Positions 1 through 64,000 of a stretch of DNA of 64,000 nucleotides are shown piece after piece. The stretch is taken from assembly GCA_021810505.1 (NCBI GenBank), contig JAJZIR010000006.1, positions 62,001 through 126,000 of the forward strand, read 5' to 3'. How positions within the stretch are numbered: the stretch's first letter is position 1; every line of letters begins with the position of its first letter. Both the position numbers and the translations under genes were made by a program. The DNA comes from a bacterium. GTDB lineage: Bacteria > Deinococcota > Deinococci > Deinococcales > Deinococcaceae. The notes under the pieces are model-generated. The model did not search any database. It worked only from the letters and a program-made list of their open reading frames with translations, and was not told where the DNA came from.

Positions 1-2
1 CG

Positions 3-929
3 GGGGCCGAGGCGGGGAGCTTGACCCTGCGGGGAGCGGACGACCGCTTCAGGCACTGCGCCTGGGTGGGGTATACGCTGGAAGGCTTAGCTGGTCCGGG
101 TATGTCCGAAGAAGACGAGCGGCGCTGGTACCACGCCGGCGAAGCGGGCTGGGAGGCCGGCGAGCCGAGGGTCTTGCGCGGGGAGCAGGTGCGCGCGATT
201 AGCCGGCTCGGGGAAAACCCAGGGGCAGGTCTCAGCGGCATCGCGGCCAACCTCTGCATTCCGGTGCGCTACGGCGGAAAGGTTCTGGCGATTCTGAACC
301 TGGACGCCCGGCAAGATCCGCAGGCTTTCCAGGATGACTCGTGCCGCGCCGCCCGGCTCTTCGCCACGCAGCTGGCCGCCATTCTGCACGAGGCGGATTC
401 CCGGCGCCGCCTGGCCGAGGCAGCTAGGCGCGACCCACTCACCAACCTAGCCAACCGCCGGGACTTCGACCTGCATATACGCGAATGGACCGCGCGCAGC
501 CTGCGGCATCGCGAGCCGCTGGCGCTGATGATCCTGGACCTGCAGGGTTTCAAGGCCATCAACGACCGCCTGGGGCACGCCAGGGGCGACACCGCGCTGC
601 TGGAGGTGAGCCAGGCGCTAGAGCAGAGCTGCCGCGCCGACGACCTGGTCTTTCGCTGGGGGGGAGATGAATTCGCCCTGCTGCTACCCAAGACCGGAGC
701 AGAGGGCGCCTACCGGATCGCCCTGCGCCTGGCCGAGCGGATCGGCCAACTCCGAGTGGAGGGGATCCCTCTGGGCGCCAACATCGGCTTGGCCTGTACT
801 GATCAGGATGGCCAAGACCAAGACCGCTTGTTGGCGCTGGCCGACCAGCGGATGTACTGGGCCAAACAGCAGGCGCTCGCCTGCCTACCGATCTCCCAGG
901 CTTCCGGAGACGGGGCCGCGCTGGACTGA
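3..929 (+). CDS. GAF-GGDEF diguanylate cyclase, 5' end cut by window edge
   Basis: The frame is open to the left edge, so the true start probably lies outside; the first in-window start would be TTG at 21. Counting from that TTG, residues 1-125 look like the later part of a GAF sensor domain. Residues 137-290 form a GGDEF domain with an intact GGDEF motif at 214-218. An RxxD inhibitory site (R205-D208) sits exactly five residues before it. GGDEF proteins make cyclic di-GMP from two GTP; the intact I-site predicts product feedback inhibition. The GAF ligand is unknown. The gene converges with the minus-strand hydrolase and the two overlap by 45 bases at their 3' ends. Confidence 0.85.
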   Translation, partial: GAEAGSLTLRGADDRFRHCAWVGYTLEGLAGPGMSEEDERRWYHAGEAGWEAGEPRVLRGEQVRAISRLGENPGAGLSGIAANLCIPVRYGGKVLAILNLDARQDPQAFQDDSCRAARLFATQLAAILHEADSRRRLAEAARRDPLTNLANRRDFDLHIREWTARSLRHREPLALMILDLQGFKAINDRLGHARGDTALLEVSQALEQSCRADDLVFRWGGDEFALLLPKTGAEGAYRIALRLAERIGQLRVEGIPLGANIGLACTDQDGQDQDRLLALADQRMYWAKQQALACLPISQASGDGAALD

Positions 930-1670
930 GCGGCTGGCGTAGTGCAGAACCCGCTCGGCTAGCTCGGGCCGCTCCGAGATCAGGCCGTGACCGCCGTCGA
1001 GCAGGCGCAGGGCGGCTAGGGATGGAAATCTCTCGGCGAGCCTGAAGGTGTCCGCCGGCGACACCGCGAGGTCGCGCGATCCCTGCAGGATATAGACCGG
1101 GCAGCGCACCAGGTAGGCCCCAAGGTACGCGTCCAGCCCCAGGGAACGCAGTTCCCAGAGAGCTCGCAGCGGCATGGCCAGCTCACGGGTCAGCCGGGAG
1201 CGCAGCTGCGGGCTGTTCAGGTCCAGCTCCGGGGCGACTTCGCGGATACGCGAGATCAGGCCGGGGTCCTGTAGGCCCTGGCGCCCGAGGATCCGGACCC
1301 GGCCGCCTAGTAGGCCAGCCAGAGAGGCCAGGCGCACCGCTGGGTTGGCGTGGCGCCAGAAGGGGGCCACCAGGATCAAGGCGGCCGGCTGGAGACGGGG
1401 CGCGGCGGCGATCGCCAGCGAGGCCCCCATGGAGTAGCCCAGCAGCAGCTGCGGCTGGGCCAGCCCCCGCCAGGCCGCTCCGGCCGCCCGGCTCCAGTCC
1501 AAGCGCGTCCTCTGCGCCAGCTGCAGGAAGTCCGAGCCGAAGCCGGGTAGCTGGGGCACCGCGACCTCGAAACCGGCCGAGCGCAGTGCCGCTGCGATAG
1601 AGGAAAGCTCGCCCGGGGTACCGCCGAAGCCGTGGAGCAACAAAGCCCCTGGGGGAGGCGCGGCGATCAT
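885..1670 (-). CDS. alpha/beta hydrolase (carboxylesterase-like)
   Basis: A 261-residue single-domain alpha/beta hydrolase. An oxyanion-loop HGFGG follows the first strand. The nucleophile elbow GYSMG places Ser at 80, Asp200 lies in QGSRD and His228 in DGGHG, giving a complete catalytic triad. No signal peptide is seen, so it should act in the cytoplasm, probably on small esters; the substrate cannot be read from the sequence. Its ATG overlaps the stop of the upstream cobA-hemD gene by 4 bases, so the two are translationally coupled in one minus-strand operon. I see no functional reason for that pairing. Confidence 0.8.
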   Translation of the reverse strand: MIAAPPPGALLLHGFGGTPGELSSIAAALRSAGFEVAVPQLPGFGSDFLQLAQRTRLDWSRAAGAAWRGLAQPQLLLGYSMGASLAIAAAPRLQPAALILVAPFWRHANPAVRLASLAGLLGGRVRILGRQGLQDPGLISRIREVAPELDLNSPQLRSRLTRELAMPLRALWELRSLGLDAYLGAYLVRCPVYILQGSRDLAVSPADTFRLAERFPSLAALRLLDGGHGLISERPELAERVLHYASRSVQRGPVSGSLGDR

Positions 1671-3160
1671 ACCTCAGGCCGGGGGGTCAACAGCTCGAGG
1701 GCCGCAGCCACCAGAGCGTCCAGATCGGGGCGTTCCGCCAGGTGAATGCGCTGAAATCCGCCCTGGCGGGCTGCCTTAGCGGTCTGCGGCCCCATCCCCA
1801 CCACCGGACAAGAAGCTTTGCGGTCATCCGGGACCAGCGCGGCCAGCGCGCTGGCCGCGCTGGCCGAAGCGCATATCACCGCGTCGCAGGAGAGCAGCGC
1901 CTGGGCCTGCTGCGCGTTCGGGGTGACCGGCAAGGTCCTGTAAGCCTCCGCGCGCTGGACCCGCGCCCCACGCGCCAGCAGGCGCTCCTCCAGCTCCGCC
2001 TCGGCCAGCTGGCTGGTGGGGTGCAGGGCGCGCTGCCCCGGCAGGATGGGCAGCTCCTCGGCCAAGGGAACGGCACCCGGATGGCTGGGCAGGAAGTCGG
2101 CGCGCAGGCCTTGGCCCCCCAGGGCAGCGGCAGTCCCAGGGCCGACCGCAGCGATCCGGACCCCAGCCAACGCGCGGGCGTCCTTGCCCATCTCGGCCAG
2201 ATGCCCGAAGGTGGCTGCCACCGCCTGCGGGCTGGTCAGGAGCAACCAATCGAAAGCGCCGGAACAGAGCTGCTCCAGCGCGTCCCTCAGCTGCTGCGGC
2301 TGCCGGCTCTCCCCATAGCGCAGCAGCGCCAGCTCGAGCACTTCGGCTCCTAGCTCGAGGAAACGCCGAGCCAGCCGGCTGTTCCCTTCACGGCTCCTGG
2401 TCAGGACAATCTGTTTACCCGACAGCGGGCGGGTTTCGAACCAGGCCAGGCGGGGGCGCAACTCCACCGCCCGACCCACCACCACGATCGCCGGGGCACC
2501 CAAACCAGCCGCCGCAGCCTCTGCGGCGATGGACTGCAGCGAGGACTGCACTGTGCGCTGCTTTGGGGTGGTCCCCCACTGCACCACCGCGGCCGGGGTC
2601 GCCGCTGGCCAGCCGCTGCGCAGCAGCTCGGAGGCCACCGCGGCGAGAGTCTTCAGGCCCATCAGGATCACCAAGGTGTCCGCTTTGGGCCAGGGGGAAG
2701 GCGCAGAGCCAGGGGCCTGCTGGCCGGTAACCACCGCGAAACTGCGGCTCAGGCCGCGGTGCGTGACCGGAATCCCGGCGTAGGCCGCGGCGGCGATGGC
2801 GGAAGTCACGCCGGGAATGACCTCGAAGGGAATACCGGCCTCTCGGCAGGCCAGCAATTCCTCGCCGCCCCTGCCGAACACGAAGACGTCCCCACCCTTC
2901 AGCCGAGCCACCCGCTGACCTCCCCCGGCCAGGGCCTGCTCGACCAGCAGGGCGTTGATCTGCTCCTGAGGCAGGGACTCCCCGTACCCTTCCTTCCCGA
3001 CGTAGATGTGGCGGGCCTGGGGCGCGTGGGCGAGCAGGTCCGGATTGGCCAAGTGGTCGTAAAGCACCACGTCGGAGCACCCCAGCGCCTCGGCGCCGCG
3101 CAAGGTGAGCAGCCGGGAATCGCCCGGACCCGCTCCGATCAGAGAGACGAAGGCGCGCAC
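1667..3160 (-). CDS. cobA-hemD: fused uroporphyrinogen-III C-methyltransferase / uroporphyrinogen-III synthase
   Basis: A 497-residue two-domain enzyme of tetrapyrrole synthesis. Residues 1-245 are a SUMT (CobA) methyltransferase with GAGPGD near the N-terminus, YVGKEG, and LKGGDVFVFGRGGEE for SAM and substrate binding. Residues about 250-490 are a HemD-type synthase, weakly conserved as usual. HemD closes hydroxymethylbilane to uroporphyrinogen III and CobA methylates it to precorrin-2, so the fusion channels substrate toward siroheme or cobalamin. CobA-HemD fusions are known in several phyla. The GTG at 3160 is chosen because a -10 box lies 6 bases upstream. Siroheme would also serve sulfite reductase, but nothing links it to the sulfonate genes at 15-28 kb. 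Confidence 0.88.
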   Translation of the reverse strand: MRAFVSLIGAGPGDSRLLTLRGAEALGCSDVVLYDHLANPDLLAHAPQARHIYVGKEGYGESLPQEQINALLVEQALAGGGQRVARLKGGDVFVFGRGGEELLACREAGIPFEVIPGVTSAIAAAAYAGIPVTHRGLSRSFAVVTGQQAPGSAPSPWPKADTLVILMGLKTLAAVASELLRSGWPAATPAAVVQWGTTPKQRTVQSSLQSIAAEAAAAGLGAPAIVVVGRAVELRPRLAWFETRPLSGKQIVLTRSREGNSRLARRFLELGAEVLELALLRYGESRQPQQLRDALEQLCSGAFDWLLLTSPQAVAATFGHLAEMGKDARALAGVRIAAVGPGTAAALGGQGLRADFLPSHPGAVPLAEELPILPGQRALHPTSQLAEAELEERLLARGARVQRAEAYRTLPVTPNAQQAQALLSCDAVICASASAASALAALVPDDRKASCPVVGMGPQTAKAARQGGFQRIHLAERPDLDALVAAALELLTPRPEV

Positions 3161-3172
3161 GCCCCTAGGATA
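3158..3172 (-). promoter_or_regulatory. leaderless-type -10 box for cobA-hemD
   Basis: On the minus strand TATCCT is followed by AGGGGC and then the GTG start. The 6-base spacing means transcription should begin at or next to the start codon. No ribosome binding site is visible. Confidence 0.55.
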
Positions 3173-3251
3173 CCGGGCGAACCGCCGAGCGCGTGGCCGC
3201 TTTGTCCCTCAGCCGGTTGCTTCCGCCGCCTCAGCGGCGCAGAATAAGGCC

Positions 3252-3791
3252 ATGAGCGAGCTCGCTACCTTGGCTGGAGGATGCTTCTGGTGCCTGGAAG
3301 CGGTCTTTGTGGAGCTGGAGGGGGTAGAAGGCGTTACCTCCGGCTACACCGGAGGATGGGCCGAGCAGCCCAGCTACGCGCAGGTCTGCAGCGGGCGCAC
3401 CGGCCACGCCGAAGCGGTCCAGCTGCGCTTCGATCCAGCACAGATCCCTTATTCGGAACTCCTGGAGATCTTCTTCGCCATCCATGACCCCACCACCAAG
3501 GACCGCCAGGGCCACGATATCGGGCACCAGTACCGCTCGGCCATCTTCTACCACGACGAGGGGCAGAAGGCGGTGGCCGCAGGCCTGATCCGCTCCCTGG
3601 ACGAGGCGGGGGTCTATCCGGCCCCGATCGTCACCGAGCTGCTGCCGGTGGGGATCTTCTATCCGGCGGAGGTGGGCCACCAAGACTACTTCGCCAGAAA
3701 TCCGGACCAGCCCTATTGCCAGGCGGTCATCTCACCCAAGCTGGCTAAGTTCCGCAAGCGCTTCGCCCAGAAGCTGCGCGCCCCGGTCTGA
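3252..3791 (+). CDS. msrA: peptide-methionine (S)-S-oxide reductase MsrA
   Basis: A 179-residue MsrA that reduces methionine-S-sulfoxide in oxidised proteins. The GCFWC motif lies at the N-terminus (catalytic Cys11), followed by the usual SGYTGG, the DPT segment in the middle and GHQDYF near the C-terminus. I take the ATG at 3252 because it puts GCFWC ten residues in, as in the family. The frame stays open further upstream, but that extension has no MsrA similarity. It converges on metK with one base between the stop codons, leaving no room for a terminator. Protein-oxidation repair fits a Deinococcus-like lifestyle. Confidence 0.93.
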   Translation: MSELATLAGGCFWCLEAVFVELEGVEGVTSGYTGGWAEQPSYAQVCSGRTGHAEAVQLRFDPAQIPYSELLEIFFAIHDPTTKDRQGHDIGHQYRSAIFYHDEGQKAVAAGLIRSLDEAGVYPAPIVTELLPVGIFYPAEVGHQDYFARNPDQPYCQAVISPKLAKFRKRFAQKLRAPV

Positions 3792-3792
3792 G

Positions 3793-5001
3793 CTAGCCCA
3801 GCTTGGCCCGCAGGGCAGCCACCTGGTCGGTGCGCTCCCAGGGAAACTCGGAACGGCCGAAATGCCCGTAGGCAGCGGTTCTGGCATAGATCGGGCGCTG
3901 CAGATCCAGCTGCTCGATGATCGCTCGGGGGCGGGCGTCGAAGGGGTCTCCCCCTTGGATCAGATCAGCGATCTGCTGGTCGGAGACCCCGCGCAGGCCG
4001 GTCCCGAAGGTCTCCACCCGCACCGAAACCGGGTGGGCTCGGCCGATGGCGTAGGCGATCTCGACCAGCGCGCGGCGGGCCAGACCAGCGGCTACCAGGT
4101 TCTTGGCGATGTAGCGGGCGTAGTAGGCCCCAGAGCGATCGACCTTGGTGGGGTCCTTTCCGCTGAAAGCACCTCCGCCGTGCGGGACGGCACCGCCGTA
4201 GGTGTCGACGATGATCTTGCGGCCGGTCAAGCCGGTATCGCCGTGAGGGCCCCCGGTCACGAACGGGCCGGCGGGGTTGATGTGGCGGTGGGTCGCCTCG
4301 CGGAGCAGGGCTGGGGGGATGACCGGCTGCACCACCTGCTCCCAGACGTCCCTGCAGATCGTCTCCTGGGATATATCCTCGCGGTGCTGCGTGGACACCA
4401 CCACGGTGTCGACCCAGACCTCGCCGCTGTCCTCGCGCACCACGGTGACTTGCGCCTTGGCATCTGGGCGGAGGTAGTCGAGCTGGCCGCTCCTGCGCAG
4501 CTCGGCGAGCCGGCGTACTAGGCCGTGGGCCAGCACCAGCTGCAAGGGCATCAGCTCCGGCGTCTCATCGGTGGCGTAGCCGATCATCAGGCCCTGGTCG
4601 CCGGCTCCGACCTGGCTCAGGCGGTGCGCAGGGTCGCGCCGCTGAGCCTCGGTCAGGGCTCGCCACTCCTGCGAGGCGTTGACGCCGGCTTCGATGTCTG
4701 GGGACTGCTCGTCGATGGCGGTGATCACCGAGCAGGAGTCTGCGTCGAAGCCGAACTTAGCCCTGGTATACCCCACGCTGCGGACCGCGTCGCGCACCAC
4801 TTTGGGGATGTCGACATAGGCATCCTTGGCGGTGATCTCGCCGGCCACCATCACCAAGCCGGTGGTCACCAAGGTCTCGACCGCAACCCGAGCCGCCGGC
4901 TCTTGCCGCAAGAACTCGTCCAAGATGCTGTCGCTGATCAGGTCGGCCAGCTTGTCGGGATGGCCCTCCGAAACGGATTCAGATGTGAAATACTGGCGCA
5001 T
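3793..5001 (-). CDS. metK: S-adenosylmethionine synthetase MetK
   Basis: A 402-residue methionine adenosyltransferase, which makes SAM from ATP and methionine. Visible landmarks are SEGHPDK near the N-terminus, [23 protein letters not shown] and [16 protein letters not shown], all covering nucleotide and metal sites; length is normal. The ATG at 5001 is preferred over the GTG two codons upstream because that GTG lies inside a strong ribosome binding site (GGGAGGTG). It may be co-transcribed with the YbjQ-like pair upstream, 58 bases away. No SAM riboswitch is recognisable in that gap. Confidence 0.95.
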
Positions 5002-5059
5002 CGCCACCTCCCGCGCCCCGGCGGAACGCCGCGTGAGTATAGCAAATGCGCCGGCGGCC

Positions 5060-5872
5060 TTAACCGTTGACCGAGAGGACCACTTGGGGATGGGCTAGGG
5101 CCGGGGAGATGTCCCCGGCGATCGGGAGCACCGCCGTGCCGATGGCGAAGAATTCGATCACGTGGGGTTGCCAGTTGTGGTTGCGCTCATGCACCACCAC
5201 CCCGGTCACCCCTTCGGCGCCGGCCCCCAGGGCCTCCTTCTGCATCCGCTCCATGGCCAGCTCGCGGGCGTCGTAGAGAGCCTGGCTGAACTGGGTGATC
5301 TCCACGTTGCGGCCGATGTTCCCCAGAGAGCGCATGACCCCCTGGTGAGCGACGTGGTAGACGCAGCTCCCCATCACCATTTCCAGCGGCCGGTATCCTG
5401 ACTGCAGCAGCGTCCAAAAATCCTGCCCGGACAGATCGGAGGTGAAGGGCTGCCCTTGGAGACCTTTGAAACCTTCCTTGCCCTCGCGGTGGACCACCGC
5501 CGTACCGATGGCCATAAATTCCAGCAGGTCCTTGTCCCACTCCAGAGCCTTGACCTCCAAGCGCACACCGACGATGCCGTCGGCGTGGCAGGCCTGAGCC
5601 TCCTGGCGCATACGGGCCATGGCCAGCTCACGAGCCTGGTACATCGCCTCAGACAGCACGGTCAGCTCCTGATTGCGGCTCCAGCTGCCGTACTGGATTC
5701 CGACGTGGTAGATGCAGCTGCCCAACACCAGACCGACCGGCTCGAAACCGACCTCGCGCACCAGCAGGAATTCATTGACCGTGAGGTCAGAAGTGAAGAT
5801 GCCGCCGTGCTGGCCGCTCTGCCTGAGATTGGCCAAGCGCTCCAGCGCGGCTGCAGGTAGTTGGTCGCTCAT
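5060..5872 (-). CDS. tandem YbjQ-like (UPF0145) domain protein
   Basis: 270 residues with two YbjQ-like repeats. The first covers about residues 22-125 and the second about 140-255. Each starts with a FTSDL-type strand, carries a GSCIYHV or GSCVYHV motif, then an ARELAM/RM helix, and ends in a beta strand with FMAIGTAV or FFAIGTAV. YbjQ-family proteins are small beta/alpha proteins, pentameric in known structures, annotated as putative heavy-metal binding, with no agreed function. Here two copies are fused. It overlaps the next upstream gene by 4 bases, and that gene has the same two-domain plan. Confidence 0.72.
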
Positions 5873-6795
5873 AAGGGCTCCTGTTGCAGCGCGTCCCGCT
5901 GCAGGGGGCTGGTGTCTTCGAGGTCTAGGACCGGGCGCACGCCCAAGCTGCCCACCGGGCTGGGCCTAGCCGTCCGGCTGCCGTCCAGGATCGCGGTACC
6001 GACAGCGATGTGGCGCGCGAGGTAGCGGTTGGGGTTGTCCTCCCCGCCTTCAAAGCAGAGCAGCTCCGAAAACTGGGTGCTGCCCAGCACGCCGTTGCCC
6101 TGGCGGGCGGCGTCTTGGCGCATCCCCTCGATGGCCCTGAGCTGCACGCTCCTGGCAAAGTGGGAGAGCTGCCCGGCCTCCTGGTTCCACCAGGTCATCT
6201 GGCCAGCTGCCCGCCCGGACCAGTCGGTCAGCCACTCGTAGCTGGCCCCCACGGCCAGGCCGACGGGCAGAACCCCCAGGTCCAGCAGGCGGACAAACTC
6301 CAGGGCCGGCACCGAGGCGATGGGCACTTCCTCGGCAGGAGCCAACCCGTCCACCCGGACCGCCGTCCCCACCGCCATGAAGTCCATGCTGTCGACCTGG
6401 CCTAAATTCCTCGAGGTCTTGAGCGTCACGTCGACCACCGCGTTGGCCCCTAAGCTCCTGGCTTCTTGCGCGAGCCGGGAGAGGGTCAAGTCCCAGCCTT
6501 CCCGGTGGCCGTGGGTCCAGGAGTAGCCGAAGTGGAACCAGCAGGTCCCGGAGACCAAGCCGAGCGGGTGGATTCCCTGGCTCCTAGCCAGGGCCAGCTC
6601 GGCCGGCCGCAGGGTGCTGATCCAGGGCACCTTCCCCGCAGCCGTGTCGGCTAGGCGCTGGTGGACGAATTGGGGCAAGGCACCGCGGGAAAGCGCCTCC
6701 GCCCACTGCTGATCGCGCAGCTGTTCCTCGGGAGAGGGCTGCTGCGGCGCGAGGCCGGCCAGCTGATCCTTGAGGTTCTTGAAAAATCTGTCCAA
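5869..6795 (-). CDS. second tandem YbjQ-like domain protein
   Basis: 308 residues, a more diverged relative of the neighbour with two YbjQ-like units (about residues 55-150 and 160-280). GTCWFHFGYS and DFMAVGTAV in unit one, and HIAVGTAIL in unit two, show the shared fold. The GSCxYHV motif is degraded in the second unit. The TTG at 6795 is preceded by GGGAGGC, a reasonable ribosome binding site. A -10-like TACACT lies at 6824-6829 on the minus strand. It probably arose by duplication of the neighbouring gene and heads a three-gene operon ending in metK. Function is unknown. Confidence 0.65.
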   Translation of the reverse strand: MDRFFKNLKDQLAGLAPQQPSPEEQLRDQQWAEALSRGALPQFVHQRLADTAAGKVPWISTLRPAELALARSQGIHPLGLVSGTCWFHFGYSWTHGHREGWDLTLSRLAQEARSLGANAVVDVTLKTSRNLGQVDSMDFMAVGTAVRVDGLAPAEEVPIASVPALEFVRLLDLGVLPVGLAVGASYEWLTDWSGRAAGQMTWWNQEAGQLSHFARSVQLRAIEGMRQDAARQGNGVLGSTQFSELLCFEGGEDNPNRYLARHIAVGTAILDGSRTARPSPVGSLGVRPVLDLEDTSPLQRDALQQEPL

Positions 6796-6914
6796 GGCGT
6801 ACGCCTCCCTGGTGAACGCTAGCAGTGTAGCGCAAGGCAGGGTCCGGTGTCTTTGGTGGATCGCACACCGCCCAGCCGGGCAGCCAACCTTAAAATCGAA
6901 ATGGGGTTGACGAC

Positions 6915-8447
6915 TTGGATTACGACCTGATCGCCGTCGGCGGAGGGCACAACGCTCTGGTCGCCGCCGCGTACGCCGCCCGCGCCGGGCTCAGGGTGGC
7001 CGTCTTCGAGCGGAGGGAACTGATCGGTGGGGCGGTCTCCACCGCCGAGCTGGTCCCTGGGTACCGCTTCGACCTGGGCGGCAGCGCGCACATCCTGATC
7101 CGGCTCACCCCGATCGTCGAGGAGCTGGAGCTCACCCGCTACGGGCTGGAATACCTGGAACTCGACCCGCTATTTCACTGCTCGGATGGCTTTCGCCCCT
7201 GGTTCATCTGGAGAGATGTCCAGCGCACCTGCCGGGAGCTGGAAGACCGCTTCCCCGGGCAAGGGGAAGCCTATGCGCGCTTCCTGGAGGACTGGACGCC
7301 CTTCGCTGAGGCAGTCAAGGAGGTATTCCTCAGCGTTCCCAGCCCGCTGGAGCTGGGCCGCAAGGTGGTGTGGGGAGCCGGGCTGGGCCGGGACTGGAAG
7401 CGGCGGCTCGGACAGGTGCTGCGGCCCTACGGCGAGGTGGCCAGGGAGTATTTCCTGGACGAACGGGTACGGGCTCCGCTGGTGTGGATGGCGGCGCAGT
7501 CCGGGCCTCCTCCCAGCGATCCGCTCAGCGCCCCCTTCCTGCTCTGGCACCCGCTCTACCACCAGGGAGGTATCGCCAGGCCCAGGGGAGGATCCGGCGG
7601 GCTGACCCAGGCGCTGGCAGCCGCCATCTCCGCCCACGGTGGCGAGGTCCACCTGAGCGCGCAAGTCGAGCGGATCCTGATCGAAAACGGCAGGGCCAGC
7701 GGGATCCAGCTGGCCGGCGGGGAGCGCTACACCGCCGGCGCCCTGCTGAGCGGGACCCACCTGCTGGAAACCGTCCGGATGCTCCCAGAGCAGTGGGTCC
7801 CTCCAGCGGCCAGGGCAGTGCGGGTCGGCAACGGCTTCGGGGTGATCCTGCGCCTGGCCCTCCGGGGACAAGTCCGCTACGCCGCGGCGCCTGGCCCAGA
7901 AGCCCGCACCGGCCTGGGCCTGCTGATCCGCGGCGAGCGGCAGCTCCAGCGAGCCTACGGGCAGTACCTGGCCGGCGACCCCACCTCGGATCCCCCGCTG
8001 GTGGCGATGTCCTTCTCCGCGGTCGACCCCAGCCTAGCCCCCCCAGGGGACGAAGTGCTCTGGCTGTGGGCGCAGTACTACCCCTACCAGCTGGCCAGCG
8101 GGAACTGGGAGCTGCGGGCTGCCGAAGTGCGCGAGAGCTTACTGCGTAGCTTCGAGCACTACGCTCCGGGAACCCGGGAACAGATCGCCGGCGAGTTGTT
8201 CCAGACCCCGCTTTGGCTGGAGCGCGAGCTGGGACTGCGCCGGGGCAACGTGATGCACCTGGAGATGAGCCTGGACCAGATGTTCAGCATGCGCCCTTTC
8301 CTGGGAGCGGCCCAGTACCGCTGGCCGGGCCTGCAAGGGCTGTACATCACCGGCGCCAGCACCCACCCAGGAGGCGGGATCATGGGGGCCAGCGGGCGCA
8401 GCGCGGCCCGGATCCTGCTGCGCGACCACCGGCGCCGCCGGGGATGA
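6915..8447 (+). CDS. crtO: beta-carotene ketolase CrtO
   Basis: A 510-residue FAD-dependent CrtI-superfamily enzyme. The N-terminus has the dinucleotide-binding pattern [18 protein letters not shown] and the C-terminus the FAD motif [16 protein letters not shown]. Length and residue pattern match the characterised CrtO ketolase of Deinococcus radiodurans closely, including the [20 protein letters not shown] segment. It should add a 4-keto group to the beta-ionone ring of a monocyclic carotenoid. No in-frame ATG or GTG suits the N-terminus, so I use the TTG at 6915. TAAAAT at 6891-6896 is a likely -10 element. It is first in an operon in which each following gene overlaps the one before. Confidence 0.88.
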
Positions 8448-9841
8448 CCTACCTGGAGTTCCTGCTCATCTTCCTGCTCCCACCGCTGGCTTGGCTGCTG
8501 GCCCACCCTAGAGGGCCAGCCGGCCAGCGCTGGCTGCCCCTCCTGATGTCCGCGGCAGCCCTGCTCTACACCGCACCCTGGGATAACTATCTGGTCTTCA
8601 AAGGAGTCTGGGTCTACGGCCGCGGCCGGGTCCTCGGAACCATCCTGTACGTCCCCATCGAGGAGTACCTGTTCTTCTTGTTGCAACCCCTGGCGACCGG
8701 CTGGTGGGCGCTGTGGGCTGAGCCAGTCGAGCGGGCGCTGCCTCAACGAGGCGCGCTGGTGCGCTGGGGGGGCCTAGCCGCCTGCGCATCCCTCAGCCTG
8801 CTGGGGGCCGCGCTGCTGCTGGAGGGGCGCCACGCGCTCTATCTCGGCTTGATCCTGGCCTGGGCCGGCCCAGTCCTAGCCGCGCAGTGGGCTTTCGGGG
8901 GCGACCTGCTGTACCAGCAGGTCGCCCCGCTGCTGCGCGGCGTGGCCTTGCCCACCCTCTACCTGTGGGCCGCCGACGACCTGGCAATCCACCTGGGAAT
9001 CTGGCGGATCAGCGCGCAGTTCAGCTCAGGGTTTCAGCTGCTCGGTTTACCCCTGGAAGAGGCGGTGTTCTTCCTGGTCACCAATGTGCTGGTGGTGCAG
9101 GGGGTCTTGCTGCTCCGCCACCCTCTGGCCAGGGCGAGAGCCCTGGCGCTAGGTCGGTCGCTCCGGCCCTGGTCCCTGCTCTTGGCCTTAGGGCTGGCCC
9201 TCAACATCCCGGTACCGCTGTGGCCGAGGGGGTTTCTGGACCTGGCCACCGCCTCGACGGTCTGCCTAGCGCTCTCGGCCCTGCTGTGGGCCGGAGAACG
9301 GCTGGGCGGGCGAGCCATCCTGCTGGCGCTGCTGGTCTGCGCCATCGGTTGGGCAGTGGAGTGGGTGGGGAGCCACAGCGGCCTACCCTTCGGTTCCTAC
9401 CGCTATCCCGAGCAACCCCTCACGCTGCTGGGGGTCCCGCTGCTGGTCCCACTGGGCTGGTGGGCTATGAGCGTGGCCGCCCTGTCGCTGGCCCGGGGCC
9501 GGGCCTGGCTGGCTGGACTGCTGATGGTAGGTTGGGACCTCGGCCTAGAGCCGCTGATGACCCACTACCGGGTCTGGACCTGGAGCGGCGGGAGCAGCTA
9601 CTATGGGGTGCCTCTGCTCAACTTTGTGAGCTGGTGGTGGGTGGGGTCGTTGCTATGCTTGCTGATCACTTGGTTGGCTCCCCGATTGAAGGAGCGAGAA
9701 TTTGCCTGGACGTACCGGCTCGAAACGCTCTTCTTGCCCGCAGGCCTGCTTCTGCTCGGCTTCTATCTGGCCGCAGCCCTCACCGCGCTGGCGATGGGGT
9801 TGCTGACATGGATCTCGTCGCTCGGGGCTTCCAGCGCCTGA
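8444..9841 (+). CDS. crtYcd-cruF: fused lycopene cyclase (CrtYcd) and carotenoid 1',2'-hydratase (CruF)
   Basis: 465 residues, membrane protein throughout. Residues 1-95 and about 115-225 are two repeats of the heterodimeric-type lycopene cyclase domain (CrtYc and CrtYd); the diagnostic PIEEYLFF and PLEEAVFF motifs each end a repeat. Residues about 235-450 form a CruF/COG2324 domain with [16 protein letters not shown] and [18 protein letters not shown]. CrtYcd closes a beta ring on one end of lycopene; CruF hydrates the 1',2' bond at the other. In D. radiodurans, as I recall, these are separate genes, so the fusion is notable. The start overlaps crtO by ATGA. Confidence 0.83.
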
Positions 9842-10458
9842 TCCGGCGGTCGCTGCAGCGAGGCCTGCGCGGGGTCTGGATCCGCGGTCAGCCCCCTGTA
9901 GGCCCCGCCATCTACGCGGCCAACCACCACGGCTGGTGGGATGGGTATCTGGCCGGATTCTGGCTGTGGTCAGCTGGCCTGCAGCCCGGGCTGCTGATGC
10001 GAGCAGAGCAGCTCCAGCGCTTCCCGCTATTCCGGAGGCTGGGGGCGATCGGTAGCGGTGAGCTGCGAGGAGCGTTGGAGCTGCTGCGCAGCCGACCGCT
10101 GATCATCTTCCCGGAGGGGCGGATCCTGCCGGCCGGACCGTTGGGGGCGCTCGCCCCCGGGGCCACCTGGCTAGCTAAACAGGCGAGTGTACCGCTGATC
10201 CCGCTGGCCATTCGGACAGCGCTGCGCGGACACGAGTTCCCCGAAGCCTACCTGCGGCTAGGGGAGCCCTGCAGCGGCCGGCAGCTCCCTTCCCAGCTCG
10301 CTCACCTGGTCTCTCAAACCGACCTGCTCGCCCAGGTGAGCGACCCCGAGCGGCCGCTGCCGGGCTTCTCGCTGCTGCTGCGCGGCCGCAGCAGCAGCAG
10401 CGAGCGGCTGGGAGCGGCCAACCGCGCACTTGAAATCCTCTTGGAGAGAGGGGCATGA
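9808..10458 (+). CDS. lysophospholipid acyltransferase-family protein, likely carotenoid or glycoside acylation
   Basis: A 216-residue PlsC-like acyltransferase. The NHHGWWDG segment (about residue 39) is the family's catalytic H-x4-D box and FPEGR (about residue 100) is the acyl-acceptor motif. It lies between the cyclase-hydratase gene, which it overlaps by 34 bases, and the glycosyltransferase gene. This suggests it esterifies a sugar on the carotenoid rather than acting in bulk phospholipid synthesis; that is inference from position. An odd feature is a run of serines and arginines around residues 190-196. The in-frame open stretch upstream of 9808 is an alternate-frame shadow of the cyclase gene. 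Confidence 0.75.
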   Translation: MDLVARGFQRLIRRSLQRGLRGVWIRGQPPVGPAIYAANHHGWWDGYLAGFWLWSAGLQPGLLMRAEQLQRFPLFRRLGAIGSGELRGALELLRSRPLIIFPEGRILPAGPLGALAPGATWLAKQASVPLIPLAIRTALRGHEFPEAYLRLGEPCSGRQLPSQLAHLVSQTDLLAQVSDPERPLPGFSLLLRGRSSSSERLGAANRALEILLERGA

Positions 10459-11546
10459 GATACCTGCGCAACTTCTTGCTGCTCCTGCAGAGCCTGCGCC
10501 TGGGTGTCCTGCTAGTGAACCTGATCAGCTTCCCCACTTTGCGCCCGGTGCGCGCGGCCCCCACCGGGAAGCGCCCCAGGGTCAGCTTGCTGATCCCTAT
10601 GCGCAACGAGGCGCACAACCTGCCCGAGAACCTGCCCAGCTGGCTCAGACAGGGTGCCGACGAAGTCCTGCTGCTGGACGATCACTCTGAGGATGACAGC
10701 CGCGCGCTGGCCGGCGCGCTGGCCGGCCACAACCCCCACTTCCGGCTGCTCGCCGGGGAAGACCTCCCAGCTGGCTGGATGGGCAAGACCTGGGCCTGCA
10801 TGCAGCTGGGGCAGGCAGCTAGCGGCGACATCCTGATCTTCACCGACGCCGACGTGCACTGGGAAGACGGCGCCCTGGACGCGCTGCTCGACCTGGTGCA
10901 GCGCTCCGACGCCGACCTGCTCACGGTCTGGCCTAGGCATCAGGTCGGCTCGCTGGGGGAGCGGCTTCTGGTCCCCTATCTGGACGTCATCCTGCTGACT
11001 ACTCTGCCCTATCCGCTGGTGTACACCCGTTACCCGCTGGCTTCGGCGGGTAACGGGCAGGTGATGGCCTTCCGCAGAGCGGCCTACCAGCGCCTAGGTG
11101 GGCACCAGGCCGTCCGCAAGGAAGTCCTGGAAGACATGATGTTCGCCCGCAAGCTCAAGGCCCAGGGGGGTAAGCTCCGCTTCGCCTTGGGTGGACAGAT
11201 GATCCGAGTGCGGATGTATAAGAACTACAAGGAGGTCTTGGAGGGCTTCGGCAAGAACTTCTCGGCCTTCCACTGGGATAGCCGCAGCTTCATGGTCTTC
11301 TCGGCGATCGGCTATTTCCTGATCTACACTATACCTTTCCTGTTCCTGCCCAAGAAAGGGTGGCGGCGCCTGATCGCCCTGGTGGCCCTCGAGCGCCTGC
11401 TGGTCATCCTGAAGAGCGGCCGCCGCGGCCTGCTCGACCTCTCCGAAGTGCTGCTCACCCCGCTGGCCCCGGTCGCCTCGCTGCCGCTCTACCGGCGCTC
11501 CTTCCGGCGCAGGTACCGCTGGAAAGGGCGCGAATACCGCCGGTGA
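10455..11546 (+). CDS. carotenoid glycosyltransferase, family GT2 (CruG-like)
   Basis: A 363-residue inverting GT2 enzyme. LLIPMRNEAHNLPENL opens the nucleotide-sugar fold, LLLDDHSEDDS carries the first Asp cluster, and FTDADVHW is the DxD metal site. LEDMMFARKLK corresponds to the catalytic ED region. Hydrophobic segments near the N-terminus and around residues 275-330 indicate membrane attachment. Placement after cruF and the acyltransferase fits CruG, which glycosylates the hydroxyl created by CruF. The sugar donor cannot be predicted. It overlaps the previous gene by 4 bases. Confidence 0.78.
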   Translation: MRYLRNFLLLLQSLRLGVLLVNLISFPTLRPVRAAPTGKRPRVSLLIPMRNEAHNLPENLPSWLRQGADEVLLLDDHSEDDSRALAGALAGHNPHFRLLAGEDLPAGWMGKTWACMQLGQAASGDILIFTDADVHWEDGALDALLDLVQRSDADLLTVWPRHQVGSLGERLLVPYLDVILLTTLPYPLVYTRYPLASAGNGQVMAFRRAAYQRLGGHQAVRKEVLEDMMFARKLKAQGGKLRFALGGQMIRVRMYKNYKEVLEGFGKNFSAFHWDSRSFMVFSAIGYFLIYTIPFLFLPKKGWRRLIALVALERLLVILKSGRRGLLDLSEVLLTPLAPVASLPLYRRSFRRRYRWKGREYRR

Positions 11547-12889
11547 GGCGGGCTGTCGTGATCGGAGGCGGGCTGGCCGGGCTGGCCGGGGCCCTGCGGC
11601 TGGCCCAACAGGGCAGCGAGGTGGTGGTTCTGGAGGCAAGCCAGAGCTGGGGCGGGAAGGCCTCGGGCTGGGAGGGTCTGCCCAGCGGCCCGACGCTGCT
11701 GACACTCCGCGAAGTCCCGGCGACCTTGCTGCACCGCCTGGGCGCAGACCAGCTAGAGCTGACCGAGCTCCGGCCGCTGACCCGCTACCGGTACGCCGAC
11801 GGGCGCAGCTTCTCGCCGGAGCGCGCGCTGGGGCCTACGCTGGCCCAGCTGCTCCCCCGGGAGGGGCGCAGGTACGGCTGGCTGCTCGCGCAGGCCGAGC
11901 AGCTGTTCGAGGGAGCCAAGACCACCTTCCTGGCAGCGCCGCCCCCGGGTCCCGGCGACCTGGTGCGCTACGCGCTGGGGGCGGGCCGAGCGGCCCACCC
12001 CGGCCGGTCCCTGGCGGGGCTGGTCGGAGACGACCCCTACCTGAGCCCCTTCTTCCTGCGCTTCGCCACCTACGTCGGCGCCAACCCTTACCGGGCAGCC
12101 GCGGTGCTGCACAACGTCGCCTGGGTGGAGCTAGGCCTGGGGAGCTGGCACGTGGTAGGGGGCGTGCGCCGCTTGGTCGACCGCCTCCTCGAGCAGGCCA
12201 GGCGCCTGGGTGTCCAGCTGCGGGCCGGTGAGCAGGTCAGCGCGCTGGAAAGGCGAGCAGGACGAGTCACTGCTGCTCGCACCGATTCCGGCGTCTACCG
12301 GGGCGACCTGTTCCTGAGCGCAGCGGACCGGAGTTGGACCCGCAGCTGGCTGGGGCTCCCCCCCGAAGGGGGTCAACCCAGCCTCTCGGCCCTGGCTATC
12401 GCCTTGGAGCTGCAGGAGGCGCAACCGCTCTCCCACCAGGTACTCTTCTCGGCCGATTACCGAGCGGAGTGGGAGATCTTGCAGGGGGGAGGCCTGCCGG
12501 CTGATCCGACCATCTACCTGCACACCGATGGCCGGACCGCTTTCCTGATGGTCAACGCTCCAGCTGGCTCCAAACCGCAAACCAGCTACGCCGCACACGT
12601 CCTCGCCCTGGCCAGGCGCCGGTCAGGCCAGGCTCTGGCCAGCCTGCGGAAGCGAGGTTTCACCCCGGCTGACTACGCCGCCTGGGGCGAAGGGGGGGCG
12701 CTCTACGGGAGGGCGCCGCACGGGCTGCTCGGCGCGCTGCGGCCGGGATGGCGCCTGGGCCCCGACAACCTCCGTCAGGTCGGAGGGACCGTCCACCCCG
12801 GGGGCGGCGTCCCGCTCGCCCTGCTCTCGGGGTGGAACGGCGCCGGAGAGCTCCTCGGTCTCCCCTACGATCCCTTGGGGTTGGCTTGA
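11543..12889 (+). CDS. crtD: carotenoid 3',4'-desaturase-like FAD enzyme (CrtD type)
   Basis: A 448-residue member of the phytoene-desaturase superfamily, starting at a GTG that overlaps the previous stop. VVIGGGLAGLAGALRLAQQG is the FAD/NAD fold, WGGKASG the following substrate loop, and GGTVHPGGGVPLALLSG the C-terminal FAD motif. It is shorter than CrtI and resembles the CrtD branch, which desaturates 3',4' in 1'-hydroxylated carotenoids; that would fit directly after the CruF step. I cannot fully exclude another CrtI-family role. No phytoene synthase or CrtI is in the window, so the early steps must be elsewhere. Confidence 0.72.
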   Translation: MRRAVVIGGGLAGLAGALRLAQQGSEVVVLEASQSWGGKASGWEGLPSGPTLLTLREVPATLLHRLGADQLELTELRPLTRYRYADGRSFSPERALGPTLAQLLPREGRRYGWLLAQAEQLFEGAKTTFLAAPPPGPGDLVRYALGAGRAAHPGRSLAGLVGDDPYLSPFFLRFATYVGANPYRAAAVLHNVAWVELGLGSWHVVGGVRRLVDRLLEQARRLGVQLRAGEQVSALERRAGRVTAARTDSGVYRGDLFLSAADRSWTRSWLGLPPEGGQPSLSALAIALELQEAQPLSHQVLFSADYRAEWEILQGGGLPADPTIYLHTDGRTAFLMVNAPAGSKPQTSYAAHVLALARRRSGQALASLRKRGFTPADYAAWGEGGALYGRAPHGLLGALRPGWRLGPDNLRQVGGTVHPGGGVPLALLSGWNGAGELLGLPYDPLGLA

Positions 12890-14034
12890 GCGCCTTGGAA
12901 GGCTACCCGCTGCTCGGGCACCTGCCCGCCTGGACCGGGGAACCGCTCGAGCTGCTGGAGCGGCACGCCGAGAGCGGGCAGCCCTTCTGGCTGAGGCTGG
13001 GCCGGCCCGCCATCGTCGGCTTCCATCCGGAGTGGAACCGCTGGGTGCTCGGCAACCTGGAAGCGCTGCGCAGCCGAACCAGTTTCAGCCGCTGGATCCC
13101 GCACTTAAACGGCGGGGTGATCACCCTGGACGCGCCGCAGCACCGCCCCCGGCGCAAGGAGCTGGCCGAACCCTTCGGCGCGACCTGGCTGCAGCGCTGG
13201 CGCGCCCGGTTGTCCACCGCCGTCCGGGTCCCCCCGGGCCGCTTCGAGGCGCTGCGCTGGTCGGACACCACCACCTTGGAGCTGCTCAACCAGGTCTTCT
13301 TTTCCGGAGACTTCGATCCGGAGCTCTTGGGTCGCTACTTGGCCCCGCTCAGGCGGCCCTTCCCGGTCCCGATGGTGCCCAGGCCAGCTCTGCTCCGCTC
13401 GGTGCAGCGGGAGCTGGCCCGCCTCACCGAGCTGCGCCGGGGGCAACCCGGCCGCGATCTGCTGAGCAGTCTCGGAGGGCTGGAGGGCCGGAGCGAGGAG
13501 CTGCGGATCGCCCTGGGAGCAGCCCACGACACCACCAGCCACGCCCTGGCCTGGACCATCTGGCACCTGGCGCTGCACCCAGAGTGGAATACCGAGGAAG
13601 GCCGAAGGCTGGCTTTCCGGGAGACGCTGCGGCTCTACCCACCCGGCTGGATGGGCAGCCGGGTGGCGGCGAGGCCCCTCACCTTCGGCGCGCTGCAGAT
13701 CCCTAGAGGCAGCCTGGTGCTCTACAGCCCCTACCTCTGCCACCGCAGCCAGGTCTGGGAGAGCCCGCTGAGCTTCCTGCCCGGGCGCTTCCGCGGGCGA
13801 ATCCCGGCCTGGGGTTATCTGCCTTTCGGCGGCGGGGAGCGCACCTGCTTAGGGATGCACTTAGCCGAACTGATCGTGGGGGTCGCCCTGGAAGCCCTGG
13901 GTGGGCTGAGGGCCAGTTGGGGCAACCCCAGCCCGGTCGCCGGGGTGACCCTAGGCCCCAAGGGCCCACTTTGGGTGGAGCGCGCAGCTATGGCAGGGAG
14001 GGCGCGGTGGCAGCAGGCATCCCAGACGCCCTGA
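12886..14034 (+). CDS. cytochrome P450, probable carotenoid hydroxylase (CYP287-like)
   Basis: A 382-residue soluble-type P450. The I-helix oxygen motif is AAHDTTSH (residues 212-219), the ExxR pair is E246/R249, and the haem loop FGGGERTCLG carries the axial Cys321. There is no N-terminal membrane anchor. In D. radiodurans a P450 (CYP287A1) hydroxylates the beta ring of the carotenoid at C-2; the position in this operon suggests the same role here. The TTG start overlaps the previous stop (TTGA). No ferredoxin or reductase gene is adjacent. Confidence 0.82.
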   Translation: MSALEGYPLLGHLPAWTGEPLELLERHAESGQPFWLRLGRPAIVGFHPEWNRWVLGNLEALRSRTSFSRWIPHLNGGVITLDAPQHRPRRKELAEPFGATWLQRWRARLSTAVRVPPGRFEALRWSDTTTLELLNQVFFSGDFDPELLGRYLAPLRRPFPVPMVPRPALLRSVQRELARLTELRRGQPGRDLLSSLGGLEGRSEELRIALGAAHDTTSHALAWTIWHLALHPEWNTEEGRRLAFRETLRLYPPGWMGSRVAARPLTFGALQIPRGSLVLYSPYLCHRSQVWESPLSFLPGRFRGRIPAWGYLPFGGGERTCLGMHLAELIVGVALEALGGLRASWGNPSPVAGVTLGPKGPLWVERAAMAGRARWQQASQTP

Positions 14035-14972
14035 TCGTGGGGGGCGGCCTGAGCGGCCTGGCCCTGTGCCAGGTCCTGTGCGCGGCCGGGCAGTCGGTCA
14101 CCGTGCTGGACCGAGGGAGACGGGTGGGGGGGCGCTGCGCCACCTTCCAGAAAGGAGGGTGGATTTTCGACCACGGCGCCCAGTTCTTCACCGCCCGCCA
14201 GCCCAGGCTCAGGCAGCTGATCGAGGATTGGCGGGGCCCAGGGAAACCCGTCCCCTGGCTGATCGGACCGGGCGGCCAAGTCCGCTACGCCCTTCCGAAG
14301 GGGATGTGGTCTCTGGCTGCCCAGCTGCTGCGCCGCGCCGAAGAAGGCGGGGGAAAGCTAGCGCTGCACACCTCCTGCCAGGTGGACTTCCTGCACCGCT
14401 CCAGCGCTGGCTTCACCGCCCAAACCCGGGGTGGGGGGGCTTTCACGGGCCGGCGCCTGTTCCTGACCATGCCGGCACCGCAGCTGCTGGGCCTCGCGGC
14501 GGAGCTGCTGCCGCAGGAGCTCCGCCGGGAATTGGAGGCCGTGCGCTACCGGCCGACCTGGACGGCCCTGCTGGGGCTCTCCGAGCAGGGGCGCAGCCTA
14601 GCTGGGGGCTGGGCGGTCGAGGATCCGGTGCTGCACTGGGTCTCCGCCGACCACGACAAGGTAGCCGGAAGCCTGCCAGCGCTCACCCTGCACGCCGGCG
14701 AGGGTTGGAGTGCAGCCCATCTGGAAGATCCCCCTGCCTCGGTGCAGCGCGAGCTGCTCGCCGCTTCCAGGAGGATCCTGGGGGAGTTGCCGGTGGAGTG
14801 GGCGATGGTGCACCGCTGGCGCTACGCGACGGCCCTGCCTGCCCCTACCCCGGGCGGCTACCGGTGGGACGCTGCCGCCGGCGTCGGGATAGCTGGCGAC
14901 GGGCTAGCCGGGCCCAGGGTGGAATCAGCCCTAGAAAGCGGTTGGGGGCTGGGTGAAGCCGCGTCGGGCTGA
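14007..14972 (+). CDS. small NAD(P)/FAD-dependent oxidoreductase (renalase/amine-oxidase-like)
   Basis: 321 residues from a GTG that overlaps the P450 by 28 bases. ALIVGGGLSGLALCQVLCAAG is the FAD-binding start and VLDRGRRVGGRCAT the typical arginine-containing loop of renalase-like proteins. FDHGAQFFTAR follows at about residue 52. A C-terminal GIAGDGLAGPRVESALESG completes the FAD site. Substrate is unknown. As the last gene of the carotenoid operon it may modify the pigment or simply be co-expressed. Start choice is uncertain; a longer in-frame extension exists but has no recognisable sequence. Confidence 0.7.
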   Translation: MAAGIPDALIVGGGLSGLALCQVLCAAGQSVTVLDRGRRVGGRCATFQKGGWIFDHGAQFFTARQPRLRQLIEDWRGPGKPVPWLIGPGGQVRYALPKGMWSLAAQLLRRAEEGGGKLALHTSCQVDFLHRSSAGFTAQTRGGGAFTGRRLFLTMPAPQLLGLAAELLPQELRRELEAVRYRPTWTALLGLSEQGRSLAGGWAVEDPVLHWVSADHDKVAGSLPALTLHAGEGWSAAHLEDPPASVQRELLAASRRILGELPVEWAMVHRWRYATALPAPTPGGYRWDAAAGVGIAGDGLAGPRVESALESGWGLGEAASG

Positions 14973-15122
14973 AGGTGGGCGCGGGACCGCGGGCCAGAAG
15001 GTGAGCCGCCCAGCAGCCCGGTCGAGGTAGCCCGCTGGGCGCGAGGCGGGCCAGGATGGGAGCGGCCTCAGCGGTGGGCGCGGGGTGGGCCGAGCAGGTA
15101 AGCCTAGGCCCCGAGCAGGCGG

Positions 15123-15821
15123 TCAGCGGGGCTGCAAAGGCAGGGGTCCAGCGCGCAGCGAGGAGTTTTCTAGCGCCACCCTAGCCCTCCTGACGTGCTC
15201 GCGCATCTCGCTCTCAGCCCGCTCCCCGTTACCGGCCGCGACCGCTTGGGCGATGTTCTGGTGTTCTAGGAAAGACTGCAGCAGGCCGCGCTCCGGGAGC
15301 AGCGCCGAGGTGGGGATCAGCATGCGGATCAAGCCCGCCGAGGTCTCGGCGATCTGCTGAAGCCGGGGGTGGGCCGACGCCTCCCAGAGCGCCCGGTGAA
15401 AGGCGATATCCAGATCGCCGTAGGTGTCGGGCCTCGGGGACTCCGAATCCACCTCGACCCGCATCGCCGCCAAAATCACCTCCAGCCGAGCCGCCAGAGC
15501 GGGTCCGGTACGCTCGGCCGCCAGGCGCGCCGAGAGCCCTTCTAGGACCTCGCGCAGGCGGTAGATCTGCCCGACGTCCTCGGCGGTCACTTTGGGAACC
15601 CGGTAACCGCGGTGCGGGATCGCCTGCACCAGGCCCTCCCGCTCCAGAGCGCTGAGGGCTTCCTTGATCGGAGTGGGCGATAGGGCCAGCTGCTCCGCCA
15701 AGATCCGCACGATCAGCTTGCTGCCCGGTTCCAGCTGGCCGGACAGGATGGCCGAGCGGAGCCGCCAGTAGGCCTCCCGGCTCAGGGTAGTCCGGGTCAG
15801 GCCGCTGATCGGCTGGCTCAC
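15123..15821 (-). CDS. GntR-family (FadR/FCD type) transcriptional regulator
   Basis: A 232-residue regulator. An N-terminal winged helix has AYWRLRSAILSGQLEPGSKL and the recognition-helix region LSPTPIKEALSALEREGLV. The C-terminal FCD domain has candidate metal or ligand His/Asp residues in DLDIAFHRALWEASAHPRL and in EHQNI. FCD proteins of this class commonly sense organic acids. It is transcribed away from suyA, with a shared promoter region holding a perfect inverted repeat, so it very likely controls the downstream sulfonate/sugar operon. GTG at 15821 is chosen because TACACT lies 6 bases upstream; a TTG six codons earlier is possible. Confidence 0.88.
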   Translation of the reverse strand: MSQPISGLTRTTLSREAYWRLRSAILSGQLEPGSKLIVRILAEQLALSPTPIKEALSALEREGLVQAIPHRGYRVPKVTAEDVGQIYRLREVLEGLSARLAAERTGPALAARLEVILAAMRVEVDSESPRPDTYGDLDIAFHRALWEASAHPRLQQIAETSAGLIRMLIPTSALLPERGLLQSFLEHQNIAQAVAAGNGERAESEMREHVRRARVALENSSLRAGPLPLQPR

Positions 15822-15827
15822 AGATTC

Positions 15828-15856
15828 AGTGTAGAACAAAGCTCTTGACAGGTCAA
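15828..15856 (-). promoter_or_regulatory. promoter of the GntR-family gene
   Basis: On the minus strand TTGACC (15851-15856), a 17-base spacer, TACACT (15828-15833), then GAATCT and the GTG start. This is a near-consensus sigma-70 promoter in leaderless configuration. Its -35 box abuts the -35 box of the divergent suyA promoter. Confidence 0.68.
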
Positions 15857-15895
15857 AAATTTTAGATATAGAATCTAAAAGTCAGAACGGAGGAG
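15845..15895 (+). promoter_or_regulatory. suyA operon promoter with GntR-type operator
   Basis: TTGACA at 15845-15850, an 18-base spacer and TAGAAT at 15869-15874 form a promoter. A perfect inverted repeat, TTTTAGAT-N5-ATCTAAAA (15860-15880), covers the -10 box, so a bound repressor would block it. A strong ribosome binding site, GGAGGAG (15889-15895), precedes the GTG start at 15899. The repeat is AT-rich, unlike the surrounding sequence. It is the obvious binding site for the adjacent GntR protein. Confidence 0.7.
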
Positions 15896-15898
15896 ACT

Positions 15899-16216
15899 GT
15901 GGCACATCGTGCTCTGATTCACCGCGCCCAGGATGACGTCGCCGTCGCCGTCGCCGATCTGGAACCCGGGGAGAGGCTGGAAATCCCCTGCCAGGACGGC
16001 AGCCAAACACAGCGGGTCACCGCCGTCCAAGCCATCCCGCTCGGCCACAAGTTGGCCCTACGCGACCTGCCCGAGGGGCACGAAGTCCTCGAGTACGGCC
16101 AAGCCGTCGGCGTCACCACCGCCCCTATCCGCCAGGGCGAACACGTCCACGTCCACAACCTGCGGTCCAAGCGCTGGGGCAAGAGCGTGGCCGGTCAAGC
16201 CAGCCAAGCCAGCTAG
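15899..16216 (+). CDS. suyA: SAF-domain small subunit, SuyA-like (sulfolactate sulfo-lyase alpha) of the UxaA/GarD family
   Basis: 105 residues forming a single SAF domain, which is the N-terminal part of full-length altronate dehydratase UxaA. PLGHKLALRDLPEGHEVLEYG and GEHVHVHNLRSKRW are the conserved stretches. The HVHNL-x-KRW ending resembles SuyA more than the N-terminal part of UxaA. With SuyB it would eliminate sulfite from (R)-sulfolactate to give pyruvate. The alternative is a split altronate dehydratase, but the neighbours (two sulfolactate-type dehydrogenases) favour SuyA. It is followed 32 bases later by suyB. Confidence 0.75.
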   Translation: MAHRALIHRAQDDVAVAVADLEPGERLEIPCQDGSQTQRVTAVQAIPLGHKLALRDLPEGHEVLEYGQAVGVTTAPIRQGEHVHVHNLRSKRWGKSVAGQASQAS

Positions 16217-16248
16217 GTTGCCGCCAGCGCTCAGCGCAAAGGAGCAGT

Positions 16249-17403
16249 ATGCCCGAACTCACCGGATACGTCAGGCCAAACGGACGCGTCGGACTCCGCA
16301 ACCACGTCGCCATCCTACCCGTGGACGATCTCTCCAACGCTGCGGCGGAGGGGGTCGCCCGGCTGATCCAGGGCTGCCTACCCCTCAGCCACCCCTACGG
16401 TCGCCTGCAGTACGGCGAAGACCTGGATTTGACTTTTCGCACCCTCAGCGGGCACGGGCACAACCCCAACGTCTACGGCACGGTAGTCATCGGGATCGAA
16501 CCCAACTGGACTGACCGGATCGCCGGCGCGATCGCCGCGGCCGGAACTCCGGTAGAGGCTTTCTCGATCGAGCGGTCGGGGGATCTCACCACCGTCCAGC
16601 GCGCCAGCCGGGCAGCGTACCGGTTCGTGCAGGAGGCCAGCTCGCAGAGCCGGGAGGCGGTCTCCGCGCGCGACCTGGTCCTCTCGATCAAGTGCGGCGA
16701 ATCCGATCCCACCCTGGGGCTGGCCGGAAACCCGGCGCTGGGACGGGCCGTCGACGCGCTGATCGACCAGGGGGCCTCGGTCATCTTCGGCGAGACCAGC
16801 GAGCTCACCGGTGCGGAGCAATTGATCGCCGAGCGCTGCAGCAGCCCGGATCTCCGGGCCAGCTTCGAGCGGATCTACCGGGACTACGTCGACTTCATCG
16901 AGCAGCAGGGGGCGAACCTGCTGGGCTCGCAGCCCACCGAAGGCAACATCCGCGGTGGGCTCTCCACCATCGAGGAGAAGGCCCTGGGGAACATCGAAAA
17001 GACTGGGCACCACCCGGTCTCGGGGGTGCGCGCCCCGGCTGAGGCGGTCTCCCCCGGCTCCGGTCTGGTCTTCATGGACACCAGCAGCGCCGCCGCCGAG
17101 ATGGTCACCCTCTGCGCCGCTGCCGGGAGCGTGCTGCACCTCTTCACCACCGGGCAAGGCAACATCGTGGGCCACCCGCTCATCCCGGTGATCAAGATCT
17201 CGCCCAACCCGCTGACCTGCCAGACCATGTCCGAGCACATCGACATCGATCTGAGCGCCCTGCTGCTCGGAGAGATCAGCCTGGAAAGCGCCAAAGACCA
17301 GATCTTGGAGACCTTCCTCCGCACGGCCAGGGGGCGCATGACCGCCGCGGAGCTGCTCGGACACCGGGAGTTCGTCCTCACCAAACTCTACCGCAGCGCC
17401 TGA
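16249..17403 (+). CDS. suyB: SuyB-like (2R)-sulfolactate sulfo-lyase beta subunit (UxaA/GarD C-terminal family)
   Basis: 384 residues covering the catalytic domain of the UxaA/GarD superfamily, with the SAF domain supplied by the preceding gene. The N-terminal YVRPNGRVGLRNHVAILPVD, then CGESD (about residue 148), FGETSELTGAE (about 182) and SQPTEGNIRGGLSTIEEKALG are the family's conserved, metal-binding regions. The C-terminus GHREFVLTKLYRSA and overall length match SuyB as I remember it. Reaction: (R)-sulfolactate to pyruvate plus sulfite, in the cytoplasm. A D-altronate or related aldonate dehydratase remains possible, as the superfamily is closely related. ATG at 16249 has GGAG upstream. 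Confidence 0.75.
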   Translation: MPELTGYVRPNGRVGLRNHVAILPVDDLSNAAAEGVARLIQGCLPLSHPYGRLQYGEDLDLTFRTLSGHGHNPNVYGTVVIGIEPNWTDRIAGAIAAAGTPVEAFSIERSGDLTTVQRASRAAYRFVQEASSQSREAVSARDLVLSIKCGESDPTLGLAGNPALGRAVDALIDQGASVIFGETSELTGAEQLIAERCSSPDLRASFERIYRDYVDFIEQQGANLLGSQPTEGNIRGGLSTIEEKALGNIEKTGHHPVSGVRAPAEAVSPGSGLVFMDTSSAAAEMVTLCAAAGSVLHLFTTGQGNIVGHPLIPVIKISPNPLTCQTMSEHIDIDLSALLLGEISLESAKDQILETFLRTARGRMTAAELLGHREFVLTKLYRSA

Positions 17404-17416
17404 CGTGGGGGCAGGG

Positions 17417-18349
17417 ATGATCGTCGTCAGCGAGTTCATCGATGACGCCGGGCTGCAGCGGCTCCAGCGAGGGCAGCACGCCATCGAGTACCGAGCCGAC
17501 CTCTGGAAAGACCGGGAGGCCCTGCGCGCCGGCCTGCAGCGCGCCAGCGCGCTGATCGTCCGCAACCAGACTAGGGTGGACGCCGACCTGCTGGCCTCCG
17601 CTCCCCACCTGCGGGTGGTCGGCCGCTTGGGGGTAGGGCTGGACAACATCGATCAGCAGCTGCTGGCCGGGCGCGGGATCCAGCTGTTCTACGCTCGGGG
17701 TATCAACGCGGTGGCGGTGGCCGAATACGTTCTGGCCGCTCTCCTGCACCTCTCCAGGCGGTTGGACAGCGCCTGGGAGCACGTCCGGTCTGGGGGCTTC
17801 GAGCGCAGCCGCTTCGGGGGCTTCGAGCTGGCCGGCCAGACCCTGGGCCTGCTCGGCCTAGGGGAGACCGGGCTCAGGGTGGCCCACCGGGCGAGGGCTC
17901 TGGGCATGCGGGTAATCGCCCACGATCCGGCCAGAGTACCCTGGGAAAGCGCGGTCGAGGACGGCGGGGTCGGGCTCGGGTCCCTCGAAGAGCTGATCGC
18001 CGCCAGCCGTTTCCTCAGCCTGCACCTGCCCGGACAGAGCGGTCCACCCCTGCTGGACGCCGCCAGGCTGGCGCTGCTGCCCCGAGGGAGCTATCTGGTC
18101 AACACCGCCCGCGGCGACCTGATCGACCAGACCGCGCTGGAGGCGGCGCTGAGAAGTGGCCAGCTGGCTGGCGCGGTGCTCGACGTCACCAGCCCGGAGC
18201 CGTTGCCCGGGGATCACCCGCTGCGCAGCTGCCCCAACCTCTGGATCACCCCGCACGTGGCCGGCCTGAGCAAGGAGTCGCAGGAGCGAGTCTCGCTCCG
18301 AGTCGCTGAAGGGGTGCTCGCCCTGCTGGAGCGCTGCGATGCGGCTTGA
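17417..18349 (+). CDS. slcC: D-2-hydroxyacid dehydrogenase, SlcC-like ((S)-sulfolactate dehydrogenase)
   Basis: 310 residues of the D-isomer-specific 2-hydroxyacid dehydrogenase family. The NAD-binding GLLGLGETG lies about residue 148. The catalytic Arg is in NTARGDLID (about residue 230) and the catalytic His in TPHVAGLSKES near the C-terminus. The N-terminal VSEFIDDAGL and SALIVRNQTRVDADLL match the SlcC type rather than SerA. SlcC oxidises (S)-sulfolactate to sulfopyruvate. Placed between suyB and comC it would start the inversion of (S)- to (R)-sulfolactate. I chose the ATG at 17417 (GGGGGCAGGG upstream) over a GTG four codons earlier. Confidence 0.75.
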   Translation: MIVVSEFIDDAGLQRLQRGQHAIEYRADLWKDREALRAGLQRASALIVRNQTRVDADLLASAPHLRVVGRLGVGLDNIDQQLLAGRGIQLFYARGINAVAVAEYVLAALLHLSRRLDSAWEHVRSGGFERSRFGGFELAGQTLGLLGLGETGLRVAHRARALGMRVIAHDPARVPWESAVEDGGVGLGSLEELIAASRFLSLHLPGQSGPPLLDAARLALLPRGSYLVNTARGDLIDQTALEAALRSGQLAGAVLDVTSPEPLPGDHPLRSCPNLWITPHVAGLSKESQERVSLRVAEGVLALLERCDAA

Positions 18350-19340
18350 GATCGCCGATCTCCAAAGGCAGGTCGCCCAGTTCTTTGGGGGGCTAGGGTT
18401 GAGCGAGCTGCACGCGGAGCAGTTCGCTGAAGTCCTGATCGAGGCGGAGATCGAGGGCAACCCGGGACACGGCCTTTCCAGGATCCCCATCTACGCCCGC
18501 CAGCTCAGGGCCGGCGGCCTGAACCCCAGGCCAGCCCTGCGGCTCAGCCATACCCGCCCGGGCACCCTGATCCTGGACGCGGACGGGGCTCCGGGGCCGG
18601 TCGCCCTGCACTTCGGGATGGAGGCGCTGGCGCCGCTGGCTCGGGAGCAGGGAGTAGCCAGCCTAGCGGTGCGGGCGGCTGGCCACGTGGGGGTCCTCTC
18701 CTTCTACGTCAAGAGGCTGGCCCAGCAGGGGTACGTCGCGATGGCTGCGGCCAACACGCCCCCGGCCATCGCGCCCGGCCCCGTACTGGGCACCAATCCC
18801 TTGGCGCTGGCCGCCCCCACGGGGGGTGACCCAGTAGTGATCGACAGCTCCATGTCGGTGGTGGCCAGAGGGAAAGTCCTCGAGGCCCAGCGCCAAGGCC
18901 TCCGCCTGCAGCCGGGCTGGGCAGTGGACGCGCAGGGCGAACCGACCGAGGATCCACAGCGCGCTCTGGCCGGGGCGCTGCTGCCGATCGGAGCGGGCAA
19001 GGGCTTGGCGCTGGCCTTGCTGGTCGAGATCCTGGCTGGAGCGCTGGCTGGAACCCTGCTGTCACCCGACCTGCCCCTGCCCTGGGTCGATCCCAGCCGG
19101 GCGGCTGGGCCGGGCCTGTGGCTGTTGGCCATCGACCCGGCAGCGCACGGCGATCCCACCGGCTTCGCCGCGCGGATGCAGCGCTTAGCTGGAGCGCTGA
19201 CCAGCTCGGGCGGGCGGCTACCCGGCGAGCGCCGCCGCCAGCTGGCTGAGCAGGCCAGGCGCAGCGGCAAGGAGATCGGGGACAGCTTGGCAGCTAGCTT
19301 GCGCGAGGTGGGCCTGGAGCTGCAGGGGGCGGCGCCATGA
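18339..19340 (+). CDS. comC: Ldh2/malate-dehydrogenase-family oxidoreductase, ComC-like ((R)-sulfolactate dehydrogenase)
   Basis: 333 residues of the Ldh2/ComC/ureidoglycolate dehydrogenase family. EIEGNPGHGLSRIPIYARQL near residue 36 carries the conserved substrate-binding His-Gly and Arg, HVGVLSFYVKRLA follows, and LGTNPLALAAPTG marks the NAD-binding part. ComC reduces sulfopyruvate to (R)-sulfolactate (it is named for the same step in coenzyme M synthesis). With SlcC it forms a two-enzyme racemising bypass that feeds SuyAB, as known in Chromohalobacter. It overlaps slcC by 11 bases. Malate or ureidoglycolate activity is an alternative that the neighbours do not support. Confidence 0.75.
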   Translation: MRLEIADLQRQVAQFFGGLGLSELHAEQFAEVLIEAEIEGNPGHGLSRIPIYARQLRAGGLNPRPALRLSHTRPGTLILDADGAPGPVALHFGMEALAPLAREQGVASLAVRAAGHVGVLSFYVKRLAQQGYVAMAAANTPPAIAPGPVLGTNPLALAAPTGGDPVVIDSSMSVVARGKVLEAQRQGLRLQPGWAVDAQGEPTEDPQRALAGALLPIGAGKGLALALLVEILAGALAGTLLSPDLPLPWVDPSRAAGPGLWLLAIDPAAHGDPTGFAARMQRLAGALTSSGGRLPGERRRQLAEQARRSGKEIGDSLAASLREVGLELQGAAP

Positions 19341-19437
19341 GCCCTCCCCCGGCCTGGGCCAACTCGCCGCCGGCCCGAGCCGAGCGAGCAGCCGCGCTGT
19401 TCTCCCCAAGCCACCACTCTCCCCGAGGAGGAATACC

Positions 19438-20727
19438 ATGCAACCGATCAAGTTTGTCTGCCTAGGAAGCCTCGCCCTGCTGGGAGCCAGCCTGCTGGGA
19501 GCCGGCTCGGCCAAGCAGGTCACCCTGCACGTCTTCGTCGGCGGCCAGGAGCGGCCCAACGTGATGAAGCAGCTGTTCAAGATGTACGAGCAGAGCCATC
19601 CGGGCGTGACGGTCAAGCTGCAGGTCGGCGGAGCTACTTCCAACGTCCAGCAGTCCTATCTGACCACCGTGCTCAGCTCCCACGATTCCTCGATCGACGT
19701 CCTGCTGCTGGACATCATCCGGCCAGCCCAGTACGCGGCGGCCGGTTGGGCAGTCAACCTGAACCGGTTCATGACTCCTGCCCAGAAGAGCAAGCTGCTG
19801 AGCCAGTACCTCCCGGTCTACAGCCACGCCGACCAGGTAAGCGGCAAGCTGATGGCGCTGCCAGCCTTCGCCGACGCCCAGTTCCTTTACTACCGCAAGG
19901 ACCTGCTCAAGAAGTTCGGCTTCCAGCCGCCCAAGACCTGGGGGCAGCTGCTCCACGAGGCCAAGGTCATCCTGGCCAAGGAGCACAAGACCAACCCCTA
20001 CCTGCAGGGGCTGCTCACCGCCGGAGCGCCGATCGAAGGGACGGTCTGCACCTTCTTGGTCCCCTTCTGGGGCGCAGGTGGCACCCTGGTGAACAGCCAC
20101 AACCAGGTGCAGGTCGACACGCCGGCCGGCAAGAAGGCCATGAACTTCTGGCTGACCGCGATGAAGGAGGGGGTGGTCCCTAGCAACATCGCCGGGGTGG
20201 TCACCGACGGGATGCGCCGGCAGTTCCAGAATGGGGACGCCATCTTCGAGCAGCAGTGGTCCTATGCCTGGAACCACTTTCAGAGCAGCTCCTCCAAGGT
20301 GCGCGGCAAAGTGGGTGTGGTTCCGCTACCCAGCTTCGCCGGCGGTAAACCAGCCACCTGCATCGGCGGTTGGCAGTGGGCCGTCTCCAGCTACTCCAAC
20401 CACCCCAACGCCTCCTATAAGCTGATCCGCTACCTCTCCAGCCCGCCGGCCTCCAAGTTCTTGGCCATCCACGCCTCCAATCTGCCGGTGTTCCCAGACC
20501 TCTACACCAACCCAGCGATCCTGAAAGTCGATCCCTGGTTCAAGGAAGCTCTGCCGGTGGTGCTGACCGCCCGCTCCCGCCCCATCTCGCCGCTCTACCC
20601 CAAGATCTCCGAGATCCTGCGCGACGACATGAACGCGGTGCTGGCTGGAACCATGTCGGCGGACGCGGCCCTGAAGGACATGCAATCTCGCCTGCAGGCG
20701 GTCTATGACCAGTCTGCCGCGCACTGA
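19438..20727 (+). CDS. ABC sugar transporter, periplasmic substrate-binding protein (family 1)
   Basis: 429 residues with a hydrophobic N-terminal signal (residues 1-25, ending near GAGSAKQ; no lipobox Cys). The mature part has the family-1 carbohydrate-binding fold: VTLHVFVGGQERPNVMKQL, DVLLLDIIRPAQYAAAGW, LPAFADAQFLYYRKDLL and FEQQWSYAWNHF. A strong GAGGAGG ribosome binding site precedes the ATG. It is followed after 3 bases by two permeases. Given the surrounding genes, its ligand may be sulfoquinovose or its glyceryl glycoside; this is inference. A 97-base gap separates it from comC. Confidence 0.85.
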   Translation: MQPIKFVCLGSLALLGASLLGAGSAKQVTLHVFVGGQERPNVMKQLFKMYEQSHPGVTVKLQVGGATSNVQQSYLTTVLSSHDSSIDVLLLDIIRPAQYAAAGWAVNLNRFMTPAQKSKLLSQYLPVYSHADQVSGKLMALPAFADAQFLYYRKDLLKKFGFQPPKTWGQLLHEAKVILAKEHKTNPYLQGLLTAGAPIEGTVCTFLVPFWGAGGTLVNSHNQVQVDTPAGKKAMNFWLTAMKEGVVPSNIAGVVTDGMRRQFQNGDAIFEQQWSYAWNHFQSSSSKVRGKVGVVPLPSFAGGKPATCIGGWQWAVSSYSNHPNASYKLIRYLSSPPASKFLAIHASNLPVFPDLYTNPAILKVDPWFKEALPVVLTARSRPISPLYPKISEILRDDMNAVLAGTMSADAALKDMQSRLQAVYDQSAAH

Positions 20728-20730
20728 GCG

Positions 20731-21633
20731 GTGACCAGGGTAGCGCCACCGGCGCGCAGGGGGAGGGACCTCTCCGAAGGGGCGCTGGCCTTCTGGCTGC
20801 TCCTGCCGGCCTTCTTGCTGCTGACCCTGGTGGCGCTCTACCCGGTGCTGCGGCTGCTCTACACCAGCCTGTTCCGGGTCAACCTGGTCAGCTCCCAGGC
20901 TCAGCCCTTCGTCGGCCTGGTCAACTACCTCCACGCTCTGCGCGATCCGCGCTTCTGGCAGACGGTCAGGACCACCCTGCTGCTCACCGTCATCACCGTC
21001 CCGGGGGCGCTGGTGGTCGGCCTGGTGTTGGCGCTGCTGGCCAACCTGCCCTACCGGATCCGCTGGCCGGTCCGGCTGGGACTGCTGCTGCCCTGGGCGA
21101 TGCCGCTGGTATTCTCCGGCCTGGTGTTCCGCTGGTTCTTCAACAGCCAGTACGGGGTGATCAACGACCTGCTCACCCGGATCGGCCTGAACCCGCAGCT
21201 CTGGCTGATCCGCCCCAATCTGGCCATCTTCACCATCTCGGTCGCCATCATCTGGAAGACCAGCTCCTTCATGGCGCTGGTCATCTTGGCCGGGCTGCAG
21301 ACGCTGCCCAAGGAACTCTACGAGGCCGCCCAGGTCGACGGGGCTAGGCCGGCGCAGCAGTTCTGGAGGATCACCCTGCCGCTGCTGCGGCCGGCCATCG
21401 CGGTGGCTTTGATCTTCCGGACCATCACCGCGCTGCAGACCTTCGACATCCCCTACGCCATGACCGGGGGTGGCCCCGGCAACGCCACCGAGACGATCGC
21501 CATGTACATCCGCAGCACCACCCTCAGCTACCTGAACTTCGGCTACGGATCGGCGCTGGCCGCGCTGCTGTTCGTGGTCAGCTTGGTGGTCACCCTGGTC
21601 TACCTGCGCTACCTGCGCGCGGGGCAGGAGTGA
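20731..21633 (+). CDS. ABC sugar transporter permease, MalF/UgpA type
   Basis: 300 residues, about six membrane helices. The cytoplasmic EAA loop reads ELYEAAQVDGARPAQQFWRITLP, the ATPase-docking site of the MalFG permease family. GTG start 3 bases after the binding-protein stop. Forms a heterodimer with the next protein. No ATPase gene is present, so a shared MsmK/MalK-type ATPase elsewhere is expected, as is common for this transporter class. Confidence 0.88.
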   Translation: MTRVAPPARRGRDLSEGALAFWLLLPAFLLLTLVALYPVLRLLYTSLFRVNLVSSQAQPFVGLVNYLHALRDPRFWQTVRTTLLLTVITVPGALVVGLVLALLANLPYRIRWPVRLGLLLPWAMPLVFSGLVFRWFFNSQYGVINDLLTRIGLNPQLWLIRPNLAIFTISVAIIWKTSSFMALVILAGLQTLPKELYEAAQVDGARPAQQFWRITLPLLRPAIAVALIFRTITALQTFDIPYAMTGGGPGNATETIAMYIRSTTLSYLNFGYGSALAALLFVVSLVVTLVYLRYLRAGQE

Positions 21634-22484
21634 GCGCCCCAGCCCGCCGCGGCCGGCGCAGCCAGCTGCCGCTGCGGTTAGGTATCTGGATTGCCGGGCT
21701 GTTGGTGCTGCTCAACGGCATCATCCCGCTGGGCTGGATGCTGCTCACCTCGCTCAAGACCTCCGCCGAACTCAACCAGCTGCCCATCACCTACCTGCCT
21801 CAGGCTCCCACCCTGGCCAACTACGGCGACGTCTTCTCGCAGCAGCCGATGCTGCGCTACCTGCTCAACAGCCTGATCGTGGGGCTCAGCGCCACCGTGC
21901 TCTGCATCTGGATCGGCACCATGGCCGGCTACGCCCTGGCCAGGCTGAAGCTGCGGCGCAGGAACCTCCTCCTCTCGCTGCTCATCGGCCTCTCGCTCTT
22001 CCCCACCGTGACCATCCTGGTCCCGCTGTTCCAGGTCATGCGCAGCGTCGGACTGCTGAACACCTACCCGGCGCTGATCCTTCCCTACACCGCCCTCTCG
22101 CTGCCGGTGACCATCCTGGTGCTGATGAGCTTCTTCAGCGGCATCCCCAGAGACCTGGAGTCGGCCGCGATGGTCGACGGCTGCACCCGCTTGCAGGCGC
22201 TGTGGCGGGTGGTAGTCCCGCTGGCCGCGCCCGGAGTGTTCACCGCGGCGATCCTGGCTTTCGTCAACTCCTGGGATGAGTTCCTTTTAGCCCTCTCGCT
22301 CACCACCGCTCAGTCGATGCACACCGCCCCAGTCGGCATCACCCTGTTCGAAGGGGAGTTCGCCTTCCCCTGGAGGCTGATTTCAGCGGCGCTGGTGGTG
22401 GCGATGATCCCCATCACGGTGATGATCGTGGTCTTTCAGGAGCGGGTGGTCAGCGGGTTGACCACCGGCGGCCTGAAGGGCTGA
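21630..22484 (+). CDS. ABC sugar transporter permease, MalG/UgpE type
   Basis: 284 residues, six membrane helices. EAA loop: DLESAAMVDGCTRLQALWRVVVPLAAPG. The C-terminal ERVVSGLTTGGLKG is typical of MalG-family proteins. It overlaps the MalF-like gene by 4 bases and is followed 5 bases later by the isomerase-like gene, which ties transport to catabolism in one transcript. Confidence 0.88.
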   Translation: MSAPARRGRRSQLPLRLGIWIAGLLVLLNGIIPLGWMLLTSLKTSAELNQLPITYLPQAPTLANYGDVFSQQPMLRYLLNSLIVGLSATVLCIWIGTMAGYALARLKLRRRNLLLSLLIGLSLFPTVTILVPLFQVMRSVGLLNTYPALILPYTALSLPVTILVLMSFFSGIPRDLESAAMVDGCTRLQALWRVVVPLAAPGVFTAAILAFVNSWDEFLLALSLTTAQSMHTAPVGITLFEGEFAFPWRLISAALVVAMIPITVMIVVFQERVVSGLTTGGLKG

Positions 22485-22489
22485 CCGAG

Positions 22490-23821
22490 GTGATCCCCCT
22501 GAACACCGCTCCGCTGCGGGTCGCACTGGTCCCGCTGATCCGCCCGCTCTTCCGCGGCGCCCGGCTGGGCCTGGACCGCTCTGCCCTCTCCGAGCTGAGC
22601 CCGCTGCAGGGGAAGCTCGGCATCGCCCTGGAAGCTTTCTCGCCGGTGACGGACGCGGCAGAAGCCCAAGCCGCCAGAGAACGGTTGCTGGCCTCCCCTC
22701 CGGACCTGCTGCTGGTGCTCTACGTGACCTTCGCGACCAGCGACCTGCTGCTGCCGCTGCTGAGCTCCGGCCTCCCCGCAGCCCTCTGGGCGCTGCCGGA
22801 AGCTTGGGAAGAAGGACCTCTCCCCCAGAATGCGCTGTGCGGCCTCAACCTGGGCCTCTCGCTCGATCACCCGGGGCCGGTCAAGTGGATCTACGGGGCT
22901 GCCAGCGATCCCAGGGTGCACCGCGCGCTGCAGGTCACCGCCGGAGCGCTGCGGGCCAGGCAGCTGCTGACCCGGGGGAAGCTGCTCTGGCTGGGTGGGC
23001 CGGCACCCGGTTTCGACGCCTTCTCGGCCCTGCCCGACTTCGGCCTCCAGGTCGAACGGGTGGATCACGCGCCGCTCTGGGAAGCCCTGAGCCAGGTGGA
23101 CCGGGATCAGGTCGAGCAGCTCCTCGCCGAAGCGGAGCCGGTCCAGGACCAGCAGGCCGAGCGCTCGCTGATCGCCCTGGAGCTGGCCTTGCTCCGGTTG
23201 AGCCACGGCTACGACGGCGTAGCGCTGCGGGAGTGGCCGGAGATCCCCGACCGGCTGGGGCTGATGCCCTACCGCAGCGTGTCCAGGCTGGCCGAGGCGG
23301 GACTCATCTGCGCCACCGAGGGGGACTTGCTGGGGCTGGCCTCCATGCTGGCCCTGCAGCGGGTGGGCGGCACCCCCCCCTTGCTGCTCGATCTGGTGCA
23401 CCTGAGCGAAAAGGGGCTGATGGTCTGGCACGCCGGCGAGGCCGCCCCCAGCTGGCGGGAGCCGGGGAGCGCGCTGCGGGTGCTGCCGCACTTCAACCGC
23501 GGCCTGCCGGCCATGCACGACCTCACCCTGCGCTCCGGCCCGGTGAGCGGGCTGCGGCTACTCCCCAGGGCCGCCGCGGTCTACGGCGGCCGGCTGAGTG
23601 GCCAGCGCGGCTTCGACGGCGACGCTGGCTGGCTGGCGGAAACCTCCTGGTCCGGCGAATCGCTCAGCCCGGAGCAGTTCCTGACCAGCTGGCTCAACCG
23701 CCGGCTTCCCCACCACCTGCCGCTGATCGCCGGCGAACATCAGGAAACCCTGCTGGAACTCTGCGACTGGCTGAGCCTGCCGGTCCTCCCGGCTAGCTGC
23801 GGGCGGACGCTGATCCGGTGA
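22490..23821 (+). CDS. L-fucose/L-arabinose isomerase-family protein, candidate sulfoquinovose isomerase
   Basis: 443 residues. The C-terminal half has the isomerase signature: CATEGDLLGLASMLALQRVG, DLVHLSEKGLMVWHAGEAAP, where the Glu and His are expected metal ligands. The N-terminal half (PDLLLVLYVTFATSDLLLPLL) matches the Rossmann-like part of the family. These Mn-dependent enzymes interconvert aldoses and ketoses. As I recall, members of this family act as the sulfoquinovose-to-sulfofructose isomerase in variant sulfoglycolysis pathways that lack YihS. Being followed directly by a kinase and a LacD-type aldolase fits that role. Ordinary sugar isomerase activity cannot be excluded. Confidence 0.7.
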   Translation: MIPLNTAPLRVALVPLIRPLFRGARLGLDRSALSELSPLQGKLGIALEAFSPVTDAAEAQAARERLLASPPDLLLVLYVTFATSDLLLPLLSSGLPAALWALPEAWEEGPLPQNALCGLNLGLSLDHPGPVKWIYGAASDPRVHRALQVTAGALRARQLLTRGKLLWLGGPAPGFDAFSALPDFGLQVERVDHAPLWEALSQVDRDQVEQLLAEAEPVQDQQAERSLIALELALLRLSHGYDGVALREWPEIPDRLGLMPYRSVSRLAEAGLICATEGDLLGLASMLALQRVGGTPPLLLDLVHLSEKGLMVWHAGEAAPSWREPGSALRVLPHFNRGLPAMHDLTLRSGPVSGLRLLPRAAAVYGGRLSGQRGFDGDAGWLAETSWSGESLSPEQFLTSWLNRRLPHHLPLIAGEHQETLLELCDWLSLPVLPASCGRTLIR

Positions 23822-24672
23822 AACTGGTCTGCCTGGGATGGACCTGCCTGGACCAGCGGCTGCAGGTGGCCAGCTTCCCGCCCTGCTCCAGCCGCAGCGA
23901 GGTGTTGGGTTTCCGCTGGGCCGTGGGCGGCCCAGCAGCGGTGGGGGCCCTGGCTGCAGCGCGGCTGGGCGGCCAGGTCAAGCTGCTCTCCCGGAGGGCC
24001 GACGATCCGGTGGGGGCGCAGCTGGCCACCCTGCTGGCCGGGGAGGGGGTCGAGGCCCAGTTCAGCCTAACCCGGGGCGGCGAGAGCCCGGTAAGCGCCG
24101 TGCTGACCGTCCCGGGCGGAGAGCGCTACATCTTCCGCTACCGCGGCCGGCTCGGGGAGCAGGCCGATTGGAACCCGAGGGAGGCGCTGGCTGGAGCCGA
24201 CGCCGTCTTGATCGACCAGCGCTGGCCAGCCGCCGCCCTACCCCTGGCCGACGCCGCCAGGGAGCGCGGCGTCCCGGCGGTGCTGGACCTGGACCGGGAC
24301 GAGCTGGCTGGCTGGGAGCTGGCTGCACGCTGCAGCCACGTGATCGCCTCCGAGGAGCTGGCTCGCGCGCTGGGCGGGGTGGGAGCGACCTTGGAGCGGA
24401 TCGCGAGCCTGGGCGCCTGGGCCGCGGTCACGCTGGGCGAGCGAGGGGTGGTCTGCGCGGAGGGCCTCTACCCCGCTCACGCCGTGGAGGCCAGGGACAG
24501 TACCGGAGCCGGCGACGTGTTCCACGGGGCTTTCACCTGGGCGCTGGCCGGCGGATACTCCGAGGCGGCGGCCCTGCGCCTGGCCAGCGCCGCCGCCGCG
24601 CTGCACGTCCAGAACGGTCACCCCCAAGACCACGCAGCGGCCCTGGCCTTGCTGCGCTCGAGAGGAGAATGA
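23818..24672 (+). CDS. PfkB-family sugar kinase, candidate sulfofructose kinase
   Basis: 284 residues with the PfkB/ribokinase fold. GGPAAVGALAAARLGG is the first signature (sugar binding) and RDSTGAGDVFHGAFTWALAGG the second, with the catalytic Asp in GAGD and the anion hole. GAGDVFHGAF recalls YihV, the 6-deoxy-6-sulfofructose kinase. The GTG start overlaps the isomerase stop (GTGA). It would use ATP to make sulfofructose-1-phosphate for the next enzyme. A general fructose- or tagatose-type kinase is the alternative. Confidence 0.75.
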   Translation: MKLVCLGWTCLDQRLQVASFPPCSSRSEVLGFRWAVGGPAAVGALAAARLGGQVKLLSRRADDPVGAQLATLLAGEGVEAQFSLTRGGESPVSAVLTVPGGERYIFRYRGRLGEQADWNPREALAGADAVLIDQRWPAAALPLADAARERGVPAVLDLDRDELAGWELAARCSHVIASEELARALGGVGATLERIASLGAWAAVTLGERGVVCAEGLYPAHAVEARDSTGAGDVFHGAFTWALAGGYSEAAALRLASAAAALHVQNGHPQDHAAALALLRSRGE

Positions 24673-25658
24673 TGCTCACAGCCGGAAAATCTAGGGCGCT
24701 CGCGCGGCTCTCCGACGGACAGCTGCGCTTCTTCGCCGTCGCCATCGACCAGCGACCGCCGCTGATGGACCTGGTGCGCCGGGCTGTCGGCGACCTCGCC
24801 GACGAGGAGTTGGAGGGCCGGGTCCGCGCGCTCAAAGGCCTGCTGGCCGAGACCTTATCCGACCTGGCCAGCGCCGTCCTGATCGATCCCCGCTACGGCC
24901 TGCCCACCGCTCTGCCCAGGGTGCCGCGCGAGACCGGCCTGCTGCTCACCTTGGAGCACCACCGCTTCGAGGAGCGCGGCGGATTCCGCCTGAGCGGCCT
25001 GATCCCTGGCTGGTCGGCCGAGCGGGCGGTGGCCGCCGGGGCGGACGGCCTGAAGCTGCTGGCCTGGCACAGGCCGGAGGCGCCCGCCGAGATCACCGAG
25101 CAGCAGGTCGCGCTGGTGCGCCGCGTCGGAGAAGCCTGCCGCCAGCTGGACCGCGCCTTCGTGCTGGAGCTGCTGCCCTACCCGCTGCCCGGCGAGAGCC
25201 CGGAGAGCTACCGCCGCAAGCTCCGCGCCCTCTCTCAGGATATCCTCGACCCTTTCGCCGACCCGGGCCTAGGCGTCGATCTCTACAAGCTGGCTCTCCC
25301 GGTGGCAGCCGACTCGGTGGCGGACTGGGGCGGGGACGGGCCCAGCCTGGCCGAGCTGGAGGGAGATCTGCGCGCTTATGGGAGGCTCCCAGCTCCCTGG
25401 CTGCTACTCTCCGGCGGTCTGGACGCCACCCAATTCGCGCAGGCCCTAGCCGCTGCGCTGCGGGCCGGGGCCAGGGGGTACCTGGCCGGGCGGGCGGTAT
25501 GGCTGGAGCCGCTCTCCGGCTACCCCGATCTGATCGCCTGCCGACAGGCGCTGCTGTCTAGGGGTAGGCGGACCTTGCAGCAGCTCAGCGATCAGCTGGC
25601 GATCCTGCCGCCACAGCAGCTCGAGACCGACTGGGTGCAAGCCGGGGTGGGCGGATGA
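24672..25658 (+). CDS. class I aldolase of the LacD/YihT family, candidate sulfofructose-1-phosphate aldolase
   Basis: 328 residues, the length of LacD (tagatose-1,6-bisphosphate aldolase) and slightly longer than YihT. The Schiff-base Lys is in VDLYKLALPV (about residue 215). FAVAIDQRPPLMDLVRRA and DGLKLLAWHRPE are typical of the family, and SGGLDATQFAQAL is the phosphate-binding loop. It should cleave a ketose-1-phosphate into DHAP plus an aldehyde; in this context the aldehyde would be sulfolactaldehyde. Of two adjacent ATGs I use the second (24672) because GAGGAG lies too close to the first. It overlaps the kinase stop. Confidence 0.75.
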   Translation: MLTAGKSRALARLSDGQLRFFAVAIDQRPPLMDLVRRAVGDLADEELEGRVRALKGLLAETLSDLASAVLIDPRYGLPTALPRVPRETGLLLTLEHHRFEERGGFRLSGLIPGWSAERAVAAGADGLKLLAWHRPEAPAEITEQQVALVRRVGEACRQLDRAFVLELLPYPLPGESPESYRRKLRALSQDILDPFADPGLGVDLYKLALPVAADSVADWGGDGPSLAELEGDLRAYGRLPAPWLLLSGGLDATQFAQALAAALRAGARGYLAGRAVWLEPLSGYPDLIACRQALLSRGRRTLQQLSDQLAILPPQQLETDWVQAGVGG

Positions 25659-27739
25659 TCCCCCACCCGCTCAAGGCACCGCCGCTGAGGACCGGGGCGC
25701 TCAGCGCCCGCGGAAACCGCCTGGAGCTGGAAACCGAGGCCGGGACGCTCAGCGCCTCCTGCTACGCCCCGGGAATCTTCCGCCTACAGTTAGGAGGATC
25801 CCAGGGTCCCGACTACCAGATCCTCAGCGGCGCAGAGGTGGTTGCCCCCTGCCAGGTAGAGGTCGCCGGGATCCGGGGGGCGCTGCGCAGCGGCGGCCTG
25901 AGCCTGGAGCTGTGCGCCGAACCTTTCGGGCTGCGGCTGCTCCGAGGGGAGCGCACTCTGCTGGAGAGCAGCACCGACCAGCACATCAGCGGCCGGCTGC
26001 GGGTTCCCCGTCTGATCTCGGAGGGCCAGCTCAGCGGGCTGGCCCTGGCCCTGGGCAGCGGAGAGGCGGTCTATGGGCTGGGCGAGCGCTTCGGGCCGCT
26101 CAACCACCGCGGCGAGCTGGTGGAGTGCTGGGACAGCGACGCCCTGGGGGTCAACTCCGGGCTGGCCTACCTGAACGCCCCCTTCGCCTGGAGCCCGTCC
26201 GGCTGGGGGGTGTTCGCCCACACCCCAGCCCGCAGCTGGCACGGGGTGGGCTACCCGAGCTGGTCCCACCGCAGCTACTTGCTGCTCTGCGAGGAGCCGG
26301 GCTTCGACCTCTTCTTGCTGGCCGGAGACCCCTGCAGGCTGCTGGAGCGCTACAGCTACCTGACCGGGCGCCCAGGGCGGCTCCCGAGCTGGAGCTACGG
26401 GGTGTGGTGGAGCCGCTGCTACTACCGAGACGCCGCCGAAGTGCTGGAGGTCGCTGAGGAGCTGCGCCGGCGAGCGATTCCCGCCGACGTGATCACCCTA
26501 GACGGTCGGGCCTGGCTGGAGGTGCGCACCCGCTGCACCCTGGACTTCGACCGGTCCCGCTACCCGGACCCAGCCGGTTTCGCCGCCCAGCTAAGGGAGC
26601 TGGGGTTTCGGCTCTGCGTCTGGGAGTACCCCTACGTCTCCACCGAGAACCCGGAATATCCGGAGCTGGAGCAGCTGGGCTACTTCCTGAAAGACGGCTC
26701 CGGGGCGACCTACATCTACCGTTGGGACCAAGAGCCCTTCGGAGCGCTGCTCACCCCCCTGCCGGACTCCGGCCTGATCGACTTCACCAACCCCGCCGCA
26801 GCGGCCTGGTGGCAGCAGCGCCACCAACGGCTCTGGGATCTGGGCGTGGACGTGATCAAGACCGACTTCGGCGAGCAGATCCCCGAGGACTGCCGGGCTA
26901 GCAACGGGGACCGGGGCAGCCGGCTGCACAACGCCTACCCGCTGCTCTACAACCGGGCAGTCCACCAGGTCAGCCCCCAGGGCCTAGTCTTCGCCCGCAG
27001 CGGCTACAGCGGCTCGCAGCGCTACCCGCTGCAGTGGGGGGGCGACCCCCAAAGCGACTGGGAAGGGCTGGCCGCCAGCGTCCGCGGCGGCCTCTGCTGG
27101 GGGATGAGCGGGGGCGCCCACCAGACCCACGACGTGGGCGGCTTCTACGGGCCACCCCCAGACCCCGAGCTGTACGTCCGCTGGACCCAGGCCGCCGCCC
27201 TGGCCTCCCAGATCCGCTTTCACGGCACCAGCCCCAGGGAGCCCTGGTTTTTCGGAGAGGAGGCCGAACAGATCGTGCGGCGCTGGCTCAGGCTGCGGAT
27301 CCGGCTGCTCCCGCAGCTCCAGCTACTGGGTGAGGAGGCCTCTAAGAACGGCCTGCCGCTGCTGCGCGCCATGCCGCTGGCCTTCCCGGGGGACCGGTTG
27401 GCGGCCAGCTTCGAGCAGCAGTTCCTGCTCGGAGACAGCCTGCTGGTCGCCCCGGTCACCCGCCCGGGCGGCCGGGTCTCGCTCTTCCTGCCCGCAGGCG
27501 GCTGGTTCGACCTGTGGAGCGGCCAGCGCCTGCAGGGACCGCTGCAGCTGCAGCAGCAGGTCCCCCTGGAGCGCATCCCCCTGTACGGGCGGGAGGGAGG
27601 CCGCCTGCTGCTGGGTCAGCCGGGCGACCGGTCTCCGGCCGGCTCGGCGGAGCAGGTGGTCTGGCGTTTCGGTGGCCAGCCAGCCGCAGGGGAACTGCTC
27701 TGGGATGGCCAGAGCAGCTGGCCGCTTCTGGAAGAATAG
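25655..27739 (+). CDS. GH31 glycoside hydrolase, candidate sulfoquinovosidase or alpha-xylosidase-like
   Basis: 694 residues. The catalytic nucleophile is Asp404 in IKTDFGEQIP and the acid/base is Asp493 in HDVGGF. Overall it looks like the YicI branch (alpha-xylosidase), with an N-terminal beta-sandwich (1-235), the barrel (240-580) and a C-terminal sandwich. In the loop where YihQ sulfoquinovosidase holds the sulfonate with an Arg and a Trp, this protein seems to have Arg291 but Cys294 (alignment from memory). No signal peptide is visible, so it should act in the cytoplasm on imported glycoside. It overlaps the aldolase stop by ATGA. The exact substrate is open. Confidence 0.83.
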   Translation: MIPHPLKAPPLRTGALSARGNRLELETEAGTLSASCYAPGIFRLQLGGSQGPDYQILSGAEVVAPCQVEVAGIRGALRSGGLSLELCAEPFGLRLLRGERTLLESSTDQHISGRLRVPRLISEGQLSGLALALGSGEAVYGLGERFGPLNHRGELVECWDSDALGVNSGLAYLNAPFAWSPSGWGVFAHTPARSWHGVGYPSWSHRSYLLLCEEPGFDLFLLAGDPCRLLERYSYLTGRPGRLPSWSYGVWWSRCYYRDAAEVLEVAEELRRRAIPADVITLDGRAWLEVRTRCTLDFDRSRYPDPAGFAAQLRELGFRLCVWEYPYVSTENPEYPELEQLGYFLKDGSGATYIYRWDQEPFGALLTPLPDSGLIDFTNPAAAAWWQQRHQRLWDLGVDVIKTDFGEQIPEDCRASNGDRGSRLHNAYPLLYNRAVHQVSPQGLVFARSGYSGSQRYPLQWGGDPQSDWEGLAASVRGGLCWGMSGGAHQTHDVGGFYGPPPDPELYVRWTQAAALASQIRFHGTSPREPWFFGEEAEQIVRRWLRLRIRLLPQLQLLGEEASKNGLPLLRAMPLAFPGDRLAASFEQQFLLGDSLLVAPVTRPGGRVSLFLPAGGWFDLWSGQRLQGPLQLQQQVPLERIPLYGREGGRLLLGQPGDRSPAGSAEQVVWRFGGQPAAGELLWDGQSSWPLLEE

Positions 27740-27761
27740 GGACTATGGCCAAGGAGAGCAG

Positions 27762-28763
27762 ATGAACAGCGCGGCGCTGGACAAGCTGCGCCGCTGGATG
27801 GAAGCCCAGGGGTTTCCCCGCTTCGCGGTCAGCACCCCGGCCAACTTCGCCTGGCTAACTGGGGGCGACAACACCGTGGTGACCAACCAGAGTGCGGCCT
27901 GGCTGGAGGTGGAGCCGGCGGCGGTCATCTTGTGTACCTCGGCGATCGAGGCGAGCCGGCTGCGCGAGGAAGAGCTGGATGGCCCGGGCGCCCAGCTGCA
28001 GGTCTGGCCCTGGCACCACCCGGCCGCCCTGCCCTCGCCCAATGACTTGGAGCACGACCTCACCGCCCTGCGGCTGGTCCTCTCACCGGGCGAACAGGAC
28101 CAGCTCAGGGAGCTGGGGCGGGATTGCGCGAGGCTGCTCGGAGACCGCCTGCGGGCCGCGCACCCGGAGCTGAGCGAGCGCCAGCTGGCTGGCCAGTTAG
28201 CCAGCCAGCTGATGGCGGAGGGAATCCGCCCGCTGGTCCTCTTGGTGGCCGGCGAGCGGCGGGTCTTCCGCTACCGCCACCCGCTGCCCAAAGCCGAACC
28301 CTTGGGCCGGCTGGCCCTGGTCGGGCTGTGCGGCCAGCGCGCCGGCTTGATCGTCTCGGTGAGCCGGCTGCGCAGCTTCGGGCACCCGGGGGCGGCCGCG
28401 CGCAACGCAGTGGTCCTGGAGGTGGAGCGGGCCGCCCTGGAGCTGAGCCGGCCCGGGAAAACCCTGGGTGAGGTGGCCAGGGCGATGCGGGCTGCCTATC
28501 AGGAGCGGGGCTATCCCGAGGCCTTCGAGGAACACCACCAGGGGGGACTGGGCGGCTACCGGACCAGGGAGGTACTGGCCACCCCGCAGCAGCCGACCCG
28601 CCTGGAGGCCGGCATGGTGGTGGCCTGGAATCCCAGCCTGCCCGGAGCCAAGGTCGAAGACAGCTTCCTGATCGGCCAGCACGGCTTGGAGGAGCTGACC
28701 ACCGACCCAGCCTGGCCCAGCACCGAGGTGGGTGGGAGGCGGCGGCCGCTGGTCTTGGAGTAG
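27762..28763 (+). CDS. M24-fold (creatinase/aminopeptidase P-like) protein lacking most metal ligands
   Basis: 333 residues, last gene of the operon, 22 bases after GH31 with AAGGAG before its ATG. N-terminal creatinase-like domain (1-125), then the pita-bread M24 domain. Of five metal ligands in active M24 peptidases (Asp, Asp, His, Glu, Glu) only two can be placed: His in EHHQGGLGGYRTRE and the last Glu in KVEDSFLIG. The two Asp positions read VGLCG and IVSVSR, and the first Glu position reads AWNPSLPG. It is therefore unlikely to be a working dinuclear metallopeptidase. It may be a sugar- or small-molecule-processing relative or a binding protein; its role is unknown. Confidence 0.72.
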   Translation: MNSAALDKLRRWMEAQGFPRFAVSTPANFAWLTGGDNTVVTNQSAAWLEVEPAAVILCTSAIEASRLREEELDGPGAQLQVWPWHHPAALPSPNDLEHDLTALRLVLSPGEQDQLRELGRDCARLLGDRLRAAHPELSERQLAGQLASQLMAEGIRPLVLLVAGERRVFRYRHPLPKAEPLGRLALVGLCGQRAGLIVSVSRLRSFGHPGAAARNAVVLEVERAALELSRPGKTLGEVARAMRAAYQERGYPEAFEEHHQGGLGGYRTREVLATPQQPTRLEAGMVVAWNPSLPGAKVEDSFLIGQHGLEELTTDPAWPSTEVGGRRRPLVLE

Positions 28764-28784
28764 GGAGGGGGCCCCTCACCCTGT

Positions 28785-28799
28785 TAGACTGGCGGCATG
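28785..28799 (+). promoter_or_regulatory. leaderless-type -10 box for the aldo/keto reductase
   Basis: TAGACT (28785-28790), GGCGGC, then ATG at 28797. This gives the reductase its own start of transcription, separating it from the upstream operon. Confidence 0.55.
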
Positions 28800-29816
28800 C
28801 CCAGCTACCGATCCATCGGCAACAGCGGTCTGCGGACCTTCCCCATCGCGCTAGGGACCATGCAATTCGGTTGGACCACCGACCAGGCCAACTCCGAAGC
28901 GGTCATGGACGCCTTCGTGGAAGCCGGCGGCAACCTGATCGACACCGCCGACATCTACACCATCTGGACCAAAGGCAACCCCGGGGGCGTCTCCGAGGAG
29001 ATCATCGGCCGCTGGATGCGAGCGCGCGGGAACCGCGACCGGATCGTCTTGGCCACCAAGGTGCGCGGCGCTATGGGCGAGGGGGGTTCCGAGGGCTTCG
29101 ATCACCCGCTGCAGCGCGAGGGGCTCTCGAGGCGCTGGATCCTCAAGGCCTGCGAGGACTCGCTGCGCCGGTTGCAGACCGACCACATCGACCTCTACCA
29201 GGTGCACTGGATCGACTCCCACACCCCCATCGAGGAGACGCTCTCGGCGCTGACCGACCTGGTGCGCAGGGGCTACGTCCGCTACTTGGGCTGTTCGAAC
29301 TTCTCGGCCTGGCGCCTGATGCAGGCGCTGTGGGCCTCCGACCGGCTCGGACTGGAATCCTTCATCTCGGTGCAGCCCGAGTACAACATCACCCAACCGA
29401 CCCGGGCCAACTTCGAGCGCGAGCTGCTGCCGGTCTGCGAGGCCTATGGGGTGGGCATTCTGCCGTACAGCCCGCTGGGCGGCGGCTTCCTGACCGGCAA
29501 GTACCGCCGCGGCCAGGAACTCCCCGACAGCGCGAGGGCCCAGGAGATCCAGCGGCGGCTGTTCAACGACACCAATTGGACGATCCTGGACGCCGTGTTG
29601 CAGGTCGCAAACGCCCACCAGGCCAGCCCGGCCCAGGTGGCGCTGGCCTGGCTGCTCAGCCGACCGCAGATGGCCGCCCCGATCATCGGCGCCAACACCG
29701 CCGCGCAGCTGGCCGACCTGCTCCCGGCGGCTGACCTGGCCCTGGAAGCCGCTGAAGTCGAGCAGCTCGACCAAGCTTCCAGCTGGGCGCGCAGCCGCAC
29801 CGAGCTGGAGCGCTGA
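28797..29816 (+). CDS. aldo/keto reductase
   Basis: 339 residues. The catalytic tetrad is visible: Asp and Tyr in DTADIYTIW, Lys in ATKVRG, and His in YQVHWID. The phosphate-binding part [14 protein letters not shown] near the C-terminus indicates NADP(H). It resembles the YajO/voltage-channel-beta type of general aldehyde reductases. It follows the sulfonate/sugar operon by only 33 bases but has its own leaderless promoter, so membership is doubtful. In principle it could reduce sulfolactaldehyde to dihydroxypropanesulfonate, but nothing in the sequence shows that. Confidence 0.85.
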
Positions 29817-29983
29817 GGGCGCAACCGCTCGGCTGAAGGGGGTCAACCTGAGCTAGCGGGCCGGAGCCCGCTCCTGCCGGGGACCCCAGCGCAAAATGCG
29901 GCAGGGACGCGGTTTAGAGGCGTGGCCTAGGGCCCAGGGGCGGGCAGTCTAGAAGCGCGCAGGGGGCTGGCGAGCGGACGGCT

Positions 29984-29998
29984 TAGACTGGGGCGATG
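29984..29998 (+). promoter_or_regulatory. leaderless-type -10 box for icd
   Basis: TAGACT (29984-29989), GGGGCG, then ATG at 29996. It is the same hexamer and spacing as for the preceding gene. The 179-base gap before icd shows nothing else that I recognise. Confidence 0.55.
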
Positions 29999-31426
29999 AA
30001 GACACCCATTACCGTGGCCTACGGAGACGGCATCGGGCCGGAGATCATGCGGGCCACCCTGCACATGCTGGAGGCGGCCGGGGCCGCCATCGCACCGGAG
30101 AGCATCGAGATCGGCGAGGCCATGTACCTGCAGGGCTACAGCTCGGGTATCCCGCCGGCCGCCTGGGAGAGCCTACGCCGTACCGGGGTCCTGCTCAAAG
30201 CGCCCATCACCACTCCTTTGGGAGGGGGCTACAAGAGCCTCAACGTCACCCTGCGCAAGAGCCTGGGGCTCTACGCCAACGTGCGGCCCTGCACCGCCTA
30301 CGCCCCCTACGTCCGCACCCTGCACCCGACCATGGACGTGGTGATCATCCGCGAGAACGAGGAAGACCTCTACGGGGGGATCGAGCACCGCCAGACCCAG
30401 GAGGTCTATCAGACCCTCAAGCTGGTCAGCGAACCGGGCAGCGAGAAGATCCTGCGCTACGCCTTCGAGTACGCCCGCACCCAGGGCCGCAAGAAGGTCA
30501 CTGCGCTGAGCAAGGACAACATCATGAAGCTGACCGACGGCCTGTTCCACAGGATCTTCACCGAGGTCAGCCAGGAGTACCCGGACATCGCCTCCGAGCA
30601 CCTGATCATCGACATCGGCACCGCCCGGCTGGCCGACACCCCCGAGCGCTTCGACGTGATCGTGACCGGGAACCTCTACGGGGACATCCTCTCCGACGTG
30701 GCCGCCCAAATCGCCGGGTCGGTCGGTCTGGCCGGCAGCGCCAACATCGGCGACCACGGGGCCATGTTCGAGGCCATCCACGGCTCGGCCCCCGACATCG
30801 CCGGAAAGGACTTGGCCAACCCCTCCGGCCTGCTACAAGCCGCCATCTCCATGCTGCACTACATCGGCGACGGGCAGACCGCCCAGACGCTGCAGAATGC
30901 CTGGCTCTGCACCCTGGAGGACGGCGTCCACACCGCCGACATCTTCGAGGCTGGCCGCAGCAGCCAGAAGGTGGGGACCTGGGCTTTCGCCGAAGCGGTC
31001 ACCGAGCGCTTGGGGCAGCGCCCCAAGCAGCTCCCCCCGGCCCGGCCCGGCCGCCAGCAGCGGCTCGATACCCGGCCCAGGCTGGCCAGGCGGCAGGAGA
31101 AGCGCCTGGTCGGCGTCGACGTCTTCTTGTGCTGGGAGGAGCCGGGCCGGGACCCGGAAGTCCTGGCCGAGCGCCTGCGCGCGCCGATGGGGGGTCCCTT
31201 CCAGCTGGTCATGATCACCAACCGCGGCGCCAAGGTCTGGCCGAACGGAATCCCCGAGACCTTCTGCACCGACCACTGGCGCTGCCGGATGGAGGGCCAG
31301 GGGCAGCCTGCCGACATCGCCGCCCTGCTGGCCGCCCTGGCGGAAGCCGGCCTGGAAGTGGTCAAAACCGAAAACCTCTACACTTTCGACGGAAAACCGG
31401 GGTACTCGCTGGGGCAAGGGCAGTAG
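29996..31426 (+). CDS. icd: isocitrate dehydrogenase with Thermus-type C-terminal extension
   Basis: 476 residues. Residues 1-335 are the standard beta-decarboxylating dehydrogenase fold, with GDGIGPEIM, SLNVTLRKSLGLYANVRP for isocitrate, ENEEDLYGGIEHR and TGNLYGDILSD for the metal. After about residue 345 comes a basic linker and an extra domain (about 365-470, starting KRLVGVDVFLCWEEPGRDP). This matches the roughly 140-residue extension that sets Thermus isocitrate dehydrogenase apart from that of E. coli. It makes 2-oxoglutarate in the TCA cycle. Cofactor preference cannot be read safely. The der gene begins one base inside its stop. Confidence 0.9.
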   Translation: MKTPITVAYGDGIGPEIMRATLHMLEAAGAAIAPESIEIGEAMYLQGYSSGIPPAAWESLRRTGVLLKAPITTPLGGGYKSLNVTLRKSLGLYANVRPCTAYAPYVRTLHPTMDVVIIRENEEDLYGGIEHRQTQEVYQTLKLVSEPGSEKILRYAFEYARTQGRKKVTALSKDNIMKLTDGLFHRIFTEVSQEYPDIASEHLIIDIGTARLADTPERFDVIVTGNLYGDILSDVAAQIAGSVGLAGSANIGDHGAMFEAIHGSAPDIAGKDLANPSGLLQAAISMLHYIGDGQTAQTLQNAWLCTLEDGVHTADIFEAGRSSQKVGTWAFAEAVTERLGQRPKQLPPARPGRQQRLDTRPRLARRQEKRLVGVDVFLCWEEPGRDPEVLAERLRAPMGGPFQLVMITNRGAKVWPNGIPETFCTDHWRCRMEGQGQPADIAALLAALAEAGLEVVKTENLYTFDGKPGYSLGQGQ

Positions 31427-32754
31427 TGGACCAAATCGTCCTAGTCGGCAAGCCCAACGTGGGCAAGTCCAGCCTGTTCAACCGGCTGATCGGCCGGCGC
31501 GAAGCGGTGGTGGCCGACGTCAGCGGGGTCACCCGAGACCTCAAAGAGGCGGTGATGCTCTACGGCAACCGCCGGATCACCCTGGTCGACACCGGCGGGC
31601 TGTGGAGCGGCGACCGCTGGGAGGCGGTGATCCGCCAGAAGGTGGAGCAGGCCATCTGGGCCGCGGCGGCGGTGGTCTTCGTGACCGACCCGCGCGCCGG
31701 CCTGACCGCCCAGGACCAGGAGGTGGCCGACTGGCTGCGCCGCTTCGGCAAACCGGTGGTCTTGGTCGGCAACAAACTCGACGCTCCGACCCACGAGCCG
31801 CTGCTGGCCGAGCTCTGGGGCTTGGGTTTCGGAGAGCCCTTGGCGGTCAGCTCTGAGCACGCCAGGGGCTTGGACCGGCTGATGGAGCGGCTGACCGCGC
31901 TGCTCCCCGAGGACCGAGCCGAGGTTCCGGAGATCGCCCCGGTCCGCATCGCCCTGATCGGGCGCCCCAACGTGGGCAAGTCCAGCCTGCTCAACGCCAT
32001 CACCGGCAGCGAGCGGGTGATCGTCTCCGAGCAACCCGGGACGACTCGGGACAGCATCGATGTGGAGTTCGACTACGCCGGACAGCGCTTCGTCATCGTG
32101 GACACCGCCGGCCTGCGGCGCAAAGGCGGCGACGCGGTCGAGGAATACGCCATGCTGCGCTCCCGCTCGGCCATGGAGCGGGCCGACTTGGTCTGGCTGG
32201 TGCTCTCCCCGGAGGAGCTGGGGGACTTCGAGCTCAAGCTGACCCAGGAAGCCTACCGCGCCGGCCGGCCGGTGGTGTTAGTGGTGAATAAGTGGGACCT
32301 GATCGAAGACGCCCGGCTGAAGGAGGTGGAGCGCGGACTGGAGCAGCAGTTCGCGCTGCTGGGAGGGGCGCCCAAGGTCTACACCTCCGCGCTGAACAGC
32401 TACGGGATCCACGACATGCTGGCCGAGGCGATCAAGCTCAGGGAGCGCTGGCAGTCGCGGCGCTCCACCGCGGAGCTCAACCGCTGGCTGGCGATCTGGC
32501 AGCTCAGGCAGCCCACCCCGAACTTCAAGGGCAAGCCGTTGCGGCTCAAGTTCATCACCCAAGCCGAGACGGCACCGCCCACCTTCGTGATCTTCTGCAA
32601 CCGCGCCGACTACGTCACCCGGGCCTACGAGCACTTCCTGATCAACCGGATCCGCAGCGACCTGGACCTAGCCGGCGTCCCGGTCCGGCTGGTCTGGAAG
32701 GAGCGCAGGGACCGCCACAAGGAAGAGGATCAGGAGTCCAAGGCAGCCGGCTGA
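31426..32754 (+). CDS. der: ribosome-assembly GTPase Der (EngA)
   Basis: 442 residues from a GTG that shares one base with the icd stop. Two tandem GTPase domains: the first has GKPNVGKSS at residues 8-16, DTGG and NKLD; the second has GRPNVGKSS (about 180), DTAG and NKWD. A C-terminal KH-like domain contains FKGKPLRLKFITQ. Der helps assemble the 50S ribosomal subunit. Its last 25 bases overlap the convergent dsRNA-binding gene. Confidence 0.94.
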   Translation: MDQIVLVGKPNVGKSSLFNRLIGRREAVVADVSGVTRDLKEAVMLYGNRRITLVDTGGLWSGDRWEAVIRQKVEQAIWAAAAVVFVTDPRAGLTAQDQEVADWLRRFGKPVVLVGNKLDAPTHEPLLAELWGLGFGEPLAVSSEHARGLDRLMERLTALLPEDRAEVPEIAPVRIALIGRPNVGKSSLLNAITGSERVIVSEQPGTTRDSIDVEFDYAGQRFVIVDTAGLRRKGGDAVEEYAMLRSRSAMERADLVWLVLSPEELGDFELKLTQEAYRAGRPVVLVVNKWDLIEDARLKEVERGLEQQFALLGGAPKVYTSALNSYGIHDMLAEAIKLRERWQSRRSTAELNRWLAIWQLRQPTPNFKGKPLRLKFITQAETAPPTFVIFCNRADYVTRAYEHFLINRIRSDLDLAGVPVRLVWKERRDRHKEEDQESKAAG

Positions 32755-33209
32755 GGACCCAGCTCCTCGAGCAGGCCCTTGTAGAGGTCGAGGGCCAGAC
32801 GCCTGACCATGTCGATGCTGTCTGGGCCGCGGCGCAGCGGGTCGACCCGGCTGTTGGCGACGTCCACCGCCCGGGAGAGCAGCTCGGCGTAGAGCGGCCA
32901 GGAGGTGGGCTCCGAGCGCTTGGGCTGCTCAGCCGGAGCCGGCTGAGCAGCCTTGCGGCCCCGCCTGGCCGGCTTGACCGGCTCCACGCCCAGCTGCTCG
33001 GTGAGCAGCTCCAAGGTGAGCTGCGCGGCGATGCGCTCGGAATCGCGCTTGCTGCGCCCCTGACCGGTGGCTTTCACTTCTCCGTCGATGAGCACGTCAG
33101 TGATGAACAGGGGGTCGTGCTCGGGGCCGGTTCCCCTGGTCTCGAACTTGGGCGGACGCAGCTTGGCGTTGCGGCAAAACTCGATCAAGTCACCCTTGGG
33201 GTTATCCAT
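32730..33209 (-). CDS. stand-alone double-stranded-RNA-binding-domain protein
   Basis: 159 residues. Residues 4-70 are a dsRBD of the RNase III type: KGDLIEFCRNAKLRPPKFE, a middle strand GEVKATGQGRSKRDSERIAAQLTLE with the conserved lysine/arginine cluster. No nuclease domain is attached. A basic Lys/Arg/Ala-rich linker (75-105) leads to a helical C-terminal region of unknown role. A clear AAGGAGA precedes the ATG. It could bind structured RNA or modulate RNase III, but its function is unknown. It follows an ABC-transporter gene by 48 bases. Confidence 0.75.
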   Translation of the reverse strand: MDNPKGDLIEFCRNAKLRPPKFETRGTGPEHDPLFITDVLIDGEVKATGQGRSKRDSERIAAQLTLELLTEQLGVEPVKPARRGRKAAQPAPAEQPKRSEPTSWPLYAELLSRAVDVANSRVDPLRRGPDSIDMVRRLALDLYKGLLEELGPQPAALDS

Positions 33210-33257
33210 AGCGTTCTCCTTGCCGGGGGCCTGCGCGCTTCGGCGGACCCTCGGGGG

Positions 33258-34028
33258 TTAGAGGTCTCTGCGGTCGAAGAGGTAAAAGCAGCCGGCGACG
33301 AACAAGACCAGGTAGATCGCCAGCAAGACGGCCGAGCTGCCCACCGTGGAGGGGGCGGCCTGATAGAGGTCCAGGTGGGAGGTCAGCAGCAGCGGGCGGA
33401 TGCCCGGGAAGACCACCAGCAGCCGCATCGCCGCTAAGGCCACGATGGTCGCCAAGGTGGCCAGCGCGGTCTGCAGCGACCAGACCGCGCAGAGCAGCGC
33501 CAGAGCGGCCACCGGCAGCAAGCTGCACCAGGCCAGCAGGTAGGCCCGGAGGATCTGGCCGAGGGCCAAGGCGGGCGAGGTCAACCCCAGGCCGGCGAAG
33601 CCGCCAGCCCCCAGGCCGCTGCCGCCGTAAAAAGCACCCAGGCCGAAGCGGGCGCCGGCCAGCAGGCTGCTGACCAGCAGGATGGCCAGCAGCAGCAGGG
33701 GGTAGATCAGCGCCACCGCCAGCTTGGCGGCCAGGATCTGGCTGCGGGTCACCGGGCGCAACACCGCCGTGGCCAAAGTCCTGGCGGTCACCTCGGCGCC
33801 GATCAGCTCGGCCACCGAGACGCTGACCAGCAGCGGCAGGACGAACTGCATCACGGTGAGCAGGCTCAGGGTGGGCATCTGATAGGCGCTGACCAAGGCC
33901 AGGCCGTAGACCTTGGGGAGGTCGGGGGCGAAGCTCCAGATCCAGGGCAAGACGAAGAGCACGCCGGCGGCTAACCACACCGATCGCAGCGCGCGCAACT
34001 TGGCCAGCTCGATCACGAACACCGACAT
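33258..34028 (-). CDS. ABC-2-type transporter permease
   Basis: 256 residues with about six membrane helices and the loop layout of NosY/GldF-type ABC-2 permeases (a large first cytoplasmic region, then VTARTLATAVLRPVTRSQILAAK before the second helix). The partner ATPase is encoded upstream. The substrate is unknown; such exporters handle lipids, antibiotics or copper-site factors. Confidence 0.78.
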   Translation of the reverse strand: MSVFVIELAKLRALRSVWLAAGVLFVLPWIWSFAPDLPKVYGLALVSAYQMPTLSLLTVMQFVLPLLVSVSVAELIGAEVTARTLATAVLRPVTRSQILAAKLAVALIYPLLLLAILLVSSLLAGARFGLGAFYGGSGLGAGGFAGLGLTSPALALGQILRAYLLAWCSLLPVAALALLCAVWSLQTALATLATIVALAAMRLLVVFPGIRPLLLTSHLDLYQAAPSTVGSSAVLLAIYLVLFVAGCFYLFDRRDL

Positions 34029-34057
34029 GTGCCCCCCTGGTGGCCGCCCGGCGGCCG

Positions 34058-34990
34058 TCAGTAGACCTGCTCCATCCGGTCGCGGTAGTACTCGTAGAGG
34101 TCGAAGACGTCCGGGCCGACTTCGAAGACGGCGACCCCGTCGCTCTGCAGCTGCCTGAGCGCACCGGGGATCACCTGCTCGCTGTCCAGCAAAGCGACCG
34201 CGTAGGGGCTGCGGGTCTGGGCCCTGCGCACCCCGGGTAGGCTCTGTAGGGCAGCGGCGGCCTTGGCCGGCTGGTCCACTAGAAAGCGGTAAGCTCGCTG
34301 GCGCAGCTTGAGATCGACCTGGTCGATCAGCCGGCCGGCACCCAAGATCCCCACCACGCTAGCGTAGCTGGCCACCTCGCGCAGGTGGTGGGTGGAGAGC
34401 AGGACCGCGCAGCCTTCGCTGGCCAACTCGGCCAAGACCCGGTGGATCAGCCCGATCCCTAGGGGATCTAAGCCGCTGGTCGGCTCGTCCAAGATCAGCA
34501 CCTGGGGATGGCCCAAGATCGCCGCAGCCACCCCCAGGCGCTGGCGCTGGCCCAGCGAGTAGACCGAGACCGGGCGGTCGGCCACCGCCACCAGCTCGAG
34601 CAGGGTGAACACCTCGCGGATGCGGTCCTCGGAGACCTTGAGGCCGCCCCGAGCGGCCAGGCGGGCGTGCAACCGGAGGTTCTCGCGGCCGCTGAGGTGG
34701 CCGTAGAAGGCGGCGGGGGACTCCACCAAAGCCCCCATCTTGGCGTGAGCCGCCACGCTGCGAGCGTGCACGTCCTCGCCACCCAGGCGGACTTGGCCCC
34801 TGGTCGGGAAGGTGAGGCCGCAGACGCAGTGGATCAAGGTGGTCTTGCCCGAACCGTTGGGCCCAGCCAAGGCATAGACCTGGCCGGGCTGGACGGTGAA
34901 GGAGATCTGCTCCAACACGGTGCGGCGGCCGAAGCGTTTGGCCAGGCGGTCCACCCAGATACCGCTCTCCGAGGTGCCCTCCACCGTCAC
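34058..34990 (-). CDS. ABC transporter ATP-binding protein
   Basis: 310 residues. Walker [10 protein letters not shown] (about residue 41), signature [12 protein letters not shown] (a variant of LSGGQ), Walker [11 protein letters not shown] and the switch His in STHH. The C-terminal 80 residues are a DUF4162-like extension common in ABC-2 exporter ATPases. It pairs with the downstream permease and its start overlaps the stop of the PIG-L gene by 4 bases, so all share a transcript. Confidence 0.88.
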
Positions 34991-35634
34991 AAGGTGGCCG
35001 ACTCGCCCTCGGCCAGGGGCGGGAAAGCCTGCTCGAAACTCTCCAGGACGATCCGCTCGGCAGCGCGCCGCAGGAAGTCGACGGTCGAGAGGGCCTGAGA
35101 ACGGTGCGCCGCGATGGCCCGCAGCTTGGTCACCACCTGGTGGGAGACATCCCGGAACAGGCGGCCAGCTGGCTCCCCTCCCGGCCTGGTGTAGTACCAG
35201 AGCTTGCCCGGCCTCCCGACCCGCTCGAAGGCGGCCCTGGCCAGCTGGCTGGCGGCCACGTGGTCGGGGTGGCCATTGCCCCCGTCAGGCGGGAAGGTGA
35301 GCAGGATCTGCGGCGACCACTCCGCGAGCACCGGGCAGAGAGCAGCCAAGGCCTCCTGCTCCGGCACTTGGGCCAAGGCGCCATCTGGATAGCGAAACTG
35401 GCGGTGGTTGCGGACCCCTAGGAGCTGCAAGCAGGTCTGCAGCTCGCCTCCCGGCCCGGCGCGCAGCTGGGCCAACTGCTCGGGGGTCTGGACCAGACCC
35501 AGGGTGCGCCCACGCTCGCCCTGGGTCAGGGTGACGATGCCGACCTCCTCTCCAGATTCCAGCAGGTCCAAGATCGTCCCGGCGGCGCCGTAGACCTCGT
35601 CATCCGGGTGCGCGACCACAAGAACCAGTTTCAC
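34987..35634 (-). CDS. PIG-L family deacetylase, candidate bacillithiol enzyme BshB
   Basis: 215 residues of the LmbE/PIG-L zinc deacetylase family. AHPDDE near the N-terminus supplies His/Asp zinc ligands and the base, and [11 protein letters not shown] holds the third ligand. BshB removes acetyl from GlcNAc-malate in bacillithiol synthesis, and Deinococcus uses bacillithiol, so this is a reasonable role; other N-acetyl sugar substrates fit too. The GTG start is 6 bases after TAGAGT. It begins the operon with the ABC exporter and diverges from pilD. Confidence 0.78.
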
Positions 35635-35674
35635 AGCTCCACTCTAGCAAGCTTGCCCGTACAATGGGCCGGTG
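35632..35674. promoter_or_regulatory. back-to-back leaderless-type promoters (PIG-L gene and pilD)
   Basis: On the minus strand TAGAGT (complement of 35641-35646) lies 6 bases before the PIG-L GTG. On the plus strand TACAAT (35660-35665) lies 6 bases before the pilD GTG at 35672. The whole space between the two genes is 37 bases, too short for two leadered promoters. Confidence 0.6.
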
Positions 35675-36802
35675 CCCGCGTCGCTGTCCGTCTCCCTCGC
35701 CCTGCTGGCAGCGATCCTGGGGGCCCTGATCGGATCCTTCAGCAACGTCCTCATCTACCGCCTCCCCCGCGGCGAGTCGGTGGTCCTGCCCCCCTCCCAC
35801 TGCCCTCACTGCAACCACCGCTTGAGCCCGCTGGACTTGATCCCGGTGCTGTCTTGGATCTTCTTGGGCGGCCGCTGCCGCTACTGCCACGCGCCGATCA
35901 GCCCGCGCTACCCGCTGGTCGAAGCCATCAGCGCGGCCGGCTACCTGGCTTTGGCGATGCTCTTCCCGCCCTGGCAAGTCGGCTTCCGGCTGCTGGGGCT
36001 GTGGTGCCTGTTCACCATGCTGCTGGTGGCCAGCAGCATCGACATCGACCTCCAGCAGATCCCTGACGGCATCTCCCTGCCCGGAATCGCCATCGGGCTG
36101 CTGTTCGCCTTGGGGGGGAGGGTGAACGGCCTGCCCAGCCTGCCGGGTTTCGGCGGAGCGCTCAGAGGGGCGCTGCTGGGGGCAGGGCTGCTGGTCTTGA
36201 TCGGGACGCTGGGGGCTTGGGTGCTGCGGCGCCTGCGCGAACCCCGCCATCCCGAGTACCCGGTGGGCTACATGCAGATCGGGCTGGCCGGCTTGGTGGG
36301 GGCCTGGCTGGGCCCCTTAGTAGGCCTGCTGGTCGGGGTAGCGGCGGTGGGGATCAACCTGGCGCGCAGGCGGGTGCTGCGCGTCCCTGACTGGTTGACC
36401 CAGGGCGGGCTGCTGCTCTCGGTGGTCCTGGGGGCCGACAATCTGGGGCCGGGGCTGATCAAGGTCGTCCAGGGAGCGCTCCAGGGGGCAGGGGCCATGG
36501 CCATCCTGGCGGGCCTGTACTGGTGGACCAGGCCCGAGGTGGAGGGTCAGGAGTACGACCCCGTCGCCATGGGCTTCGGCGATGTCAAGCTGGCGGCCAT
36601 GATCGGGGCTTTTCTGGGAGCCGAGAGCCTGCTGATCGCGGTAGCGGTGGCCGTTTTCCTAGGGGCTGTGCTGGGGAGCCTGAACCGGCTGATGAGCGGG
36701 AATAGGATCTTGCCCTTCGGCCCTTACCTGGCCGCTGGGGCGCTGGCCGCCCTGCTGCTGGGAGGCGTCCTCGCACCCTGGCTCACCCGGGTATTCGCCT
36801 GA
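35672..36802 (+). CDS. pilD: prepilin peptidase / N-methyltransferase PilD
   Basis: 376 residues, many membrane helices. The N-terminal methylase domain has two CxxC pairs (CPHC, CRYC) around residues 45-75. The aspartic-peptidase residues lie in SSIDIDLQQIPD and in MGFGDVKLAAMIG. It cleaves and methylates type IV pilin precursors, needed for pili and for natural transformation in this phylum. It is longer than the usual 250-290 residues because of an insert of about 100 residues containing extra helices (about 170-275) between the two catalytic regions. Confidence 0.9.
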   Translation: MPASLSVSLALLAAILGALIGSFSNVLIYRLPRGESVVLPPSHCPHCNHRLSPLDLIPVLSWIFLGGRCRYCHAPISPRYPLVEAISAAGYLALAMLFPPWQVGFRLLGLWCLFTMLLVASSIDIDLQQIPDGISLPGIAIGLLFALGGRVNGLPSLPGFGGALRGALLGAGLLVLIGTLGAWVLRRLREPRHPEYPVGYMQIGLAGLVGAWLGPLVGLLVGVAAVGINLARRRVLRVPDWLTQGGLLLSVVLGADNLGPGLIKVVQGALQGAGAMAILAGLYWWTRPEVEGQEYDPVAMGFGDVKLAAMIGAFLGAESLLIAVAVAVFLGAVLGSLNRLMSGNRILPFGPYLAAGALAALLLGGVLAPWLTRVFA

Positions 36803-36809
36803 ATTCAGG

Positions 36810-37628
36810 TCAGCGGAGCGGCGCAGGCTGGAAGGGGGCCCCAGGTTTGACAGCCTGGATGGTCGCTGAGACGACGTAATCCGCGACACTGGTTCCCGGC
36901 GCCCAGCCCCGGATGAACTGCTCGCTGGCGCCCTGAGGGAGCACGCGGATCTCGGTGAACCCGCTGGCCTCCAGCACCGCCTCGATTTCTGAAACTGTAG
37001 AGGCGCCCGCCACACAACCGACATAGAGCGCCATATCCTGCCTGACCTCTTCCGGCAAGTCGGCAAAGGCGACGATGTCCGATATGGCCAGGCGACCACC
37101 CGGCTTCAGAACGCGTAAGGCCTCGGCGAACACCCGGAGCTTATCGGGCGACAGGTTGATCACGCAGTTCGAGAGGATGATATCTACCGTCGCGTCCGCA
37201 ACGGGCAGGTTTTCGATCTCACCGAGCCGGAATTCGACGTTCTGATAGCCACCCGAAGCCGCACCAGCGCGCGCCTTGGAGACCATTGCAGGCGTCATGT
37301 CCACGCCGATGACTCGCCCAGTGTCCCCGACCGCCCGTGCAGCCAGAAAGCAATCGAATCCGCCACCGCTACCTAGATCGAGGACGACTTCCCCAGGCTT
37401 CAGCGCAGCGATCACCTGGGGATTCCCGCAACCCAGCCCCATGTCGGCTCCCTGAGGGATGACGCTGATCTCCTCAGCGCTATATCCCAGTTCCCGGGAG
37501 CAAGTCCCCGTGCTGGCCACGAGCACTTCCGGGCCGCGACACCCGCAGCTCGCATCGCTGCTCTCGGCAACCTGGCTGTAGCGCTGCCGAACCGCCTGGC
37601 GTATCCGGTCGTTCTTCAGATCCTCCAT
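36810..37628 (-). CDS. arsM: arsenite S-adenosylmethionine methyltransferase ArsM
   Basis: 272 residues. The SAM-binding VLDLGSGGGFDCFLAAR lies about residue 84. The ArsM-type conserved cysteines appear in CGCRG (about 28), SNCVINLSPDK (about 153) and YVGCVAG (about 203); the first segment also matches the EEISVIPQGADMGLGCGNP pattern. It methylates As(III) to volatile or less harmful forms. No arsR or arsC is next to it. It faces pilD tail to tail with 7 bases between the stop codons. Confidence 0.9.
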   Translation of the reverse strand: MEDLKNDRIRQAVRQRYSQVAESSDASCGCRGPEVLVASTGTCSRELGYSAEEISVIPQGADMGLGCGNPQVIAALKPGEVVLDLGSGGGFDCFLAARAVGDTGRVIGVDMTPAMVSKARAGAASGGYQNVEFRLGEIENLPVADATVDIILSNCVINLSPDKLRVFAEALRVLKPGGRLAISDIVAFADLPEEVRQDMALYVGCVAGASTVSEIEAVLEASGFTEIRVLPQGASEQFIRGWAPGTSVADYVVSATIQAVKPGAPFQPAPLR

Positions 37629-37705
37629 ACTCCGCCTCTCCGGGCCTCTAGCCCGTCGCCAGTCTACAGCTAAATATATGGAAAATCATATTTTAAGTCT
37701 CTAAT
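37629..37705 (-). promoter_or_regulatory. arsM upstream region with -10 box and AT-rich imperfect inverted repeat
   Basis: Reading toward arsM, TAGACT is followed by a leader of about 37 bases containing GGAGAGGCGGAG next to the ATG. Just upstream is an AT-rich imperfect palindrome (AAATATATG ... CATATTTT, about 37672-37696) of the kind ArsR/SmtB repressors bind. No arsR gene is present, so the operator call is tentative. Confidence 0.4.
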
Positions 37706-38089
37706 CCAGCGGGACAACCGACCTGGGTGGTGCGCGGGCCTAGAGCAAGTAGAGTAAGCCTCCGGCCGAAGATCACGCCAGGGACCGAACGGGCCGCAGC
37801 GCCGAGGGAGCCCTGCGATCCGAGAGCCGCTCAAGGTAGTCGCGCACTCTTCGGTCAAACTCGCTCAAAGCAGGTAAGCGGCGGCACGCTGCTTTGGAGC
37901 TCCTGACGGCTAGCTTGGATGCGCTCAGCAGCAAGAAGAAGACCGGTGAGCCTGGACCAGCTGGAGGACGGAGGCAGGTCTCTACTCTTCAGGCCCTTAC
38001 CTAGCCGATCTGGCCGATCTCACCGTCTCGGAGGCCGCAACTCCGCCCGGCCTGGCGCAAGGCCACCGCGCGCTTGCGGCCGAGCCCGC
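37706..38089. other. gene-poor stretch between arsM and mdh
   Basis: About 380 bases with no convincing gene. It contains a decayed copy of the mdh 3' end (listed separately). Short open frames exist on both strands but none resembles a protein I recognise. Confidence 0.5.
37857..37932 (-). pseudogene. decayed duplicate of the mdh 3' end
   Basis: On the minus strand this reads [12 protein letters not shown] before diverging, matching the C-terminus of the adjacent malate dehydrogenase ([12 protein letters not shown]). At DNA level 37896-37929 matches 38125-38158 with two differences in 34 bases, and similarity continues weakly to the end of the gene. The copies are 229 bases apart in the same orientation. 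It is a remnant of a local duplication or insertion at the mdh end. Confidence 0.65.
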
Positions 38090-39070
38090 TCAGAGCAGGT
38101 GGGCCACGGCGGCGCGCTCCTCTAGGAGCTCCTGATGGCTAGCCTGGATGCGCTCAGCGGCGAAAGGAATGACCTCGAGCCCAGGGACGATCTGGTACTC
38201 GCCGTCCTGGCAGGTAACCGGGAAGCCGAAGACCACCCCTTCGGGAATCCCGTAGGAGCCGTCGCTGAGAACGCCCATACTGACCCACTGGCCCGGGCCA
38301 GTCCCTAGGACCCAATCGCGCATGTGGTCGATAGCGGCGTTGGCGGCGCTGGCGGCGCTGGAGAAGCCCCTGGCCTCGATGATGGCCGCACCGCGCTTCT
38401 GCACGGTCGGGATGAAAGTCTCTTGGATCCAGTTCAGATCCACCGCTTCCCAGACCCTGCGGCCCTCGACCAGCGCGTGGCTGAGGTCAGGGTACTGGGT
38501 CGAGGAGTGGTTGCCCCAGACCGCCACCCGCTCGACCGCCGTCACCGGCACCTTCAGGTGGGCGGCTAGCTGGGCCACCGCCCGGTTGTGGTCCAGCCTG
38601 AGCATGGCCGTGAAGTTGCGGGCGGGCAAACCGGAAGCGCTGCGCAGGGCGATCAGCGCGTTGGTGTTCGCCGGATTCCCCACTACCAGCACCTTGACCT
38701 GGGGATGGGCGGCTTGGGCCAACGCCTTGCCCTGCACGGTGAAGATGGCGCCGTTGGCCTCCAGCAGGTCCTTGCGCTCCATGCCCTTGCTGCGCGGGCG
38801 GCTGCCCACCAGCAGCGCGAAGTGCGCTCCCTTAAAGGCCACCGTGGGGTCGTCTGAGGTCTCGATACCAGCCAGCAAGGGGAAGGCGCAGTCCTGCAGC
38901 TCCATCACCACGCCGCGCAGCGCAGGCATGGCGGCCGAAATCTCCAGCAGCTGCAGGATCACCGGTTGGTCCGGACCGAGCATCTCGCCGGCAGCGATCC
39001 GGAAGAGCAGGCTGTAGCCGATCTGACCGGCGGCTCCGGTCACTGCCACGCGCACGGGTTCACGCATCAT
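38090..39070 (-). CDS. mdh: malate dehydrogenase, Thermus type
   Basis: 326 residues of the cytosolic-type (two-domain LDH/MDH) family. [20 protein letters not shown] binds NAD, and the pattern is almost identical to Thermus [15 protein letters not shown] follows; Asp160 in LRLDHNRA and His188 in WGNHSST form the catalytic pair, with the substrate arginines in the mobile loop ([11 protein letters not shown]) and near [11 protein letters not shown]. It interconverts malate and oxaloacetate in the TCA cycle. ATG is the first of two adjacent ATGs, 6 bases after TAAAGT. Confidence 0.94.
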
Positions 39071-39082
39071 TTCCTGACTTTA
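39068..39082 (-). promoter_or_regulatory. leaderless-type -10 box for mdh
   Basis: On the minus strand TAAAGT (complement of 39077-39082), CAGGAA, then ATG at 39070. Confidence 0.55.
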
Positions 39083-39165
39083 CACCAAGGCCCGCGGCGG
39101 CGCAGCAGCCCCCGGAACAGCCGCTCCCCCGCTTCCTAGCCTAAGATGGCTGCAGGAGGAAGCCC

Positions 39166-39588
39166 ATGCAAGAGCAAGTTGTCGCTTTCCGTTCCATCCG
39201 CGCGCCGCTCCAGGAGCTGATCGCCAAGATCCCCGAGGAGAAGGGCGGCTTCTCGGCCTGGTCCGGGGGGATGACCATCACCCAGCTGGTGGACCACCTG
39301 ATCAATTCGGGCAACCGCATGGTCGGCAGGCAGGCCGAGGCGGCGCAGTCGAAAAGCCTGGGCGAGGCCCGGGCCGCCCTGGACAGGAACACCGAGGAAG
39401 TGAGCGAGCTGCTGGCCTCGCTGAGCCAAGCGCAGCTGCAGGAGACCGTAGAGGCCCTCGGCAGGAAGCTCACCAGGGGCCAGCTCCTAGGCATGCAGCG
39501 GGTGCACGAGTCGCACCACAAGGGTCAGCTCTGGATGATGGCCCGGATGGTGGGCGTCGAGCCGCCCTTCTTCTTCAAGACGGCCTGA
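39166..39588 (+). CDS. DinB-superfamily protein
   Basis: 140 residues, a four-helix-bundle DinB/YfiT-like protein. Candidate metal-binding histidines are in TQLVDHLINSG (about 43) and RVHESHHKGQL (about 122-126), giving the family's His triad. Related proteins include thiol transferases using bacillithiol or mycothiol, which would pair with the candidate BshB at 35 kb, but that is speculation. A good ribosome binding site (AGGAGG) lies 6 bases before the ATG. It overlaps glgA by 14 bases at the 3' end. Confidence 0.8.
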   Translation: MQEQVVAFRSIRAPLQELIAKIPEEKGGFSAWSGGMTITQLVDHLINSGNRMVGRQAEAAQSKSLGEARAALDRNTEEVSELLASLSQAQLQETVEALGRKLTRGQLLGMQRVHESHHKGQLWMMARMVGVEPPFFFKTA

Positions 39589-40933
39589 GCGCAGCGTAGC
39601 GCTCCAGGTAAGCTCGGGCCGGCCCCTCCCAGGACCAGTCCAGGCGCATGGCTGCGCGGACCCGCCGCTTCCAGTCCCGACTCCCCAGCAGGTCTGCAGC
39701 CCTATCGGTCGCGGCCAGCAGCGCCTCCGGCTCGGGCCGGTCGAAGAGAAAGCCGATATCGGGAGAGACGGTGTCGATCAGGCCACCGGTGCGCCGCACC
39801 ACCGGCAAGCAGCCGTAACGCTGGGCGATCATCTGGCTCAGGCCACAGGGTTCGAAGTGGCTGGGCATCAGGAAGGCGTCGGAGCCAGCGTAGATCCGGT
39901 GAGCCAGGGCCTCATCGATCCCCGACCTGTAGGTGAGCAGGCCCGAGCGAGCGAGCTCCGACAGCTGGGCCTCCATGCCGGGGTCACCGCTGCCCAGCAG
40001 GACCAGGTTCCAGCGCTCGGACAGGCGCTCCGCAGCCGCGAGGACCAGGTCGATGCCTTTCTGCTCGGCGATCCTGGTAACCATGCTCAGGATAGGCCGG
40101 CGGTCCAAGCGCAGCGCAGCGCGGAGCTCCGCGCTGCGCTGCGCGCGCTCGGTCAAGCTCTGAAAGGAGGCGTAAGGGTCGTGCGCCGGATCCCAACGCT
40201 GCTGGTCCAGCCCATTCAGGATCCCGACTAACCGGCCAGCGTCTCTGACCTGGCGCAGCATCCCGTCTAAGCCCTCCCCGCGCTCCGGAGTGGTGATCTC
40301 GCGCGCGTAGGTCGGCGAGACGGTGGTCACCAGGTCGGCCCAACGGATTCCGGCCTTCATCAGGTTGGCGTCGCCGTAGAACTCCAAGCCGTCCGGTCCG
40401 AACAGCTCGGCCGGAAGACCCGACCAGCTGCGAACCTCTTCCAGGTTCCAGCGGCCCTGGTAGTTGAGGTTGTGGATGGTGTAGACCAACTTGGCCGAGC
40501 CCAGCCGGTTAGCCTCCGGCCCGTAGCGGAGCAGCGCTGGCAGCAGGCCGGTCGCCCAATCGTGGGCGTGCACCACATCCGGGCGCAACCCGGCTACCTG
40601 CAACGCGGCGATCACCGCCAGGTCGAACTGCACGAACCTCCAGACGTCGTCTCGGTACCCGTAGAGGTCGGCGCCTTCGAACATCCGGCCGCCGATGAGC
40701 AGGTGAATCACCCCCGCGAGCTCGACTCGGCCCAGGCGGAAGACCTCCCCGGCGCTTCCAAACTCACCCAGCAGCTCGGGCTGACCCTGCAGGCTGCCGT
40801 ACCAGGGAGAGACGGTGAAGACCTGATCGGCACCGACCTGGCGCTGGGCCGCCGGCAGGACTCCCAAGACGTCGGCGAGGCCACCGCTGCGTGACAGCGG
40901 GTACACCTCGGAGCTGGCGTGGAGGATCACCAC
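39575..40933 (-). CDS. glgA: glycogen synthase (GT5, ADP-glucose type)
   Basis: 452 residues, two Rossmann domains. The N-terminal ADP-glucose loop normally reads KTGGL; here it is SRSGGLADVLG, with Arg in the Lys position. HDWATGLLPALLRY, TIHNLNYQG and the C-terminal SRIAEQKG-like segment (VTRIAEQKGIDLVL) and LMPSHFEPCGLSQM (GT-B acceptor/phosphate region with the catalytic Glu) are intact. It extends alpha-1,4-glucan from ADP-glucose. The first of two GTGs is used because TAGACT lies 6 bases upstream. Confidence 0.88.
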   Translation of the reverse strand: MVILHASSEVYPLSRSGGLADVLGVLPAAQRQVGADQVFTVSPWYGSLQGQPELLGEFGSAGEVFRLGRVELAGVIHLLIGGRMFEGADLYGYRDDVWRFVQFDLAVIAALQVAGLRPDVVHAHDWATGLLPALLRYGPEANRLGSAKLVYTIHNLNYQGRWNLEEVRSWSGLPAELFGPDGLEFYGDANLMKAGIRWADLVTTVSPTYAREITTPERGEGLDGMLRQVRDAGRLVGILNGLDQQRWDPAHDPYASFQSLTERAQRSAELRAALRLDRRPILSMVTRIAEQKGIDLVLAAAERLSERWNLVLLGSGDPGMEAQLSELARSGLLTYRSGIDEALAHRIYAGSDAFLMPSHFEPCGLSQMIAQRYGCLPVVRRTGGLIDTVSPDIGFLFDRPEPEALLAATDRAADLLGSRDWKRRVRAAMRLDWSWEGPARAYLERYAALRPS

Positions 40934-40945
40934 CCCAGCAGTCTA
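40931..40945 (-). promoter_or_regulatory. leaderless-type -10 box for glgA
   Basis: On the minus strand TAGACT (complement of 40940-40945), GCTGGG, then GTG at 40933. It decides between two consecutive GTG codons. Confidence 0.55.
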
Positions 40946-40975
40946 CGCGAGACCGCGGGTCCCGAGGGCGGGAGC

Positions 40976-41377
40976 TCAGGGCGCGCTGCTCACCTGTACG
41001 GCGAACTGCTGGCTAGATGCCAGCATGCCCGCGCTGGCCGTGACCGTCACCAGGTAGGTTCCAGTCCTACCCAGAGAAGAGACGGTCAAGGTAAAGGGCA
41101 ACGTGCCGTCGACCGGCAAGCTGACCTGAGCGGGAGCGAAACCCAGCGCCCCGTAGCTGACACCGGTCCCGGAGAGAACCTGCTCGCTGAGCTGCACCGG
41201 ACCGCCCAGACCCCCGGAGGCCTGCAGGGTCATCCGCTCCTGACCGCTGCTGCCAGCTGCCAGCTGCAGGGCGGATCCGCCCCGCAGGGACAGCTGATCG
41301 CTGTTCCCGGAGCAAGCGGCCAGAGAGGCGGCCAAAGCGAGTCCAGCAGCGGCGGCGCACAGGGTTCTCAGGTTCAC
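40976..41377 (-). CDS. putative lipoprotein with Ig-like C-terminal part
   Basis: 133 residues. The N-terminus is a lipoprotein signal (LRTLCAAAAGLALAASLAAC) with the lipidated Cys at about 22. The rest is rich in Gly, Ser and beta-forming residues (SLPVDGTLPFTLTVSSLG, TGTYLVTVTASAG), suggesting one Ig-like or beta-sandwich domain exposed on the outer side of the membrane. There is no specific relative that I recognise. Confidence 0.7.
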   Translation of the reverse strand: MNLRTLCAAAAGLALAASLAACSGNSDQLSLRGGSALQLAAGSSGQERMTLQASGGLGGPVQLSEQVLSGTGVSYGALGFAPAQVSLPVDGTLPFTLTVSSLGRTGTYLVTVTASAGMLASSQQFAVQVSSAP

Positions 41378-41389
41378 TCCAGCACTCTA
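41375..41389 (-). promoter_or_regulatory. leaderless-type -10 box for the lipoprotein gene
   Basis: On the minus strand TAGAGT (complement of 41384-41389), GCTGGA, then GTG at 41377. Confidence 0.55.
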
Positions 41390-41432
41390 GGGGCTGGAGG
41401 AGGGCCCGGTCAACTGAGGATCCCCCCTCGCG

Positions 41433-41462
41433 TTGACACCGTCAGAAACATGGTGATAGACT
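41433..41462 (+). promoter_or_regulatory. promoter of the tRNA pair
   Basis: TTGACA (41433-41438), an 18-base spacer and TAGACT (41457-41462), 39 bases before the first tRNA. A perfect -35 box fits a stable-RNA promoter. Confidence 0.65.
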
Positions 41463-41501
41463 CCGGCGGCCGGGGCTCAGCCTGAGTCCGGTACCTGGCC
41501 C

Positions 41502-41577
41502 GGGCTCTTAGCTCAATGGTTAGAGCAGTCGGCTCATAACCGATTGGGTACAGGTTCAAATCCTGTAGAGCCCACCA
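41502..41577 (+). tRNA. tRNA with anticodon CAT (elongator Met or Ile2)
   Basis: A complete cloverleaf of 76 bases with encoded CCA. Acceptor stem GGGCTCT pairs with AGAGCCC; anticodon arm GTCGG-CTCATAA-CCGAT; T arm ACAGG-TTCAAAT-CCTGT. CAT may be methionine or, if the C is lysidinylated by TilS, isoleucine (AUA). The D-loop and anticodon stem look closer to E. coli ileX than to its elongator Met tRNA, so Ile2 is somewhat favoured. Confidence 0.9.
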
Positions 41578-41578
41578 T

Positions 41579-41653
<75 letters not shown>

Positions 41654-42018
41654 CAACTAGCTGGGAAGTGCAGCGAGGCGGTCCCTGAGCAGGTAGAGCT
41701 GGGACCGCCTCGGGCGCAGAAAATGGCCGTGGGCTTCCGGGACAGCTGACCCCGCCCGCGCTGCGGAGTTGCCGCAGGGGCAGCGCCCCGCCCACCTCGC
41801 GCCGCAACCGGTGGGGTAGGGCGACCGAGGGAGAGCGGCTCTGCGCATCTCCCCAGCTCTGCCACCAGCGCGGCGCAGGGCTAGTGAGCTCTCTGGCCGA
41901 GCGCTCAGCGAGCGCGTCCAACCAGGGAAGCCGGAGCGATCTAGGCGGCGGAGCTGAGCTTGGGCCCAGGGCCGGTCCAGTTTCCCGAAAACTACAGCCT
42001 TTCTTCAAGCCGAACGGC
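41654..42018. other. gene-poor stretch downstream of the tRNAs
   Basis: About 365 bases with no supportable gene. Open frames here read through in several directions, but none has recognisable protein sequence. No integrase, no insertion-sequence ends and no copy of a tRNA 3' end could be found. Confidence 0.45.
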
Positions 42019-42374
42019 TTAGCGCTCGGCCCAGGGCGAGGCGGCAAAGACCTGTTCGGGACCGATCCGCCCCAGCAGCTTGAATGCGTGTTGGCTCTTG
42101 CTGTAGGGGCCGGCCTTATCGGGCGGCTCTGCGCGGGAAGAACGTTGTCGTGAGAGCCCTCGCCAAAAAAGCGGCTAAGTGCTTCCCGGTCCGCCAGAAA
42201 CCAGCTTTCCATCACCTGCACCATCAGATGGCAGTCGGTCTCGCGCGCCCCCTTTGGCTTATCCCAACGGTCGCCCGAGCGCTCCCCGAGGTGCTTCTGA
42301 GGCTGCCAATCCTCCCGGTCGCCAGATTGCTCAGAAAGGCGGCTGCCCCATAGGCTCTCGTTGGGGGCCCCCAC
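42019..42374 (-). pseudogene. DUF4276-family gene remnant, frameshifted
   Basis: Starting at 42374 the minus strand encodes a DUF4276 core, including DRWDKPKGARETDCHLMVQV and MESWFLADREALSRFFG, ending near DNVLPA. The family's C-terminal part continues in another frame as KAGPYSKSQHAFKLLGRIGP and stops at 42019. A frameshift, and probably the loss of a short central piece, separate them. The normal N-terminus with the VDSE-type motif is also missing. DUF4276 proteins usually sit next to an AAA ATPase in what look like defence or toxin-type pairs; no such partner remains here. Confidence 0.72.
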
Positions 42375-42539
42375 CGTTAACAGAGGCTGTGTGGGGATGA
42401 GATTCTGGAAATCCCGATTCTTGGATAGCGACTACTCGTCGGTTTTTTTACATACCCTTGTATTTTTTACTAGGATAGAACTACTATTTCCTCGCTCGTC
42501 CGCGCCCCGGCGGGGAATCCCGGGGCTAGGAGACTCCCT

Positions 42540-43091
42540 ATGGCCAACCCAAGGTCCAGCTCCCTCAAAATTGCCTTGGCGTTACACAGCGCTTTAGGCC
42601 ATTCCTGGGCGCTCCTGCTTAGCAAGCCTACCTCTGAGGAGGCAGCCGCCCTCCGAAAAAAGTGGTTGAGCGCTGCAACCGCCCCGGAGGCATTCAGAGC
42701 CGCCAGGCAGGCCCATAAGTTGGCTTGCCAGGTCGCCTCCGAGCCCCAGACCGTGGGCCCTGTCTTGCCTCATGCCCCTGAGATCGGAGAGCACGAGTCG
42801 CTCCATTATTTTAACTTTAATCTTCCTAAGATTGAGATGCTCTCGTGGCACGTGTGGATACCCAAGTCCGAGCGAAGCGTCTCTCTTCGTATTGCAAAGG
42901 AAAGGACGGGAAAGAAGTTCCATTACGTTTTGACGTGGGACTGGTATCCAGATAGGGAGCCTAGCTGGGAGCTGGGGTTCAATCTAAGTGAGGACTGCGC
43001 TGTGGTCATCCAGCAACTGAAGCCGGTGATCGGACCCGAAATTGTCCGCGCTGCCTGGGAAGAAGTGGAGCAAGCCAGCGACAGCCACTAA
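42540..43091 (+). CDS. orphan hypothetical protein, AT-richer than its surroundings
   Basis: 183 residues, no recognised family. The N-terminal half is helical (KIALALHSALGHSWALLLS, AFRAARQAHKLACQVASEP). The C-terminal half is mixed alpha/beta and Trp-rich (MLSWHVWIPKSERSVSLRI, YVLTWDWYPDREPSWELGF). There is no signal peptide or membrane helix. Codon use includes many AT-rich codons (TTT, ATT, AAG) rare in neighbouring genes, and the 100 bases upstream are unusually AT-rich. Both suggest recent transfer. It is bounded downstream by a strong hairpin. Function unknown. Confidence 0.6.
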   Translation: MANPRSSSLKIALALHSALGHSWALLLSKPTSEEAAALRKKWLSAATAPEAFRAARQAHKLACQVASEPQTVGPVLPHAPEIGEHESLHYFNFNLPKIEMLSWHVWIPKSERSVSLRIAKERTGKKFHYVLTWDWYPDREPSWELGFNLSEDCAVVIQQLKPVIGPEIVRAAWEEVEQASDSH

Positions 43092-43100
43092 GGTTAGCTG

Positions 43101-43135
43101 GCGCAGAGGAGGCACTCTAAGTGCCTCCTCTGCGC
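43101..43135 (+). terminator. strong hairpin after the orphan gene
   Basis: A perfect 16-base-pair stem with a 3-base loop: GCGCAGAGGAGGCACT, CTA, then its exact complement. It lies 9 bases after the stop codon at 43091. No T-run follows, so it may end transcription with Rho or protect the mRNA 3' end. Confidence 0.6.
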
Positions 43136-43781
43136 ACCCTCCGCCTCTCGCCCGTACCCTGGCGGCTTCCCAGACAAAGAAGAGGGCCAGGTACCCCGGA
43201 TCTATGCTAAGTCTCCGGTTTTCTGGCGGTCCCGGAGGGGCCACCCGACCCGAACAAGCTCAGCGGCCGCGTCTTGGATTTGGCCGCGCAGCCTCGGTCG
43301 CTGCGGATCGGAGCAGATTCCCCTGAGCTAGCTCCAGCCTACGCTCGCGGGTGGGTTCTCGCCGGCGCCGAAGTAGCCCCCGATGCGGATCTCGGCTGGA
43401 AGGTCACCTCCACCGGTACTGCAGGTGGGCTCCTGATCGGCGGGCACCCCGGCCCAAGCGCAGTGGCCGCGCGCCCAGCCCTGCCGGCTACCCCGGAGAG
43501 GTGGGACGCGCTCTGGGCAGTCTGTGAGCCCCGACCTCAATTGGATCCGAGAGGCGAAGTAACCCGGTAAAGGAGTCCGCTCAGCCGGCCCAGCTGAGCG
43601 GGCCCCGGCGGTTCGCCGTAACTGAGAAAATTGGTGAGCTGGATGGACCTGAGCACCCTAGCCTCCTACCCTCCTAGCGGCAGCCGAGCTGCGCTGCGCC
43701 TTCGCCCCCACAGCGCTTCCCCGAACCCACCCTGGGGACCCCACGCGCAACAAGGGGGTGGCTGGCTCAGGTCCGCGCGGC
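43136..43781. other. gene-poor stretch before the amidohydrolase gene
   Basis: About 645 bases. A plus-strand open frame of 98 codons (43274-43570) shows no recognisable sequence or ribosome binding site, and I do not call it. Nothing else is identifiable. Confidence 0.45.
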
Positions 43782-45035
43782 TCACACCAGCATCTTCCCG
43801 TCGGCTTTGACCCAACGCCCGCCCTTGAGGACCCAGCGCACCTCGGCGGGGTCGGCCAAGGCCGCCAGGTCGGCGAGCGGGTCCTTCCGGAGGACCACCG
43901 CGTCGGCGAGCTTGCCGGGCTCCAGCGTCCCGACCCGGTCCTGCCAGCCCAAACACCCGGCGGCCACGGCGGTGGTGGCGACCAGAACCTGCATGGGCTC
44001 CATCCCCACCTGGCGCATCAGCTCCAGCTCCCGGAGGTTCTGGCCGTGCGGCATGACTCCGGCGTCGGTCCCCATGGCCACCTTGACCCCAGCGCGCACC
44101 GCCTCGGCCACGCTCTCCTTATGGACCTGGATGACCTCCCTGGCCTTACGCACCCCCCACTCGGGCAGGGCGCCGGGGTGGGCGTCGGCCTGCTCCAGCA
44201 CTGAGACCGGGGCCAGCAGCGTCGGCACCAGAAAAGCGCCCCGCTCCAGGAACAGCTCGATGGCCTCTTGGTCTAGGTAGATGCCGTGCTCGATGGAGTG
44301 GATCCCAGCCCGCAGGGCCCGCTTGACGCCGGCCGCACCCTGGGCGTGGGCCATCACCTTGACGCCTCCGCGGTCGGCCCCCTCAGCGACCATGACCTCC
44401 AATTCAGCCAAGCTGAATTGGGTGAAGCGGGGGTTGTCGGTCGGGCTGAGCACACCGCCGGTGGCGTGCACCTTGATCACCTCGGCGCCGGCCCGCAGCA
44501 CCTCGCGCACCTTGGCGCGCACCTGCTCCACGCCGTCGCAGCGGCCGTCCGGGCGGCCGGGGTAGGTGGCGAACAGGCCGGTCTCCATCCCCGAAGGGGT
44601 CCAGCCGTCGCCGTGACCTCCGGTGATGGTCAGCGCCGAGATGCTGATCTGCATCCTGGGACCGGCCACCAAGCCCTGCTCCACCGCCAGTTTGAGCCCC
44701 AAGTCGGCCCCGCCGGCGTCGCGCACGGTGGTGATTCCGGCCTCCAAAGTCCTGCGCATGCGGTCGATGGTCTGGTAGAAGTTCAGCGAGAAAGGCGTCG
44801 CAGCGCGCCGGTCCAGCCGGAATTCCTCGGCGGTGAGGTGGACGTGGGTGTCGATCAGGCCGGGGAGGATGTAACCCCCGGCCACGTCGACCAGCTCCGC
44901 GCTCTCCGGGGCTGCGAAGCTGGAGCGCGCCCCAGCGGCGACGACGCGCTCCCCCTCGATCAGGACTGCGCCGTCCTTGACCGGGGGGCGGCCGGTTCCG
45001 TCGATCAGGGTTCCACCAGAGATCAGCAGGGTCAT
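43782..45035 (-). CDS. metal-dependent amidohydrolase (imidazolonepropionase/prolidase-like)
   Basis: 417 residues. Metal-site motifs are complete: HxH in DTHVHL (about residue 63), a Lys in EVIKVHATGG that is usually carboxylated, His in VMAHAQG and in SIEHGIYL, and Asp in MGTDAGVMPHG (about 325). N- and C-terminal strands (GGTLIDGTG, LADAVVLRKDPL) make the typical composite beta sandwich. It hydrolyses a cyclic amide or peptide-like bond; substrate unknown. AGGAGG precedes the ATG, with TAGGAT as a likely -10 further upstream. Confidence 0.85.
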   Translation of the reverse strand: MTLLISGGTLIDGTGRPPVKDGAVLIEGERVVAAGARSSFAAPESAELVDVAGGYILPGLIDTHVHLTAEEFRLDRRAATPFSLNFYQTIDRMRRTLEAGITTVRDAGGADLGLKLAVEQGLVAGPRMQISISALTITGGHGDGWTPSGMETGLFATYPGRPDGRCDGVEQVRAKVREVLRAGAEVIKVHATGGVLSPTDNPRFTQFSLAELEVMVAEGADRGGVKVMAHAQGAAGVKRALRAGIHSIEHGIYLDQEAIELFLERGAFLVPTLLAPVSVLEQADAHPGALPEWGVRKAREVIQVHKESVAEAVRAGVKVAMGTDAGVMPHGQNLRELELMRQVGMEPMQVLVATTAVAAGCLGWQDRVGTLEPGKLADAVVLRKDPLADLAALADPAEVRWVLKGGRWVKADGKMLV

Positions 45036-45055
45036 AGTTGCCTCCTGAACGCATC

Positions 45056-45802
45056 CTACCTGCTGGGCGGGGTAGCCGCCCCGCGGAGCGGTTCAGGCTC
45101 CCTGAGGGCGATGGTCATGCTCTCGCCGCTCTGGGCGTCGTAGACCCAGAGCCGGCCGCGCAGCTGCGGAGGCTGGCCGAGCAGCAGCCTGAGCCCCTCG
45201 GCAGCCATCACCGAGGCCACCATCCCGAGCAGCGGGATGAAGACGCCGGTCACGCTGCAAGCCGGACCGGCCGCCTCCAAGGAGCCGAAAATCTGGCGCA
45301 AGCCCGCGGGCGGGACCAAGGTGGAAACCATCCCCTCATAAGCTTGGGCCGCGCCCCAAATCCAGGTCTGGCGCGCTTGCAAGCAGCTGTCCTCGACCAA
45401 GAGCCTGGAATCCGGCGTGTCGGTGCAGTCGAACACCAGGTCACAGCCGGCCAGCAGCTCGCCGGCGTTATCGGCGCTCAGCGCCGGGCGGGGTTCCAGC
45501 GAAGTGGCTGGGCCCAGGGCCGAGAGGCGCTCGGCGGCGACTTCGGCTTTCTGGCGGCCCAGGTCGGAAGGCAGGTAGAGCCACTGCCGCTGCAGGTTGC
45601 TGGCGCTCACCTGGTCGGAGTCGCTGAGCCGCAGCGCCCCCACCCCAGCGGCGGCCAGCTGGGTGAGCAAGGGAACACCTAAACCGCCCAGGCCAACTAC
45701 TAAAACCCGGGAGCGCAACAGCCGCTCCTGACCGTCCAACCCCCAGCCAGGTAAGACCAGTTGGCGAGCGAAGCGCTCCAGCTCGGGTCGGCTCAGGGGC
45801 AC
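45056..45802 (-). CDS. ThiF/MoeB/HesA-family adenylyltransferase (E1-like)
   Basis: 248 residues. RQLVLPGWGLDGQERLLRSR is the family's N-terminal signature, VVGLGGLGVPLL the nucleotide-binding loop, and DSDQVSASNLQRQWLY the Asp/Arg adenylation region. CTDTPDSRLLVEDSC follows. The two zinc-binding CxxC pairs of MoeB/ThiF are not visible. It should adenylate the C-terminus of a ThiS/MoaD-like sulfur carrier, but none is encoded nearby. It follows the upstream gene by 3 bases. Confidence 0.82.
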   Translation of the reverse strand: MPLSRPELERFARQLVLPGWGLDGQERLLRSRVLVVGLGGLGVPLLTQLAAAGVGALRLSDSDQVSASNLQRQWLYLPSDLGRQKAEVAAERLSALGPATSLEPRPALSADNAGELLAGCDLVFDCTDTPDSRLLVEDSCLQARQTWIWGAAQAYEGMVSTLVPPAGLRQIFGSLEAAGPACSVTGVFIPLLGMVASVMAAEGLRLLLGQPPQLRGRLWVYDAQSGESMTIALREPEPLRGAATPPSR

Positions 45803-45805
45803 CGC

Positions 45806-46219
45806 TCAGGCCGGAGAGGGGGTGTGGAGAACTTCCCTGTAGATAGCTGGATCGGTGGGGTTGGCCGCAGCCAGGAGCGCCTGGATCTGAGCTGGCCCGG
45901 CCGCCCAGACCAGCCGCTGGAAGTCGTAGGGGGAGATGACCGTCTCCTTGAAGTTGGTGACACCCTGCTGCTCCAGCCAGGAGACCAGCTCGCGCAGGGC
46001 CTGCGCGCCGGCCTCTCCGTAGCGGGGACCGAAGGTCGGAGGTGCCAGCTGGGCTTGGCCGCCCTGTTCGAGCAAGAAAGCGTAGCGGGCCTGCTCCCTC
46101 TTGCCCTGCCAGTCGGTGATGAACACCGCCTTGGCGGCAGGGGTCGGCTTGAGTTGCTGCTGGAGCTCTTCTAGGCTTTCGCGCGGCGCTCCAAGCCGGC
46201 CCACCCATGCGATATCCAC
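45806..46219 (-). CDS. hypothetical protein in operon with the ThiF-like gene
   Basis: 137 residues, no recognised domain. It contains VFITDWQGKREQARYAFLLE in the middle and a conserved-looking FGPRYGEAGAQALRELVSWL. It is soluble with no signal peptide. The GTG start is supported by TAGGCT 6 bases upstream. The 3-base gap to the ThiF-like gene implies joint expression; a role as partner or substrate is conceivable but not shown. Confidence 0.6.
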   Translation of the reverse strand: MDIAWVGRLGAPRESLEELQQQLKPTPAAKAVFITDWQGKREQARYAFLLEQGGQAQLAPPTFGPRYGEAGAQALRELVSWLEQQGVTNFKETVISPYDFQRLVWAAGPAQIQALLAAANPTDPAIYREVLHTPSPA

Positions 46220-46325
46220 AGCGTCAGCCTAGCACGTATAGCGCGCGCGGAGCGCTGCAGGAGCGCGCTTCCCCGGCCGGTCACTTCGCCGGGAACCCGT
46301 CCAGACGGGTTAGGCTAGGGGAATG
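46217..46325. promoter_or_regulatory. divergent pair of leaderless-type promoters
   Basis: Minus strand: TAGGCT (complement of 46226-46231), GACGCT, then GTG at 46219. Plus strand: TAGGCT (46311-46316), AGGGGA, then ATG at 46323. Both genes in this divergent pair therefore have the same -10 hexamer and spacing. Confidence 0.6.
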
Positions 46326-47027
46326 ACGGAGAAGTCCAAGGACCCCGCAGAGGAGCTGAGGCGGCTAACCCGCCTGGCATTAGGCGGGCGAGTGGTCCAG
46401 AGCGAGTTCATCCGCTTGGAGGGGGTGCACCCGGCCGTCCAGGAAGGCGACGTCCGGGTCAGGGTCTCGGGTGGGTTTTCCGACGCCGAGCGGGTGGTCA
46501 TCCAGGCCTACCCAGCCGCCATCCCCTCAGTCGACGACCCGGTGGTACTCTACCGGGTCTCCGGAACGGGCCTGGCCGGACACGACGAGGTCAGCCTGCG
46601 CGCCGCCCTGGTCTCAGCCGGTCTCCCGGAGGGGCAAGTTGGGGACGTCCAGGAGGAAGGTGCCGAGCTGCGGGTGGCTGTCACGGGGTCAGCCGCCCGC
46701 CGCCTCCCCGAGGTAGCAGAGCGGCTGCAGCTCTCTGCGCAGCGTGAGCCCGCCAAGACCGCCCAGGCCAAACAGCGCCAAGTCACCGTCCCCAGCCTGC
46801 GGGTCGACGTGGTGGGAGCCCGCGGCTTCGGGGTGTCGCGCACCTACTTTCAAGCCGGCATCGAGCACCGGCACGTGTTCAGAGACGGAGTCGCGCTCAA
46901 GGGCAGGGATGAATTGGCCGCCGGCGACCTGGTCGTCGCTCAGGGTTTGGGGCAGCTGCGGGTCTGCGAGGTACAGGGCACCACCCGGCGCGGCAACTAC
47001 AAGGTCCTGATCGAGGTCGTCCGATAA
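46323..47027 (+). CDS. S4-domain RNA-binding protein (YlmH-like)
   Basis: 234 residues. The C-terminal part (about 160-234) is an S4 RNA-binding domain: SLRVDVVGARGFGVSRTYFQ, then a VFRDGVALKGRDELAAGDLV hairpin. The N-terminal two thirds match the YlmH layout (a small alpha/beta domain before S4). YlmH-type proteins bind ribosomal RNA and help rescue or cell division in Gram-positives. The following ATPase gene begins near its stop. Confidence 0.72.
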   Translation: MTEKSKDPAEELRRLTRLALGGRVVQSEFIRLEGVHPAVQEGDVRVRVSGGFSDAERVVIQAYPAAIPSVDDPVVLYRVSGTGLAGHDEVSLRAALVSAGLPEGQVGDVQEEGAELRVAVTGSAARRLPEVAERLQLSAQREPAKTAQAKQRQVTVPSLRVDVVGARGFGVSRTYFQAGIEHRHVFRDGVALKGRDELAAGDLVVAQGLGQLRVCEVQGTTRRGNYKVLIEVVR

Positions 47028-47173
47028 GCGCGGCCGGGGCCCAGCTCAGCGCCCCCCCGGCTGGCAGGAAAGCTTGGGCGTCCCTGCTGGAGGCCGGCCT
47101 ACCCAAGCGCTTCGCTGGCGCCTCCTTCGAGAACTACCGCAGCGATCCCGCCTACCCCAGCCAGGAGCAGGCG

Positions 47174-48016
47174 GTGGAGAAGCTGCGCCGCTTCGCGCGG
47201 GTGGTCCCCGCAAGGCGGCGCTTCTTCCGGAAGAGCGGGCAGGGGATCTACCTGGACGGCGGCTTCGGGATCGGCAAGACCCACCTGATGGCGGCCTGTT
47301 TCAGGGCTCTCCCCCAGCCAGCCAGCTGGTTCAGCTTCCAAGACCTCATGTACCTGGCCGGCGCCCTGGGAATACCGGCCACCATCCAGGGGCTGCGCGG
47401 ACGAAGCGCGCTGGCTGTCGACGAATTCGAGCTCGACGATCCCGGGAACGCCCAGCTCGCCGGCAAGATTATCGGCGATCTGATGGACCAGGGCGTCTGG
47501 GTGATCTGCACCAGCAACACCCCTCCTGAGCAGCTCGGGCAGGGAAGGTTCGACGTCGAGCGCTTCCAGGCTCAGTTAGCGCGCCTCGCCCAGCGCTTCG
47601 AGGTCCTGAGGATCGAGGGGGACGATTATCGCAAACGGCTCCAGCCAGCCAGCGCCCCAGCTGGGGAACTCGGCTCGCTGCGCACAGCCCGGATCCGCGC
47701 GGGGGAGCTGCTGGAGCAGCTGAGAAAAGTCCACCCGGCGCTGTTCCACCACCTACTAGAAGGCCTAGACCTCTTGGTGGTGGAGGGAGATCTCCAACTG
47801 GCCAGCTTGGACGACGCGCTGCGCCTGGTCCACTTCACCGACAAGGTCTACGAGAGCGGGACCGCCATGGTCCCGCCGGAGGGCGATCCCTTCGGCGGCA
47901 GCTACCGCAACGGGCCCTTCCAGCGCAAGTTCAGCCGCTGCCTCTCTCGGATGGCGCAGCTGCGCGGGGAGAGCCAGCAGCTCTGGCTCAGCCCGGCGGC
48001 TGCAGGGGGCGGATAG
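47174..48016 (+). CDS. zapE: ZapE/AFG1-like cell-division ATPase (start uncertain)
   Basis: At least 280 residues. The Walker A loop GGFGIGKTHLMAA lies near residue 35 from this GTG and Walker B is ALAVDEFELDDPGNA. The ICTSNTPPEQLGQGRF segment is the sensor-1 region typical of AFG1/ZapE ATPases, which interact with FtsZ. The same frame continues upstream to at least 47084 with convincing sequence (GLPKRFAGASFENYRSDPAY) yet holds no ATG, GTG or TTG back to the end of the preceding gene. The real start is therefore either a rare codon or hidden by an error; GTG at 47174 is only the first standard codon. Confidence 0.75.
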   Translation: MEKLRRFARVVPARRRFFRKSGQGIYLDGGFGIGKTHLMAACFRALPQPASWFSFQDLMYLAGALGIPATIQGLRGRSALAVDEFELDDPGNAQLAGKIIGDLMDQGVWVICTSNTPPEQLGQGRFDVERFQAQLARLAQRFEVLRIEGDDYRKRLQPASAPAGELGSLRTARIRAGELLEQLRKVHPALFHHLLEGLDLLVVEGDLQLASLDDALRLVHFTDKVYESGTAMVPPEGDPFGGSYRNGPFQRKFSRCLSRMAQLRGESQQLWLSPAAAGGG

Positions 48017-48077
48017 CGGGGCTGACCGGCCGGGCGGGGCCGCCCGAGCACCCTTCCCCGGTTCCCACCCCCTTCAC

Positions 48078-49061
48078 TCAGGCTGGACCCCCCTCTGCTT
48101 TCCAGCACAGGCGAACGCAGCGGATGGCGCGCCTGGCGTAGGTATAGCTCAGAGCCAAGCGGTTTCCTGCCGAGATCAGCGCCGGGTAGGAGTACTCGCC
48201 CGGGTGGCGCTCGAGGACCAGCCACTCCTGCCAGCGCTTCAGGTCCGGACTGCCCAGGGTCAGCTGCAGGGGATAGCGCCCGTCCCGCTGCACCGGATCC
48301 AAGATGTCCGAAATCGCCGAGCGCCCGGGGTTGTGCGCCAGCAGCACCGGACCTTCCGGCCAGAGGCGGACGGCGTCCAGTCCGCTGTTAGGGTTACCGA
48401 GACCGGTAGGCTCCGGAGCTGTCCAAGTGCTCCCTCCATCGAGCGATGTCATCTTGAGCAGCTCGCCCAGGTCCGACCTGAGCAACAAAGCGGTCGGGAA
48501 TCCGGGCAGGAGGCTACCCTGGATCGCCCGCACTGGACAGGCCAAGCGCTGCAGCTCCCAGCTAGCTCCGCCGTCGTCCGACCAGAGCAAGCAGGGCGTC
48601 CAGGTGCGCTCGTCGTAGGCGGGGAGAGCGAGCCGGTCGCCGATCCAGCAGGGTTTGTTCTTGATCAGGATCCCCGCCTGGCCGCACAGGACTCTGGGGG
48701 ACGACCACGCCACCGCGTCGCGCGAGGTACGGAACCAGCTGACTCCGTCCCCGCACCACTCGCCCTCGCAGCGGAAATAGGCCAAATACACCGTCCCTGC
48801 GACCTCGAACAGGACCGCGTTGCCGTGGGCGCAGCCTTGCGCCGGGATGACCAGCTCAGGCGCCGACCAGCCCGCATCCCAGCGCGGGCTCCTAGCTAGG
48901 TAGATCCCGGTGTCAGGCTCGGCCTCGAAAGTGCCTCCGAACCAGGCTGCCAGCAGCGAACCGTCCTGGCGGAGCAGCAGCGAGGAACCGTGAGAGAAGG
49001 GGGTACCGGAATCCGGCTGCTTGATCCAGGACCCCGAGAGCGCGCTCAGCTCGATCTGCAC
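48078..49061 (-). CDS. sialidase-fold (BNR repeat) protein
   Basis: 327 residues of the BNR_2 sialidase-like beta-propeller family. Asp-box-like repeats: SDDGGASWE and SLDGGSTW. SHGSSLLLRQDGSLLAAWFGG begins the first blade, and HPGEYSYPALI with SYTYARRAIR closes the last. There is no signal peptide, so it probably acts on imported sugars. It need not be a true sialidase; the family includes many uncharacterised exo-glycosidases. It is the last gene of the LacI-controlled transporter operon. GGGAGG precedes the GTG start. Confidence 0.7.
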   Translation of the reverse strand: MQIELSALSGSWIKQPDSGTPFSHGSSLLLRQDGSLLAAWFGGTFEAEPDTGIYLARSPRWDAGWSAPELVIPAQGCAHGNAVLFEVAGTVYLAYFRCEGEWCGDGVSWFRTSRDAVAWSSPRVLCGQAGILIKNKPCWIGDRLALPAYDERTWTPCLLWSDDGGASWELQRLACPVRAIQGSLLPGFPTALLLRSDLGELLKMTSLDGGSTWTAPEPTGLGNPNSGLDAVRLWPEGPVLLAHNPGRSAISDILDPVQRDGRYPLQLTLGSPDLKRWQEWLVLERHPGEYSYPALISAGNRLALSYTYARRAIRCVRLCWKAEGGPA

Positions 49062-49214
49062 AGACTACCTCCCGGGTTCCAACTACCCCGGCGGAGACAA
49101 CCGCCTGCCTCAGGTTGCGCGCCGCGCCGAGCAGAGCCTCCAGTCCATCACCCACCCGCTGGTCCGGGGAGATAGCCAAGACTCCAGGCCCGCTTCGGCA
49201 GGGAGCGCCCGAGT

Positions 49215-50042
49215 TCAGCCCTTGAGGCTACCCGCCATCAATCCGCTGACGAACCAGCGCTGCACCAGAGCGTAGACGATCATCGGCACCATCGACAGGA
49301 TGGTCAGGATGGCGAAGAGCTGGCCGGGATTGGTCATGAAGGGGCCCTCGTAGTAGAGCGGAATCAGGGGGAGGGTCTTCACCTGGTTCTGGGTCATCAC
49401 CACCAGAGCCAGGAAGAATTCATTCCAGCAAAACAAAAACTGCCAAACCACCACGACCAGGACGGAGGGAAAGATGATAGGGACGATCACCCGCGCGAGC
49501 ACGCGAAGCGGCGTAGCTCCATCCACCACCGCCGCCTCCTCGAGCTCCTTGGGCAGGGCGTCCATGGCACCCTTGAGGACGACGACCGCGAAAGGGATCC
49601 CCAGCGCGGTGTAGGGTCCGATCAAGCCGAAGTAGTTGTTGGTGAGGCCTAGGACCCTCAAAAGGACGGTCAAGGGTACCAGCAGGGCTGCGAGCGGCAA
49701 CATCAGGGCCGAGAGGATGAGCAGGAGGGCCGCCGTGCCGAACACCACCCTGAGCCGGGACAGCGCAAAGCTAGCCAGCAGCCCAAAGACCACGGTGAGC
49801 AGAACGCTGGACAGGGAGACGATCACGCTGTTGAGGAAAGAGCCGAGCAGGTGCGGCTGCACGATGACCTTGGCGTAGTTGTGCAGGCTAGGGTGCGGGC
49901 TGATCAGGACGGGATTGAAGCTCTGCACGCTTCCCCGGAGCGACATGTCCGCCATGTAGATGGTGGGGAGCAGGCTCAGAAGCGTCGCCAGGATCACGAC
50001 CGCGTACGCCAGGGAGCGCGAGGTCAGCGATACCCTAAGCAC
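49215..50042 (-). CDS. ABC sugar transporter permease, MalG type
   Basis: 275 residues, six helices. EAA loop ELEEAAVVDGATPLRVLARVIVP; C-terminus RWFVSGLMAGSLKG as in MalG-family proteins. It overlaps the partner permease gene by 8 bases. No ATPase gene is in this operon. Confidence 0.87.
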   Translation of the reverse strand: MLRVSLTSRSLAYAVVILATLLSLLPTIYMADMSLRGSVQSFNPVLISPHPSLHNYAKVIVQPHLLGSFLNSVIVSLSSVLLTVVFGLLASFALSRLRVVFGTAALLLILSALMLPLAALLVPLTVLLRVLGLTNNYFGLIGPYTALGIPFAVVVLKGAMDALPKELEEAAVVDGATPLRVLARVIVPIIFPSVLVVVVWQFLFCWNEFFLALVVMTQNQVKTLPLIPLYYEGPFMTNPGQLFAILTILSMVPMIVYALVQRWFVSGLMAGSLKG

Positions 50043-50922
50043 GCGAGGGTCTTTCCCGGGTCAGCAGGTACTCGGCGGCAACCAAGATCACCGCCACGGC
50101 GAACAGGACTATCGAGATCGCAGAGGCGTAGCGCATGTCGTTTTCGACAAAACCCACCTGAAAGATGTAGGTAGCGAGGACCTGGGAAGAGTTGGCAGGA
50201 CCGCCCTGGGTCATCAGGTAGATGAGCGGAAACTGCTGGAGCGCCTGCAGGGTCCCCAGGACCAAAAGGGTGATGTGGGTGGGGCGGACCAGCGGCAAGA
50301 AGAGGTAGCGGATCCGGCCAAATCCCCGGATACCATCGATTTCCGCGGCGTCCAGCAGCTCGCGGTCGACCTGGGCAATCCCCACCGAATAGAGCAGGAC
50401 GAAGAAGCCGGTCCACTGCCAAGCGTTGACCAAGATCAGGGCCAGCGTCGCGGTGTTCGGGGTTCCCAGCAGGGCTGGGAAGGCGTTGGCTAGGCCTAAG
50501 CGCGCAAAAATACCGTAGAGCAGGCCGTAATCTGGGGCGTACAGGGTGGTGAAGACGATGGCGATCACTGAGGGGGTGATGACCATGGGGAGGAAGAGCA
50601 GGGTGCGGAAAAGGGCGCGGCCCTTGACCAGGTACGCCTCGATCAGCAGGGCCAACACGAAGCCGAGCACCATCTGAATCGCCAGGGTGAGCACCACCCA
50701 GATCAGCGAGTTCTTGAGGGCGGTCCAGAAGATCGGGTCGCGGAACAGGTTCTGGTAGTTTTGCAGGGCAAAACCGCCCCGGTGCCCCTGCAAGCTTCCG
50801 ATCAGGTTGGCCACCAGGGGATAGGCGATGAACAGCGCAAAGAAGAGCACCGCAGGGATCAGGTACAGCCATCCCTGCGCGACTGCTCGGCGCCCGTAAG
50901 CGCTAGCCAAACTCGTCCGCAT
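50035..50922 (-). CDS. ABC sugar transporter permease, MalF type
   Basis: 295 residues, six helices. EAA loop LLDAAEIDGIRGFGRIRYLFLP. It pairs with the downstream MalG-like protein and takes substrate from the binding protein encoded just upstream. The 57-base gap to that gene holds a strong hairpin. Confidence 0.87.
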   Translation of the reverse strand: MRTSLASAYGRRAVAQGWLYLIPAVLFFALFIAYPLVANLIGSLQGHRGGFALQNYQNLFRDPIFWTALKNSLIWVVLTLAIQMVLGFVLALLIEAYLVKGRALFRTLLFLPMVITPSVIAIVFTTLYAPDYGLLYGIFARLGLANAFPALLGTPNTATLALILVNAWQWTGFFVLLYSVGIAQVDRELLDAAEIDGIRGFGRIRYLFLPLVRPTHITLLVLGTLQALQQFPLIYLMTQGGPANSSQVLATYIFQVGFVENDMRYASAISIVLFAVAVILVAAEYLLTRERPSRA

Positions 50923-50946
50923 CGGTCGGTGGATGGTTCCCCCTAG

Positions 50947-50975
50947 GGTCCCGGCGGGCGCCGCCCGCCGGGACC
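50947..50975 (-). terminator. intercistronic hairpin after the binding-protein gene
   Basis: A perfect 13-base-pair GC stem with a 3-base loop, directly after the solute-binding-protein stop codon and before the permease gene. Without a T-run it more likely stabilises the upstream mRNA or partly ends transcription, giving more binding protein than permease. Confidence 0.6.
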
Positions 50976-50979
50976 TATC

Positions 50980-52278
50980 TCATTTCTGGGCCAGGGCGGT
51001 GGACTGGACCACGGCCATCCCCGCGGATGGGGTGACCGTACCGGCAGCGATAGCCTGCAGTTCGTTGACCAAGGCCTCGTAGATGGTGGTGTTGCCGATG
51101 GCGTGGGGGTAGGCGTGCTTGAGCTCGGCGATATAGGTGCGGTAGAGCGAGGCCAGATGCGCGGGCAAGGCCACCGTAGGCTTCATGCCGGCAAAAGCCG
51201 GGAGGTCGTTGAGCTGGTTGAGAGCGACCTGCTCTCCGGCGCCGCTGATCAGCTCCTTCAGAACCACCTCGGTGGCCTTGAGGGTCGCTGCCGAGCGCGC
51301 CGCGTTCTTGGTCACCCCCCAGCCCACATCCACGCCGCCGATCGGCGGCGTGGGGTGGCCGCCGGGAAGCACCGCCGGGAAGAACAGCTTGCCGTACCCA
51401 GCCATCCCCTTGAGGGCAGCGGGAACTCCGCTAAAGAAGGATTCCTGCATCCACCAGGAGCCCAAGGACATCATGCCCACCCGGCCGGCCGCGAAGAGGT
51501 TGGCGCCGGTCGGATACTGCAGGCTGCTGAGCGCTCCGGGCTGGAATAAGCCGCTAGTGAAGAGTTTTTTCCAGACCACAGCGGCTTTGACCATGCCGGG
51601 CTGGGTCCAGACCGCCGCTCCCTTTTGGGCCTTGAGCAGGCCGCTGAGGTCGGTCTGGGCGGCGAGCTGCATATACACCCACTCATCGAACAGGCCTGTC
51701 CCGCCGCCCTGGTAGAAGGGGATAAACCCAGCTGCCCGGATCTTGGCGGCGTCAGCGATCAGCTGGTTGAGCGTCTTAGGGGGGCTGGCAATACCGGCTT
51801 TCTTGAAGATGGAGCGGTTGTACCAGAGGTTGATGACCTCGGCCTCCTCTGGGAGCATGTAGTAGCCGTGGTTGGCCGCCGGATTCCCGAACTGGACTTC
51901 AGAGAGCAGAGCCGGCGGGAAATCCGAGCGCCAGCTGGGCCCCCAGAGCTTGGCCGCGACCGGCCCCAAGTTGAGCAGGTGTGGGCGGTAAGCCTGCGTC
52001 ACAGCGCCGGGAGAGAGCCCGACGATGTCCGGCATGGTCCCAGAGGCGGCGGCGGCTTTGAGCGCGGTGAAGTAGGCCGTATGCGGCTCGATGGTGATGC
52101 GGATGTTGATGTTGGGGTGCTGCTTCTCGATCGCCGCGACCATGGCCTTCATGGTCGACTCGACCGGGCTCCAAGACCACAGGGTGACCGTCGTCTTGGC
52201 CAGGGCAGTGCCGGCCAGGGCAGCGCCGATAGCGCCCAAGGCCAAAGCGATGTTCTTAGTCCGCATATTTCGCTTCAC
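50980..52278 (-). CDS. ABC sugar transporter, substrate-binding protein (family 1)
   Basis: 432 residues. Signal peptide at 1-27 (NIALALGAIGAALAGTALA then KTTVTLWSW). The mature protein has the family-1 fold: KQHPNINIRITIEPHTAYF, VINLWYNRSIFKKAGI, YQGGGTGLFDEWVYMQLAA. It is probably the binding component for an L-fucose-containing glycoside, judged only by neighbouring genes. It follows the DapA-like gene by 92 bases. Confidence 0.85.
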   Translation of the reverse strand: MKRNMRTKNIALALGAIGAALAGTALAKTTVTLWSWSPVESTMKAMVAAIEKQHPNINIRITIEPHTAYFTALKAAAASGTMPDIVGLSPGAVTQAYRPHLLNLGPVAAKLWGPSWRSDFPPALLSEVQFGNPAANHGYYMLPEEAEVINLWYNRSIFKKAGIASPPKTLNQLIADAAKIRAAGFIPFYQGGGTGLFDEWVYMQLAAQTDLSGLLKAQKGAAVWTQPGMVKAAVVWKKLFTSGLFQPGALSSLQYPTGANLFAAGRVGMMSLGSWWMQESFFSGVPAALKGMAGYGKLFFPAVLPGGHPTPPIGGVDVGWGVTKNAARSAATLKATEVVLKELISGAGEQVALNQLNDLPAFAGMKPTVALPAHLASLYRTYIAELKHAYPHAIGNTTIYEALVNELQAIAAGTVTPSAGMAVVQSTALAQK

Positions 52279-52370
52279 GTCCTACCTCCCTCGTAACCTA
52301 GGAATATCCCCGAAGTTCTAGCGGCTGGGTGGGCGGATAGGGTCCTGGTGGATCGCGCGCGGAGCCCATC

Positions 52371-53282
52371 TCAGCTCTCCAGCCAGGATTGATCAGCTAG
52401 GGGGGTGGCGCGCAGGGCAGAGCGCAGCCGCGCCAGCGAGGTCTCGAGCATGCCCTCCCCCAAGGGAGGCAAAGGAGCTCTCCCCCACCCGATTTCCTGG
52501 CCGATCCGCCTGGATAGCAGCGCCTTGAGCAAGGAAAAATTGGAGCCCTGGAGCAGAGCTTGGCTCGCCGCCAGGATGGCTCGGTAAAAGGTGATAAACT
52601 CCCCGGCTGCTCCCGAGGCGTGGGCGGCGGCCAGCCCGACGTAGAGCTCCGGGAGCACGTTGGCGAGGCCGGAGACCAGCCCAGCCGCGCCAGCCAGGAG
52701 GGCCGGGGCGGCAAAGGGATCGCTGCCGGAGTAGACCTCTAGCCCTCCGACTTCCAGGTAGTCCAAAAGCATGGTGATGCTGCCCGTGGAGTCCTTGATG
52801 CCCTTGACGTTCTGAACCTGGATCAGTTCCCTGGCCAGAGACACCGAGATCGCGTTACCAGCCCGCCCGGGAATGGTGTACAGGTAAAGCGGTAAAGGAT
52901 CCGCCGCAGCTGCGACCGCTCGGTAGTGCCGGGCCAGCTCGGCCTCGGAGAGGGCGTAGTAATAGGGTGTCACGCAGGCGACCGAGCTGGCTCCAGCGTC
53001 CCGCGCGAAGCTGGCCAGCTCCAGGGTTTCTGCCGTCGACGCGCAGCCCACTTGCAGGGTCACGCCGATCCGGCTGCCCGCGGTTTCCAGAGCAGCCTCG
53101 GTGAGCTTTCGCCGCTCCAGAGCGGAGAGCAGCGGCCCCTCCGACGTCGTCCCGGCGATCCAGAGGGCATCGACACCGGCAGCCGCGAAGAAATCCACGA
53201 GCTTGGGGACGGCACTGAGCTGCAGTGCGCTGTCCCTGGTGAGGGGCGTGAGCAAGGGGACGATCACCTTTGGTCGCTGCAT
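52371..53282 (-). CDS. DapA-family aldolase, candidate 2-keto-3-deoxy-L-fuconate aldolase
   Basis: 303 residues of the dihydrodipicolinate synthase/N-acetylneuraminate lyase family. LWIAGTTSEGPLLSALERRK holds the GTTSEG pyruvate-binding motif, YLYTIPGR the catalytic Tyr, and VKGIKDSTG the Schiff-base Lys (about residue 157). It makes or cleaves pyruvate-containing sugar acids. In this region a role on 2-keto-3-deoxy-fuconate, giving pyruvate and lactaldehyde, is plausible. The ATG at 53282 has AAAGGT upstream; a longer in-frame start would lie across the operator. Confidence 0.78.
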   Translation of the reverse strand: MQRPKVIVPLLTPLTRDSALQLSAVPKLVDFFAAAGVDALWIAGTTSEGPLLSALERRKLTEAALETAGSRIGVTLQVGCASTAETLELASFARDAGASSVACVTPYYYALSEAELARHYRAVAAAADPLPLYLYTIPGRAGNAISVSLARELIQVQNVKGIKDSTGSITMLLDYLEVGGLEVYSGSDPFAAPALLAGAAGLVSGLANVLPELYVGLAAAHASGAAGEFITFYRAILAASQALLQGSNFSLLKALLSRRIGQEIGWGRAPLPPLGEGMLETSLARLRSALRATPLADQSWLES

Positions 53283-53313
53283 CAGGTACCTTTCGGAGCC
53301 ATAAGGGCCCGCT

Positions 53314-53327
53314 TGCAATCGATTACA
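53314..53327. promoter_or_regulatory. LacI-family operator (proximal, DapA-transporter operon)
   Basis: TGCAATCGATTACA, a near-perfect palindrome around CAATCGATTG. It lies about 32 bases before the aldolase start and 65 bases (centre to centre) from the second operator, a spacing that would allow looping. Confidence 0.7.
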
Positions 53328-53378
53328 TACAGGGAAAGACGGAGCAACCGGCGCACAGTCGAGAGGTCAGTGTGCTTT

Positions 53379-53392
53379 TGCAATCGATTGTA
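53379..53392. promoter_or_regulatory. LacI-family operator (distal, at the transcription start)
   Basis: TGCAATCGATTGTA, with the perfect core CAATCGATTG. It begins about 8 bases after the -10 box, so it covers the predicted transcription start; bound repressor would block initiation. Confidence 0.75.
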
Positions 53393-53399
53393 CAGCGGG

Positions 53400-53428
53400 A
53401 GTATAGGGCGCGCGCTCCCTCTTGTCAA
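53400..53428 (-). promoter_or_regulatory. strong sigma-70 promoter of the DapA-transporter operon
   Basis: On the minus strand TTGACA (complement of 53423-53428), exactly 17 bases, then TATACT (complement of 53400-53405). This is the best consensus promoter seen in the window. Confidence 0.75.
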
Positions 53429-53652
53429 GCCGCTCTGGCCGGGAGCCTGGGGTGCGGCGCAGGGAGTCGCAGGCTCCGGGGCAAACTAGTTCTCTGTCCA
53501 GGAGAGCTATCCACCCCGGTAGGCCAGCGGACGACCGAAGGGGCCGCCGGCGTACCTGCGACCTGTTACAGGGACACCCCCCTAGCCGCCTGTGGCCGGC
53601 TGCGCCTCAGTGGGGCGGAGCGGCTTCCCAGCCACCGCGCTGCGCCCAGGGC

Positions 53653-54393
53653 TCAGTTCGACCAGCCCCCATCGATCAGATGGACCGCCCCGGTGGTGAA
53701 CGCAGCCTCGTCTGAGGCCAGGTAGAGCGCCAGGTGAGCGATCTCCCCCGGGCGACCCACCCGCCCGATCGGCTGCCTCTGGATGAAAGCCTGGCGCACC
53801 TGCTCTTCCTCCAGCCCAGCCTGCCGCGCCTGCGAGACCACCCTACCCCGCCAGGACGGGCTGTCCACCGTGCCGGGGCAGATGGCGTTGCAGCGGATTC
53901 CCTGTCCCACGAAATCAGCTGCCACCGACTTGGTCATCCCGATGATCGCCGCCTTGCTGGCCCCGTAGAGGAAGCGCTGCGGCACGCCTTTGACCGAGGA
54001 AGCCACGCTGGAGACGTTGACGATCGATCCCCTGCCCCGCTGCAGCATGGCCGGCAGGGCGGCCTGCATGGTCCAGAACATGGAGCGGGCGTTCAGGGCG
54101 AAGGAGGTCTCCCAGTCCTGGTCGCTGCACTCCAGAATGGTCCCGTGGTGCACCAGGCCGGCGCAGTTGAACAGGATGTCCAGAGGGCCGGCGGCCCGGA
54201 TCTGCCCGAAGACCGCTTCCCGGTCGGTGACGTCCAGGGGGGCCACCTGGCAGGCCAAACCCTGCAGGGAATCCGCCCGGAGGTCGGTCGCGATGACCTG
54301 CGCCCCCTCGGCGATGAACAGCTCGGCTACCGCCCGGCCGATGCCCTGGCCCGCCGCGGTGAGGAAGGCCCGCTTGCCCGCTAGTCTCTCCAT
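53653..54393 (-). CDS. 2-keto-3-deoxy-L-fuconate dehydrogenase (SDR, DHRS6-like)
   Basis: 246 residues of the classical SDR family. The cofactor loop TAAGQGIGRAVAE, FNCAGLVHHGTILEC, the catalytic Ser in SSVASSVKGVPQRF and YxxxK in YGASKAA match the DHRS6/LRA6-type dehydrogenase unusually well, including SVAADFVGQGIRCNAICPGTVDSPS. That family oxidises 2-keto-3-deoxy-L-fuconate with NAD. The ATG at 54393 has GGAGAGG upstream; a longer in-frame stretch is not homologous. It follows the L-fuconate dehydratase gene and makes the next step. Confidence 0.85.
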   Translation of the reverse strand: MERLAGKRAFLTAAGQGIGRAVAELFIAEGAQVIATDLRADSLQGLACQVAPLDVTDREAVFGQIRAAGPLDILFNCAGLVHHGTILECSDQDWETSFALNARSMFWTMQAALPAMLQRGRGSIVNVSSVASSVKGVPQRFLYGASKAAIIGMTKSVAADFVGQGIRCNAICPGTVDSPSWRGRVVSQARQAGLEEEQVRQAFIQRQPIGRVGRPGEIAHLALYLASDEAAFTTGAVHLIDGGWSN

Positions 54394-54445
54394 GTCCACC
54401 TCTCCATAGCCCAGACCCGCGCTGAGCGCGGCCCAGCTATCCGCC

Positions 54446-55768
54446 TCAGGCAGGCGGCTTACCCTGCCAGGCTGCTCCATCTGGAAAAGCGTAGCTGCTC
54501 AGCGACTCCGGCCGCATCTCGCTGCTGAAGCCGGGGCGGCTGGGGGGCTGGTAACAGCCCCTGCGGATCACCACTGGATCCAGGAAGTGCTGGTGAAGGT
54601 GGCCGACGTACTCGACCCTGCGCCCCTCGAGCGACCCGCTCACCGCCAGGTAATCGAACATGGAGAGGTGTTGCACGTACTCGCACAGCCCCACGCCGCC
54701 GGCGTGCGGGCAGACCGGGACGCCGAACTTGGCCGCCATCAGCAGGACCGCCAGCGCCTCGTTGACCCCGCCCAGCCGGGCCGGGTCGAGCTGGCAGAAG
54801 TCCAGAGCGCCGGCCTCGAAGAACTGCTTGAACATCACCCGGTTGTGGACGTGCTCGCCGCTGGCCACCCCGATGGGGCGCACCGCCTCGGCGATCTTGC
54901 GGTGGCCCAGAATATCGTCCGGGCTGGTGGGCTCCTCGATCCAGAGCGGCTGGAAGTCAGCCAGGGCCCGCACGTAGGCGATGGCCTCGTCCACCTCCCA
55001 GACCTGGTTGGCGTCGAACATCAAGGGGGCGTCTCCGATCTCCCCGCGCAGGAGGGCGGCCCGGCGCCGGTCCTCCTCCAGGGAGCGGCCCACCTTGAGT
55101 TTGAAAGCCCCCCAGCCTTCCCTCAAGGCCTGCCGGGTCAGCTGGCGGACCTGGTCGTCGCTGTAGCCACTCCAGCCCACCGAGGTGTTGTAGGCGGGGT
55201 ACCCCTCCGCCAGCAGGTGGCGCTCGCGCTCTTCCCTGCCGGCCCTGGACCGCCGCAGCAGCTCCAGCGCCTCCTCGCGGGTCAGGGCGTCCCCCAGGTA
55301 ACGGAAGTCCACCGCCGCCACCACCGCCTCGGGGCTGAGCTCGGCCAAGAGCTTCCAGAGCGGCAGGCCCTGTGCCTTGGCGTAGAGGTCCCACAGCGCG
55401 TTGACCACGGCGGCAGTGGCCAGGTGGATGACCCCCTTCTCCGGCCCCAGCCAGCGCAGCTGGCTATCCCCAGCCAGCGAGCGCCAGAAGCCGCCCAAGT
55501 CGGCGACCAGCTCTCTCAAGTCCTTACCCACCAGCAGCGGCGCCAGCGAACGGATAGCCGCGGTGCAGAGCTCGTTGCCCCGGCCGATAGTGAAGGTGAA
55601 GCCGTGTCCGGAGAGTTCCGGCCGCTCGGTGTGCAGGGTGGCGTAAGCCGCCGAGTAGTCCGGGCTGGGGTTCATGGCGTCGGAACCGGACTGGTCCCGG
55701 GAAGTCGGAAAGCGGACGTCCGAGGCGGTGACCTCGGTGATGCGCAATTTTTCCAGCTCTCTGAGCAC
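54446..55768 (-). CDS. L-fuconate dehydratase (enolase superfamily)
   Basis: 440 residues, mandelate-racemase subgroup. The N-terminal capping domain has DVRFPTSRDQSGSDAMNPSP and GHGFTFTIGRGNELC, both characteristic of L-fuconate dehydratase (ENOSF1-like). KxK in FKLKVG is the base. Metal ligands lie in MFDANQ, WIEEPTS and ASGEHVHN, and the general-acid His in CPHAGG. It converts L-fuconate to 2-keto-3-deoxy-L-fuconate. GTG at 55768 is preferred since GGAGG lies 5 bases upstream; a TTG four codons earlier is in frame. Confidence 0.9.
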   Translation of the reverse strand: MLRELEKLRITEVTASDVRFPTSRDQSGSDAMNPSPDYSAAYATLHTERPELSGHGFTFTIGRGNELCTAAIRSLAPLLVGKDLRELVADLGGFWRSLAGDSQLRWLGPEKGVIHLATAAVVNALWDLYAKAQGLPLWKLLAELSPEAVVAAVDFRYLGDALTREEALELLRRSRAGREERERHLLAEGYPAYNTSVGWSGYSDDQVRQLTRQALREGWGAFKLKVGRSLEEDRRRAALLRGEIGDAPLMFDANQVWEVDEAIAYVRALADFQPLWIEEPTSPDDILGHRKIAEAVRPIGVASGEHVHNRVMFKQFFEAGALDFCQLDPARLGGVNEALAVLLMAAKFGVPVCPHAGGVGLCEYVQHLSMFDYLAVSGSLEGRRVEYVGHLHQHFLDPVVIRRGCYQPPSRPGFSSEMRPESLSSYAFPDGAAWQGKPPA

Positions 55769-55783
55769 GCAGACCTCCAAAAA

Positions 55784-56530
55784 TCAGTATCCCAGGCTGG
55801 CCCCGCCCTCGGCCTCCAGGACCACCCCGGTCAGGAACGGCTGGGTGGCCAGGAACAGCGCCATCTCCCCGATCTCGGTCACGCCGGCCAAGCGGCCGAC
55901 CAGCTGGGCTGAGGTGATCCGCTGGCGGACCGCCGCCGGGTCCTTCTGCTGGGAAATCCACTGCTCCATCAAGGGGGTGTCCACGTTGCCAGGGGCCAGG
56001 GCGTTGACCCGGATCCCCTGGGCGCTGAGGTCCAGAGCCAGGGATTTGGTCAGGCCGATCATCCCGGCTTTGGAGGACGCGTAGGCCGCGCCGTCGCGCT
56101 GGCCGAACAGGCCGGCCAGCGAGGTCATGTTGACGATGGCACCCCCGCCGGAGCGCAGCAGCAAGGGAATCGCTGCCCGGCAGCACAGAAAGGCGCTGGT
56201 CAGGTTGGTGGTGATCAGGAAGTTCCAGTGCTCTAGGCTGGTCTCCAAGGGACTCCCGGGGCGGTTGGTGCCGGCGTTGTTGACCAAGGCGTCCAGGCGG
56301 CCGAGACGGCGCTCCAGCTCGGAGAACAGCTCGGTTACCTGGCTCTCCTGGCTGACGTCGCAGCCGAACAGCTCGGCCCGCCCCCCTTCCGCGCGCAGCG
56401 AAGCCTGCGCCGAGCGGCCTTGGGCCTCATCGCGCTCGGCCATCGCCACCAGGTAACCAGCCCTGACAAAGGCCTGGGCGCAGCCGTAGCCGATACCGCG
56501 GCCGGCGCCGGTGATCAGAGCGACTTTCAT
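55784..56530 (-). CDS. SDR-family dehydrogenase, candidate L-fucose dehydrogenase
   Basis: 248 residues. TGAGRGIGYGCAQAF binds the nucleotide, NNAGTN lies in the centre, Ser in MTSLAGLFGQ and YxxxK in YASSKAG form the active site. A classical SDR with no substrate signature, but the pathway around it lacks a first step (L-fucose to fuconolactone), which would suit an SDR. I use the ATG at 56530; a GTG five codons earlier overlaps the preceding gene. It is followed 15 bases later by fuconate dehydratase. Confidence 0.78.
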   Translation of the reverse strand: MKVALITGAGRGIGYGCAQAFVRAGYLVAMAERDEAQGRSAQASLRAEGGRAELFGCDVSQESQVTELFSELERRLGRLDALVNNAGTNRPGSPLETSLEHWNFLITTNLTSAFLCCRAAIPLLLRSGGGAIVNMTSLAGLFGQRDGAAYASSKAGMIGLTKSLALDLSAQGIRVNALAPGNVDTPLMEQWISQQKDPAAVRQRITSAQLVGRLAGVTEIGEMALFLATQPFLTGVVLEAEGGASLGY

Positions 56531-56537
56531 AGGCCCA

Positions 56538-57695
56538 TTAGACACCCTGCCTGCGCGCGGCCCGCCCCCCTAGGCGGTCGATCGCTGCCAGGGCGGTGTC
56601 CACCGAGATTTTCCCCTGCAGCGCCGAGCGGGCTTGGCGCCAGATCACCTCCTCGACCGCGGGGTAGTTGGGATGCTTGGGGGGAACCAGCAGGTGGACG
56701 GCCGCCTCGGCCAGCAGCCCCCAGCGCTGGGCGTCTTGACCCTCCGCCTCGGCGGTGACGCGTTCTAGAGCGTCCAGACGGGCCGGCAGGCTGCCCAAGC
56801 GGGCTTCTAGCAGCTGGGCAGGGAGCGAGGTGAGGTAGCGCAGCAGGGCCAGTGCAGCCGGCCGGTCGCGCGCGGTCTTGGGGACCGCGAAGCTGTGGCA
56901 GCTGGAGTACATCCAGCGCCCAGCCGGACCCTCGGGATAGAGGCTGACCCCCAAGCGGCCGGCCAGGCGCGGCGCGGAGCGGTAGAGGTACCAGCTGCCC
57001 GGCCAGTCAGTGGTCATAGCCGCCTGGCCGTGCAGGAAGCAGGCCGCCACCTGGTCGTAGTGCCAGCGCGGCGTGGAACGGGGGGCCGCTTCCGCCTGCA
57101 GGGCGACCAGGGTCTTCAGCGCCCAGCGGCTGGCCTCGGTCGCGGCCCTGGGAGCCGGAACCCGGGGATCTGGGAAGAGCTGGCCCCCAGCCATGGCGGT
57201 CAGCTCGAAGAAGTGGCCGAACAGGCCGGACTCCTTGCCCGGAAAGAGAAAGCCAAAGCGGGCCGGGCGCCGGGAGAGGGCGGCCGCTTTGTCCCTGAGC
57301 TCCCTCCAGGTAGCCGGCGGGGCGGAGAGCAGATCGCTGCGGTAGATCAGCAGCTTGACGTCGAGGTTGCGGGGGACGCTCAGCAGCGCCCCGTCTAACC
57401 TAGCCAGCTCCAGGGTGTGGGGCTGGAAGCTCCCCAGGTCGATTTCGGAGTCCTCTAGGGGGCTGAGCCAGCGGGCTTGGCTGGGAGCGTACTTGGTGTG
57501 GGTGGAGATCAGGTCGTAGTCGGCCTGGCCGGAAGAGAAGTCCCCGGCCACCCGGGCGTTGAGCTCGGGGTGGGGGAGCTTGGCGACCACCTCGACAGGA
57601 ACCCGCTCCTTCGACGAGAACTCCTCCAACAGACGGTAAAGCGGGTCGTACATCGGCCCGCCCACCAACAGCACCCGCAGCGGGCGCCGCGTCAC
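56538..57695 (-). CDS. solute-binding-protein-like protein without a signal peptide
   Basis: 385 residues with the family-1 sugar-binding-protein fold: DYDLISTHTKYAPSQARWL, SVPRNLDVKLLIYRSDLL, FLHGQAAMTTDWPGSWYLY and SFAVPKTARDRPAAL. The N-terminus, MTRRPLRVLLVGGPMYDPL, goes straight into the first strand with no hydrophobic leader or lipobox. It would stay in the cytoplasm. It overlaps an RbsC-type permease gene by 4 bases, although RbsC normally works with a different (family 2) binding protein. It may be a cytoplasmic sensor or binding factor; the function is unknown. Confidence 0.75.
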   Translation of the reverse strand: MTRRPLRVLLVGGPMYDPLYRLLEEFSSKERVPVEVVAKLPHPELNARVAGDFSSGQADYDLISTHTKYAPSQARWLSPLEDSEIDLGSFQPHTLELARLDGALLSVPRNLDVKLLIYRSDLLSAPPATWRELRDKAAALSRRPARFGFLFPGKESGLFGHFFELTAMAGGQLFPDPRVPAPRAATEASRWALKTLVALQAEAAPRSTPRWHYDQVAACFLHGQAAMTTDWPGSWYLYRSAPRLAGRLGVSLYPEGPAGRWMYSSCHSFAVPKTARDRPAALALLRYLTSLPAQLLEARLGSLPARLDALERVTAEAEGQDAQRWGLLAEAAVHLLVPPKHPNYPAVEEVIWRQARSALQGKISVDTALAAIDRLGGRAARRQGV

Positions 57696-58681
57696 CGCAG
57701 GCGCCGCCTGAGGTTATCGATGTACACCGCTCCGATCACCACCACGCCCAAGATGACCTCCTCGACGTAGGGGGAGATACCGGCCAGCTGGGTACCGTTC
57801 TTGAGCACGGTCATCAGCAGCGCGCCGAGGAAGCTGCCCAGGATGGTCCCGACCCCCCCGAACAGGCTACCGCCGCCGATCACCACCGCGGCGATGGAAT
57901 AGAGCTCGTAGTTGTTGCCGGCGGTGGGCTGGGCCGCCGAGGTGTAGGCCACGTAGACCACGCCGGTCAGCGCCGAGACCACCCCGGCCAGGCTGTAGAT
58001 CCACAGTAAATGGGCCGAGACGTTGATGCCGACCCTCCGGGCCGACTCGGCGTTGCTGCCAATGGCCAGGGTATAGCGCCCGAAGCGGGTCTTATTGAGC
58101 ACGAAGGCGGCGATCACCGCCACCACCAGGGCGATCCAGGCCATGTGGGGGATCCCCAGGAATCTACCCTCAGAGATATTCAGAAAGCTCTGGGGCAGGC
58201 CAAAGATGGGCGTCCCGTCGGTCGAGAGCAGGGCGAGGCCCAGGGCGATGGCCAGCATGCCCAGCGTGGCGATGAAGGGAGGGACGTTCAGCCGGACGAT
58301 CGAGAAGCCGACCAACCAACCGGCGGCCGCACCGACCAGCAGAGCAGCCAGGATCGCCAGCAGGACCGGCCAGTGGAAAGTGACGATCAGGATGGCGCAG
58401 GTCATCGCGGTGAGAGCCAGGACCGAGCCCTGGGAGATATCGATGCCGGCGGTGGCCACCACGAAGGTCTGACCGACTGCCAACAGAGCGATCATGGAAA
58501 CTTGCTGGGCGATGTGATACCAGTTGGCGTAGCTGAAGAAGCGGCCGTTCAGGAGCGAGAAGATCACCACCAGCACGATGATGCTGATCAGGGCGAAGCC
58601 GAGCTGGCGAAGGTAGCGGAGCAAGTTCAGCTGCGCCCCCTTGGGGGAGCTAGCCGGCCGCACAGCGCTCGAGTCGTTCAT
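57692..58681 (-). CDS. ABC sugar transporter permease, RbsC/AraH type
   Basis: 329 residues, about ten membrane helices. QTFVVATAGIDISQGSVLAL and AVVIGGGSLFGGVGTILGSFLGALLM are characteristic of RbsC-family permeases. The N-terminus has a short cytoplasmic tail. It belongs with the binding protein at 58.8 kb and the ATPase at 59.8 kb. Confidence 0.9.
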   Translation of the reverse strand: MNDSSAVRPASSPKGAQLNLLRYLRQLGFALISIIVLVVIFSLLNGRFFSYANWYHIAQQVSMIALLAVGQTFVVATAGIDISQGSVLALTAMTCAILIVTFHWPVLLAILAALLVGAAAGWLVGFSIVRLNVPPFIATLGMLAIALGLALLSTDGTPIFGLPQSFLNISEGRFLGIPHMAWIALVVAVIAAFVLNKTRFGRYTLAIGSNAESARRVGINVSAHLLWIYSLAGVVSALTGVVYVAYTSAAQPTAGNNYELYSIAAVVIGGGSLFGGVGTILGSFLGALLMTVLKNGTQLAGISPYVEEVILGVVVIGAVYIDNLRRRLR

Positions 58682-58718
58682 GGTCTCACCGTTTCACCTC
58701 GGTATTTCGGCGAAGGAA

Positions 58719-58754
58719 GCGCCCAGGGCCGGAGCAACCCGGCCCCAGGGGCGC
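58719..58754 (-). terminator. intercistronic hairpin after the RbsB-like gene
   Basis: GGGCCGG pairs with CCGGCCC around a 6-base loop, and after a small internal loop GCGCCC pairs with GGGCGC. It sits between the binding-protein and permease genes, as does the hairpin at 50.95 kb. Likely tunes the binding-protein to permease ratio. Confidence 0.5.
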
Positions 58755-58772
58755 GCGGCAGACCGCCGCAGC

Positions 58773-59771
58773 TCAGGGCTTGTAGCTGGGGGCGTACTGC
58801 TGGATGGCCTTGGTGGCCGCGTTGGTGGAGAGGTTCGAAGGGGTGAGCAGGAAGTAGGGGGTGTCGATCCGCTTGGGCACCTTAGTCCCCTGCAGGACAT
58901 CGAGCGCCTCCAGAACGGCGTAGTAGCCCATGTCGTAGGGAGACTGTAGGATCGAGGCTTTGATGACGCCGGACTTAACGTACTTGATCTCACCCAGATC
59001 GGCGTCGAAGCCGACCACCTCGACCTTGGAGCCGGAGCGGGCCACCGCCTCAGCCGGACCCAGCGCGGCGCGGTCGTTGGCACCGTAGATCAGCTTGAGG
59101 TGGGGGTACTCGGTGAGCAGGTTGTTGGCTAGGGCGATGCTCTTGCTGATGCTGTTGTTAGAGTAGAGCACCGGGCCGTCGCGGGTGATATAGGAGAAGC
59201 TCTTCATGCCCAGCTCGAAGCCCTTGGGCCGGGCGATCCCAGTGCTGGAGGTGTGGTTGAAGTCGATAATGGCGTACTGGCCGGACTTCCCCATCAGGTG
59301 GGTGGCGGCGTAACGAGCTAAATCGGCCGCAGCCCCCACGTTGCTGGTGGCCAGGAAGCTGTCGGCGATGTTGGGGCTCAGCCCGGAGTCGACGGTGATG
59401 ACCGGGATATGGGCCGCAAGGGCGCTGCGCACCGGGTTGAGCAGCGCTTGGGGGTTCTGGGCAGCCAGGATGATCGCGGTGACCCCGGCGGTGACCGCGT
59501 TGTTAACCATGGCGATCTGGGCCGCCAGGTCGGTACCGCTGGCCGGGGCCTCGAATTGCAGTTTGACCCCGAACTTGGCGGCGGCGGCGTCCGCGCCCTC
59601 CTTGACCGCCAGCCAGTAGGGCGAGGCGTTGGACTTGGTGATCAGCTCGAAGGTGTAGGGCTTGCTGGGCTTCCTGGGGACCGGAATCTGCTGCACCGTG
59701 GCCGCAGATTGGGCCAGAGCCATCGACAGCAGGGCGGTCAGTAGGGCAGCCAGACTCATTTGCTTGGACAT
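58773..59771 (-). CDS. ABC sugar transporter, periplasmic binding protein, RbsB type (family 2)
   Basis: 332 residues with a cleavable signal peptide (1-20, LAALLTALLSMALA then QSA). The mature protein has PYWLAVKEGADAAAAKFGV, a VDSGLSPN hinge and GFDADLGEIKYVKSG near the C-terminus, as in ribose/galactose-type binding proteins. The pathway genes suggest L-fucose as ligand. Confidence 0.9.
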   Translation of the reverse strand: MSKQMSLAALLTALLSMALAQSAATVQQIPVPRKPSKPYTFELITKSNASPYWLAVKEGADAAAAKFGVKLQFEAPASGTDLAAQIAMVNNAVTAGVTAIILAAQNPQALLNPVRSALAAHIPVITVDSGLSPNIADSFLATSNVGAAADLARYAATHLMGKSGQYAIIDFNHTSSTGIARPKGFELGMKSFSYITRDGPVLYSNNSISKSIALANNLLTEYPHLKLIYGANDRAALGPAEAVARSGSKVEVVGFDADLGEIKYVKSGVIKASILQSPYDMGYYAVLEALDVLQGTKVPKRIDTPYFLLTPSNLSTNAATKAIQQYAPSYKP

Positions 59772-59818
59772 GTTGCCTCCTTGAGAGGGCGAAGAGGGAA
59801 AGGGGACGGCTGATCAAT

Positions 59819-60583
59819 TCAGGCTTCCACCCCCTTGTCGCGCAGGGAGTAGCCGGTCATGTAGCGCACCAGCTCGTCCTGAGAGGTCTCCTTGGAAGAA
59901 GCCTCGAAGACTTTGTCGCCGCGGTACATCACCATCACCCGGTCGCAGACCCCTAAGAGCTCCGGGAGGTTGTGGTCGATGAAGATCACGCTGATGCCCT
60001 CATCGGCCAGCGCGCGGGCCAACTTGACCACGTTCTTGGACTCCATCGCCGCCAGGGCGGCGGTGGGTTCGTCCATGATCACCAAGCGGGCCTTCCAGTA
60101 CATCGCTCGGGCGATTGCCACCGCTTGGCGCTGGCCGCCCGAGAGGTCCATCACCTTGGTCTCGTGGTCGGGGATGTGGCTCTCGATGCGGCCGAGCAGA
60201 TTGGTGATTTCCTGGGCGATCTTGGCGGTGTCGATCACCGGGAGAAAGCCCAGGGCCCAGCGCAGCGGCTCTCTGCCCAGGAAGATGTTGGCGCCCACGC
60301 CTAAGTGATCGGCCAGGGCCAGGTCTTGGTAGATGGTCTCGATGCCGGCAGCACGCGCCTCCCTGGGGGAGCGCAGCTGCAGGGGGGTCCCCTTGAGCAG
60401 CAGCTCGCCCTGATCGGGGCGGTGGACGCCGGAGATGGTCTTGATCAGGGTGCTCTTGCCGGCGCCGTTGTCGCCGGCAATCCCCAACACCTCGCCCTCC
60501 CCTAGGGTGAAGGTCACCCCCCTGAGGGCCTCCACGGCACCGAAGCGCTTCTTGACGTTTTTAACTTCCAACAGGGCAGTCAT
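59819..60583 (-). CDS. ABC sugar transporter ATPase with a single nucleotide-binding domain (FrcA-like)
   Basis: 254 residues. Walker A GDNGAGKSTL (about residue 37), signature LSGGQRQAVAIARA, Walker B RLVIMDEPTAAL, switch His in FIDHNL. RbsA-type ATPases usually have two fused domains (about 500 residues); this one has one, like FrcA, so it must dimerise. GGAGAG precedes the ATG. Confidence 0.9.
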   Translation of the reverse strand: MTALLEVKNVKKRFGAVEALRGVTFTLGEGEVLGIAGDNGAGKSTLIKTISGVHRPDQGELLLKGTPLQLRSPREARAAGIETIYQDLALADHLGVGANIFLGREPLRWALGFLPVIDTAKIAQEITNLLGRIESHIPDHETKVMDLSGGQRQAVAIARAMYWKARLVIMDEPTAALAAMESKNVVKLARALADEGISVIFIDHNLPELLGVCDRVMVMYRGDKVFEASSKETSQDELVRYMTGYSLRDKGVEA

Positions 60584-60699
60584 GCGGTCTCTCCAGGTAC
60601 GAAGGGTACGGTACAGTTCCCGAGACTGGGCGCGGCGGGGGAGCGCGGCCGCGACAGGAGACGCTGCCGGTGGTGCCGGTTTCCATCCGCGCCCGACCC

Positions 60700-62130
60700 T
60701 TAGGCATAGCCCAGCTCCCCAGCTGCCGCACCCAGCGGGACCGGCTCGACCCCCAGGTTGCGGCAGACCTGCAGCAGGGCAGCGACCCAGTCTCCAGGAA
60801 CGGCGTGGACGTGGTTGGAGGGAAAGCTCTGCAAGAAGACCTCGGCGCTGGCCTCCAGCTTGGCGAAAGCGTGCGGCCAGTTGGGCTGGACCTCAGCGAT
60901 CACCTCGGCTTCCCTAGCCGGCTCTAGGCGCAGCAGCTCGGCGCGCAGCAGGTGCATGCGGTAGCGCCCATCCAGCCGCGACAGCCTGGCTAAGGTCACC
61001 GGGCCGGGTGCGGCGACGTGGAAGACGCTGGCGCCGCCGGCTGGGAAGTAGAAACCCTGGGGGTGCAACTCGACCTCGGCCAGGTTGACGGCGGGGTCTT
61101 GGCTCCGGGCCGCGAAGAAGGTAGGGTGCTGGCCGGAGTTGACCAGGTCGAAAATATTCTCTCCGAGGTAATGCCGCACGTCGGCGAAGAGGACCGGGCT
61201 GCCGCTGAGCAGGTGCAGGATCTGCATGGTCAGCGCCGCGTCCATATCCGCCTCGGTGGAGCAGATCAGGGGGGGATGCGGGCCCTCCCAGTCGTAGGGA
61301 TCGTTGAGGAAGGCCTCGGGGACGTCCATGGTGGCGTAGTGCTCGGTCAGCTCGGGTTGACCCTTAATCCCTAGGAAGTCGAGGCCCTTCTCGGCCGCGA
61401 GCTCGCGCAGGGCGTGGTAGGCCGCCACCTGGCGCTCCAATTTGGCCGGGGTGAGCTGGACACCGTCGTAGTGGACCTTCCTGACCTGGTGCTCCAGCCA
61501 GATCCGGCCCCGCTTGACCCGCTCCGGGTCCACCGCGCTGGCCCGGCGCACCACCTCCCACTGATCGATATGCTCGACGTCGACGCCGAACTGTTTGGCC
61601 CACTGGTCGGTGTTGGAGACGGCGGTGTTGATCCCGATGGACCGCCCACCGATCAAGCCGTAGGTCTGCCCCCGCAGCGCCCTGCTGGCGTGGGCAGCTC
61701 TAGCCCAGGCGTCGACCCGGGCCAATACCGCGGGCTCAGAGATCTGGCCGAAGACCCGGGTGGGCAGCAGGCCGAGCTGCTCTAGGGCACCAGCGGCGGC
61801 CAGAACGGCGACCATACCGGGTTTGGCCGGGTTGATCTGGCCGAGCAGCAGCAAAGGCCCCAACGGGAAGCGCGAGGCCACCACGCTGAACTGCGGGAAA
61901 GCCCAGACCGCGTAGTGGAAGATGGTAGCCTCGACCCCGGCCCGGGCCAGGCGCTCGGCCTGATCCCGGGCGGTCTGATTGGAGTGCACCAGCTCTCCGA
62001 GCACCAGCTCATGGCCCAGGTCGGCCAGCGCCCGCTGCAGGCGCCTCTGGAACTCTTCGAGCTCGGCGATCTGGGGATCGTGGGCGTAAGAGCGGCCGTC
62101 CGAGAAGGTGAGGACCCCGATCCTGGCCAT
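60700..62130 (-). CDS. L-fucose isomerase-family protein
   Basis: 476 residues, FucI/AraA-like. The N-terminal Rossmann part starts ARIGVLTFSDGRSYAHDP. The catalytic region has STEADMDAALTMQILHLLSG with the metal-binding Glu, and ADVRHYLGENIFDLVNSGQH with Asp and the final His. It would interconvert L-fucose and L-fuculose or a similar pair. It is shorter than E. coli FucI (591). No fuculokinase or fuculose-phosphate aldolase is present, so its place in the pathway is unclear. ATG at 62130 is chosen for its AAAGG; a LacI operator lies about 50 bases upstream. Confidence 0.8.
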   Translation of the reverse strand: MARIGVLTFSDGRSYAHDPQIAELEEFQRRLQRALADLGHELVLGELVHSNQTARDQAERLARAGVEATIFHYAVWAFPQFSVVASRFPLGPLLLLGQINPAKPGMVAVLAAAGALEQLGLLPTRVFGQISEPAVLARVDAWARAAHASRALRGQTYGLIGGRSIGINTAVSNTDQWAKQFGVDVEHIDQWEVVRRASAVDPERVKRGRIWLEHQVRKVHYDGVQLTPAKLERQVAAYHALRELAAEKGLDFLGIKGQPELTEHYATMDVPEAFLNDPYDWEGPHPPLICSTEADMDAALTMQILHLLSGSPVLFADVRHYLGENIFDLVNSGQHPTFFAARSQDPAVNLAEVELHPQGFYFPAGGASVFHVAAPGPVTLARLSRLDGRYRMHLLRAELLRLEPAREAEVIAEVQPNWPHAFAKLEASAEVFLQSFPSNHVHAVPGDWVAALLQVCRNLGVEPVPLGAAAGELGYA

Positions 62131-62176
62131 CAGCGCCTTTCCCAACCGAGATAGGCTCGGCTGGAACTGAAGGTTT

Positions 62177-62190
62177 TGCAAACGATTGTA
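62177..62190. promoter_or_regulatory. LacI-family operator before the fucose-isomerase-like gene
   Basis: TGCAAACGATTGTA, one mismatch in the palindrome. On the minus strand its end doubles as a -10-like TACAAT, so binding would block this promoter. Confidence 0.7.
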
Positions 62191-62238
62191 TCAGCTATTT
62201 GAACGCACATTCCTGGTTCCACGCACCTTTCTGTTTGC

Positions 62239-63258
62239 CTAGCTGCCCAACTGGGCGGGGGCGGGCGCCGCCACCGAGGCACGCTCCAGCAGCCGGGTAG
62301 CCAGCCGCAGGACGCCCGGCGGTGTAGGGCCGCGCTCGAAGAGGTCGAAGAGGATCTTACCGGCGGTGTAACCCATGTCGTAGGGGGATTGCTCGATCAC
62401 GGTCAGGGGTGGATGCATCAGCTGGGCCCAGCGCGAGTCGTCGAAGCCGATCAGGGAGAGGTCCCTAGGGATCTGCAAGCCGGCTTCCAGGATGGCCCGG
62501 ACCGCACCGGCGGTCATCTCGTTGTTGATGACGAACCAGGCGCTGGGCTGGCGTTCGGGTGGCAAGGAGAGCAGCGCGCGGGCAGCCAAGTAGCCACCTT
62601 GCTCGCGGTGATCGCCGTGCACGATCCAGCCGGGATCGACCGGCAGGCCGGCCCGCTCCATCGCGCCCAGGTAGGCGGACAGGCGCTCGCTGCCGCTGGT
62701 GATAGACAGCTTTCCGGCGATGATGGCGACGCGCCGGTGGCCGAAGGCGATGAGGTGGGAGATGGCCGCCTCGGTCCCCTCCTGGTTATCAGCCAGAACT
62801 GCATGAAAGCCGGGCAGGCCGGAGGTGCGGTCCGCCTCCACTACCGGGAGCTCGCCGATGGCCGAGAGCAGCCCAGCGCTGTTCTCGGTCGGCACCACCA
62901 CGAAACCGCGCAGCTGGTGGGTGCGGAACAACCTGAGGTAGGTCAACTCCTTATCCGGGTCCTCGTCGGTATTGCACAGCAAGAGGCTGTAGCCGTGATC
63001 GAAGGCAGCGTCCTGTAGGCCCTTGGCCAGCGTGGCGTGGAAAGGGTTGAGGATGTCGGACACCAGCAGGCCGATCAGGCGGGTCACCCGGGTGCGCAGG
63101 CTGCGGGCCAGCAGGTTAGGCTGGTAGCCCAGCTCTTTGGCAGCTCGCTTGACCCGCTCCACCGTCTCGCTAGCGACCATGTCGGGGCGGGTCAGCGCTC
63201 TGGAAGCCGTTGAAACCGACACATCCGACCTGATTGCCACATCTCTCAGTCTGGGCAT
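62239..63258 (-). CDS. LacI-family transcriptional repressor
   Basis: 339 residues. The N-terminal helix-turn-helix PRLRDVAIRSDVSVSTASRAL and hinge helix PNLLARSLRTR are typical. The ligand domain is of the periplasmic-binding type (GLLVSDILNPFHATLAKGL, GFVVVPTENSAG, IGFDDSRWAQLMHPPLTV). It should bind the four CAATCGATTG-like operators found at 53.3, 62.2 and 63.3 kb and release them on binding a sugar of the fucose pathway. ATG at 63258 is used (AGGAG 4 bases upstream) rather than the adjacent GTG. Confidence 0.92.
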   Translation of the reverse strand: MPRLRDVAIRSDVSVSTASRALTRPDMVASETVERVKRAAKELGYQPNLLARSLRTRVTRLIGLLVSDILNPFHATLAKGLQDAAFDHGYSLLLCNTDEDPDKELTYLRLFRTHQLRGFVVVPTENSAGLLSAIGELPVVEADRTSGLPGFHAVLADNQEGTEAAISHLIAFGHRRVAIIAGKLSITSGSERLSAYLGAMERAGLPVDPGWIVHGDHREQGGYLAARALLSLPPERQPSAWFVINNEMTAGAVRAILEAGLQIPRDLSLIGFDDSRWAQLMHPPLTVIEQSPYDMGYTAGKILFDLFERGPTPPGVLRLATRLLERASVAAPAPAQLGS

Positions 63259-63266
63259 CACGCTCC

Positions 63267-63280
63267 TACAATCGATTGCG
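63267..63280. promoter_or_regulatory. LacI-family operator, autoregulatory site
   Basis: TACAATCGATTGCG, with the perfect core CAATCGATTG, between the repressor's -10 box and its start codon. It predicts that the repressor limits its own synthesis. Confidence 0.72.
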
Positions 63281-63283
63281 ACA

Positions 63284-63313
63284 AGACTACTCCCCGGCGG
63301 CGGCGGCTGTCAA
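63284..63313 (-). promoter_or_regulatory. promoter of the LacI-family gene
   Basis: On the minus strand TTGACA (complement of 63308-63313), 18 bases, TAGTCT (complement of 63284-63289). The operator begins a few bases downstream. Confidence 0.62.
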
Positions 63314-63458
63314 GTTCTCAGGGCGAGCGGCCCCCAGGCGGGTCCGGAGGCGGGGCAGCGCTGCCCTGGGGCGCGGCGGAGCGCCGGGCAGCTCCGAAGG
63401 GTGGGAGCCATAGGCCAGAGCGGGGCCGGCAAGGAACTAGGGTATGCTGCCGGGGAAG

Positions 63459-64000
63459 ATGCGGCTGGAAGAGGTGGGGAGCGGGGTCCGCCTGCGCGGT
63501 CTGGTTCCGGGCGAGACCGCCCAGGTTTTGGCGGTGCAGAGGTGGGGCGAGGACAGCCTACAGGTCACCTACTCTCTGGAGAGCGGCGCGACCGGGCAGC
63601 GGCTGCTCTACCGGGACGACGCAGCCGGCTTGGAGGAGCTATCCGCCGCTCTCTTCAGGGACTTCCTAGCCCAAGGGAGGGAGTTCAAGCTGGCCTCCGA
63701 AGCGCTGCGGCTGAAACTGGCCCACCTGGTCGACCCGCTGCTGGCGGTCCACAGCTCGGCGATCGACCCCCTCCCCCACCAGATCACCGCGGTGTACGAG
63801 CGGATGCTGCCCCAGCGGCCGCTGCACTTCCTGCTGGCCGACGACCCGGGAGCTGGCAAGACCATCACCGCTGGACTGCTGCTGCGCGAGCTGATGGCCC
63901 GCTCGGACGTGCAGCGCTGCCTGATCGTCTGCCCCGGCAACCTGATCGAGCAGTGGCTGGACGAGCTGTCCGGAAAATTCTCGCTGGCCTTCCGGCCGCT
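63459..64000 (+). CDS. SNF2-type helicase, N-terminal part (cut by window edge)
   Basis: 180 codons in the window, open at the right edge. The N-terminal 110 residues are a regulatory part. From about residue 107 the ATPase core begins: LPHQITAVYERML (Q-motif-like), LLADDPGAGKTITAGLLLRE (Walker A) and CLIVCPGNLIEQWLDEL (motif Ia). This is the SNF2/HepA-like group often annotated as helicase or DEAD-like. Members occur in defence islands with DNA methylases, but also as RapA-type RNA polymerase recyclers. The ATG is preceded by TATGCT at 63443-63448. Confidence 0.82.
   Translation, partial: MRLEEVGSGVRLRGLVPGETAQVLAVQRWGEDSLQVTYSLESGATGQRLLYRDDAAGLEELSAALFRDFLAQGREFKLASEALRLKLAHLVDPLLAVHSSAIDPLPHQITAVYERMLPQRPLHFLLADDPGAGKTITAGLLLRELMARSDVQRCLIVCPGNLIEQWLDELSGKFSLAFRP

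Follow-up and report, generated by a model that had tools for sequence, protein, structure and literature searches.

A putative SqvD-like isomerase in an operon of a heat-loving Deinococcus relative that seems able to degrade sulfoquinovose down to sulfite

The open reading frame at positions 22490-23821 of the window, i.e. the whole 64,000-nucleotide stretch of contig JAJZIR010000006.1 that was analysed, in all likelihood encodes a divalent-metal (probably Mn2+) isomerase converting sulfoquinovose (SQ) to 6-deoxy-6-sulfofructose, as part of a hybrid pathway in which sulfo-EMP is coupled to the sulfolactate sulfo-lyase SuyAB. Judged from its genes, one operon of this heat-loving Deinococcus relative seems able to carry SQ degradation down to sulfite. 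SQ is preferred as the substrate because five lines of evidence converge on it: the isomerase family, the YihV-like kinase, the sulfolactate genes, the aldehyde dehydrogenase and the glycosidase. We infer the substrate, the direction, the metal and all of the enzymatic steps from homology and gene context; what the analysis itself demonstrates is which genes are present and in what order, their conservation, the fold, the kept metal ligands and the co-occurrence with homologs of SuyB and sulfoquinovosidases. Plants and algae make approximately 10 billion tonnes of SQ a year, which places it with their most abundant sulfur compounds (PMC12890257). Most described sulfoglycolytic bacteria use half of the SQ molecule and excrete a C3 sulfonate, and for one and the same cell to release sulfite as well is regarded as unusual (PMC12421959).

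The genes of the operon, in order, are:

15123-15839, minus strand: GntR/FCD regulator, divergent (PF00392 and PF07729); position shared with Meiothermus
15899-16216, plus strand: SuyA, small subunit of sulfolactate sulfo-lyase (SAF domain; 50.5% identity to the Rhodococcus koreensis small subunit)
16249-17403, plus strand: SuyB, large subunit of (R)-sulfolactate sulfo-lyase (GD_AH_C; 54.7% identity to Paracoccus versutus, 61% to Rhodococcus koreensis)
17417-18349 (start at 17405 or 17417), plus strand: 2-hydroxyacid dehydrogenase, SlcC-like (S)-sulfolactate dehydrogenase (PF02826)
18339-19340, plus strand: Ldh_2-family dehydrogenase, ComC-like (R)-sulfolactate dehydrogenase (NCBIfam L-sulfolactate dehydrogenase, 197 bits)
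19438-20727, plus strand: ABC sugar-binding protein of a predicted sulfosugar importer (PF01547; syntenic)
20731-21633, plus strand: ABC sugar permease 1 (PF00528; syntenic)
21630-22484, plus strand: ABC sugar permease 2 (PF00528; syntenic)
22490-23821, plus strand: putative SqvD-like sulfoquinovose isomerase with AraA/FucI fold (443 aa, GTG start; NCBIfam SftI, 63 bits)
23818-24672, plus strand: predicted PfkB-family sulfofructose kinase, YihV-like, 284 aa (PF00294; best solved structure YihV)
24669-25658, plus strand: class I aldolase of the LacD/YihT family, predicted 6-deoxy-6-sulfofructose-1-phosphate aldolase (PF01791; NF009498, 238 bits)
25655-27739, plus strand: GH31 glycosidase of the YicI lineage, candidate sulfoquinovosidase (clade-specific R285 and R293; catalytic Asp pair kept)
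27762-28763, plus strand: M24 metallopeptidase-family protein (PF00557; conserved next to the isomerase genes in three lineages of Deinococcota)

The isomerase and its relatives

The isomerase gene starts 5 bases after the end of the permease gene and overlaps the kinase gene by 4 bases. Homologs with 50-56% identity and identical gene order are found in Meiothermus, Calidithermus and Thermaceae, so the 443-residue open reading frame is a conserved coding gene and not a chance ORF. The earlier note, made from the sequence alone, had placed this gene directly before a kinase and an aldolase, as is the case in the cluster, and had considered the E. coli isomerase YihS to be absent. The latter holds for the cluster. 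Elsewhere the genome contains two AGE-superfamily genes, but these have only 20-22% identity to YihS, and neither has a sulfosugar context. A search of this genome for SqvB/DUF4867 gave no match, nor did its control, so that it does not speak for absence.

No Pfam family matched the isomerase protein, in agreement with its earlier description as diverged, and neither did the AraA or FucI models of Pfam and NCBIfam. Its only match to a curated family (NCBIfam) was to NF048012, sulfoquinovose isomerase SftI, with 63 bits (E 2e-17), which is far below the curated cut-off of 700 bits and counts against the SQ reading. Relatives from the same clade scored 69-139 bits with this model, and five tested copies located beside YihQ scored 176-247 bits, also below 700. 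As it falls below the cut-off, the protein is called SqvD-like here and is not filed as SftI. A search of PDB with the single sequence gave chance matches only; a profile search with the isomerase family found AraA. The AlphaFold (AF2) model (pLDDT 95.7, pTM 0.94) matched L-arabinose isomerases in the PDB best with Foldseek (E 2e-22, TM approximately 0.80), followed by L-fucose isomerases (TM 0.72-0.76), and no other fold matched convincingly. The earlier assignment as FucI/AraA-type is thus correct at the level of the fold, which in the model is slightly nearer to AraA than to FucI.

In an alignment of 38 isomerase sequences E104, W249-P250, E277-G278-D279, D301, W313-H314, G316 and H408-H409 were invariant, including the putative Mn ligands E277, D301, H314 and H408/H409. 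By motif and profile alignment, not by superposed coordinates, E277, D301 and H408/H409 correspond to E337, D361 and H528 of E. coli FucI and to the AraA ligands. In FucI-type isomerases the open-chain sugar is bound to Mn2+ through its O1 and O2, and a proton is moved via an ene-diol; the same mechanism has been proposed for SqvD with SQ (PMC9594981). The residues required for this chemistry are present in the protein.

The tree, built from a set without any biochemically proven SqvD sequence, places the isomerase nearest to copies from Thermaceae and Armatimonadota, on a long terminal branch (0.95 changes per column). This Deinococcota/Armatimonadota clade is separated with 100/100 support from a clade linked to YihQ, and substrate identity is therefore not carried over to the isomerase by close homology. 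Distant homologs (22-25% identity) from Halanaerobium, Clostridia, Spirochaetes and Lokiarchaeia have a YihQ-type sulfoquinovosidase within a few kb. These neighbouring sulfoquinovosidases share 34-57% identity with E. coli YihQ and kept Q262, Q288 and W304 in 7/7 cases examined by residue. The viral contigs that were scanned contained no relatives of the isomerase.

Five Lokiarchaeota MAG contigs (L096, L097, L102, L103 and L113) carry an SqvD-like isomerase adjoining a YihQ-type sulfoquinovosidase with 42-43% identity to E. coli YihQ, which possibly reflects SQ use in Asgard archaea or, alternatively, a binning error. On a plasmid of Paracoccus seriniphilus (L050, 1095-8113) an SqvD-like isomerase (27% identity) is found with a tagatose-type aldolase, the dihydroxyacetone kinase proteins DhaK and DAK2 and an aldehyde dehydrogenase, without a PfkB kinase; here an unphosphorylated ketose is possibly cleaved and dihydroxyacetone phosphorylated afterwards. 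The window itself contains a second L-fucose-isomerase-family gene (60700-62145, minus strand), more typical yet diverged, with Pfam FucI domains. It belongs to a separate sugar cluster, whose other genes encode two ABC systems, two SDRs and one member each of the enolase superfamily and the DHDPS family.

Neighbouring genes and their distribution

Among solved structures the kinase matched the sulfofructose kinase YihV best (102 bits, 35% identity over 272 aa), ahead of ribokinases (60 bits). Of the presumed sulfonate residues of YihV, R138 is kept, K27 is replaced by R and N109 is not kept, observations to which little weight is given. The aldolase exceeds the cut-off of NF009498 (184 bits). 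Its matches in PDB were a DUF2090 protein (204 bits), LacD (115 bits) and YihT (63 bits); it is nearer to tagatose-bisphosphate aldolases than to YihT, which counts against the SQ reading. A 606-aa ORF at 23838-25658 in the mechanical list was rejected as an over-extension, the aldolase starting at approximately 24669.

The sulfo-lyase genes combine an SAF small subunit with a GD_AH_C large subunit and are homologous to the Paracoccus SuyAB locus, which identifies them as SuyAB. The SuyB homolog of Paracoccus versutus has as neighbours a GntR gene, the gene for the small subunit and one of the sulfate-exporter family; that of Rhodococcus koreensis is clustered with aldehyde dehydrogenase, YihU-like, SlcC-like and ComC-like genes. 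The SlcC-like protein of the window has 40% identity with the hydroxyacid dehydrogenase of the Rhodococcus koreensis cluster and the ComC-like protein 38.5% with its Ldh gene product; the score of the ComC-like protein with the L-sulfolactate dehydrogenase model, its best NCBIfam match, is below the cut-off of 500 bits. That genes for both dehydrogenases lie next to SuyAB agrees with the stereochemistry, i.e. conversion of (S)- to (R)-sulfolactate, the form which SuyAB cleaves to pyruvate and sulfite (PMC9594981). The divergent GntR/FCD regulator likely controls the operon.

No gene for a sulfolactaldehyde dehydrogenase was found in the window operon, which counts against the SQ reading. The best candidate, on another contig of the same genome, has 57% identity with an SSADH-type enzyme of Deinococcus peraridilitoris and may be an ordinary SSADH. 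On the Deinococcus peraridilitoris plasmid an SSADH-type aldehyde dehydrogenase is clustered with an importer, isomerase, PfkB, aldolase, GH31 and an AEC transporter. In Arthrobacter an SSADH-type enzyme, GabD, has been assigned to sulfolactaldehyde (PMC8873060).

The order from GntR to aldolase is kept in Meiothermus, Calidithermus and one Thermaceae MAG. Among 111 Deinococci genomes the isomerase was present in 44 and SuyB in 25, and all 25 SuyB genomes were isomerase-positive; in 23 of the 25 the two genes lie on one contig, 6.0-6.7 kb apart. The hypergeometric P for this co-occurrence, 3e-13, ignores relatedness, is inflated by shared ancestry and is to be read loosely. The pattern is dominated by one bacterial family, a point against the SQ reading.

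Related clusters vary in composition. An Armatimonadota cluster (L083, 3208-13544) has GntR, SuyAB, aldehyde dehydrogenase, importer, isomerase and the same GH31, without a linked kinase or aldolase. In Trueperaceae (L036, L037 and L040) Gfo/Idh/MocA oxidoreductases are found beside the isomerase, most clusters lacking SuyAB, and in L036 and L040 a 2-hydroxyacid dehydrogenase gene is on the opposite strand. The M24 protein shares 37-42% identity with the cluster copies of D. peraridilitoris (L047, 2601-3662) and Trueperaceae (L040, 13765-14895) and has no evident sulfosugar role.

Candidate sulfoquinovosidases

Near the isomerase cluster of Meiothermus taiwanensis there is a homolog of the GH188 NAD-dependent sulfoquinovosidases, which matched the SqgA structures 8QC2 and 8QC3 with 218 and 210 bits, the next dehydrogenase scoring 71. 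It keeps, at exact spacing, the residues R166, L170 and K172 with which ArSqgA binds the sulfonate (PMC10755693), as well as E189 and H193. The homolog was present in 22/22 isomerase-positive genomes of Meiothermus/Calidithermus type (the genera of numbered genomes being inferred from matching contigs), in some of them on a different contig. The Trueperaceae Gfo/Idh/MocA genes were considered as GH188 and rejected, other dehydrogenases being better matches than SqgA.

The GH31 of the window operon is not of YihQ type: it scored 439 bits with the YicI model and 206 with the YihQ model, and none of the five YihQ positions Q262, Q288, R301, W304 and Y508 is kept (R, D, gap, gap and F, respectively), the latter again counting against the SQ reading. 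A search of the window genome for a YihQ-type sulfoquinovosidase gave weak GH31 matches only, the best being this same protein. It belongs to a clade of six sequences, supported with 100/100 and forming the sister group of YicI, with members from the window, D. peraridilitoris, an Armatimonadota MAG and three Thermaceae-family genomes (the members besides the window being L033, L047, L083, L135 and L136). With YicI alpha-xylosidase it shares the lineage (support 99/98), the catalytic Asp pair, D306 and K414. In contrast to YicI, the gene is linked to sulfolactate genes, C307-F308 has become G-R(-A) in the clade, W315 has become R and one residue is inserted. C307 and F308 are presumably the determinants of xyloside/glucoside preference at C6. 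R285 (at YicI F308) and R293 (at YicI W315) are invariant in 6/6 clade members. The AlphaFold model of the GH31, made with 12 sequences, was poor (pLDDT 68).

Over the whole class this GH31 was found in 4 Deinococci genomes, all of them isomerase-positive. The window's family and the Thermaceae family together have 25 isomerase-positive genomes; among these it was present in 3/3 without GH188 and in 1/22 with GH188 (P 0.0017, ignoring relatedness), the simplest reading of which is that GH31 does the job of GH188. The operon GH31 may thus replace GH188 where the latter is absent, as a candidate second GH31 sulfoquinovosidase lineage. A wider proposal is made tentatively, as somewhat short of an even chance: that an independently evolved, YicI-derived second GH31 sulfoquinovosidase lineage, gripping the sulfonate with R285 and R293, has replaced GH188 in those Deinococcota without it and, together with the isomerase, YihV-like kinase and SuyAB/SlcC/ComC, forms an undescribed single-operon desulfonating sulfo-EMP pathway.

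Proposed pathway, rival substrates and known systems

In the proposed pathway, the ABC importer would take up SQ or SQ glycosides, SQ being freed by GH31 in the window or by GH188 in Meiothermus. The isomerase would convert SQ to 6-deoxy-6-sulfofructose by AraA/FucI ene-diol chemistry, the YihV-like kinase would phosphorylate this to sulfofructose-1-phosphate and the LacD/YihT-type class I aldolase would cleave the product, yielding DHAP and (S)-sulfolactaldehyde. The latter would be oxidised to (S)-sulfolactate by an aldehyde dehydrogenase whose gene lies outside the operon; SlcC and ComC would convert this via sulfopyruvate to (R)-sulfolactate, which SuyAB would split to sulfite and pyruvate. 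The earlier note had suggested that a FucI/AraA-fold isomerase takes the place of YihS in a variant of sulfoglycolysis, and the SftI match, fold and ligands, YihV-like kinase, sulfolactate genes, GH188 and YihQ neighbours support this. Isomerases of SqvD type, and hybrids of SqvD with sulfo-EMP, are already described (PMC9594981).

The main rival to SQ as substrate is sulfofucose (6-deoxy-6-sulfo-D-galactose), since AraA is the nearest fold and the aldolase resembles LacD more than YihT. Comparably to the action of AraA on D-galactose, it would be isomerised to sulfotagatose, and the kinase together with an aldolase of tagatose-bisphosphate type would split this to DHAP and sulfolactaldehyde, followed by the same SuyAB branch. 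Sulfofucose catabolism with SlcC, ComC and SuyAB is known in Paracoccus, by an ED route, but sulfofucose is rare (PMC12421959). The kinase is nearest to the SQ-pathway enzyme YihV, the distant isomerases adjoin the SQ-specific YihQ and GH188 homologs occur in all isomerase-positive Meiothermus/Calidithermus-type genomes, and sulfofucose is thus considered an unlikely substrate.

It is still less probable that the enzyme acts on an ordinary, non-sulfonated pentose or 6-deoxyhexose released by an alpha-xylosidase-like GH31, its gene lying by chance among those for sulfolactate, kinase and aldolase. The YicI-like GH31, the AraA/FucI fold and an aldolase family that includes tagatose enzymes would all suit such a sugar, but the tight co-occurrence of isomerase and SuyB over the class, the YihV-like kinase, GH188 beside the orthologous cluster and the lack of a match to any curated AraA or FucI model speak against it. 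The long terminal branch might also suggest a catalytically dead or regulatory paralogue; with every metal-ligand position invariant, a confidently predicted model and an operon without another isomerase candidate, this appears very improbable. SQ is retained as the most probable substrate.

The enzyme class is already known (SqvD) and each element of the pathway has precedents. What is new, as far as could be found, is the diverged isomerase clade in Deinococcota/Armatimonadota, the host phylum, the combination of the isomerase with a YihV-like kinase, a class I aldolase and SuyAB/SlcC/ComC in one operon, and the unusual candidate GH31. No publication linking Meiothermus or Deinococcus to SQ breakdown was found in a search that fell short of the whole literature, subscription journals being mostly uncovered. 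If the reading is true, a complete desulfonating SQ route exists in thermophilic Deinococcota, cultivable Meiothermus type strains among them, with a deep new branch of SQ isomerases missed by current curated models and perhaps also a third type of sulfoquinovosidase.

Compared with SqvD/SftI, the FucI-family enzymes of sulfo-TAL, sulfo-TK and sulfo-EMP2, the isomerase has the same fold, metal ligands, length (approximately 440 aa) and sulfosugar operon setting, but differs in its 22-25% identity to the YihQ-adjacent copies, its separate, fully supported clade and its SftI score, 63 against a cut-off of 700. With the E. coli sulfo-EMP pathway (YihS/YihV/YihT/YihU/YihQ) the cluster shares a YihV-like PfkB kinase and a class I LacD/YihT-family aldolase, whereas it has an AraA/FucI-fold enzyme for YihS, an ABC importer for YihO, a YicI-lineage GH31 for YihQ and SuyAB/SlcC/ComC in place of DHPS export. 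The Yersiniaceae hybrid sulfo-EMP (PMC9594981) likewise has SqvD in place of YihS; it also swaps the aldolase, for the class II SqiA, whereas the window cluster has a class I aldolase and SuyAB in the operon. Sulfo-EMP2 needs SqiK (PF00365) and SqiA (PF01116), instead of which PF00294 and PF01791 are present here. Unlike sulfo-TAL and sulfo-TK, the window cluster includes no transaldolase or transketolase gene; the extended sulfo-TAL pathway of Thermotogae and Chloroflexi (PMC9594981) also joins sulfoglycolysis to SuyAB in one cluster but uses a transaldolase where the window cluster uses a kinase and aldolase. Finally, Paracoccus wurundjeri, with its tandem of sulfofucolytic ED and SlcC/ComC/SuyAB (PMC12421959), similarly couples these sulfolactate enzymes to sulfosugar breakdown in one organism, although by an Entner-Doudoroff route on sulfofucose that proceeds without an isomerase.
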